The notes beneath the pieces are model-generated. The model did no database searches. It saw only the letters and a program-made list of their open reading frames with translations, and was not told the DNA's origin. A program made the position numbers and the translations under genes. From contig JBFLZB010000019.1 in NCBI GenBank assembly GCA_040756475.1, forward strand, positions 8,054-41,508: a stretch of 33,455 bases of DNA. The letters are read 5' to 3'. Shown here piece by piece: positions 1 through 33,455 of the stretch. The DNA is from Thermodesulfobacteriota bacterium. GTDB lineage: Bacteria > Desulfobacterota > Deferrisomatia > Deferrisomatales > JACRMM01. The first letter of the stretch is position 1. Every line of letters starts with the position of its first letter.

Positions 1-1237
1 GGGCGCGCCGCAGGAAGAGGGGGCCCAGGGCCACCCCCGCCGCCATGGTGAGGAACGCGGCGCCCCAGGAGGCGCTGGTGGTCCCTCCCCCGGTGGCGTC
101 CAGCACCACGCCCACCGCGAGCGGGCCGAGGGAGGCCGTGCCGAAGCCCGCCAGGGATTGGAGGGCCATGGTGGTGCCCCGGCGCTCGGGTGCCGCGCTG
201 GCTACCGTTCCCATGTGCAGCGCCGAGGAGTCGGCCTGGACCAGGAGGTTGTAGGCCACCAGGAGCACCGCCACGGCCGGGTAGGGGAGGCCGGCGGCGA
301 AGCCGATCCCCGCGCCCAGGGCCGCCGAGCCCCACATCAGGGCCGTGAGCACCCGGCGGTTGCCCAGGCGGATCGCGAGCTCTCCGCCCGCCACGTTGGC
401 CCCCGTGGCCGCCACCCCCGCCACCGCGGCCACGGCGGTGGGGGACCAGGCCGTCTCTCCCGCCCACAGCGCCGCGCTGTAGGTGAGGAAGGCCACCGCC
501 CAGGAGCGCAGGGCGAAGAGCTCCCAGGTGTGGCTCGCGTAGGCGAGCACGTACGCCATGGCCTCCCGGTTCCGGAGCACCGGCCCGAAGTCCAGCAGGC
601 GCAGGCGCGGGCCCGGCGCGGGTGCCCGGGGTCGAAGGACGGCCCCTGCGAGGACGAGGGCCGCGAGAGCCCCGCCGGCTGCGGCGGCGAAGGCCCACGG
701 CCATCCCCAGAGCCGGCCCATCTCCCCCGCCGCGTAGAAGGAGAGCCCCGTCCCGAGCCCGAAGGCGGCGGTGTAGAGGGCCACGGCCCGGGGCTGGAAC
801 CGGGGTGCGACCCGGTCCACCAGGGCCTTGAGCCCGGGGATGAAGGTTCCCGCCAGGCCCAGCCCCGCCAGGGCGCGCAGGAAGAGCGCGGTCCAGAATC
901 CCTGGGCCGCCAGGGCGAACCCCGCGCTCGCCAGCCCCCCCACCACGGCCCCCGCCAGGTACACCCGCCGTGCGTCCACCCGGTCCGTCAGGCTCGCCAG
1001 CACCGGCACCGCCGCGGTGTAGCCCCCGAAGTAGGCCCCGCTGATCCATCCGGCCTGGGTGTTCGTGAGCTGCCACTCGGCCACGAACGTGGGCAGGAGC
1101 GCGGGGAACGCGAAGATGCCCACCATGCTCAGGAGCTGGGCGAGACACAGGAGGGCGATCAGGCGGGCGGCGTCGCGGGGGGACTCGGGCACGCGTGGGC
1201 CTCCGGGCTGCGTTGACAAGGGCGATACCGGCGTCAT
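1..1237 (-). CDS. MFS transporter (3' end outside the window)
   Basis: Reading the minus strand from the ATG at 1237 gives an uninterrupted 412-codon frame that leaves the window before any stop, so the C-terminus is missing. The product is strongly hydrophobic, with about 12 membrane segments in two groups of six separated by a basic, proline-rich loop (around residues 205-225), which is the major facilitator layout. A loop after the second segment reads LTDRVDARR, matching the conserved MFS loop 2-3 signature region. A GGGAG-like ribosome site lies just upstream of the ATG. The substrate cannot be told from sequence. The gene is divergent from the flavodiiron gene, and its start codon overlaps that gene's predicted promoter. 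Confidence 0.85.
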   Translation of the reverse strand, partial: MTPVSPLSTQPGGPRVPESPRDAARLIALLCLAQLLSMVGIFAFPALLPTFVAEWQLTNTQAGWISGAYFGGYTAAVPVLASLTDRVDARRVYLAGAVVGGLASAGFALAAQGFWTALFLRALAGLGLAGTFIPGLKALVDRVAPRFQPRAVALYTAAFGLGTGLSFYAAGEMGRLWGWPWAFAAAAGGALAALVLAGAVLRPRAPAPGPRLRLLDFGPVLRNREAMAYVLAYASHTWELFALRSWAVAFLTYSAALWAGETAWSPTAVAAVAGVAATGANVAGGELAIRLGNRRVLTALMWGSAALGAGIGFAAGLPYPAVAVLLVAYNLLVQADSSALHMGTVASAAPERRGTTMALQSLAGFGTASLGPLAVGVVLDATGGGTTSASWGAAFLTMAAGVALGPLFLRRA

Positions 1238-1240
1238 ACT
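1213..1240 (+). promoter_or_regulatory. Predicted sigma-70 promoter for the flavodiiron gene
   Basis: TTGACA at 1213-1218 (6/6 to the -35 consensus), a 16-nt spacer, then CATACT at 1235-1240 (4/6 to TATAAT). It would give a 5' leader of about 100 nt before the ATG at 1351. The -10 hexamer covers the start codon of the divergent MFS gene (1237-1235). Inferred by eye only. Confidence 0.45.
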
Positions 1241-1299
1241 CACCGACTCCCGAACCCGGCTCCCGCGTCGGCGGGGCTCCGGGCTCGGAGGACCGAAAA

Positions 1300-1318
1300 G
1301 GCCTCGGCGTGCGAGGCC
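1300..1318 (+). promoter_or_regulatory. Leader hairpin upstream of the flavodiiron gene
   Basis: Perfect 7-bp inverted repeat (GGCCTCG at 1300-1306 and CGAGGCC at 1312-1318) with a 5-nt loop, about 30 nt before the start codon. There is no T-run, so it is not a classic terminator. It may simply structure the leader; no riboswitch family is recognised. Confidence 0.3.
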
Positions 1319-1350
1319 GTGCCGCTCATGAACCTACAGAGGAGCAGCCC

Positions 1351-2571
1351 ATGAAAGCCGTCGAGATCGCCAAGGACATCCACTGGGTGGGAGCCATCGA
1401 CTGGGCCGTGCGCGACTTCCACGGGTACGTCACCCCCCGGGGCACCACCTACAACAACTACCTGCTCCTGGACGACGAGGTCACCCTGGTGGACACGGTC
1501 AAGTACGACTTCTCGGAGACGACCGTGAAGAACATCCGGGGGCTGGTCGATCCGGCGAAAATCCGCCACGTGGTGGTCAACCACATCGAGAACGACCACG
1601 TCACGAGCCTCGACCGGATCCTCGAGCTCGCGCCGGACGCCACCGTGTACCTCACCCAGAAGGGCAAGCGCGGGCTGGACCGCTTCTACGACACCTCCCG
1701 GTGGAAGATGAAGCTGGTGAAGACGGGCGACACCCTCCAGACCGGGCGCTTCACCCTCACGTTCCTCGAAACCCCCATGCTCCACTGGCCCGACTCCATG
1801 ATGACCTACGTGCCCGAGGCCCGGCTGCTGTTCAGCCAGGACGCCTTCGGCCAGCACCTGGCCTCGGCGGGCCGGTTCGACGACGAGTTCGCGAAGAGCG
1901 ACTCCTGGGCGGAGCTCGACGACGCCGTGGTCGAGTACTACGCCAACATCCTCATGCCCTTCGGAGCCCTCATCGAGAAGAAGCTCGAGGAGGTCGGCGC
2001 CCTAGGCCTCGACATCGGGATGATCGCCCCGGACCACGGGGTCATCTGGCGGGCCGAGCCGTCCCGCGTGCTCCGGAGTTATCGGCACATGGCGGGGGGC
2101 GGGGCCGACTGCAGCGTGGCGGTCATCTACGACACCATGTGGCAGAGCACCGAGCAGATGACCGTGCCCATCGCCTCCGGCATCCGGGACGAGGGGCTCG
2201 ACGTCAAGGTGATGAAGCTGCGCTCCACCCCCATGAGCGTCGCCATCAAGGAGTTCTGGAAGTCCCGGGGCGCGCTCGTGGGCTCCCCGACCCTCAACAA
2301 CATCCTCTTCCCCACCGTGGCCGAGCTCCTCACCCACCTGCGGGGCCTGCGCCCCAAAGCCCGCATCGCGGGGGCCTTCGGGAGCTACGGCTGGTCGGGC
2401 GGCGCGGTGCGCGAAGCCACGGAGGAGTTTCGGCGCATGGGCCTCGAGGTCTACGAGCCGGGACTCCAGCTCCTCTACAAGCCGTCCCTCGAGGACGAGG
2501 AAGCCTGCTACCAGTACGGGCGCGCGTTCGCCCGCCGCGTGCGGGAGTACCACCAGCAGTTCGCCGGGTAG
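1351..2571 (+). CDS. fprA: A-type flavodiiron protein (FprA-like O2/NO reductase)
   Basis: 406 residues, the usual size of a class A flavodiiron protein: an N-terminal metallo-beta-lactamase-like diiron domain followed by a flavodoxin domain. These cytoplasmic enzymes reduce O2 to water and/or NO to N2O, protecting anaerobes. Diiron ligand motifs are visible: NHIENDH (HxExDH), MLHW, SQDAFG and PDHG. The flavodoxin half has the FMN-loop region YDTMWQSTEQM, then GSPTLNN and FGSYGWSGG, typical of FprA. The ATG at 1351 is preceded by GAGGAG at a 7-nt spacing; an upstream in-frame extension lacks a ribosome site and family similarity. No rubredoxin domain is fused, so an external donor such as a rubredoxin or ferredoxin is expected. 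Convergent with the cyclophilin gene, with 12 nt between stop codons. Confidence 0.95.
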   Translation: MKAVEIAKDIHWVGAIDWAVRDFHGYVTPRGTTYNNYLLLDDEVTLVDTVKYDFSETTVKNIRGLVDPAKIRHVVVNHIENDHVTSLDRILELAPDATVYLTQKGKRGLDRFYDTSRWKMKLVKTGDTLQTGRFTLTFLETPMLHWPDSMMTYVPEARLLFSQDAFGQHLASAGRFDDEFAKSDSWAELDDAVVEYYANILMPFGALIEKKLEEVGALGLDIGMIAPDHGVIWRAEPSRVLRSYRHMAGGGADCSVAVIYDTMWQSTEQMTVPIASGIRDEGLDVKVMKLRSTPMSVAIKEFWKSRGALVGSPTLNNILFPTVAELLTHLRGLRPKARIAGAFGSYGWSGGAVREATEEFRRMGLEVYEPGLQLLYKPSLEDEEACYQYGRAFARRVREYHQQFAG

Positions 2572-2583
2572 GCCCCGGGACGG

Positions 2584-3087
2584 TCACAGGCACTCCACGG
2601 CCTCGATCACCACGGGGGTCTTGGGCACGTCGTCGTAGCCCCCCGCGGACCCCGTGGGGACCGCGGCGATGCGGTCCACCACGTCGAGCCCCTCGGTCAC
2701 CCACCCGAACACGGCGTACCCGAACTCCTCCGGGGTCCGGCGCTTGTGGTCCAGGAAGGGGTTTGCCACCGTGTTGATGAAGAACTGGGCGGTGGCGCTG
2801 TCCACCTGGCCGGTGCGGGCCATGGCCACCGCCCCCCGCAGGTTGCGCAGGCCGTTGGTCGCCTCGTTCTTGATGGGGGGCCGGGTCGGCTTCTCCACGA
2901 GGTCCGGCAGGAGGCCCCCGCCCTGGATCATGAAGCCGGGGATCACCCGGTGGAAGATCGTCCCGTCGTAGAAGCCCTCCAGCGCGTACTGGAGAAAGTT
3001 GTCCACCGTCACCGGGGCGTTCTTCTCGTCGAGCTCCAGGGTGATGTCTCCCAGGGACGTCTTGAGGCATACGAGGGGATTGGGCAT
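2584..3087 (-). CDS. Cyclophilin-type peptidyl-prolyl cis-trans isomerase
   Basis: 167 residues starting at the ATG at 3087, chosen over an upstream in-frame start at 3120 because AAGGAG lies 8 nt before it. This is a compact single-domain cyclophilin that catalyses proline cis-trans isomerisation during folding. Recognisable family motifs are NFLQYA, FYDGTIFHRVIPGFMIQGG, AMARTGQVDSATAQFFIN and VFGWVTEG. The active-site Arg/Phe (FHRVIPGF), Gln (MIQGG) and FFIN are present. No signal peptide or membrane segment is seen, so it is probably cytoplasmic (PpiB-like). The Trp normally important for cyclosporin binding in eukaryotes is not evident, as usual for bacterial forms. Confidence 0.93.
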   Translation of the reverse strand: MPNPLVCLKTSLGDITLELDEKNAPVTVDNFLQYALEGFYDGTIFHRVIPGFMIQGGGLLPDLVEKPTRPPIKNEATNGLRNLRGAVAMARTGQVDSATAQFFINTVANPFLDHKRRTPEEFGYAVFGWVTEGLDVVDRIAAVPTGSAGGYDDVPKTPVVIEAVECL

Positions 3088-3312
3088 GGGGCGGGCTCCT
3101 TGGCGCGGGGAAAGGGCCATGACGGTGCGACGTGACGAAACCTTGTAGCATGGGGGGCTCGGGGAGAAAAGATTCTGTCCTGGCCAGCGCCGAAGGCCGC
3201 CGGCTCCTCCTCGCGCCCGCGAACGAAATCTACGTGAGCGCCGCTTCGGCGGGGTGAAGAGCCCGATCCTCCATTGGTCTGCCGAGTGCCGACAGGACAG
3301 GCCATCTCTCGC

Positions 3313-6006
3313 TCATGGCCGCCCGCCTCCCATCGCCATCTCGATGCACGAAAAGTCCCTGTCCGTCGGCATCGCGAAGAGTCCCGCCCCACCGCTGCGG
3401 CCCGCCCACACCGCCCCAATGGCCCGCTTCTCCTCCGAGTCCACCGTGTCGAACCGGTCCTTGCCCTTGTACTCCACCACCAGGACACGGCCGTCGGCGA
3501 GCTGGCACACGAAGTCCGGGTAGAACCAGTCCGTCGAGGTCTGCAAGCGAAACGAGGTGGCCTTCCGGGCCAGGTTGCGTACCCAGAACCGCACGGCGGG
3601 AAGCGCGTCCAGGTACTGGGCGCACTCGAACTCCTCCGCCACCTGCCCGTCCTGCCGCCGTTCGCGGAGCTCTCCGGGTTTCGGCCCGAAGTAGTGCTTC
3701 TGGAAACGGAAACCCCCTTCGTACAGCCAGCTCGGCTCGTAGCTCATGGTCTTGAAGTTGATCGCCTTGTCGCTGCTGACTGCCAAGGCGGAGTCGGGCA
3801 GGAGGTACAGCTGAAAAGCGGCCTTCCGCTCCGACTCCCGGTGCTGCTGGATGCGGCCCTCGATCTCGGTTCGCAGCCGGAAACGATCCAGCGCCAGTAC
3901 GTTCACGTCCGCTATCCCGTACTTGGCCATGAGACCTCGGAGCACCTTGCGCAAGAACTCGGCCGATTCGCCCACCGGGATGTCCCGATGGTCGATCTTG
4001 CGGTCCAGCCAGGCCACCAGACCCTCCAGGGTCCAGTCGCTCCCGGCGATGCCCAGGCTCAGCACCTGCTGGTGCAGGGTGGCCACGAAGTCGCCCGCCT
4101 CGGGCTCGTGCACCTCCTCGGTCTTCACCTCGCCCTTGGTCCCGACGTCGAGGTACCCGGACTTCCCCGCCGGGCGGCGGCTCGGGTCGTACCCGGCGCC
4201 CAGCGTCGCGTCCTTGGTGCTCAGCTTCCAGGGGTGCTCGATGAGAAACGTGCTCTCGAACTCGAAGAGCTTCCCGCTCTCGCGCACGCACAGTCTGGGC
4301 ACGCGAAAGTCGAGGCCGAGCTCGTAGGGCGACGGAACCCGGGTGTCGCCGGTGCCGCCGAAGGCCCGTTCCGCGGCGATGACCCCCGCGACCGCCTCGC
4401 GCACCTTGGCCCTGGCCTCGGGGGTGGTCACCACACTGGCCAGACGCTCGGTCTCGTCCTCGTCGAGGGGGACGACCACCGTGATCTCGCCCCGGTCCAC
4501 ATCGACGCGGACCTTCCCGCCCATCCGCGCCGCCTCCGCCCGGGCCTTGGCCCCGTCCAGTTCCCCGGCCGCCAAGCGGACGGTCTTTGGCTGAACGCCC
4601 AGGGGGAGCACCCCCTGCTGCACGGGGATGATGATCCGCTCGGCCTCCGCAGCGGTGAAGCCGTTGCTCTCCAGCGCATCTCGCAGCTCCGCCAGCACCG
4701 CCGGCAGGGAATCCGAAGGCGAGAATGCGTAGGAGCAGTTCAGGTCCGGATGCCGCTTCGCCCGGGCCTTGGGCAGCCGCAGGATGCGTCCCACGATCTG
4801 CTCGATGGCGGTAGCGGAGCGGGTCTCCTTCAGGCTGCACAGCACGTACGCGAAGGGGCAGTCCCACCCTTCCCGCAGTTTCTCCACGGTGAGGATGACC
4901 CGCACCGGGCAGCCAGGCGCCTCGATGTCTTCGATCTTCTTGAGCTCGTCGAGCCTGCCCGTGGAGATCTTGACCTGGTCCTTGGGCACCCCGAACTCGC
5001 CGGCCAGCCGCTCGCGCAGGGGTTCGCACGCATCCACCCGTTCGGCCTGGATCAGCAGGAGCGGCCGCAGGTACTCGCCGGTCTGCTGCGCCTCGGCCGC
5101 GGCAAGCCGCTCCAGGTCGTTGCGCAGGGCGATCGCCTCGGCCAGCAACTGGTCCTTCTGGCTCGGGTGGCGGGTGACCACGCGCAAGGGCAGCTTGACC
5201 ATGTCCGCTGCCTTCAGTTCGGCGGCCGAGACGTGGTGGAGTACGTTGGACGGATGCTTCGCCCTGGCGGGCGTGGCCGTAAACTCGACGATGCACGAGG
5301 GCATCACGTTGCCCAGGGTCGCAAACGACAGGTCCGTGCGGGCGTTGTGGGCCTCGTCCACGATCACGATGGGCCGCCGCAGCCGCAGCATGTTCACCAG
5401 GGACGGCTTCGGTTCGCCGTTGGCCCCCGGCAGCATGTCCGCCACCCGATCGGGCGGGAGATGCAGCAGATGGTCCGAGAACGCCCCGTTCTGGTCGTAC
5501 ACCTTGCGACCCGTGGTGTCCTCCACCCGGAAGGCCTGGATCGTGGACACGATCACCACCGTCTGCCCCTCGACGGCCCCCCGCGACAGCCGCAGCGCTT
5601 CCTCGATCGTCACCACCTCCACCGCGCCGCAGGATAGCTCCAGGGCCCGGCGATACGGGTGGCGCGGGTCGCGCAGGGCATCGGCGGTCTGGTCGAGGAT
5701 GGTGTTGCTGGGCACGAGCCACAGCACCACCGCACGCTCTCCCCGCAGCAGCTCTTCCATCGCGAGCCCCGCGGCGTAGCAGGCGAGGAGCGTCTTGCCG
5801 CCGCCGGTGGGCACGCGCAGGCACACATAGGGCATCTCCGACGCCAGGCCCTCGGCGACCACCGGAACATAGGGCATCGGCCCCCGGCCGTTGGCGAGTT
5901 GGACCGCCTGGAACGCCCCCTCGGGCCGGCCGTCCCGGGAGCACTGGCGAAAGAATGCCCGTAACGAGTCAAGGACGCGGTGCTGGTAGTCCTTCAGCGT
6001 GATCAT
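3313..6006 (-). CDS. res: Type III restriction enzyme, Res (helicase-nuclease) subunit
   Basis: 897 residues. The N-terminal superfamily 2 helicase/translocase core has PTGGGKT (66-72, Walker A), DEAH (217-220), TATP (243-246) and QIVGRILR (403-410, motif VI). The C-terminus has a PD-(D/E)xK nuclease motif: D831 in YPDF, then E845 and K847 in VVEYKG. This is the standard order of type III Res subunits, which translocate after Mod recognises unmethylated sites and cleave downstream. The ATG (6006) overlaps the rhuM TGA as ATGA, so translation is probably coupled. All catalytic motifs are intact and no frameshift is seen. It could only cleave together with the Mod protein encoded two genes upstream. 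Confidence 0.93.
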   Translation of the reverse strand: MITLKDYQHRVLDSLRAFFRQCSRDGRPEGAFQAVQLANGRGPMPYVPVVAEGLASEMPYVCLRVPTGGGKTLLACYAAGLAMEELLRGERAVVLWLVPSNTILDQTADALRDPRHPYRRALELSCGAVEVVTIEEALRLSRGAVEGQTVVIVSTIQAFRVEDTTGRKVYDQNGAFSDHLLHLPPDRVADMLPGANGEPKPSLVNMLRLRRPIVIVDEAHNARTDLSFATLGNVMPSCIVEFTATPARAKHPSNVLHHVSAAELKAADMVKLPLRVVTRHPSQKDQLLAEAIALRNDLERLAAAEAQQTGEYLRPLLLIQAERVDACEPLRERLAGEFGVPKDQVKISTGRLDELKKIEDIEAPGCPVRVILTVEKLREGWDCPFAYVLCSLKETRSATAIEQIVGRILRLPKARAKRHPDLNCSYAFSPSDSLPAVLAELRDALESNGFTAAEAERIIIPVQQGVLPLGVQPKTVRLAAGELDGAKARAEAARMGGKVRVDVDRGEITVVVPLDEDETERLASVVTTPEARAKVREAVAGVIAAERAFGGTGDTRVPSPYELGLDFRVPRLCVRESGKLFEFESTFLIEHPWKLSTKDATLGAGYDPSRRPAGKSGYLDVGTKGEVKTEEVHEPEAGDFVATLHQQVLSLGIAGSDWTLEGLVAWLDRKIDHRDIPVGESAEFLRKVLRGLMAKYGIADVNVLALDRFRLRTEIEGRIQQHRESERKAAFQLYLLPDSALAVSSDKAINFKTMSYEPSWLYEGGFRFQKHYFGPKPGELRERRQDGQVAEEFECAQYLDALPAVRFWVRNLARKATSFRLQTSTDWFYPDFVCQLADGRVLVVEYKGKDRFDTVDSEEKRAIGAVWAGRSGGAGLFAMPTDRDFSCIEMAMGGGRP

Positions 6007-7070
6007 GGGTTCGGCTTCCCCTTCTTCGACTCCAGGCGCTTGACCTCTTCCACGACCCGATCGAAGTCGCTCGAGGGCTCGGTGGCCTCGACGAGGCGGC
6101 GTTTCTCCTCGTACCGTGCGAACTCGGCCTCGGCGCGCTCGTGGGCGAGCTTCTGGGAGATGCGCCCCGCGTCGGCCAGCACCTTTCGGTCGCTCAGATC
6201 GAGGAAGTCGTCGAGCTTCCGGCGCCAGTCGGCCATGGTCATGGGGTTGCGGCTGCGCGCCTGGAACTCGGCGAACTCCAGGTAGCCGCTGACGAGCAGG
6301 TTGAGGCTCGAAAGCTCCTCCTCGCCCAGGTAGTTCTTGGCCACGGTCACGTCGGCCTTGCGGATGCGGCCCGCCGGGGCGTTTTTCCAGGTCGTCAGCC
6401 CCATGTGAGGCTTGTCGGCGTCGGCCCGCGCGTGGATCAGCTCCGGCGCGGTGTGGCCGTGGATGGCCCAGTGCATCTTGTTCTGGACTGTCGCGAAGAA
6501 CTCCTGGGTCAGGGGGTGGTTCGCGTCGTAGTCGATGCTGGTAGCGTAGATGTCGGTGATCTTCTGGTAGAACCGCCGCTCCGAGGCCCGGATGGCCCGG
6601 ATTCGCTCCAGAAGCTCATCGAAGTAGTCCTCACCGAGGTTGCGGCCTTGCTTCAGGCGCTCGTCGTCGAGCGCGAAGCCCTTGACCACATACTCGCGCA
6701 GGAGCCGGGTGGCCCACTGGCGGAACTGGGTGCCCCGGTGGGAACGGACCCTATAGCCCACAGCAAGGATCACGTCGAGGTTGTAGTGTTCCACGAGCCG
6801 TTCCACGTCCCGAGCGCCTTCGCGCTGAACGATTCGGAATTTCCGAATGGTTGCCGCCGGGTCGAGCTCCCGCTCCTCGTAGATGCCGGCGATGTGCTCG
6901 TTGATGGTCGGCACGGACTTCTGGTACAGCTCCGCCAAGAGCCGCTGAGACATCCAGACCGTCTCGTCGACGAGGCGAACCTGCACCCGAGTCTCACCGT
7001 CCTCGGCCTGGTAGAAGAGGAACTCCGAGCCGGAGGCCGGCGGCGGCGCCTCGCCTTTCTTCCGCCTCAC
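6003..7070 (-). CDS. rhuM: RhuM family protein inside the type III RM operon
   Basis: 355 residues from the GTG at 7070, which overlaps the mod stop (GTGA) and is preceded by GAGGTGAAGG. The alternative ATG at 7319 would lie inside mod and encodes arginine-rich shadow sequence. RhuM family hallmarks are present in order: EFLFYQAEDGET, VWMSQRLLAELY (a helix-turn-helix-like region), HYNLDVILAVGYRV, HRGTQFRQWA, YFDELLERIRAIRASERRFYQK, FFATVQNKMHWAI, DKPHMGLT and AKNYL. The family is named after a Salmonella pathogenicity-island gene. Its biochemical role is not established, but members often sit in restriction-modification and defence loci. Its place between mod and res, overlapping both, suggests a role tied to this system. 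Confidence 0.88.
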   Translation of the reverse strand: MRRKKGEAPPPASGSEFLFYQAEDGETRVQVRLVDETVWMSQRLLAELYQKSVPTINEHIAGIYEERELDPAATIRKFRIVQREGARDVERLVEHYNLDVILAVGYRVRSHRGTQFRQWATRLLREYVVKGFALDDERLKQGRNLGEDYFDELLERIRAIRASERRFYQKITDIYATSIDYDANHPLTQEFFATVQNKMHWAIHGHTAPELIHARADADKPHMGLTTWKNAPAGRIRKADVTVAKNYLGEEELSSLNLLVSGYLEFAEFQARSRNPMTMADWRRKLDDFLDLSDRKVLADAGRISQKLAHERAEAEFARYEEKRRLVEATEPSSDFDRVVEEVKRLESKKGKPNP

Positions 7071-8845
7071 GACACCTTCACCTCGTACGGCGTCTGCCGC
7101 ACCGTGATCCCCTCGGCCTGCAGCCGGTCGCGACCCAGCAGGCACCCGGCGCAGTAGATGACCTTGGACCCGTCGAAAGGCGGCAGGCTCGCCAGCACCG
7201 ACCGGGTCAGCACGTTGCCGCCGTCGTCGGACCGGTCGCCCAGGATGCCGTTGTAGAGGAGGTAGATGCCGACGCCCCGGCACGCGCCGAGAAAAGGCGA
7301 GTTGGCCACAAGAGAACACAAAGGGCTCAAAGAAGAGCCAGGTTCTCCTTTGTGTTCTCTGCGTTCCTTCGTGGCCATCGCAGGCAGGGGTTCTCCGGTC
7401 TCGGTGAAGTACACGTGCCGAGCCAGGTCGGCGAAGCTCACCGTCTCGCGAATCTTCCCCGCCTCGTCGAAGAGCGGCTCTCCGAGCTCGCAGTAGCGAA
7501 AGCCACCGCCGAGTCCCGGGACGGCCTCCCCCTTGGCGTTCGTGTATCCCTGGGCCACGCGGCGGATGCGCTCGGCGGAGATGTCGCGTGCTATTTGGCG
7601 CTTCATCTCAACCAATATGAAGCGGCGTTTCTGTCCGTCGCTACGATTCAGCTTGAGGGCGGCGTGACCAGTTGTTCCAGACCCTGCGAAGGAGTCCAAG
7701 ACCAAGTCATCGCCAGACGTAGTGAAACTAAGTATTTCCTCGATCAAGGAAGTGGGTTTTGGGAAATCAAACGGCCGCTTTTCCCCTGGAAAGACGTCCT
7801 TTATCTCATATGTGCCAATCCTCCCATCCAATTCAAACAAGCTAGACAACTTAGCCCTATAGTCTCGAACATAGACCTTCAATTCGACTATCTTGCCTTC
7901 GTCGCCACCAAACAGAATACGCTCCTCTGACAAGAGGCGTTCCATGGTCTCCGGCGGAAATCGATACCCCATTAGAGGCTGTGTGCATGGTTTTCGCGTC
8001 ACCGGATGGATAACGTCGTATCTGTAGCCCTCTTTTCCAGGGTTATGGACGCTCTGACTGCCTGTGTAGATGCCACCATCATCTATATACTTATATCTGT
8101 CGAACGGCCACATATAGGCCTTGTTCTCTCTGAACCATTTTGTGTACTCGCGCTGCCTTATCGTTTGGTCTTGGTAGCGCATGACAAATTCATCGCCAAC
8201 CCTGAGCAGCTTGTCCTTGGCAGCCAAGTCCTGCGACTTCCACTCAGAGGCAAGTTTGCGCTTGTCTCTGGCATAGGCCAGAATATATTCGTGCTCCAGC
8301 GCGATGTTAGTCGGATTGTTATCCGTCGCGTTATGCCAAATGATCGTGCCAACGCGGTTCTGAATCCCAAATATTTCGTCCAGGAGATGCCGAAGGTTTG
8401 CGTACTCGACTTCATCGATGCTAGCAAAGAGAACCCCGTCGTCACGAAGAAATCGACGGAGCAATGCAAGTCGCGGATACATCATGCAGAGCCATTTCTC
8501 ATGACGCGATAAGTCTTCCGCTTCGGTTCCCACGACGCGGTCCAGCCACTCACTAATTTCCGGACTGCTTACGTTGTCGCTGTAGATCCAGCCCGACCGC
8601 TTCCCTTCTTCGTTCCTTTCGTCGACGCCGGTGTTGTACGGCGGGTCAATGTAGATGCACTTCACCTGGCCGGCGTAGTAGGGCAGCAGCGCCTTGAGCG
8701 CAACCAGGTTGTCGCCCTGGACGATCAGGTTGCCGCTTCCCGGCTCGCCGCAGGCAAGCTCGGGCACGTCCTTGAGCAGGTGGAAGGGGACCTCCAGGTG
8801 GTGGTTGACCACCGCTTCCTTGCCGATCCAGTTCAACGTGGGCAT
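7067..8845 (-). CDS. mod: Type III DNA methyltransferase, Mod subunit (with in-frame insert)
   Basis: 592 residues, start ATG 8845 with AAGGAG upstream. Beta-class adenine-N6 methyltransferase: DPPYNTG (67-73, catalytic motif IV) precedes the AdoMet-binding FAGSGTT (386-392, motif I), with the target-recognition region between them. It modifies the recognition site and directs Res. Two oddities are visible. First, DNA from about 7605 to 8640 (roughly residues 69-414) is much AT-richer than both ends of the gene. Second, residues about 490-514 are encoded by a palindromic element (7304-7376) that interrupts the normal join between ETGEPLP and NSPFLG but keeps the frame open. First gene of the mod-rhuM-res operon. 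Confidence 0.93.
   Translation of the reverse strand: MPTLNWIGKEAVVNHHLEVPFHLLKDVPELACGEPGSGNLIVQGDNLVALKALLPYYAGQVKCIYIDPPYNTGVDERNEEGKRSGWIYSDNVSSPEISEWLDRVVGTEAEDLSRHEKWLCMMYPRLALLRRFLRDDGVLFASIDEVEYANLRHLLDEIFGIQNRVGTIIWHNATDNNPTNIALEHEYILAYARDKRKLASEWKSQDLAAKDKLLRVGDEFVMRYQDQTIRQREYTKWFRENKAYMWPFDRYKYIDDGGIYTGSQSVHNPGKEGYRYDVIHPVTRKPCTQPLMGYRFPPETMERLLSEERILFGGDEGKIVELKVYVRDYRAKLSSLFELDGRIGTYEIKDVFPGEKRPFDFPKPTSLIEEILSFTTSGDDLVLDSFAGSGTTGHAALKLNRSDGQKRRFILVEMKRQIARDISAERIRRVAQGYTNAKGEAVPGLGGGFRYCELGEPLFDEAGKIRETVSFADLARHVYFTETGEPLPAMATKERREHKGEPGSSLSPLCSLVANSPFLGACRGVGIYLLYNGILGDRSDDGGNVLTRSVLASLPPFDGSKVIYCAGCLLGRDRLQAEGITVRQTPYEVKVS
7304..7376. repeat. Palindromic element inserted in frame within mod
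   Basis: Inverted repeat with a perfect 14-bp stem (7311-7324 AGAGAACACAAAGG and 7347-7360) plus an outer 6-bp stem (GGCCAC at 7304-7309 with GTGGCC at 7371-7376). Base composition differs sharply from the adjacent mod sequence. In the mod frame it encodes about 24 codons with no stop. The form resembles small non-autonomous palindromic elements; no second copy was seen in this window. Confidence 0.75.
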
Positions 8846-9000
8846 CGGGGGGGTGTTTCTCCTTCGTCGTTCGTATGTCGGTGATCAGCTGAAGGCCGCT
8901 TCGACTCCAAGCAGGGTTCGAACGATCTCCTTGCAACGACGCGTTTACAGGTTGGCGGAAGGCCGCCAGCGCTGGAGCCAATCCGCCGTGCAGCGCATTG

Positions 9001-9483
9001 TTACCCGCCGCTCTTCCTCCCCACGTGGGCAGAAAGGATTTCCTTGACCGTCCAGGTCGCGTAGGCAAAACAACCATAGGCCACAAGCGCGACCGCGATA
9101 GCCGTTACGAAAGCGAAGGCATTAAGTGCTTGAGACAAGGGGAGACTGAGTGCCCAGATTGATATAACAACCAGCGTGCATGCCCCAGTAATAACAAGTG
9201 ATATCAAATACCTGTCCTTGACCATGTGGTAATCCGGCCATTTCTGCAAGATCGTGAAGTCAACACTCGAAGGGAAAAGAAGATCGCCCGCCGACCTCAC
9301 CATTACGACCAAGAGGGCTACAGGGACTAGGGCCAGGTACTTTATTGGCTCATTTTGGGTCAATCGAGCCCCAAGCCAAACAAAACAAGATGGCGCTAGA
9401 ATGTAGACACCGACCGAGCCAACGAGGACGAGGGCCTCAAGGGAGACGAGCGTGGCAACCAGGATGTCTTTGAGCCTGTTCAT
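9001..9483 (-). CDS. Small multi-pass membrane protein of unknown function
   Basis: 160 residues, not recognised. Four hydrophobic stretches are visible at approximately residues 8-30, 46-64, 91-115 and 119-142, so a four-helix membrane protein is likely. A short hydrophilic loop in the middle (SSVDFTILQKWPDYHMVKDR) and a basic C-terminal tail (VGRKSGG) frame them. Its ATG (9483) overlaps the stop of the upstream 300-residue gene as ATGA, so the two are almost certainly co-translated and functionally linked. DNA here is AT-richer than the chromosomal background, which fits horizontal acquisition. A membrane effector partnered with a cytosolic sensor is possible but is inference only. Confidence 0.75.
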   Translation of the reverse strand: MNRLKDILVATLVSLEALVLVGSVGVYILAPSCFVWLGARLTQNEPIKYLALVPVALLVVMVRSAGDLLFPSSVDFTILQKWPDYHMVKDRYLISLVITGACTLVVISIWALSLPLSQALNAFAFVTAIAVALVAYGCFAYATWTVKEILSAHVGRKSGG

Positions 9484-10382
9484 TCGTGCGACATCTTGCG
9501 CTCGACAGAGACTGCAGTGAAGTTCTTGCGTGCCTCCTGGTACAAGCCCTCCGGGTCCGGAACCTTATGGTAAATGAAACCCCTTTCGGTGTCAGACGTC
9601 CGGACGACGACTCTCGTCTCTCCTTCGGTTCCCACTATCTTCCCCTTGCCGTAGCCATCAGCTGCCATCAAGAGCGCTGCGTCAGTGATGTCGATGGGTG
9701 CTACCGGCTCATACGGGTGCTGTGCCGTTGCTGCCAGGATGCCCTGGACGTGTTCCAGCACGTCCGTCCTCAGATGGGAACCCTCCTCCGATTTTTCCTT
9801 TATGTCTAGCTCCCCAGCGTTTCGTTTTTGTATATACTCATTGAGGCGCCGCCACGCGCGACCGAATAATGGATTAGGTGGGTGGACCTTCGCAGAAATT
9901 TCCAGAAATACATCGATGGCCTTTAGGCGTGCCACAAACGTCCTGAGGTCTGAAATGGGCTCAATATCGCATCCAACGAAGAAGCGGTCATGCGTGGAGC
10001 AAATTATATGGCAAAACCTCTTAATGAATGCCTTTGTTTCAATTTGATTCCACACGTGCAAGAAAGCTATGCCTGAGAACTCAGGTATGTAGACGAACGG
10101 GCTTGTTGCGACCAAGAGATTAGGCTCCGGTCGTTGATCCTGAGCTCTGTGAGGCTCGTCAACTACTGTTACTGTGCCCTCCGGCAAGAACTTGCTCAAA
10201 TGTGCATAGGCATACCGGGTCGCGTTGCCCTCGCGCTCGACGACGGCGTCGGTGAAGGTCCAGGCGTATCGGGCGCCCTGGATCGTGGCAGGATGCTCGA
10301 TTGCAGCAACGATAAGTTCGTCGTTCAGCCGCCCGATCTTGTGTACTCTGCCGAGATGGTATCTTCCCTTTCCCTCTCGCAT
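9480..10382 (-). CDS. Unknown 300-residue soluble protein, partner of the membrane protein
   Basis: 300 residues, start ATG 10382 with GAGG about 6 nt upstream. I do not recognise the family. The protein has no signal peptide or membrane helices. An N-terminal half rich in beta-type sequence (for example RYAWTFTDAVVE, NLLVATSPFVYI) is followed by a mixed region with VHPPNPLFGRAWRRLNEYIQ and a charged helix (residues roughly 185-215). No nuclease, ATPase or protease motif is obvious. Base composition is low in GC compared with the genes beyond 11 kb. Adjacency to a complete type III RM operon on the same strand and the overlap with a membrane-protein gene make a two-component defence cassette plausible but unproven. 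Confidence 0.75.
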   Translation of the reverse strand: MREGKGRYHLGRVHKIGRLNDELIVAAIEHPATIQGARYAWTFTDAVVEREGNATRYAYAHLSKFLPEGTVTVVDEPHRAQDQRPEPNLLVATSPFVYIPEFSGIAFLHVWNQIETKAFIKRFCHIICSTHDRFFVGCDIEPISDLRTFVARLKAIDVFLEISAKVHPPNPLFGRAWRRLNEYIQKRNAGELDIKEKSEEGSHLRTDVLEHVQGILAATAQHPYEPVAPIDITDAALLMAADGYGKGKIVGTEGETRVVVRTSDTERGFIYHKVPDPEGLYQEARKNFTAVSVERKMSHE

Positions 10383-10433
10383 TCATGCCTCGTCGTGCTC
10401 TTGGATCCTACTCGGGTAACGCCGCCCGGTTGA

Positions 10434-10571
10434 GACGGCAAAGGGAGACGGCAAAGGGGACGTAAGTGCAACTGTGCATTGCCCGCGTGGCCGCCGCTTG
10501 TCCGCGAACGGGCTCGGCCAACCGCCAAGTGCCAGGTGGGCTCGTAGGTCTGCGAGGTTGGTGCGATGCGC
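10434..10571. repeat. Direct repeat, copy A
   Basis: Core 10476-10571 (96 nt) matches 15427-15522 at 89 of 96 positions without gaps, in the same orientation. Just upstream both copies carry GGCAAAGGGGACGTAAG-like motifs (10450-10466 here). The two copies flank uvrD, the transposase remnant and the lipoprotein gene. Confidence 0.85.
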
Positions 10572-10762
10572 AGGAAGGGGCCGAAAATTTGAAGGGTTCC
10601 AGCGGTACGGCTGCCCGTCGAGCCGCGGAGGCGGTAGGTCGCGGAACCGCCGAGCTTCGGGCTGAGCACTGCCGCTCGGCGGGGGCCGCGGGCCCGGGCT
10701 TCGGTGCCGGGGAGGGTCGGGGCGCCGTGTGGTGGCCTTCGCTGCCGTGACGGGCACCAGAG

Positions 10763-10800
10763 ACAATAAAGGCCGCCTCACCGGTTCGGTGACGGCGGCC
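10763..10800 (-). terminator. Predicted intrinsic terminator (minus strand)
   Basis: GC-rich hairpin at 10771-10800 (arms GGCCGCC-TCACCG and CGGTGA-C-GGCGGCC, one bulged base, GTT loop). On the minus strand it is followed by TTTATTGT (10770-10763). It would stop transcription coming from uvrD about 300 nt past that gene and shield the unknown two-gene cassette. Confidence 0.55.
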
Positions 10801-11102
10801 TCAAGCCCGCTTCGCCTTTTCTGCCTTCCGCGCCCTGCTACCGCCCGTGCTTCCATTCTCGCCCCCGCGGTCGTGGAGCCGCAGCCGAAGCCTTCTTACA
10901 CTCCCAAACCCGCGCGGGTCAAGCGCGGCAATCGCGGCAATGACGGGATGAGGGGGAGAAGGGCGGGACAGACCGGGACGCTGGTGCTGGGCGGGGACCC
11001 CTCCAGGACCGTCCGACCCACAATTGCGGTACTTCAGTTACCCCTCTAGGTCCGCCGAAGCACCCCACCGACATTGGTTTCAAGGCCTGCTGGGCTGATC
11101 GA

Positions 11103-13226
11103 CTAGGAACGGGTTCGCCTTCTTGCCGTCCCGGTGCCCGCCTCCCGGCCCCCCAACACGACCAGGTACTCGGACAGGATCACCTTCACCCCGTGCTTGG
11201 CGAAGGCTACGATCCACTTGTCGCCGTCCACCCGCTGCACGACGCCGTTCCCGAAGGCGGAGTGGAAGACCCGGGTGTTCCTTCTTGCCCGGGCGGACGG
11301 TTCCGGGGGCACCGGGTGTCTCGGCCCGGCCTCCGGCACGGGTCCCGCCGGCTTTCGGCCCTTCGCGCCTGCCTTCCTGCGCGCCGGCTTGGGGTAGACG
11401 AAGGCCGGCGGCACCTTCTCGGCGGCCGGCTTTGGTGGGGTGCTCTGCCTCGGCGGGGGCCCCAACCAGGAGCCGGTCTCGCCGGTCGCGGGGGCCCGGC
11501 GCCAGGAGAGGCTGTCGGCCGGCGCACCCCGGGTCATCTCGGCGAGAAAGGGCGAGGGCTCGGCCGGGCGCCCGCTGCGGCTCCGGCAGCAGGAGAGGGT
11601 GAGGAAGCGCTTCGCCCGGGTGGCGGCGACGAAGGCGAGGCGCCGCTCCTCCTCCCCCTCCTCGGCCTTCTCGTGGGGCAGGAGCCCCGCCTCGCAAGCG
11701 CACACGAACACCGCGTCCCACTCCAGCCCCTTGGCCTGGTGGATGGTGGACAGGACCACGGCGTCCGCGTCCTCGTCGGCAGGGGGTACGGTGGCGGCCG
11801 TCGCGGCGTGGGCCAGGAGGGCGTCCGCATCCTGGAACTCCCGGGCCTCGGCGGCCACCTGCCGGGCCGCGCCGGCCCAGCGCACCTTCGTCTCGTCCGA
11901 GGCCGAAAGGGGCGGTTGGGCGGCGACCGCCTCCGCCAGGGCCTCCACCAGCTTGGGGAACGGCCCGGCGCGGTCTCGCTGGGCGATCTCGGCCAGCCGG
12001 TCGTGCAGGTACGGCAGCCCCGCCCAGGGGCAGGGAGAGGTCGCCGCGGCCTGCCCCAGGGGCCAGAGGGCCTCCAGCACGGTCTGGACCTCCTTGAGCT
12101 CCCAGAACCCCGGCCCGCCCCGGATGACGAAGGGAATGCCGGCGCGGCGCAGTTCGGTCTCGAAGGGCAGCGTGAGGTAGTTGGTGCGCAGGAGTACCGC
12201 GACCTCGCGGGGGCTCGTGCCGGCGTCCAGGAGCTTTCGCACCGCGTGCGCCACCCACTGCGCCTCCCGGTGCTCGTCCTCGGCCCGGCACAGCACCACC
12301 GGCGCCTTCGTCGCCTTCGTGGCCTCCAGGGTCTTGGGGAGACGCCGGCGGTTGTGCCGGATGAGCCGGTCCGCGACGTCGAGGATGGCCCGGGGGGAGC
12401 GGTAGTTGGTCTGCAGCCGCAGCACGCGGGCGCCGGGATGGGCCTGCTCGAAGCCGGTGATGTAGCGCACGTCGCTGCCCCGCCACCCGTAGATCGCCTG
12501 GTCGTCGTCCCCCACCGCCCAGAGGTTCCGGTGCCGCGCGAGGAGCGCCTGGAGCAGGGCGTCCTGGGCGGCGTTGATGTCCTGGAACTCGTCGACCATC
12601 AGGTAGCGGTAGCGCTCGGAGTAGCGCTCCCGCAGGTCGGCGTGCTCCCGCAGCGCCTCTACCGCCAGGGCGATCTGGTCCCCGAAGTCGAAGAGCCCGC
12701 GCCTTCGCAGCGCCTCCTGATACCGGGTGTAGGCGCGGGCAAGCAGGAGGCGATCCTCCGCGTCCCCGCCCCGGCAGGCCGACGCTTCCCTCCGGGCCTG
12801 CTCGGGGCCGACCAGGCGATCCTTGAGTCGGGCGATGGCGTCCTTCAGCTCCTCGAGCTCGCCCGGCCAGTCGAGCTTGAGCTCCCGGAGCACCCGGAAC
12901 TGCTGCCCGTCGCCGATGGTGCGGAAGTCGCGCGGCACGCCGACCCGCTCGCCCACCTCCCGGAGGATCCCGAGGCACAGGGAGTGGAACGTCCCAACGG
13001 GGAGCCGCGCGGTCGCGATGCCGGCCCGCGCGGCGATGCGCTCCTTGAGCTGGAGGGCCGCCTTTCGGGTGAAGGTGGCAACGAAGATGCTGGCGGGGTC
13101 CACCCCCTGGTCGAGGAGGAAGCAGTACCTCCCGACCAGGGTGGTGGTCTTTCCGGTCCCCGGCCCGGCCAGGACGAGTGCCGGGCCTTCCCGGTGACGC
13201 GCCGCTTCGGACTGGTCGGGATTCAT
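11103..13226 (-). CDS. UvrD/PcrA-like superfamily 1 DNA helicase
   Basis: 707 residues from the ATG at 13226; the protein then begins MNPDQSEAARH, matching the UvrD N-terminus, so the 43-codon upstream extension is rejected. ATP-dependent 3'-5' helicase motifs are in order: GPGTGKT (21-27), TFTRKAA, GTFHSLC, VDEFQD (211-216), GDDDQAIYGWRG (239-250), LQTNYRS, STIHQAKGLEWD and FVAATRAK. After a long low-complexity Ala/Pro/Lys/Arg linker, the C-terminal 50 residues (VFHSAFGNGVVQRV...KWIVAF) look like the Tudor-like RNA polymerase-binding domain of PcrA/UvrD. It lies inside the direct-repeat-bounded segment, so it may be an accessory helicase rather than the housekeeping repair copy; GC content is typical of the host. 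Confidence 0.92.
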   Translation of the reverse strand: MNPDQSEAARHREGPALVLAGPGTGKTTTLVGRYCFLLDQGVDPASIFVATFTRKAALQLKERIAARAGIATARLPVGTFHSLCLGILREVGERVGVPRDFRTIGDGQQFRVLRELKLDWPGELEELKDAIARLKDRLVGPEQARREASACRGGDAEDRLLLARAYTRYQEALRRRGLFDFGDQIALAVEALREHADLRERYSERYRYLMVDEFQDINAAQDALLQALLARHRNLWAVGDDDQAIYGWRGSDVRYITGFEQAHPGARVLRLQTNYRSPRAILDVADRLIRHNRRRLPKTLEATKATKAPVVLCRAEDEHREAQWVAHAVRKLLDAGTSPREVAVLLRTNYLTLPFETELRRAGIPFVIRGGPGFWELKEVQTVLEALWPLGQAAATSPCPWAGLPYLHDRLAEIAQRDRAGPFPKLVEALAEAVAAQPPLSASDETKVRWAGAARQVAAEAREFQDADALLAHAATAATVPPADEDADAVVLSTIHQAKGLEWDAVFVCACEAGLLPHEKAEEGEEERRLAFVAATRAKRFLTLSCCRSRSGRPAEPSPFLAEMTRGAPADSLSWRRAPATGETGSWLGPPPRQSTPPKPAAEKVPPAFVYPKPARRKAGAKGRKPAGPVPEAGPRHPVPPEPSARARRNTRVFHSAFGNGVVQRVDGDKWIVAFAKHGVKVILSEYLVVLGGREAGTGTARRRTRS

Positions 13227-13390
13227 CGATGTCCCGCCCTGCCGGTCGGCCACGCGCCGCTCCACGAGGGATTCGACTCCTTCGATCGGCACGCGGTCAC
13301 CTGGTTTCGGCCGGGGCGGCAATCGTCTTTCAGGAAGAGCCAGAAAGTCCTCCAAAGCCCCGCGGGCTCACCATCCGTTGGGCATTTCGT

Positions 13391-13546
13391 GAAGCACTGC
13401 GTGTCCTTGGCGACGAGCAGCCGACTCAGACGGCCGACGAAGGCCTCGCGGTCCTCATCGTCGAGGAAGATCCTCCGGCGCTCGATGCCCCGCGCGATCA
13501 CGTGCTGGAGCAGGCCGGGCAAGTCGAGTCGGGCTTGTCCGGGCAT
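13391..13546 (-). pseudogene. Truncated REP-associated tyrosine transposase (RAYT) remnant
   Basis: The ATG at 13546 opens a frame whose first 52 codons read like the N-terminus of RAYT/Y1 transposases: MPGQARLDLPG, LQHVIARGIERRRIF, then DREAFVGRLSRLL. Similarity stops at about 13391, before the HxH (HUH) motif and the catalytic tyrosine, and the frame continues into unrelated sequence. It cannot be catalytically active. The break lies about 165 nt upstream of the uvrD start. Confidence 0.75.
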
Positions 13547-13643
13547 GGGTCGGCCGCTATCAGGAGCTAAACCTTTTTGCCAGAGCGGCCGAAAGGGATT
13601 TCCTGCCACCTGACACCGCCACCTTAAGAAGAAAGGAGATAAA

Positions 13644-15344
13644 ATGGTTATTACAGAAGCGGTATTTTTCTCCAGAAAGATGTTCGCATGTCTGCTGATT
13701 GCACTCTTTCTGTTTGGTTGTGGTGGAGGGGGAGGTGGAACTAGTTCGACGACTCGCACCACGACACTTGAGTCGACGAGCCAGATCATCACGGCAGCAC
13801 AGGGGGGCACGATAGCCCTTCCCGGCGGCAGCAGCGTCACGATTCCAGCGGGGGCCTTGGCCTCCGACCAAACGGTTCGCCTATCACTGGTATCTTCGTT
13901 TCCAAAAGAGCCACCAAGCGGGTCACTCACAAGTGTGGGCCATGCGCTGGTTCTGGATTTCGACTCGAAGCAGACCGCCTTTCCTCAGGCAGGAGATTTA
14001 ACCTTCGTTATTAGATACGGTGCGACCCTCCCTGAAAGGTTCACGGGATCAGCCCCATTAGTGAATGTCGTGGCATCCGACAATTTTTTCGGTGGAGTCC
14101 CGATCTCGTGCGAATCGAGTAGTGCGTGCTTCGTCATACCGCTATCCACGATACAAAATGCGCAAAGCATTTCGGCGGCATCGGTCAATCTGAGTACCGA
14201 AATCACCTTTGCACCGCCCCCGCGCTTCGGTCCCAGAATTTGGAATGGCTCGGTATGGCTCGATTATCCGCAGGGTTTCGATCCCAACAAGAAGACGCTC
14301 GTGCTCACGCACGGGATCCTGAGTACCGTGGAAGACTCTTTTGGGGGTTCCGTCAGTGAGCTCATGAGCCAGGGCGGTTACACACAGGTCATCGGGTTCA
14401 ACTACGACTATGCGAGAAACAACATGGTCGAGGCGGGGCAAAAATTTGCCGATTTTCTGAACTCGTTGCAGACCGAGGGCGGTCTCACCCAGATTGATCT
14501 GCAGGCCCATAGCTTTGGGACACTGGTTGCACTGTATGCGGCATCACAGACAGATTTGGCCATCAACAATATGATCCTCTTGGGTGGTCCGCTTGATGGG
14601 ACACCCGCAGCGGATCTTGCCGGTCCAGGACTTCTGACACTACTTGCAAACTATGCGCCCGATAATCCGTACGCTACGACCACCACGTTTAAAGATGTGC
14701 TGGAGAGCGGCATGTTTCTAGATGCACAGACAGGAAACCCGCTTCTCAAAACCATCAGAACCAATGCCATCAACAGGCACCCGAACACAAACTACATAAA
14801 GATCTTCGGCAGCAAGAGTATGTGGGGTTCTATTGTTACGGAGTTTCTGTTCGACACGGCTCCCAACGACGGAATGGTTCCGGCGAGCGAATCCGTTGGC
14901 GACGATCTCCCGGGCCCCACCTACATCGTCTCGGAAGAGCACGATAAGCTCCAGTCCAATTCGGATGTGCAACAGTTCGTTGGGGCGAATCTCATCAGCG
15001 CCTTGCCCCCTATCACCGGTGATGTGACCGGATATTGGACCGGCACCATTAACAACCCGAATCTCGGCATTTACGGGTGCAACGGCGGTCTGTCATATTT
15101 TTCGATTTCTTTGTCCGAAGATGCCGGCAGCATTTCCGGATCTTACGGCTCCGTGTCGGTGTCCGGCAACCGCAGCGAGTATGCGCTGTCGATCAATGCC
15201 GACACGAGTTTCGGAAATCGATCCTATTCCTGGACATGGGACGGTGGTGACACGCTCACCGGGTCTGTAGCCTACTATTGCTGGAGCGATGATACCGGCG
15301 CCCTGTTGAAAGAGGGAAGTGGAACGTTCACCGTCACCCGCTAA
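13644..15344 (+). CDS. Lipoprotein with alpha/beta-hydrolase (lipase-like) domain
   Basis: 566 residues, ATG with AAGGAG 5 nt upstream. The N-terminus is a lipoprotein signal: hydrophobic ACLLIALFLFGC with lipobox cysteine C26 followed by a glycine run and a Ser/Thr-rich linker. Residues 47-85 (GGTIALP, VTIPAGALASDQTV) resemble the beta-sandwich ZU5-like region of secreted proteins. Residues 217-430 form a hydrolase: LVLTHGI (oxyanion region), nucleophile S290 in AHSFG, then an aspartate (PNDGMVP) and histidine (EEHDK) that could complete the triad. A C-terminal beta-rich domain (about 450-566) has repeated GSYGSVSVSG-type strands. Likely outer-membrane or surface esterase/lipase. GC is clearly lower than neighbours, which suggests transfer. 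It lies between the direct repeats. Confidence 0.85.
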   Translation: MVITEAVFFSRKMFACLLIALFLFGCGGGGGGTSSTTRTTTLESTSQIITAAQGGTIALPGGSSVTIPAGALASDQTVRLSLVSSFPKEPPSGSLTSVGHALVLDFDSKQTAFPQAGDLTFVIRYGATLPERFTGSAPLVNVVASDNFFGGVPISCESSSACFVIPLSTIQNAQSISAASVNLSTEITFAPPPRFGPRIWNGSVWLDYPQGFDPNKKTLVLTHGILSTVEDSFGGSVSELMSQGGYTQVIGFNYDYARNNMVEAGQKFADFLNSLQTEGGLTQIDLQAHSFGTLVALYAASQTDLAINNMILLGGPLDGTPAADLAGPGLLTLLANYAPDNPYATTTTFKDVLESGMFLDAQTGNPLLKTIRTNAINRHPNTNYIKIFGSKSMWGSIVTEFLFDTAPNDGMVPASESVGDDLPGPTYIVSEEHDKLQSNSDVQQFVGANLISALPPITGDVTGYWTGTINNPNLGIYGCNGGLSYFSISLSEDAGSISGSYGSVSVSGNRSEYALSINADTSFGNRSYSWTWDGGDTLTGSVAYYCWSDDTGALLKEGSGTFTVTR

Positions 15345-15362
15345 CCGAGGCTCCGCGGCAGT

Positions 15363-15522
15363 TGGGGGGCGGCAAGGGGGACGTAAGGGCAAGGGGGACG
15401 TAAGCGAGTAAGCAGGGGGGACGCGGGCATTGCCCGCGTGGCCCCCGCGTTTCCGCGCACGGGCTGGGCCAACCGCCAAGTGCCAGGCGGGCTCGCAGGT
15501 CTGCGAGGTTGGTGCGATGCGC
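15363..15522. repeat. Direct repeat, copy B
   Basis: Core 15427-15522 matches copy A (10476-10571) at 89 of 96 positions. Two GCAAGGGGGACGTAAG motifs precede it (about 15371-15404), against one in copy A. The segment 15422-15438 (CGCGGGCA-T-TGCCCGCG) is itself an inverted repeat. Confidence 0.85.
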
Positions 15523-15592
15523 GCCAGCGCGCCGGCCAGGGAGGGTTCGCCCCAGTGCGCCGAGGCATGGCCTCGGATGCCAGCGGTCAGCC

Positions 15593-15620
15593 GTAGGGGC
15601 GACGCATGCGTCGCCCCTAC
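15593..15620. repeat. Perfect 28-nt palindrome (REP-like), copy 1
   Basis: GTAGGGGCGACGCA followed by its exact reverse complement. A diverged copy lies at 15914-15947 on the other side of the ferredoxin gene. It could fold as a hairpin about 80 nt past the ferredoxin stop on the minus strand. It resembles short dispersed palindromes of the REP type. Confidence 0.75.
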
Positions 15621-15702
15621 AACTTTCTCCCAGATCTCAGGTCCCCAGAGATTTCCACGCCGGCTTGCCGTGCCGGTCCTGGCCCAGCCCGCGGGGCGGG
15701 CC

Positions 15703-15888
15703 TCACTCCTCGTAGTGGATGGCCTCCACGGGGCACGCCTCGGCCGCTTCGACGATCTTGTCGTCGAGGGAGAGGTCGGCCCCCTCCACGAGCGTCGCGA
15801 TGTCTCCCTCCAGCTCGAAGACCTCCGGGCACAGGTCCACGCAGGTTCCGCAGGCGATGCATTCGTCGTCCACCCAGACCTTCTTCAT
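15703..15888 (-). CDS. Single-cluster [4Fe-4S] ferredoxin
   Basis: 61 residues, ATG 15888 with AGGAGGA upstream at good spacing. Small soluble electron carrier. Cluster ligands C10, C13 and C16 (CIACGTC) with distant C52 (ACPVEAI) fit the Desulfovibrio/Thermotoga-type one-cluster ferredoxin. C20 (LCP) is also present, but there is no partner cysteine near position 42, where this family often forms a disulfide. The sequence is very acidic (many Asp/Glu), as expected for a low-potential ferredoxin. It lies 66 nt downstream of glpD on the same strand, with a palindrome between them, so cotranscription is possible but uncertain. It might feed electrons to enzymes such as the flavodiiron protein; that is inference. 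Confidence 0.93.
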   Translation of the reverse strand: MKKVWVDDECIACGTCVDLCPEVFELEGDIATLVEGADLSLDDKIVEAAEACPVEAIHYEE

Positions 15889-15913
15889 GGCGCTTCCTCC
15901 TGTACGTGGTGAA

Positions 15914-15947
15914 GCCGTAGAGGCGACGCATGGTTCGCCCCTACGGC
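15914..15947. repeat. Imperfect palindrome (REP-like), copy 2
   Basis: GCCGTAGAGGCGACGCA pairs imperfectly with TGGTTCGCCCCTACGGC. It shares GTAGnGGCGACGCATG with the perfect palindrome at 15593-15620. It lies between the glpD stop and the ferredoxin start. Confidence 0.65.
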
Positions 15948-15954
15948 CGGGCCG

Positions 15955-17607
15955 TCAGAATGCCCCCGCGTGCTCCAGGAACGGTGCCCGCCCCGACACC
16001 CCGCAGCCCAGAGCCATCTCCCGCTCCAGAAGCTCTCGAAACCGCTCCAACTCGGCCCGCCGGGTCCCCTCGTCCCATCCCAGTTCCTCGGCCATGATCC
16101 GGGCCGCTTCGGGGGCGGCGGAAAGCCCCAGGTCCAGGCTCACGCCGGTGCGCAGCCGGCGCAGGAGGACGTCGTCGAGGTGGTGGGCGTCTTCCCGGCG
16201 CACCGCGTAGGCCACCTGGGCCCGGTAGTCGCGATATCCCGGCGCGAGAACCTCGCGCCACTCGGGGCGCTCGAGCCCCACGTCGATCACGTCGCAGCAG
16301 CGCCGGCCATAGAGGGAGACCAGGTGGTCCACCACCTCCCGCGGCAGGTTGGGGATCTTCTGGGTGCACTCGCACACGTTCTCCCGAAAGATGACGGCGT
16401 CGGTGAGGCCGCCGCCGAAGAGGGGCACGTGCTCGGTGGAACCCGGCACGGGGAAGGCCAGGGCCCGGCACGCGGCATCCACGGCTTCCTCCGCCATCTT
16501 CCGGAAGGTGGTGTACTTTCCGCCGACGATGGTGAGGAAGCGGCCCTTGGGGCCCTCCCGGTGGAGCACGTGGCGCCGGCTCAGCGACGAGGGGCTGCCC
16601 TTCTTGCCGGTGAGGGCCAGGGGCCGCAGCCCTGCGTAGCCCCACAGCACGTCCGAGGCCTCGATGCGCCGCCCGGGAAGGAGCTTGTGGAGTCCGTCCA
16701 GGAGGTAGTCCACGTCCTGCGCGTCGGGGGCCACGCCGTCCGGCGACCCTTCCCAGAACGTGTCGGTGGTGCCCACCAGGGTCAGGCCCTCGAGGGGCAG
16801 CGAGAAGAAGAGGCGCTCGTCGCGCGGAGATGCCGTGAAGACCGCGTGATCCAGATCGGCGTCCACCACCACGTGGGCCCCCTTGGTGGCCCGGACCTTG
16901 GGCGCAAGGTCGCTGCGGTAGCGGGCCCCCACCTGGTCGGCCCAGGGACCCGCCGCGTTGACGACCACCCGGGCGGTGAACCGCTGCTCCGACCCGGTCA
17001 GCCGGTCCCGGACCCGAAGCCCGAAGCTGTCGTCCTCCTCGGAGATGGCCTCGACTTCGTGGTAGTTGAGGCAGTAGGCGCCGTGCTCTCGCGCGGAGAA
17101 GATGTTCTCGAGGACCAGGCGCTCGGGCAGGAGGATCTGGTAGTCGTAGAAGAGGCCGGCCCCCAGGAGCTTCTCGGCGCTCAGGCCCGGGCTCCTGCGC
17201 AGGGCCTCCCGGCGACCGAGCACGCCGTAGTGGGGTGTTCCCTTGCCCAGGCTCAAGAGGTCGTAGAGGGTGAGCCCCGCCCGGATCTTCCACAGGGGCC
17301 GGCGGTCCCCTGCGTAGACGGGCAGGAGGATCGGGATCGGCCGGATGAGGTGGGGCGCCATGCGCAGCAGGGTTTCGCGCTCTCGCAGCGACTCGGCCAC
17401 GAGCTGGAGGTCGCCCCTCTCCAGGTAGCGCAGTCCCCCGTGGATCAGGCGGGTGGTCTTGGCGGAGGTGCCTGCGCTGAAGTCGTCCTTCTCCAGGAGC
17501 AGGCACGACAGGCCGCGCAGTGCGGCGTCCCGGGCCACTCCCGCCCCGGTGATGCCTCCGCCGATGACGGCCAGGTCGAAAGCGGTTCGGCTGGGTTCAA
17601 GGGACAA
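15955..17607 (-). CDS. glpD: FAD-dependent glycerol-3-phosphate dehydrogenase
   Basis: 550 residues. Oxidises sn-glycerol 3-phosphate to dihydroxyacetone phosphate and passes electrons to the quinone pool; a peripheral inner-membrane enzyme. The N-terminal FAD dinucleotide fold is GGGITGAGVARDAALRG (about 16-32). The family block TSAKTTRLIHGGLRYLE follows, with VVNAAGPWAD and GKYTTFRKMAEE further on. The C-terminal cap domain (about 395-530) is complete. The start is a TTG at 17607 with CGAGG upstream; it overlaps the end of gdpD by 11 nt, so translation is probably coupled. With gdpD it forms a short route from glycerophosphodiesters to central metabolism. Confidence 0.93.
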   Translation of the reverse strand: MSLEPSRTAFDLAVIGGGITGAGVARDAALRGLSCLLLEKDDFSAGTSAKTTRLIHGGLRYLERGDLQLVAESLRERETLLRMAPHLIRPIPILLPVYAGDRRPLWKIRAGLTLYDLLSLGKGTPHYGVLGRREALRRSPGLSAEKLLGAGLFYDYQILLPERLVLENIFSAREHGAYCLNYHEVEAISEEDDSFGLRVRDRLTGSEQRFTARVVVNAAGPWADQVGARYRSDLAPKVRATKGAHVVVDADLDHAVFTASPRDERLFFSLPLEGLTLVGTTDTFWEGSPDGVAPDAQDVDYLLDGLHKLLPGRRIEASDVLWGYAGLRPLALTGKKGSPSSLSRRHVLHREGPKGRFLTIVGGKYTTFRKMAEEAVDAACRALAFPVPGSTEHVPLFGGGLTDAVIFRENVCECTQKIPNLPREVVDHLVSLYGRRCCDVIDVGLERPEWREVLAPGYRDYRAQVAYAVRREDAHHLDDVLLRRLRTGVSLDLGLSAAPEAARIMAEELGWDEGTRRAELERFRELLEREMALGCGVSGRAPFLEHAGAF

Positions 17608-18310
17608 GGCGACCTCGGGGGGAGGCGAGTGGCCCCAGGGCGTTGCGGATGCGGCCGGGGCAGTCAGTGAAGACCCCGTCCACCCCGGAGCGGGCCAAGT
17701 CTAGCACCCCCTCGGGCGCGTTGACCACCCAGAGCAGGAGCTCGGCGCCGTGGCTTCGGCACGACGCGAGAGCCCCTTCGGAGAACGCCTCGGCGGCCAG
17801 GCTCACGGCCGCGAAGCCGCTCCGGCTGAGGCTCCGTCGCTGGCGCTCCCCCAGGCGGCTCCACACGGGGCCTGCCGGCACCCCGGGGCACTGTGCCCGG
17901 ACGGCTGCCAGCTCGGCGCTGCGGGACGAGGTGACGAGCACCTGTGCCGGATCCCACGCCCGCGCCGCCAGGAACCGGGCGAGCGCTTGACCCGTTCCCC
18001 GGCCCTTGAGCTCCAGGTTGAGGCGCACCCGTTTCGCTGCCAGGTCCCACAGGTCGGCAAGCAAGGGGACCCTTCCTCCCCCCGACAGGCGCACCCGAGC
18101 GAGCTCGAGAGCCGTCAGGCCCGTGACTCGCCGTGGGTCATCCCCCGTCCTGCGAAGGTCCGGGTCGTGGACGAGGACGAGGACCCCGTCCCGGGTCAGC
18201 CGCAGATCGGTCTCGATGCCGGTTGCCCCCTCGGCCAGGGCGGCCTCGAAGGCTTCCAGGGTGTTCTCCGGGTGATCCAGGGATGAGCCGCGGTGGGCGA
18301 AGACCTGCAC
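17597..18310 (-). CDS. Glycerophosphodiester phosphodiesterase
   Basis: 237 residues from GTG 18310, five nt after the thiF stop; a longer in-frame reading upstream lies inside thiF and is a shadow. Hydrolyses glycerophosphodiesters to glycerol 3-phosphate plus alcohol. GDPD motifs are seen: catalytic H6 in FAHRG, PENT (14-17), metal ligands E33 and D35 in IETD, and catalytic H48 in VHDPDL; the C-terminal block WVVN and GVDGVFTDCP is typical. There is no signal peptide, so it acts in the cytoplasm like UgpQ. It sits directly upstream of, and overlapping, glpD, which would consume its product. Confidence 0.92.
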   Translation of the reverse strand: MQVFAHRGSSLDHPENTLEAFEAALAEGATGIETDLRLTRDGVLVLVHDPDLRRTGDDPRRVTGLTALELARVRLSGGGRVPLLADLWDLAAKRVRLNLELKGRGTGQALARFLAARAWDPAQVLVTSSRSAELAAVRAQCPGVPAGPVWSRLGERQRRSLSRSGFAAVSLAAEAFSEGALASCRSHGAELLLWVVNAPEGVLDLARSGVDGVFTDCPGRIRNALGPLASPRGRLVP

Positions 18311-18315
18311 GCAGG

Positions 18316-19119
18316 CTAGCCTTCCTCGCCCAGGACGAGCCGGAGCGCCAGATTGGCCTGGGAGTGGGCGGCCACCCCCACCCGGGGGGCCATGAGGCCC
18401 GTGCCCGGCCGGGCCTCGGACTCCAGGTCTCCCACCACGAAGAGCCGCGGCCCCATCCGGTGGGTGCGGATCTCGTCGGCGGGCCCGTACCCGGCCAGGC
18501 CGGAGGCCGCCACCACCCAGGTCTGGGGGAGTTTCGCCAGGGCGGTCTCCACCAGCATGGCCTTTTGGTCGGCCCGGTCGAAGGCCTCCACGAGCACCCG
18601 GCACCCACTGAAGACCCGGGGGACGTTCTCGGGGGTGAGGCGCAGGGTGTGGGCCTCTGCCCGCACGTAGGGGTTGATGCGGCGCAGGGTGTCCGCCAGG
18701 GCCCGGGTCTTGGGCTGGCCGAGCTGCTCCACGAAGTACTGCTGGCGGTTGAGGTTGCTGGGCTCCACCACGTCGAAGTCGGCGAGCACCAGGGTGCCGC
18801 AGCCGGTGCGGGCGAGCGCGATGGCGACCTGGCTGCCCAAGCCCCCCAGCCCGGCGATTCCGACCCGGGCGGCCTTGACCCGGCGGTGCACCCCGGGCGT
18901 GTGGCGCGCGGCGAGCAGCCCCTCGAGCTCCTCGGGCCCCGGAAGCTCTCCCCTCCGGATGAGGACCACCTCGTCGCCGGGGCACAGCCGGGTCTCCCGG
19001 GTTGCCGGAAACCCGTTGCAGATCCAGACGTCGGCATCCGGTTTCGCGGCCCGGAGGGCGTCGCCCAGGGTGGCCCCCTCGGGGAGGTCCAGGTCCTGCT
19101 CGTTTACCCGCACGCGCAT
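18316..19119 (-). CDS. thiF: ThiS-like/ThiF fusion: sulfur-carrier adenylyltransferase
   Basis: 267 residues from ATG 19119, preceded by GAGGTG. Residues 1-58 form a ubiquitin-like ThiS/MoaD-type domain (MRVRVNEQDLDLPEGATLGD ... GDEVVLIRRGE) without a C-terminal GlyGly, since it continues into the ThiF/E1-like domain. That domain has the nucleotide-binding loop GIAGLGGLGS (87-96), ADFDVVEPSNLNRQQYF and the Mg/ATP residues D114 and R125. The CxxC zinc pair seen in some ThiF proteins is not evident. It would adenylate a sulfur carrier in thiamine thiazole synthesis or a related sulfur-transfer route. No other thi genes are in the window. It leads the thiF-gdpD-glpD cluster, an unexpected partnership. 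Confidence 0.88.
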   Translation of the reverse strand: MRVRVNEQDLDLPEGATLGDALRAAKPDADVWICNGFPATRETRLCPGDEVVLIRRGELPGPEELEGLLAARHTPGVHRRVKAARVGIAGLGGLGSQVAIALARTGCGTLVLADFDVVEPSNLNRQQYFVEQLGQPKTRALADTLRRINPYVRAEAHTLRLTPENVPRVFSGCRVLVEAFDRADQKAMLVETALAKLPQTWVVAASGLAGYGPADEIRTHRMGPRLFVVGDLESEARPGTGLMAPRVGVAAHSQANLALRLVLGEEG

Positions 19120-19264
19120 CGGCACCTCGGCGGCAGGGAGCCGAGAAGGGGGCTGGGGGCCCCTCGGCCGGGGCCCGGTTGCCAAAGCCGCCCGAGCTTC
19201 GGGGCGCGGCGGCAGTCTGTCACGGGCTCCGGCGGGGTGCAAGGCCGACCCGGAGGGAGCCCGC

Positions 19265-19292
19265 TTGACAGGCCTTGGGGGCGTCCTAGTCT
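19265..19292 (+). promoter_or_regulatory. Predicted promoter for the baeRF-like gene
   Basis: TTGACA at 19265-19270 (6/6) and TAGTCT at 19287-19292 (3/6) with a 16-nt spacer, about 45 nt before the start codon at 19337. The region is divergent from thiF. Confidence 0.35.
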
Positions 19293-19336
19293 TGGCCCTA
19301 CGGACCCGGCCTTTCTGACCCTACGAGGAGGATGCG

Positions 19337-20473
19337 ATGGTTCTGCACGAGGAGCTTCGCCACCTGGCCCGACTTCCCCGCACCGGCGCCCCCTTCCTCA
19401 CCCTCTACCTCAACACGCGTTGGGACAGCGAGAAGCAGAGGGAGCGCGTGCGCATCTTCGTGAAGACGAAGCTCAAGGAGTGCCTGGCCGCAGCAGGCGA
19501 TCTGGGGGGGGATGCGCGGCGAAGCCTCGAGGAAGACGCGGAAAAGGTGGAGCACTACGTGCGGGGTCTCGTAAACCGCGCGTGGGACGAGGCCTTCGAC
19601 GGGGTCGCCGTCTTCGCGTGCTCGGGACTCGGGGAGTACCGGGTGGTGCGAAGCCATCTCCCCTTTCCGGAGTCCTTCACCTGCTCGGACCGCCCCGTGC
19701 TGCGGCCCGTGGCCCAGTCGGTGCGGGAGGGGGAGCCCGCCCTCCTGGCCATGGTCAACGGCGATGCCGGACGCCTCCTGGCGTTCGAGATGGGGTCCGT
19801 GACCCGGGAGTTCGCGTTCGCCGACGAGGAGTTTCCGGGCCGCCACGAGCAGGGCGGGTGGAGCCAGGCCCGCTACCAGCGGCACGTGGACGAGCACCTC
19901 AACCGAAACCTCCGGCGCCTGTCGGATCAGTTGGTGCGCTGGGCCGGCGAGCGGCAAGGCGCCCGTATCGTGCTCTCGGGGCCCGATCCCCTCCTTGCGG
20001 CCTTCGAGCCTCTCTTGCCCAAGCGCCTGGAAGGGGCGGTGTGCGCACGGCTGCGCCTGGATCCGAACTCCGCGCCCGACGTCATTTGCGACGAGGTCCG
20101 GGCGGCCCTGCGGGCGGGGCGGGATCGAGAGGATGCCGAGGCGGTCGACAACCTGCTCAACAAGGTCCGGGGCGCAGGCCGGGGCGCGGTGGGGCCGGAA
20201 GCGGTGGCCGAGGCCGTGGCGGCGGGCCGGGTGCACGTGCTCTACCTGGCCCAGTCCTTCCGGGAAGCGGGATGGAAGTGCTTTGGCTGCGGCGCCCTGG
20301 GCGTCAAGGCCCCCCCGGAGTGCCCCCAGTGCGGGAAGCCCGTGGAAGGCGCGGAGTTGGGGGAGGAGTTGGTGCGGGGGACGCTGGCCGCGGACGGGAG
20401 GGTCGTGGCGGTGAATGGCCACGGGGGGCTCCAGAGCGAAGGGGGCGTCGGAGCGGCGCTCCGGTATGCGTGA
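19337..20473 (+). CDS. Bacterial eRF1-like (baeRF) protein with zinc ribbon
   Basis: 378 residues, ATG preceded by GAGGAGG at a 5-nt spacing. The layout matches bacterial homologues of archaeo-eukaryotic release factor eRF1: an N-terminal domain opening with FLTLYLNTRWD, a middle domain with GGWSQARYQR (173-182) in the place of the eRF1 GGQ loop, and an L7Ae-like domain (about 205-300). A C-terminal zinc ribbon has C315, C318, C329 and C332. Related Vms1/VLRF1-type proteins release peptides from stalled ribosomes through a conserved glutamine; here Q177 is the candidate. Function in bacteria is largely untested. It is a single gene, convergent with the PHP gene 15 nt away. Confidence 0.8.
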   Translation: MVLHEELRHLARLPRTGAPFLTLYLNTRWDSEKQRERVRIFVKTKLKECLAAAGDLGGDARRSLEEDAEKVEHYVRGLVNRAWDEAFDGVAVFACSGLGEYRVVRSHLPFPESFTCSDRPVLRPVAQSVREGEPALLAMVNGDAGRLLAFEMGSVTREFAFADEEFPGRHEQGGWSQARYQRHVDEHLNRNLRRLSDQLVRWAGERQGARIVLSGPDPLLAAFEPLLPKRLEGAVCARLRLDPNSAPDVICDEVRAALRAGRDREDAEAVDNLLNKVRGAGRGAVGPEAVAEAVAAGRVHVLYLAQSFREAGWKCFGCGALGVKAPPECPQCGKPVEGAELGEELVRGTLAADGRVVAVNGHGGLQSEGGVGAALRYA

Positions 20474-20488
20474 GAGCGGCCTTCCTCT

Positions 20489-21334
20489 TCACCGGGCGGC
20501 CAGCCGCTGCGCCAGGGCGCGGTAGCACTCGTCGGGCACGCGCAGGCTCCCGTAGCCGGTGCCCATCTCCGGCCCCCCTTCCCCGGGCCGATGGAAGTCG
20601 CTTCCTCCGGTGACGAGCAGGCCGTGGCGGCGGGCCAGGGCGGTGTAGCGGGAGACCTGATCCGGGGTATGGCGGCTGTAGTAGGCCTCGATGCCGGCCA
20701 GACCCAGGCCGAGCAGGTGGGCCAACACGTCGGAGAGCGCGTTGGGGCGCTCCTCCTCCAGGATGCCCGGATGGGCGAGCACCATTACCCCGCCCGCTTC
20801 CCGGATGAGCTCCGCCGACTGGGCCGGGGTCAGGCGCTCCTTGTGGACGTAGGCGGCCGCCCCCCGGCCCAGATACCGGTCGAAGGCCTGCTGGGTGGTG
20901 CTCACGGCGCCCTTGCGCAGGAGCACCCGGGCGAAGTGGGGTCGACCCACCAGAGAGCCCCCGGCCTGGGCGAGCACCTCCTCCAGGGTGATGTCCACGC
21001 CCAGGGCTCGAAGTTTCTCGATCATGCGGGGATTTCGCCGCCGCCGGCTCTCCACGAGGAACGTGAAGGTAGCGCGCACGCGCTCGGTGAGGCGGCTCAG
21101 CCCGTAGCCCAGGAGGTGGAAGGTCACGCCTTCCCACTGGCTGGAGATCTCGACTCCCGGCACGACCGGGAGCCCGAGCTCCCGCCCGGCCCGCATGGCC
21201 TCGTCGTTTCCATCCACGCTGTCGTGATCCGTGATGGCCAGGGCGCCCAGCCCCCGGGCGTGGGCGTAGGCCACCGCCTCGGCCGGTGCGAGCCCCCCGT
21301 CGGAGCAGGTGGTGTGGACGTGGAGATCGACCAT
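20489..21334 (-). CDS. PHP-domain phosphoesterase (YciV/RNase AM-like)
   Basis: 281 residues, ATG 21334 with GGGAGG upstream. Trinuclear-metal PHP phosphoesterase: H5 and H7 in DLHVHTTCSDG, D36-H37 in ITDHDS, E62 in PGVEIS, H73 in FHLLGY, then VLAHPG and GSDFHRP for the remaining ligands. Size and motif spacing fit the family that hydrolyses 3',5'-bisphosphonucleotides (pAp) and trims 5' ends of RNA (YciV/RNase AM). The polymerase-associated PHP of DnaE is much larger and is excluded. It stands alone, convergent with the baeRF gene. Exact substrate is not determinable here. Confidence 0.88.
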   Translation of the reverse strand: MVDLHVHTTCSDGGLAPAEAVAYAHARGLGALAITDHDSVDGNDEAMRAGRELGLPVVPGVEISSQWEGVTFHLLGYGLSRLTERVRATFTFLVESRRRRNPRMIEKLRALGVDITLEEVLAQAGGSLVGRPHFARVLLRKGAVSTTQQAFDRYLGRGAAAYVHKERLTPAQSAELIREAGGVMVLAHPGILEEERPNALSDVLAHLLGLGLAGIEAYYSRHTPDQVSRYTALARRHGLLVTGGSDFHRPGEGGPEMGTGYGSLRVPDECYRALAQRLAAR

Positions 21335-21438
21335 GGGGCCTCCCGAGGGCAGGGCGGGAAAGGGGGGGGAGGGGGTTTCTATACGGCGGCGGTGGGGGGT
21401 GCGTCAAGGGGGTGCCGCGCAAAAACCCCAAACAAAAC

Positions 21439-21467
21439 TTGACTTTGGCGCGCCTGGCATCTAGCAT
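21439..21467 (+). promoter_or_regulatory. Predicted promoter for tRNA-Arg and hup
   Basis: TTGACT at 21439-21444 (5/6), exactly 17 nt, then TAGCAT at 21462-21467 (4/6). It lies 20 nt before the first base of the tRNA and is the only promoter-like sequence ahead of the tRNA and HU genes. Confidence 0.6.
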
Positions 21468-21487
21468 CCCCCCGTCCGAGTGCGGGC

Positions 21488-21564
21488 GCCCCCGTAGCTC
21501 AGGTGGATAGAGCACAGGATTCCTAATCCTGGTGCCGCAGGTTCGAGTCCTGCCGGGGGCACCA
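21488..21564 (+). tRNA. tRNA-Arg (anticodon CCU)
   Basis: 77 nt with a complete cloverleaf: acceptor GCCCCCG/CGGGGGC, D arm GCTC/GAGC, anticodon stem CAGGA/TCCTG with loop TTCCTAA (anticodon CCT), and T arm GCAGG-TTCGAGT-CCTGC. Discriminator A and genomically encoded CCA (21562-21564). Decodes AGG. Confidence 0.97.
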
Positions 21565-21600
21565 CTGCTTGTCCCCGGCGATGCGGGTTGGGAGTCGCGG

Positions 21601-21876
21601 ATGAACAAGTCGGAACTCGTCAAGGCGCTGGCCGAGGCGGGCGGGCTCTCCGTGAAGGCCGCCAAGGAAGCCGTCAGTACCGTGTTCGACACGCTCACCG
21701 AGGCCATTCTGGCCGACGAGCGCGTCGAGATCCGCGGCTTCGGAAGCTTCGTCAACAAACACTACGACGCCTACGTGGGCCGCAACCCCAAGACCGGGGA
21801 GAAGATCCACGTCCCCGAGAAGAAGCTCCCCTTCTTCAAGGTGGGCAAGGAGCTCAGGAACCGGGTGGATTCCTGA
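21601..21876 (+). CDS. HU/IHF-family DNA-binding protein
   Basis: 91 residues, the standard HU length. The ATG at 21601 has GGGAG about 7 nt upstream. Dimeric histone-like protein that bends DNA and compacts the nucleoid. Motifs: MNKSELVKALAE at the N-terminus, RGFGSFV at the turn, and the beta-ribbon arm GRNPKTGEKIHVPEKKLPFF with the conserved proline at the intercalating tip, ending FKVGKELRNRV. Only 36 nt separate it from the tRNA-Arg 3' end and no separate promoter is visible, so it is probably transcribed with the tRNA and released by tRNA processing. HU rather than IHF is suggested by overall pattern, not proven. Confidence 0.93.
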   Translation: MNKSELVKALAEAGGLSVKAAKEAVSTVFDTLTEAILADERVEIRGFGSFVNKHYDAYVGRNPKTGEKIHVPEKKLPFFKVGKELRNRVDS

Positions 21877-21972
21877 AAGGGCCGCGTGCGGCCGCCCGAA
21901 ACCTGTCGTCGTGGCCGCGTCCTTCCAGCCCGCCTGTCCCCCTCCCCCAACGTCCCGCAGAGAGCAGAGACC

Positions 21973-22200
21973 ATGTGCGTAGCCGTGCCCGGTGAGATTC
22001 TCACCCTGGAACCCGACGGCACTGCCGTGGTGGATTTCGGCGGTACCCGGCGCACCGTCTCCCTGGCACTGGTGGAGGGGGCCGCCCCGGGCGACTACGT
22101 GGTGGTCCACGCCGGTTTCGCCCTGCACCGGGTGGATCCGGAGGAAGCCCGGGAGACCCTGGCGCTCTTCCGGTCGGTCCTCGATGAACAACCCGGCTGA
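21973..22200 (+). CDS. hypC: Hydrogenase maturation chaperone HypC
   Basis: 75 residues beginning MCVAVPG, the HypC/HybG signature in which C2 binds the Fe(CN)2CO unit and the hydrogenase large-subunit precursor. Small beta-barrel protein acting in the cytoplasm with HypD during NiFe-hydrogenase assembly. Length is normal for the family (75-90). The ribosome site is weak. Its last 17 nt overlap the start of hypD. hypC-hypD-hypE form one operon; hypA, hypB and hypF and hydrogenase structural genes are not in this window. Confidence 0.94.
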   Translation: MCVAVPGEILTLEPDGTAVVDFGGTRRTVSLALVEGAAPGDYVVVHAGFALHRVDPEEARETLALFRSVLDEQPG

Positions 22201-23281
22201 AGCAGCCCGGGACCCGGAGCTGGCCTCCCGCCTCCTGGAACGGCTGCACCGTTACGCCGGTCCGCCGGTGGGGGTCATGGAGGTCTGCGGTACCCACACC
22301 GTGGCCATCGCCCGCCTGGGCCTGCGAAGCCTCCTGCCCGATGGGGTGCGCCTGCACTCCGGCCCCGGGTGCCCGGTGTGCGTGACACCGGCCCGGGTCT
22401 TCGACGAGGCCCTCGCCCTCGCCCAGGACGGCGTGACCCTTGCCACGTACGGCGACGCGGTGCGCGTTCCGGGCAGCGCCGACACCCTGGGGGAGGCGCG
22501 CAGCCGCGGTGCGGCCGTGCGGGTGGTGTACTCGGCCCTCGACGCCCTGGAGCTGGCCCGCCGCGAACCCGAACGCGAGGTCGCCTTCCTGGGGCTCGGC
22601 TTCGAGACCACTGCGCCCACGGTCGCCTGGGCAGTGAAGGCCGCTCGGGAGGAAGGCCGCTCCAATTTCTCGGTCCTCTCGGCCCACAAGGCGCTCCTGC
22701 CGGCCATGGAGGCCCTGCTCCGGGACCCGGAGGTGGCCATTGGCGCCTTCCTGTGCCCGGGCCACGCCACCATGGTGCTCGGTGCTCAAGCCTACGCCCC
22801 CCTGGCCGAAGAGTATCGGGTCCCGTGCGTGGTGGCGGGATTCGAGCCCAACGACGTGCTGGTGGGCCTGGTTCGGGTGCTCGACCAGGTGGAGCGGGGT
22901 GAAGCGCGGGTCGAAAACGTCTATCCGAGGGCCGTGGACGACGCCCCCAACCGTGCGGCCCTGGGGGTGCTGGACGATGTCTTCGTCCGGGTGGGCTCCG
23001 CCTGGAGGGGACTGGGGGAGCTCCCCGGGAGCGGGTACGAGCTGGCCGAAGCCTATGGGCAACACGATGCCCGGCGCCGTTTTCTTGCGGGCCGCTCGTT
23101 TCCCGGCCGAGAACCCGAGGGGTGCCGCTGCGCCCAGGTGCTGCGAGGCGTGCTCGAGCCCCGGGAGTGCCCCCTCTTCGGGGGCCGCTGCACGCCGGAG
23201 CACCCGGTGGGGGCGTGCATGGTGAGCTCCGAAGGTGCCTGCGGCGCCCACCACCGCTATCGGGAGGCGGGCGCCCCATGA
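22184..23281 (+). CDS. hypD: Hydrogenase maturation protein HypD
   Basis: 365 residues from ATG 22184, inside the end of hypC. Iron-sulfur scaffold on which the Fe(CN)2CO moiety is built. Family motifs: MEVCGTHT (C35), HSGPGCPVC (C63, C66), FETTAPT and LCPGHATMV. The cysteine-rich C-terminus (GCRCAQV, RECPLFG, CTPEHPVGACMVS, CGAHH) holds the [4Fe-4S] cluster. Length and all conserved cysteines fit a functional protein. The stop overlaps the hypE start as ATGA. Confidence 0.96.
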   Translation: MNNPAEAARDPELASRLLERLHRYAGPPVGVMEVCGTHTVAIARLGLRSLLPDGVRLHSGPGCPVCVTPARVFDEALALAQDGVTLATYGDAVRVPGSADTLGEARSRGAAVRVVYSALDALELARREPEREVAFLGLGFETTAPTVAWAVKAAREEGRSNFSVLSAHKALLPAMEALLRDPEVAIGAFLCPGHATMVLGAQAYAPLAEEYRVPCVVAGFEPNDVLVGLVRVLDQVERGEARVENVYPRAVDDAPNRAALGVLDDVFVRVGSAWRGLGELPGSGYELAEAYGQHDARRRFLAGRSFPGREPEGCRCAQVLRGVLEPRECPLFGGRCTPEHPVGACMVSSEGACGAHHRYREAGAP

Positions 23282-24279
23282 AGGGCGGTGTGGTGGTGCG
23301 CGCCCACGGAGGCGGCGGGATCCAGACCCGGGAGCTCGTGCGGGAGGTCTTCGTGAGCCGCCTGGGAAATCCGGCGCTGCGGCGGCTCGACGACGCCGCC
23401 GTGGTGGAGTGGCCGGGTGGCCGGGCGGCCCTCACCACGGATTCCTTCGTGGTGGACCCCTGGGAGTTTCCGGGCGGCAACCTGGGGGACCTGGCGGTGT
23501 GCGGCACCGTCAACGACCTCGCCATGGTGGGGGCCGAGCCCCGGTACCTCACGGCGGGGTTCATCCTGCCGGAGGGGTTTCCCCTGGAAGGCCTGGTCCG
23601 CATCGCGGAGGCCATGGCGCTCCGGGCGGCAGAGGCCGGGATCCAGGTGGTGGCCGGAGATACCAAGGTGGTCGAGGCGGGTTCGGGCCCCTTCGTGAAC
23701 ACCGCGGGGCTGGGGGTGGTGCCGGAGGGGCGAGAGCTCTCCGGCAGCCGGGCGCAGCCGGGGGACGCGGTGCTCCTCACCGGGGACGTGGGCCGGCATG
23801 GGATTGCCGTCCTCTCCCGCCGCGAGGGCATCGGCTTTGCCACGGAGGTGTTGAGCGATGTGGCACCCCTGGGGGGCTTGGTGGGCCGCCTCCTGGCCGG
23901 GGTTCCCTCGGTGCGGGTGCTCCGCGATCCCACCCGGGGAGGCGTCGCCGAGGCCCTCAACGAGATCGCGGGGCAGTCGGGGGCGGAGATCGAGGTCGAC
24001 GAGGCGGCCGTCCCCGTGGAGCCGGGGGTCCGAAGCGCCTGCGAGCTCCTGGGGTTCGATCCCCTGCACCTGGCCAACGAGGGGTGTGCGCTGGTCGTGC
24101 TCCCCGAGGTAGACGCGCCCGCGGCGCTGGAGCTGCTGCGGCAGCATCCCCTGGGCCGCCGGGCCGCGCGCATCGGCAGCGTGGTGGGCACCCGTCCCCG
24201 GGTGGTGGCCCGCACGCTCCTGGGGGGGCGCCGGCTCCTGGAACCCCCTCCGGGAGAGCTCCTGCCCCGCATCTGCTGA
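23278..24279 (+). CDS. hypE: Hydrogenase maturation protein HypE
   Basis: 333 residues, PurM/AIR-synthase-like ATPase that dehydrates the carbamoyl group placed on its C-terminal cysteine to a thiocyanate, giving the cyanide ligands of NiFe hydrogenase. Motifs: HGGGG near the N-terminus, DDAAVV, TTDSFVVDPWEFPGGN, VCGTVNDLAMVGA, AGDTKVVE, DPTRGG and HLANEG. The protein ends PRIC with the required terminal cysteine (C333). Start overlaps hypD by 4 nt (ATGA). HypF, the carbamoyl donor enzyme, must be encoded elsewhere. Confidence 0.96.
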   Translation: MKGGVVVRAHGGGGIQTRELVREVFVSRLGNPALRRLDDAAVVEWPGGRAALTTDSFVVDPWEFPGGNLGDLAVCGTVNDLAMVGAEPRYLTAGFILPEGFPLEGLVRIAEAMALRAAEAGIQVVAGDTKVVEAGSGPFVNTAGLGVVPEGRELSGSRAQPGDAVLLTGDVGRHGIAVLSRREGIGFATEVLSDVAPLGGLVGRLLAGVPSVRVLRDPTRGGVAEALNEIAGQSGAEIEVDEAAVPVEPGVRSACELLGFDPLHLANEGCALVVLPEVDAPAALELLRQHPLGRRAARIGSVVGTRPRVVARTLLGGRRLLEPPPGELLPRIC

Positions 24280-24355
24280 GGGGGGGAAGCAGGCGCTGGG
24301 GCGAGGGGGGTGGGATTTCGAAGGGACACGCGCAAAGAGGAAAGCGGGCATTTCG

Positions 24356-25774
24356 ATGGCGGACGCTTCGACCATCCTCGTGGTGGACGACGACAGCGGA
24401 ATCCGGGAGTACCTGGGCAGCCTCCTGTCCCTGGAAGGATACCGGGTCGAGGCCGCCCCCGGCGGCGTGGAGGCCCTGGCGCGCCTCGAAAACGGCCTCA
24501 AGCCCGACGTCGTGATCCTCGACATCATGATGCCGGGCATGGACGGCATCGAGACCCTGGCCCACCTCAAGGACAAGGACCCCGACCTCTCGGTCATCAT
24601 GCTCTCGGGCGTGGGGCAGACGTCGACCGTGGTGCGGGCGATGAAGGCCGGCGCCTACGACTACATCGACAAGTCCTTCGAGGCCGACGAGCTCCAGATG
24701 GCGGTGGAGAAGGCCCTGGAGCGCCGCCGCCTCACGGAGGAGATCCAGCGGCTGCGGGCGCGGCTCCTGGCCCAGGACACCACCGACCCCATCGTGGGGG
24801 TGAGCCGGCCGCTCCAGGAGATGAAGGAGCTCCTGGACAACATTGCCGACACCGATGTCACCGTGCTCGTGGACGGGGAGAGCGGAGTGGGCAAGGAGCT
24901 CGTGGCGCGGCGCCTGCACCGCAACTCCTCCCGGTGCGAGAACCGCTGGGTCAAGGTCAACTGCGCGGCCTTGCCCCCGGACCTCCTGGAGAGCGAGCTC
25001 TTCGGCTACGAGAAGGGGGCGTTCACCGGTGCGCTCAAACGCAAGGAGGGGAAGTTCGAGTACGCCGACAAGGGCACCATCTTCCTCGACGAGATCGGGG
25101 AGATGAGCCTCTCGCTCCAGTCCAAGCTCCTCCAGGTGCTCCAGGATCGGGAGTTCTGCCGCCTCGGGGGCAACGACGTGCTCCGCGTCGACGTGCGCGT
25201 GGTGTGCGCCACCAACCGGGACCTGCGAAAGGCCGTGGAGGCCCGCCAGTTCCGCGAGGACCTCTACTACCGGCTCAACGTGGTGAACATCCGGGTCCCG
25301 CCCCTGCGCGAGCGTCGGGAGGACATCCCGCTGCTGACCCGCTACTTCCTCCACAAGTACTCCGAGAAGTACGGCCGGGCGCGGCTCGAGGTCTCCGATC
25401 AGCTCATGGCCTACTTCCTCTCCTACGACTGGCCGGGCAACGTGCGGGAGCTGGAGAACCTGGTCAAGCGGCTCGTCATCCTGGACGACGAGCGGTTCCT
25501 GTTCAGCGAGTTCAAGGGCCGAAACGTCTCTCCCGCCGCGCCGGCGCCCATGCCGCCCCCCGCCACCTTCTCCCTGGAGCACCTGGACCTGGACGGCTCC
25601 GAGCGCATCTCCCTCAAGGACATCGCGCACCGGGCGGCCGTGGAGGCGGAGCGGCACATGATCGCCGCCGTGCTGGAGCAGACCAACTGGAACCGCCGCA
25701 AGGCCGCCCAGATCCTCGACGTGAGCTACAAGACCCTGCTCTACAAGATCCGGGAGTGCGGGCTGGAGCGGTAG
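24356..25774 (+). CDS. Sigma-54-dependent response regulator (NtrC family)
   Basis: 472 residues in three domains. Receiver (1-120): acidic pair D11/D12, phosphoacceptor D56 in VILDIMMPG, S84 and K106. AAA+ sigma-54 activation domain (about 145-375): Walker A GESGVGKE (174-181), sigma-54 contact loop GAFTGA (221-226), Walker B IFLDEIGE (242-249), and the arginine-rich sensor REDLYYRLNVV. Fis-type DNA-binding helix-turn-helix at the C-terminus (NRRKAAQILDVSYKTLLYKI). It drives open-complex formation at -24/-12 promoters after phosphorylation. No histidine kinase is adjacent, so it is an orphan here. It lies 76 nt after hypE on the same strand; NtrC-like HoxA/HupR regulate hydrogenases elsewhere, so a link is possible but unproven. 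Confidence 0.93.
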   Translation: MADASTILVVDDDSGIREYLGSLLSLEGYRVEAAPGGVEALARLENGLKPDVVILDIMMPGMDGIETLAHLKDKDPDLSVIMLSGVGQTSTVVRAMKAGAYDYIDKSFEADELQMAVEKALERRRLTEEIQRLRARLLAQDTTDPIVGVSRPLQEMKELLDNIADTDVTVLVDGESGVGKELVARRLHRNSSRCENRWVKVNCAALPPDLLESELFGYEKGAFTGALKRKEGKFEYADKGTIFLDEIGEMSLSLQSKLLQVLQDREFCRLGGNDVLRVDVRVVCATNRDLRKAVEARQFREDLYYRLNVVNIRVPPLRERREDIPLLTRYFLHKYSEKYGRARLEVSDQLMAYFLSYDWPGNVRELENLVKRLVILDDERFLFSEFKGRNVSPAAPAPMPPPATFSLEHLDLDGSERISLKDIAHRAAVEAERHMIAAVLEQTNWNRRKAAQILDVSYKTLLYKIRECGLER

Positions 25775-25801
25775 GGGCCCGCGTCCCTCTTCCCCGTCGA
25801 A

Positions 25802-25867
25802 ATCGGGATCGGGATCGAAATCGGTATCGGCGTCGGAATCGATACCGATACCGATAGCGATAGCGAT
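25802..25867. repeat. Hexanucleotide repeat array forming a hairpin
   Basis: Eleven consecutive 6-mers of the type ATCGGG/ATCGGT, switching midway (about 25834) to the complementary form ACCGAT/AGCGAT. The two halves are imperfect reverse complements (22 of 29 positions), so the array can fold into a long hairpin. It lies between the response-regulator stop and the RAYT transposase stop. Confidence 0.8.
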
Positions 25868-25921
25868 GCCGAGGTGGGGACTGTTCCTCCTGCCTCCCGA
25901 GGGGGCGTGGAGCCCGGTGCC

Positions 25922-27052
25922 TCAAAACAGGTCGAGTTGCCCGCGGGGTTTGCCCTTGCGCCCGCGTCCCGGCGCACGCGAGGGGCCGGACTCCGGGGGT
26001 TGGACGGCGGGTTCCCGGGGCGTTTCCGGCTCGGGTTCGGGGGTTGCCGGGGGCGGGGGCTCAGGGGCTGGAACTGGGGGGTGGCCGATCACCTGCGCCG
26101 GCGCTTCCCCGCCCCGGAGCTCGGTTTCCAGGGCCGAGAGCAGGGCGTCCAGGGAGGGGTCCTGCGCCCGGCGCTCCTCCACCCGCCGGGCCGCCATGTG
26201 CACGGTGGTGTAATCCACGCCGAAGCGCTCTCCGATCTCCCGCAGGGTGCAACCCGTTACCCTGCGCGCCAGGTAGATGGCCGCCTTGCGCGCGAGCACC
26301 CGCTGGAACTTCCCGGAGGTGAGCTGGGCCGTGGGCAGCCCCGTGTATTCGGCCACCGCCTCCAGCACCTGTTCGAGGGAGGGGCCTTCGGGCCGGTGCG
26401 CGAAGCCGGGCACTTCCCGCACGTCCTGCCCCTCCAGGGCCCCCAAGACCCGCTGCCGGAGTTCCTCGCCCCCCAGCACGAGGCCCCGCCACGCCTGTTT
26501 CCAGGGAGGGAGAGGCGGGCAGACCCGCGCCGCCTCCACGAGATGGACGTAGGCTTCCCTGCCCCCGCTCAGCCCCAGTACCCGCTGCGTCGTCAGCCCG
26601 GGCAGGGGGAGGTCCCCCGGCGCGTAGGCACGGGCGCTGGAGCCCGGATACGTCCAGGGATCGGGCGCCAGGCGCTTGCGCACGGGGTTGAGGTGCACGT
26701 GGACCGAGAGGGGGACGAGCCACTCCTCCCCCAGGAGGAGCGCGCGATATCGGGGCTGCAGGAGCGGCCCCCGGCGCCCCCGCCGGGCATTCACCCCGGC
26801 GGTGTACCCGGCGTTGAGGCGGTGGAGCGCCCGGGAGAGGTTGGGCCGGGGCGTCTCCAGGAGCAGGTGGTAGTGGTTGGGAAGGAGGCAGAACGCGTGG
26901 CACCGGACCCCGAAGGCGGCCGCCAGCTCGGGCAGGCGGGAGAGGAAGTCCTCCACCTCCGCCGCGTCGCGAAACAGGCGCTGGCGAGGCAGGCTGCGCG
27001 CGGTCGCCAGGTACAGCGCGCCGGAGAACTCCACCCGCAGGGGTCTGGCCAT
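25922..27052 (-). CDS. REP-associated tyrosine transposase with DnaA-like C-terminal domain
   Basis: 376 residues. The N-terminal Y1/HUH domain (1-130) has the LLPNHYHLLLETP block with HxH at H60/H62, candidate catalytic Y83 in NAGYTAGVN, and GRRGPLLQPRYRALL, as in RAYT transposases that act on short palindromes. Residues about 225-295 look like the DnaA C-terminal helix-turn-helix: ARKAAIYLARRVTG, LREIGERFGVDYTTVHMAARRVEE. A Pro/Glu-rich basic tail follows. The usual YHV near the N-terminus is YLA (residues 14-16), a difference from most RAYTs. The ribosome site is weak. It follows slipin by 70 nt on the same strand. Complete and possibly active. Confidence 0.88.
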   Translation of the reverse strand: MARPLRVEFSGALYLATARSLPRQRLFRDAAEVEDFLSRLPELAAAFGVRCHAFCLLPNHYHLLLETPRPNLSRALHRLNAGYTAGVNARRGRRGPLLQPRYRALLLGEEWLVPLSVHVHLNPVRKRLAPDPWTYPGSSARAYAPGDLPLPGLTTQRVLGLSGGREAYVHLVEAARVCPPLPPWKQAWRGLVLGGEELRQRVLGALEGQDVREVPGFAHRPEGPSLEQVLEAVAEYTGLPTAQLTSGKFQRVLARKAAIYLARRVTGCTLREIGERFGVDYTTVHMAARRVEERRAQDPSLDALLSALETELRGGEAPAQVIGHPPVPAPEPPPPATPEPEPETPREPAVQPPESGPSRAPGRGRKGKPRGQLDLF

Positions 27053-27122
27053 GGGGGCTACGGCGCCCGGAGCACCGGGGGCCGAGGGGCCCCGTCCATG
27101 CAGGGAGGGCGGCGCGGGGCGC

Positions 27123-27878
27123 TCACGCGGACTTGCCCCGCTCGACGAAGTTCTTCACCAGGTCGATGGGGATGGGGAACAGGATGGTGTTGGTGTTGCC
27201 CGTGCTGACCTCCACCAGGGTCTGGAGGTAGCGCAACTGGATCGCCGTCGGCTCGGTGCCGATGGTCCGGGCGGCCGCGGTGAGCTTCTCCGCTGCCTGA
27301 TACTCCCCCTCGGCGGCGATGATCTTGGCCCGGCGCTCCCGCTCGGCCTCGGCCTGGCGGGCCATGGCGCGCTGCATCTCGGTGGGAAGGTCGATGTGCT
27401 TGAGCTCCACGGTGGAGACCTTGACGCCCCAGGGGTCCGTATGGCGGTCGAGGATCTCCTGGAGCTCCCGGTTGATCTTCTCCCGGTCCGAGAGGAGCTC
27501 GTCGAGCTCCGCCTGGCCGCACACACTGCGCAGGGTCGTCTGGGCGAGCTGGCTCGTGGCGTAGAGGTAGTCCTCGACCTCCACGATGGCCTTGAGGGGA
27601 TCCAGCGCCCGGAAGTACACCACCGCGTTGACCTTTACCGAGACGTTGTCCCGGCTGATCACGTCCTGGGGGGGTACGTCGTGGGCGACGGTGCGCAGGC
27701 TCACCTTCACCATCCGGTCCACGACGGGGATGAGGAGGATCGGCCCCGGGCCCTTGACCCCGACCACGCGGCCGAGCCGGAACACCACCGCCCGCTCGTA
27801 CTCCCGCAGCACCCGGACCGTCAGGAACATCAGCACCAGGAGCGCCAGGACGGCGAAGACCACGGTCACGAGACTCAT
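27123..27878 (-). CDS. Slipin (stomatin/SPFH-family membrane protein)
   Basis: 251 residues from ATG 27878 with GGAGGAG upstream; a longer in-frame reading upstream is discarded. One N-terminal membrane helix (about 3-21) is followed by an SPFH/band 7 domain: [49 protein letters not shown], then a coiled-coil region rich in [24 protein letters not shown], typical of prokaryotic stomatins (slipins). These form oligomeric membrane microdomains and often pair with an NfeD-type protease-like partner. No NfeD gene is present on either side here, which is unusual. A good promoter candidate lies upstream. Confidence 0.93.
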
Positions 27879-27948
27879 CTCACTGTCTCCTCCCGGCCCC
27901 CAGGGGCCCCTCCATGCCATTGCCGGTGCGCGGGGTCTGCCGGCGCCG

Positions 27949-27976
27949 ATGATACCAAACCGCCGTTTCCAGTCCA
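27949..27976 (-). promoter_or_regulatory. Predicted promoter for slipin
   Basis: On the minus strand, TGGACT (27976-27971, 4/6) and TATCAT (27954-27949, 5/6) with a 16-nt spacer, giving a leader of about 65 nt before the slipin ATG. It lies in the gap after the GNAT-HDAC stop codon, so slipin need not depend on that gene's transcript. Confidence 0.5.
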
Positions 27977-27999
27977 GCCGGAAGGCTTGGCCGGACCCT

Positions 28000-29748
28000 T
28001 CACCTCTGGGCCCGGGGGAAGGCGGCTTCCCAGAGACCCTCGAAGAAGTTGCGGGCATTGGTCCCCAGGGAGCGGGTGCGGTATCCCCCCTCCTGGACCA
28101 CCAGGGTCGGCAGCCCCAGGGAGCCGATCATCCGGCCGTTGGCCGCGAAGTCCCTGGCGGTGAACTCCCAGGTGCCGGTGGGGTCCCCCTTGGCCGGGTC
28201 CAGGCCCAGGGCCACCACCAGGAAGCGGGGTCCGAACCTGCGAATCCGCTTGAGGACGTCGGACAGGGCCTCCCGGTATTCCTCGGGAGACAGGTGCTCG
28301 GCCAGGGGGACGTTGAGGTTGTACCCCTCCCCCGGGCCGGCGCCCTTCTCGTCGGCAAAACCGCTGAAGTAAGGATAGGCGAAGCGGGGGTGGCCGTGGA
28401 GCGACGCGGTGAAGACGTCGCTTCGCTCATAGAAGATCATCTGGGTTCCGTTGCCGTGGTGGTAGTCCACGTCGAGCACCGCCACCTTGCCCAGGCGGCT
28501 CAAGTAGTGGGCCGCCACGGCGCTCGAGTTGAAATAGCAGAACCCTCCGAAGACCCGGCGTTCCGCGTGGTGGCCGGGCGGCCGCACCAGGGCGTAGGCC
28601 AGGCGGTGGCCCCGCAGGATCCCCTCGGCCGCCGTGAGGGCGCAGTCCACGGCCCGCTTGGCGGCCAGGTAGGCGTTGCGGTTCAAGGGCGTGAAGGTGT
28701 CGATGCAGTAGTAGCCCGCCCGAATCGGCAACTCCTTGGGCGGCCGCGCCGCGTTTCGCAGGGGAAAGACGTAGGGATACACGGACTGGCCGGGTTCCAC
28801 GTGGGCGCAGACCCGGCGAAGGTACTCCACGAAGTCGGCGTCGTGGACGGCACGGATGTGCCGCTCCGAGAAGTGCATGGGCTCCCGCAGGTCGAACAGG
28901 CCCGTCTTCTCGATTTCCCGGAGGATGGAACGAATCCGCACCGGAGCCTCCACGTAGCCCCGTTCCCGCACGTGGTGGATCTCGTGGCGGTCGTTGACGA
29001 CCAGGGCGATGCGCTGCTCCAGGGAGGGGACCCGGCGCACCGGGATGACCGGCTCCTTCTTCACGTAGCGGGGCTCCCGGAGGCCCACCGGATCGTCGCG
29101 GAACGACTCGAGGATCATCTGGTTGTACTCGGGGGGGCACACGCCCTTGTACTGCCGCTCCAGGATCGCCCGCACCACCGCCACGGCGCGGCTTCGGGAG
29201 AGGGGCGCCCCCCTGCCCAGGCCGTCGAAGACGAGGTAGGGGGGGCACTCGTCGCCGGGGCGAAGGGGGGTCTCGTAGCGCGTGTTGGCAATGGGGCGAG
29301 CTCCGTAGCGCTCGTAAAAGGCCAGCCGCCGCGCGTTTTGGCGCAGCACCTCCGGGTCCCGGCACAGGGCCGGGTCGTCCGGCAGGCACTCGAAGAAGAC
29401 CCCCACGCATCCCAGTTGGAGCGCCTCTTCCCGGACGCGCTCGTACAGCGCGCTCCCCACCCCCCCGCCGGTGCGCAGCCGGGCGGCGCTGATGAACTCC
29501 AGGTAGAGGAACTGGAGGTCGGGGGCGTGGAGCACCAGGGCGAAGCCCTTGACCTTGCGGCCGTCCTCCGCCACGAAGAGGATCGCCCGGAAACGGTGCT
29601 TCAGGGGATCCCGGAGCTGGTCGGGGATCCTCTCGATGTCCTCCTTGGACAGGAGGGGGAACTGGGACCGGAGGATCTCCTGGACCTGGCCCAGGGCGTC
29701 CTGGTCCGAGGGTATGGAGCAGTCGTAGATGCGGCGGATGGCGAACAC
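28000..29748 (-). CDS. GNAT acetyltransferase-histone deacetylase-like fusion protein
   Basis: 582 residues from GTG 29748, chosen because GAGGAGA lies 6-8 nt upstream; GTG 29766 is an alternative six codons longer. The N-terminal third (about 5-160) is a GNAT fold with the acetyl-CoA loop [15 protein letters not shown] and the closing block [13 protein letters not shown]. Residues about 250-580 form a class II deacetylase/acetylpolyamine amidohydrolase: catalytic His pair H393-H394 in [21 protein letters not shown], zinc ligands D428 and H430 in [11 protein letters not shown]517 in [12 protein letters not shown], and catalytic Y556 in EGGY. One protein thus carries both acetyl-adding and acetyl-removing catalytic signatures. 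Substrate could be polyamine or protein lysine. No partner gene is obvious. Confidence 0.9.
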
Positions 29749-29965
29749 GGGGTCTCTCCTCGCCACGGGCTCGAGAAGCAGCAGGGTGCCCCCGCGGCCG
29801 GAGGCAGCCCCTGGGGAGCCTCATTGTACACGCGATCGCCTGCGCCGCAGCACCCGGCATGGCCGGGCCAAAATACTTCGAAGACGACTCATTCACTTGT
29901 GGCGAGCCTCGGCTTCACGCCCACGGATTATCCATAATTACCAATAAACAGACCCAAAATAAAAG

Positions 29966-29978
29966 ACTTGACGCAAGT
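29966..29978. promoter_or_regulatory. Candidate operator upstream of marR
   Basis: ACTTG-ACG-CAAGT inverted repeat (5-bp arms) in the 297-nt AT-rich divergent gap (29749-30045) between the GNAT-HDAC and marR genes. A TTGACT at 29994-29999 could be a -35 element for marR with a poor -10 (TAAGGT, 30018-30023). MarR proteins commonly bind such palindromes in their own promoters; binding here is inference. Nothing else is recognised in the gap. Confidence 0.35.
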
Positions 29979-30045
29979 GACAGGGGCGACGGTTTGACTT
30001 TCTGTTGCTTTGAGTGCTAAGGTTCTGTTCGTTGGAGGAGCGCCC

Positions 30046-30588
30046 ATGAGCTCACCCGAAGACCGTGTAGAAGAAGAAGTTCTGCTCGCGCTGCGGCGCA
30101 TCGCCCGCGCCGCGAGCCTCCACTCCCGCCACATCCAGCACGCCTACGGGCTCACCTCGCCCCAGCTCTTCGTGCTGCGGGAGCTCGCTCGGCGGGGGCG
30201 GGCCACCGGCGCGGAGCTGGCCCGGGCGGCCTCCCTGAGTCACGCCACCGTGACGGGGATCCTCGACCGCCTCGAGCGGCGGGGGCTCATCGGGCGGGTC
30301 CGCTCCGAGGAGGACCGACGGCGGGTGCTGGTCCAGGTGACCGGGGCCGGCAGCGACCTCCTGACCTCCGCCCCGCCCCCCCTGCAAGCCCGCTTCCTGG
30401 CCGGATTTCGGATGCTCCCCGATTGGGAGCAGTCGTTCCTGCTCGGGGCGCTCCAACGGGTGGCGTCGCTCATGGGGAGTGCCGGAGAGCCCGACGACGG
30501 CGAGGAGGCGGAGCCGTCCCAGGCGGCTTCCGGGGTGGGGGGTGAGGACCTGGAAGGGGCGGCGCCCGACCCCCGGCGCGCCGCGTGA
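30046..30588 (+). CDS. MarR-family transcriptional regulator
   Basis: 180 residues from ATG 30046, with GGAGGAG at good spacing; a TTG 12 codons upstream is less likely. The winged helix-turn-helix is clear: LTSPQLFVLRELARRG, GAELARAASLSHATVTGILDRLERRGLI, then the wing RSEEDRRRVLVQVT (about residues 37-105). The C-terminal 35 residues are acidic and low-complexity. MarR dimers usually repress adjacent genes until a small ligand binds. Downstream, 34 nt away on the same strand, begins the amidotransferase/amidase gene set, its most likely target. Confidence 0.92.
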   Translation: MSSPEDRVEEEVLLALRRIARAASLHSRHIQHAYGLTSPQLFVLRELARRGRATGAELARAASLSHATVTGILDRLERRGLIGRVRSEEDRRRVLVQVTGAGSDLLTSAPPPLQARFLAGFRMLPDWEQSFLLGALQRVASLMGSAGEPDDGEEAEPSQAASGVGGEDLEGAAPDPRRAA

Positions 30589-30622
30589 ACCACAACCCGA
30601 AACCGAGAGGAGAAACGACGAT

Positions 30623-32248
30623 ATGTGCACCATTTGCGGGCATGTCGCCCGAAACGGCCCGATTGCCTCGGCAGACGTCTACGACATGCTCCGAAAGATG
30701 GAGCACCGGGGTCCCGACACCAACGGCGTGTGCCTCGACGGCGACGTGCTCCGGGTGGAAGACCTGGAGAAACTCCGGGCGCCCCTGCTGCGCTCGAGCC
30801 GGATCGCGCTCGGCCACTCGCGGCTGCGGATCGTGGGCCGGGAGGCGACCACCCAGCCCTTCACCTCCTGTGACGGCTCTCTCGTCCTCATCCACAACGG
30901 CGAGATCTACAACTACGAGAAGCTCAAGAGCCTGCTTCGGCACCAGCACCGGTGGCAAACCACCAGCGACAGTGAGGTGCTGGTGCACCTGCTCGAGGAG
31001 ACCTACCGGGGAAATCTGCTGGACGCGGTGAAGAAGGTCGTGGGGCTCCTGGACGGGATGTACGCCCTGGCGGTGACCGACGGGGAGAGCGTCGTGGCAG
31101 CACGGGACCCCATCGGCAAGAAACCCCTCTACTTCATCGAGAACGGCCCCGTCACCTACTTCGCCTCGGAGCGCAAGGCCCTCTGGAACGGTCGGGACGA
31201 GCCCCGGCGGCTCGACCCCGGCGACCTCCTGGTGATGGACGGCGACGGCACCCGGGTGGCGGAGGGGTATCACCTCCAACTGCCCCCCATCGACGTAGTG
31301 GACTTCGGGGAGGCCGTGGCCCTCTACAAGGACGTGCTCCTCAAGGCCGTAAAGAAGCGCCTGGTGGGGCTCCAGGAGTCGGTGCTCGGGGTGATCTTCT
31401 CCGGCGGCATCGACTCGGTGCTCGTCGCCAAGCTCCTCCAGCAGGAGGGCAAGAACGTCATCTGCTACTGCACGGGCACCGAAGACTCGGGCGACATCGC
31501 CGCCGCGCGGGCCGTGGCCGAGGACCTGGGCCTGGAGCTCAAGACGACCATCATCGACGAGCCTTCCGTGGAGGCCCTCCTTCCCGAGGTGATCCGCAAC
31601 GTGGAGGAGAGCGGGCTCTTGCAGGTGGAGGTGGCGATCCCCATGTATCTCGCGGCCAGGCTGGCCGCCGAGGACGGCATCCGGGTCATGTACACCGGCC
31701 AGGCGGCGGACGAGCTCTGGGCCGGCTACCCCTGGTACTCGGACGTCCTGGAAGAGGACGGCTACCTGCGGCTCCACGAGAAGCTCTGGGAGGATCTCAA
31801 CTACCTCTACACCGACACCCTGGAGCGGGAGGACAAGCTCACCATGGCCCACTCCATCGAGCTGCGGGCCCCCTACCTGGACCGGGACGTGATCCACGCG
31901 GCCATGCGGGTCTCCCCCCGGTTGAAGATCCAGGGAGTGGAAGACCGGCTCCGCAAGCGGGTGCACCGGCAGGCGGCCGTGGAGCTCGGGGTGCCGGCCT
32001 ATCTCGCCTTCCGGATCAAGGACCCGGCCCAGTCGGGCTCGGGGATCCACGGCATCGTGGAGCGCATTGCCGCCCGCTGCGTGACCCGCTGCGATCCCCG
32101 CCTGGCCGGCGAGAACCTGAGGCGGGACAAGGGGAGTCTCTACCGCTACGGGGACGCCGCCTACGGGGAGGAGATCACCCGCGCCTTCCTCCAGCAGCTC
32201 GAGGCCCGCATTCGCGAGCAGTACATCCCGGCCTTCCTGGCGGCGTGA
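30623..32248 (+). CDS. Asparagine synthetase-like glutamine amidotransferase
   Basis: 541 residues beginning MCTICGH, so C2 is the Ntn nucleophile of a class II glutaminase. The glutaminase domain (2-210) has LGHSRLRIVG, HNGEIYNYE (91-99) and SDSEV. The synthetase domain (about 230-520) has the ATP PP-loop SGGIDS (260-265), TGQAADELWAGY (358-369), and DKLTMAHSIELRAPYLD. All catalytic motifs of the AsnB superfamily are present, so it should transfer ammonia from glutamine to an adenylated carboxylate. The family includes true asparagine synthetases and enzymes modifying natural products or cell-wall components, so aspartate is not certain as substrate. GAGAGGAGA precedes the ATG. Its stop overlaps the nitrilase start (TGATG). 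Confidence 0.9.
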   Translation: MCTICGHVARNGPIASADVYDMLRKMEHRGPDTNGVCLDGDVLRVEDLEKLRAPLLRSSRIALGHSRLRIVGREATTQPFTSCDGSLVLIHNGEIYNYEKLKSLLRHQHRWQTTSDSEVLVHLLEETYRGNLLDAVKKVVGLLDGMYALAVTDGESVVAARDPIGKKPLYFIENGPVTYFASERKALWNGRDEPRRLDPGDLLVMDGDGTRVAEGYHLQLPPIDVVDFGEAVALYKDVLLKAVKKRLVGLQESVLGVIFSGGIDSVLVAKLLQQEGKNVICYCTGTEDSGDIAAARAVAEDLGLELKTTIIDEPSVEALLPEVIRNVEESGLLQVEVAIPMYLAARLAAEDGIRVMYTGQAADELWAGYPWYSDVLEEDGYLRLHEKLWEDLNYLYTDTLEREDKLTMAHSIELRAPYLDRDVIHAAMRVSPRLKIQGVEDRLRKRVHRQAAVELGVPAYLAFRIKDPAQSGSGIHGIVERIAARCVTRCDPRLAGENLRRDKGSLYRYGDAAYGEEITRAFLQQLEARIREQYIPAFLAA

Positions 32249-33120
32249 TGGGGCGCTACCTGGATATCCGCCTCCTCCAGATGGGGTACGAGGCCCGCGA
32301 CATCCGCCACCACGTGGAGAAGCTCAAGGGGCTCATCGCCGAGCACCGGCAGGCGGACCTCCTGGTGTTTCCCGAGCTGTGCCTGCACGGGCACCCCTCC
32401 CTGGAGAAGCCCGAGGGCTTCCTGTACCGGAAGATGCGCGTCGCCTATGGCCCCATCTCGACGGACCTGTACCGCTTCGTGCGAGACGTCGGGGCCCGGG
32501 TCGTGATCGGCGAGATGCAGCGCAAGGGCGACGAGCTCTTCAACGTGGCCACCTACCTGGACGACGAGCGGGTCCCCCAGCATTACGTGAAGACCCACGT
32601 GCACTGGACGGAGCGCTTCGTCCCCGGCCGCGCCCTGCGCATCTTCGAGACGGCCTTTGGAGCGCTGGGCGTCAACATCTGCTTCGACGCAGCGTTTCCC
32701 GAGGTGTGGCGGACGCTCGCGCTCCTGGGTGCCGAGGTGATCGTCAACCTCTCTGCCGTGCCGGCCTCGTTTCCCTCCCGGTACGTGCACCGGCGCATGA
32801 GCGCCGCTGCGCTGAACAACCAGGTGTTCGTGGTCTACGCCAACCGGCCCGGGCCGGTGTTCTCGGGGGAGAGCGCCGTCTTCGACCCCAGGGGCGAGAC
32901 GCTGGCGGGCCTGGGTCCGGACGAAGGGACGCTGCGGGTGCGTCTGGACCGGGAGCAGGTGGCCCGGTGGCGGGAGGAGGAGCCCCTCTGGCCCCACCGC
33001 CGGCCCCAGCTCTACCGTCCGGTGACCGCGTCCCACGGGCACGGCCGGCGCCCGGAGTTTCCCGCGGACGGGCAGGAGAGGGGGGACGGACCCCTCGCCG
33101 CGGCCGGAGGGGGGCTGTGA
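32248..33120 (+). CDS. Nitrilase-superfamily carbon-nitrogen hydrolase
   Basis: 290 residues from ATG 32248, overlapping the preceding stop by one base (TGATG); GTG 32245 is a possible alternative. The Glu-Lys-Cys triad is visible: E43 in VFPELCLHG, K115 in YVKTHVHW and C145 in GVNICFDAAFPE, with RMSAAALNNQVFVVYANR further on. Superfamily members hydrolyse amides or nitriles, or act as glutamine amidase domains. The final 35 residues are low-complexity and beyond the fold. Tight coupling to the amidotransferase suggests that they act on the same compound class, one forming and the other cleaving an amide, or both feeding ammonia; substrate unknown. Confidence 0.9.
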   Translation: MGRYLDIRLLQMGYEARDIRHHVEKLKGLIAEHRQADLLVFPELCLHGHPSLEKPEGFLYRKMRVAYGPISTDLYRFVRDVGARVVIGEMQRKGDELFNVATYLDDERVPQHYVKTHVHWTERFVPGRALRIFETAFGALGVNICFDAAFPEVWRTLALLGAEVIVNLSAVPASFPSRYVHRRMSAAALNNQVFVVYANRPGPVFSGESAVFDPRGETLAGLGPDEGTLRVRLDREQVARWREEEPLWPHRRPQLYRPVTASHGHGRRPEFPADGQERGDGPLAAAGGGL

Positions 33121-33437
33121 CGGGGCGGCGCCGATCCTCCTCGGGGAGCGGTGCGCCGGCCGAGCGGCTCAACCTGGCCTGCCACCGCTATCACAGACGG
33201 GAGGTAAATCCCCACGTCACCAATGCGCTGCTGCACCTGGGGCTGGCCCGCCGCGCTGCCCGGCGGCGCGACCGGGAGAGCGCCCGGCGAGAGTACGCGC
33301 GCAGTCTCACCTGCTGGAAGAAGGCCGACCTCCAGGACGGTGGGCGGTGGGATCGGGAGGTGCGCCTGGTGCAGCGCGAAAAGAGCGAGCTGCCGCCAGC
33401 CGGTTCTGGAACGGGAGGAAGTCGCCGCGGACCTTGA
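33117..33437 (+). CDS. Small hypothetical protein coupled to the nitrilase gene
   Basis: 106 residues from GTG 33117, overlapping the nitrilase TGA (GTGA). Not recognised. A basic Ser/Arg-rich start is followed by a helical, TPR-like stretch (residues about 30-70: HVTNALLHLGLARRAARRRDRESARREYARSLTCWKK is paraphrased here by its key pattern, alanine/arginine-rich helices). The stop-start overlap and open frame make it likely real, but high GC means a chance frame cannot be excluded. The remaining 18 nt of the window hold nothing. Confidence 0.5.
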   Translation: MTGRRRSSSGSGAPAERLNLACHRYHRREVNPHVTNALLHLGLARRAARRRDRESARREYARSLTCWKKADLQDGGRWDREVRLVQREKSELPPAGSGTGGSRRGP

Positions 33438-33455
33438 AGTCTCGTTCGGCTCCGG

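Follow-up and report, generated by a model that had tools for sequence, protein, structure and literature searches.

A conserved gene pair for an AsnB-like amidotransferase and a nitrilase-type hydrolase behind an EctR/CosR-like MarR gene, possibly serving an amide-type solute

Results

The window analyzed here is a 33,455-nucleotide stretch of the genome of a Thermodesulfobacteriota bacterium; its end coincides with the end of the contig, so the sequence downstream of the module is readable only to that point. Within it, the stop codon of a gene for a MarR-family regulator is followed after 34 nt by the start of a gene for an AsnB-like class II amidotransferase, which overlaps a gene for a CN_hydrolase of the nitrilase superfamily in a TGATG junction (32246-32250), and a GTGA junction (33117-33120) leads from the hydrolase gene into a further open frame (Table 1). 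The spacing and both overlaps, which had been described in a first-pass annotation, were confirmed on the sequence, and matches to PF01047, TIGR01536, and PF00795 indicate that the regulator and the two enzyme genes are real.

Table 1. Features of the locus, in window coordinates
Feature	Position	Strand	Evidence or remark
Palindrome of the first-pass annotation, ACTTG-ACG-CAAGT, ACTTGACGCAAGT	29966..29978	.	Present; probably not an operator
Candidate CosR/EctR-type operator, TTTGAGTGCTAA	30009..30020	+	25 nt before the MarR start
MarR-family regulator, EctR/CosR-like	30046..30588	+	PF01047, 4.7e-17
AsnB-like class II amidotransferase	30623..32248	+	GATase_7 + Asn_synthase; synthetase site has Gln334, Glu336, and Gln360
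CN_hydrolase (nitrilase superfamily), constant partner of the AsnB-like enzyme	32248..33120	+	PF00795, 1.7e-33
106-codon open frame, unlikely to be a gene	33117..33437	+	No family, near-absent relatives, atypical codon-position composition

The two enzyme genes travel together among distant microbes. Among 395 genomes sampled across the phylum, the same 14 hold both the AsnB-like gene and the CN_hydrolase gene, and in all 14 the two are adjacent and on one strand, with 2–228 nt between the matches. The pair is likewise conserved in 19 of 19 loci in which the AsnB identity is at least 57%. Conservation of this gene neighborhood had been suggested as a check in the first-pass annotation, and the order is kept in every one of the 14 genomes. 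These comparisons indicate that the pair is a true two-gene module, patchily distributed and not housekeeping. The genes around it vary (a sugar-type ABC transporter, an SSS symporter, and unrelated genes). We found no description of the pair or its product in the open-licence literature; in the available part of PMC10040529, a table places an AsnB-related cluster alongside those for lasso peptides, sulfotransferases, and glycosyltransferases, with no description of the pair. An anti-phage role was rejected, as the enzymes have no PADLOC match.

The 106-codon frame had been taken for a small protein belonging to the operon. It matches no family in Pfam, NCBIfam, or PADLOC; in 148 genomes of the phylum, it was found only in its own genome (as itself and as one weak match of 36%); and it is not retained 3' of the pair at other loci. 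Its codon-position G+C is 0.75/0.63/0.79, compared with 0.70–0.74/0.40–0.45/0.92–0.93 in the neighboring enzyme genes. The frame is probably not a gene, and on the family searches, the relatives, and the codon composition, we rejected the small protein as a module member. What survives of the dedicated amide-handling pathway proposed earlier is the conserved enzyme pair.

The AsnB-like protein scores 317.7 bits against TIGR01536 (cut-off 267.1), a model that admits other AsnB-like enzymes besides asparagine synthetase. It keeps the Ntn glutaminase residues (Cys, Arg, Asn, Glu, and Asp) and the SGGxDS loop, and the glutaminase residues, SGG(I/V)DS, and Lys449 are conserved in nearly all of the 80 family members examined. 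The glutaminase nucleophile Cys2 is retained in 17 of 20 AsnB proteins of the pair and lost in L016, L017, and L018. The synthetase site is altered. The window protein has Leu-Gln-x-Glu where E. coli AsnB has its segment for β-aspartyl-AMP, Thr322-Thr323-x-Arg325, and it has Gln360 in place of the Glu of SGEGSDE, a position occupied by Gln in 80/80 members. Thr323 is replaced by Gln, Arg325 by Glu, and Glu348 by Gln in all 80. According to the available part of PMC6748925, human asparagine synthetase is inactive both as E364A and as E364Q, and the Glu348-to-Gln change is the one that inactivates the human enzyme in E364Q. A structure predicted by AlphaFold has a mean pLDDT of 74.6; pocket segments 328–334 and 361–372 fall below 50, so this model is uninformative on the substrate. 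The subfamily occurs in sulfate-reducing and related bacteria, in methane archaea, and in ammonia-oxidising archaea.

The CN_hydrolase carries Glu43, Lys115, Glu122, and Cys145, which include the Glu-Lys-Cys catalytic set; in the alignment, the Lys and the Cys are invariant and the Glu nearly so. The protein falls below every curated equivalog cut-off, and its score against the NAD synthase model (73.4 bits) is close to that against the amidase models (74.6 bits).

We also examined whether carriers of the module need free asparagine. PMC3543383, in the part available, gives only background, on asparaginyl-tRNA and acetyl-β-lysine in Pelobacter. The genome that holds the window has GatB and no AsnRS over the cut-off, which implies that free asparagine is not needed there for translation. 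AsnRS over the cut-off is missing from 11 of the 14 module genomes, this one included, and the other three all have, in addition, a canonical AsnB that possesses the Arg and the Glu. We therefore rejected the AsnB-like protein as the sole housekeeping asparagine synthetase for translation, the finding that, combined with an unconserved gene order, the first-pass annotation had set against its own proposal. AsnRS over the cut-off is present in each of the three thaumarchaeal genomes tested, and their sole AsnB over the TIGR01536 cut-off is of the Gln type; judging from this gene content, a relative may well make asparagine.

EctR1 and CosR are MarR-type repressors of ectABC, betIBA, and BCCT genes. 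The stronger plasmid relatives of the window MarR adjoin ectABC, BCCT, or ProU genes: among the relatives inspected, 11 of 13 strong ones (at least 79 bits) lie beside osmolyte genes (10 ectoine, 1 BCCT transporter), compared with 0 of 5 weak ones (at most 71 bits; P = 0.002 for this hand-chosen set). No osmolyte gene was found for L161 and L163, two of the three top-scoring MarR matches. L162 and L161 are the nearest rows in the MarR tree, which has no firmly supported branch uniting the window MarR with EctR/CosR, and the C-terminal AxxIxxAPVL stretch of EctR/CosR is missing from the window protein. On the basis of its relatives, the regulator appears to be EctR/CosR-like and to belong with these osmotic-stress regulators; such a regulator points to a compatible solute, a clue that the first-pass annotation had missed.

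The CosR consensus of V. parahaemolyticus is given in the available part of PMC8070244 as TTTGA-NN-TCTAA. The candidate operator at 30009-30020 fits 9 of its 10 fixed positions and is the sole match in the whole window with at most one mismatch (0.25 expected); when 5000 Markov copies were made of the upstream region, 40 contained such a match. Scanning the upstream sequence of the other tested pair loci at one mismatch or fewer revealed no site of this kind. The palindrome at 29966-29978, earlier put forward as the operator, is present, but the window contains 69 perfect 5-3-5 palindromes, two of them in the region upstream of MarR, so it is not special; we do not favor it, and the CosR-type site appears to be the better candidate. 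A MarR gene is adjacent in 2 of 20 other pair loci, 4 of which have less than 1 kb upstream. The MarR-AsnB-hydrolase triad recurs in L080, from Zixibacteria (AsnB 42% and hydrolase 33% identity), and in L014, where MarR is divergent.

Relatives also have osmotic genes as neighbors. At loci of methane-archaeal relatives, ectABC is found in 4 of 8 and MscS in 5 of 8, and TreT neighbors the relative locus L005. The genome that holds the window has two BCCT transporters; enrichment of BCCT in module genomes is not significant (3/14 vs 24/381 others, P = 0.06).

Discussion

The identities of the genes, their pairing, the retained catalytic residues, the changed aspartate-site residues, and the kind of regulator can all be read from the sequence. 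The interpretation that we favor, and hold tentatively at a little under an even chance, is a module under osmotic control for making and recycling a solute of the amide type, which would parallel the NAGGN system without being that system. We infer the osmotic control, the identity of the substrate, and the direction of the hydrolase as follows. At low salt, the EctR/CosR-kind MarR would occupy its own promoter and silence the operon, and a rise to high salt would allow production of the AsnB-like enzyme. This enzyme would hydrolyze glutamine, channel the ammonia to its synthetase site, and, with ATP, convert a carboxylate other than aspartate to an acyl-adenylate and then to an amide. This amide would be an uncharged or zwitterionic amino-acid derivative, either a compatible solute itself or a step towards one; in the available part of PMC7824335, carbamoylglutamine amide is listed among solutes, with no genes assigned to it. 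The CN_hydrolase would cleave a C-N bond of the amide made by the AsnB-like enzyme, either to turn it over as salinity drops or to remove incorrect products. A more specific version is fairly unlikely to hold: an enzyme with the GQ-(A/G)-x-DE signature amidates a non-aspartate carboxylate, its nitrilase-type partner strips an amide or carbamoyl group, and an EctR/CosR-type switch controls both, in sulfate reducers, Nitrospirota, anammox bacteria, and Zixibacteria.

Production of asparagine is the chief rival. The AsnB-like protein would then be a divergent but true asparagine synthetase, and the hydrolase, acting on asparagine or its keto acid in the manner of an omega-amidase, would complete an asparagine or nitrogen-storage switch. 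This switch could still be under osmotic control, in which case asparagine itself would be the solute. The TIGR01536 score above the cut-off, the intact glutaminase and PP-loop residues, and the AsnRS-bearing thaumarchaeal genomes with nothing but a Gln-type AsnB over the cut-off all fit this explanation. We nevertheless consider it rather unlikely, given that all 80 members examined have substitutions at three residues linked to aspartate activation, that E364Q inactivates the human enzyme (PMC6748925, as available), that the AsnRS-bearing module genomes of the phylum sample (3/3) have a canonical AsnB besides, and that most module genomes have no AsnRS.

It is also unlikely, to a greater degree, that the pair makes a non-osmotic amide (for a cofactor, a polyamine, or an envelope precursor), with a MarR that senses the substrate of the pair and resembles EctR/CosR only through family likeness. 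The varied neighbors of the pair and the scarcity of adjacent MarR genes agree with such a role, but the grading of osmolyte adjacency with MarR score in the hand-chosen set, the candidate CosR-type site before MarR, and the ectABC and MscS genes beside archaeal relatives argue against it. Finally, the hydrolase might supply ammonia to the synthetase instead of acting in turnover, as a CN_hydrolase domain does in glutamine-dependent NAD synthetase. The nearly equal NAD synthase and amidase scores are consistent with this role, as are L016, L017, and L018, in which the AsnB lacks Cys2 yet the adjoining hydrolase retains Glu, Lys, and Cys. However, most AsnB proteins of the pair keep their own nucleophile, which would make a second source redundant, and free ammonia could serve the three exceptions; we regard ammonia supply as very improbable.

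An "asparagine synthase" annotation is usually read as asparagine-making, and here a whole subfamily has an altered aspartate site; in bacteria, its genes and those of the hydrolase travel together as a module of two. Should the osmolyte interpretation be true, it identifies a means of salt protection in uncultured sulfate reducers and their relatives and provides candidate genes for amide osmolytes already seen by chemistry.

The individual components resemble known proteins. The hydrolase shares the CN_hydrolase family and the Glu-Lys-Cys set with amidases of the nitrilase superfamily (AguB, archaeal nitrilase, and the glutaminase domain of NAD synthase), but it lies under all of the curated equivalog cut-offs. 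The amidotransferase has the two domains, Cys2, the glutaminase Arg, Asn, Glu, and Asp, the SGGIDS loop, and the catalytic Lys of AsnB (TIGR01536), and departs from it in the Gln, Glu, and Gln that replace Thr323, Arg325, and Glu348. EctR1/CosR are the nearest annotated relatives of the window MarR, whose gene is preceded by an operator-like site resembling theirs; the window MarR differs in preceding amidotransferase and hydrolase genes, not ectoine or betaine genes, and in lacking the C-terminal stretch.

As a whole, the locus is most readily compared with the NAGGN genes of Pseudomonas, which comprise a MarR gene (PA3458), an AsnO-type amidotransferase gene (PA3459), Ngg (PA3460), and a peptidase gene (PA3461), and for which the available part of PMC8070244 reports a demonstrated osmotic role. 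Both have MarR beside an AsnB-type amidotransferase and a hydrolase. The partner here, however, is a nitrilase-type CN_hydrolase, whereas that in NAGGN is a peptidase, and the window amidotransferase reaches 166.3 bits against TIGR03104, far below the cut-off of 570.1. Ngg (TIGR03103) was found in 0/14 module genomes at E 1e-60 and in 8/395 genomes across the phylum sample, and no MarR homologue was found in the short flanks of the phylum Ngg genes (L200-L203). With no Ngg in the module genomes and the score so far below TIGR03104, we rejected the NAGGN pathway itself. The first-pass annotation could match the operon to no described system; its layout is that of PA3458-PA3461, and it is in the enzymes that the two differ.

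The AsnB-hydrolase pair

The window is the end of contig C19, in a 5.0 Mb genome of 369 contigs. The MarR, AsnB-like and CN_hydrolase genes proposed by the first-pass annotation, with their spacing and overlaps, were all borne out in the sequence. The small protein that it had added as a fourth gene is probably not one, because the frame has no relatives, belongs to no family and is atypical in codon-position composition. Divergent from the MarR gene lies a fusion of GNAT acetyltransferase and histone-deacetylase-type domains (PF00583 and PF00850; 28000-29766, minus strand). Further away, a type III restriction-modification locus spans 3313-8845. By eye, we take the N-terminal part of the protein with the DnaA helix-turn-helix to resemble a REP-type Y1 transposase, a reading for which Pfam gave no match.

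Coordinates of features (in the window unless a locus is named)
Feature	Position	Strand	Basis or remark
Res, type III restriction-modification	3313-6006		PADLOC 6e-133
RhuM-family gene, between Res and Mod	6003-7319		PF13310; PADLOC candidate PDC-S05
Mod, type III restriction-modification	7067-8845		PADLOC 1e-164
Bacterial archaeo-eukaryotic release factor family 10 protein	19337-20470		PF18854
Protein with DnaA C-terminal helix-turn-helix domain	25922-27052	-	PF08299
Candidate CosR-type operator	30009-30020		Predicted by consensus match; 25 nt before MarR start
Cys2-less AsnB-like genes	L016:798-2417, L017:792-2417, L018:3844-5466

In a 395-genome sample of the phylum, Thermodesulfobacteriota (Desulfobacterota), 15 genomes had AsnB matches at 1e-60 or better and 14 had hydrolase matches at 1e-40 or better. 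Fourteen AsnB matches were better than 1e-240, in exactly the 14 hydrolase genomes; the fifteenth was distant (38% identity). All 14 pairs are adjacent, on one strand, with the hydrolase downstream; the asnB-nitrilase neighbourhood, whose conservation the first-pass annotation proposed to check, is thus kept in every carrier genome of the sample. We conclude that AsnB and the hydrolase are a module. Its distribution is patchy (eight families): it is present in G123, yet absent from G151 of the same genus, and absent from G265, a member of the window's own family.

A scan of named genomes, in which 79 loci were kept of 288 relatives, placed the hydrolase directly behind AsnB in 20; the two surveys share at least seven genomes, and their counts are therefore not independent. 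All 19 loci with AsnB identity of at least 57% were paired (sulfate reducers, Nitrospirota and Ca. Scalindua). The twentieth pair, L080 from Zixibacteria (AsnB 42%, hydrolase 33%), again has a MarR gene first in line. A MarR gene is divergent from AsnB in L014, and one is about 4-5 kb distant in L003 and L011, some loci being cut off upstream. In the Ca. Scalindua assembly L019, a stop interrupts the AsnB-like frame (AsnB at 8001-9647).

Active sites and the housekeeping question

Compared with E. coli AsnB (L199), the synthetase retains the residues of the glutaminase site, the SGGIDS loop and the catalytic lysine. All 80 sequences aligned to the reference, however, have Gln, Glu and Gln ("Gln-type") in place of Thr323, Arg325 and Glu348 (literature names; Glu348 is 349 counted from Met1 of L199). 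In E. coli AsnB, Thr322, Thr323 and Arg325 are tied to aspartate activation. The glutaminase nucleophile Cys2 is lost in three pair AsnBs (Ser in L016 and L017, Gly in L018), and the adjoining hydrolases retain their catalytic residues. For the human enzyme, PMC6748925 describes E364A and E364Q as inactive with aspartate, ATP and ammonium. The window's hydrolase retains Glu43, Lys115, Glu122 and Cys145; because it scores under every equivalog cut-off, we assign it no substrate.

Our tentative reading is that the gene set, under the control of salt, makes an amide-type compatible solute and breaks it down again. The chief rival, that the AsnB-like enzyme makes asparagine itself, we consider less likely. 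Asparaginyl-tRNA in the window's genome most likely arises by transamidation, because GatB is present (592 bits) and no AsnRS scores over the cut-off. Such an AsnRS is missing from 11 of the 14 module genomes, and the three that have one (G184, G330 and G273) each encode another AsnB (L138, L139 and L150) that retains the Arg and Glu of the E. coli enzyme. Judged from these sequences, the module AsnB would not be the housekeeping enzyme. Against that stand three thaumarchaeal genomes with AsnRS, in which the sole AsnB over the cut-off is Gln-type; asparagine may therefore be the product in a more distant branch of the family.

Regulator and neighboring genes

The solute reading also draws on the regulator. 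The window's MarR had matches in 110 plasmid records, of which 18 were inspected. Ten of the 13 inspected hits of at least 79 bits lie beside ectoine genes (L164-L171, L194 and L195); L162 has a BCCT transporter alongside, and L161 and L163 have no osmolyte gene there. None of the five hits at or below 71 bits adjoins ectoine genes or a BCCT transporter. In a tree L162 and L161 come out closest to the window's MarR, a placement that lacks firm support. The CosR consensus, from PMC8070244, has one match with at most one mismatch in the whole window (0.25 expected), and a perfect site precedes the MarR gene of L162. The window's genome also has, on another contig, two genes for BCCT (betaine-type) transporters a short distance apart (G000:C97:749-5243).

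In four of the eight methane-archaeal loci examined (L020-L026 and L043), ectABC adjoins a Gln-type AsnB gene together with one for an Lrp-type regulator (L020, L021, L025 and L043; Methanophagales/ANME-1 and related contigs), and EctA, EctB and EctC of L020 exceed curated cut-offs. MscS channels (L021, L022, L023, L025 and L026), a KamA-type aminomutase (L024 and L025), TreT (L005) and SSS symporters (L018, L019, L027 and L050) also occur near AsnB, and a sugar-type ABC transporter follows the pair in L002, L005, L017 and L129. No ectoine or MscS marker among those searched for turned up in the Nitrososphaera-type loci. Because the markers were chosen after the neighbors were seen, they offer a lead and do not amount to a test.

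Comparison with known systems

NAGGN is excluded for the module, since Ngg (TIGR03103) was found in 0 of 14 module genomes at E 1e-60. Beta-glutamine in Methanohalophilus is reported to be a product of glutamine synthetase. The 79 loci kept include none from Ectothiorhodospira, the source of a carbamoyl compound, and this weighs slightly against that compound as the product. Searches in open-licence papers yielded no description of the pair or its product, and novelty is claimed within those searches. According to a review, EctR1 and CosR repress ectoine genes and CosR also represses betIBA, proVWX and bccT3 (PMC7876524); the NAGGN genes are repressed by the MarR protein PA3458 (PMC8070244). 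The window's MarR lacks the C-terminal AxxIxxAPVL stretch of CosR and EctR, whereas the MarR proteins of L014 and L003 have it.
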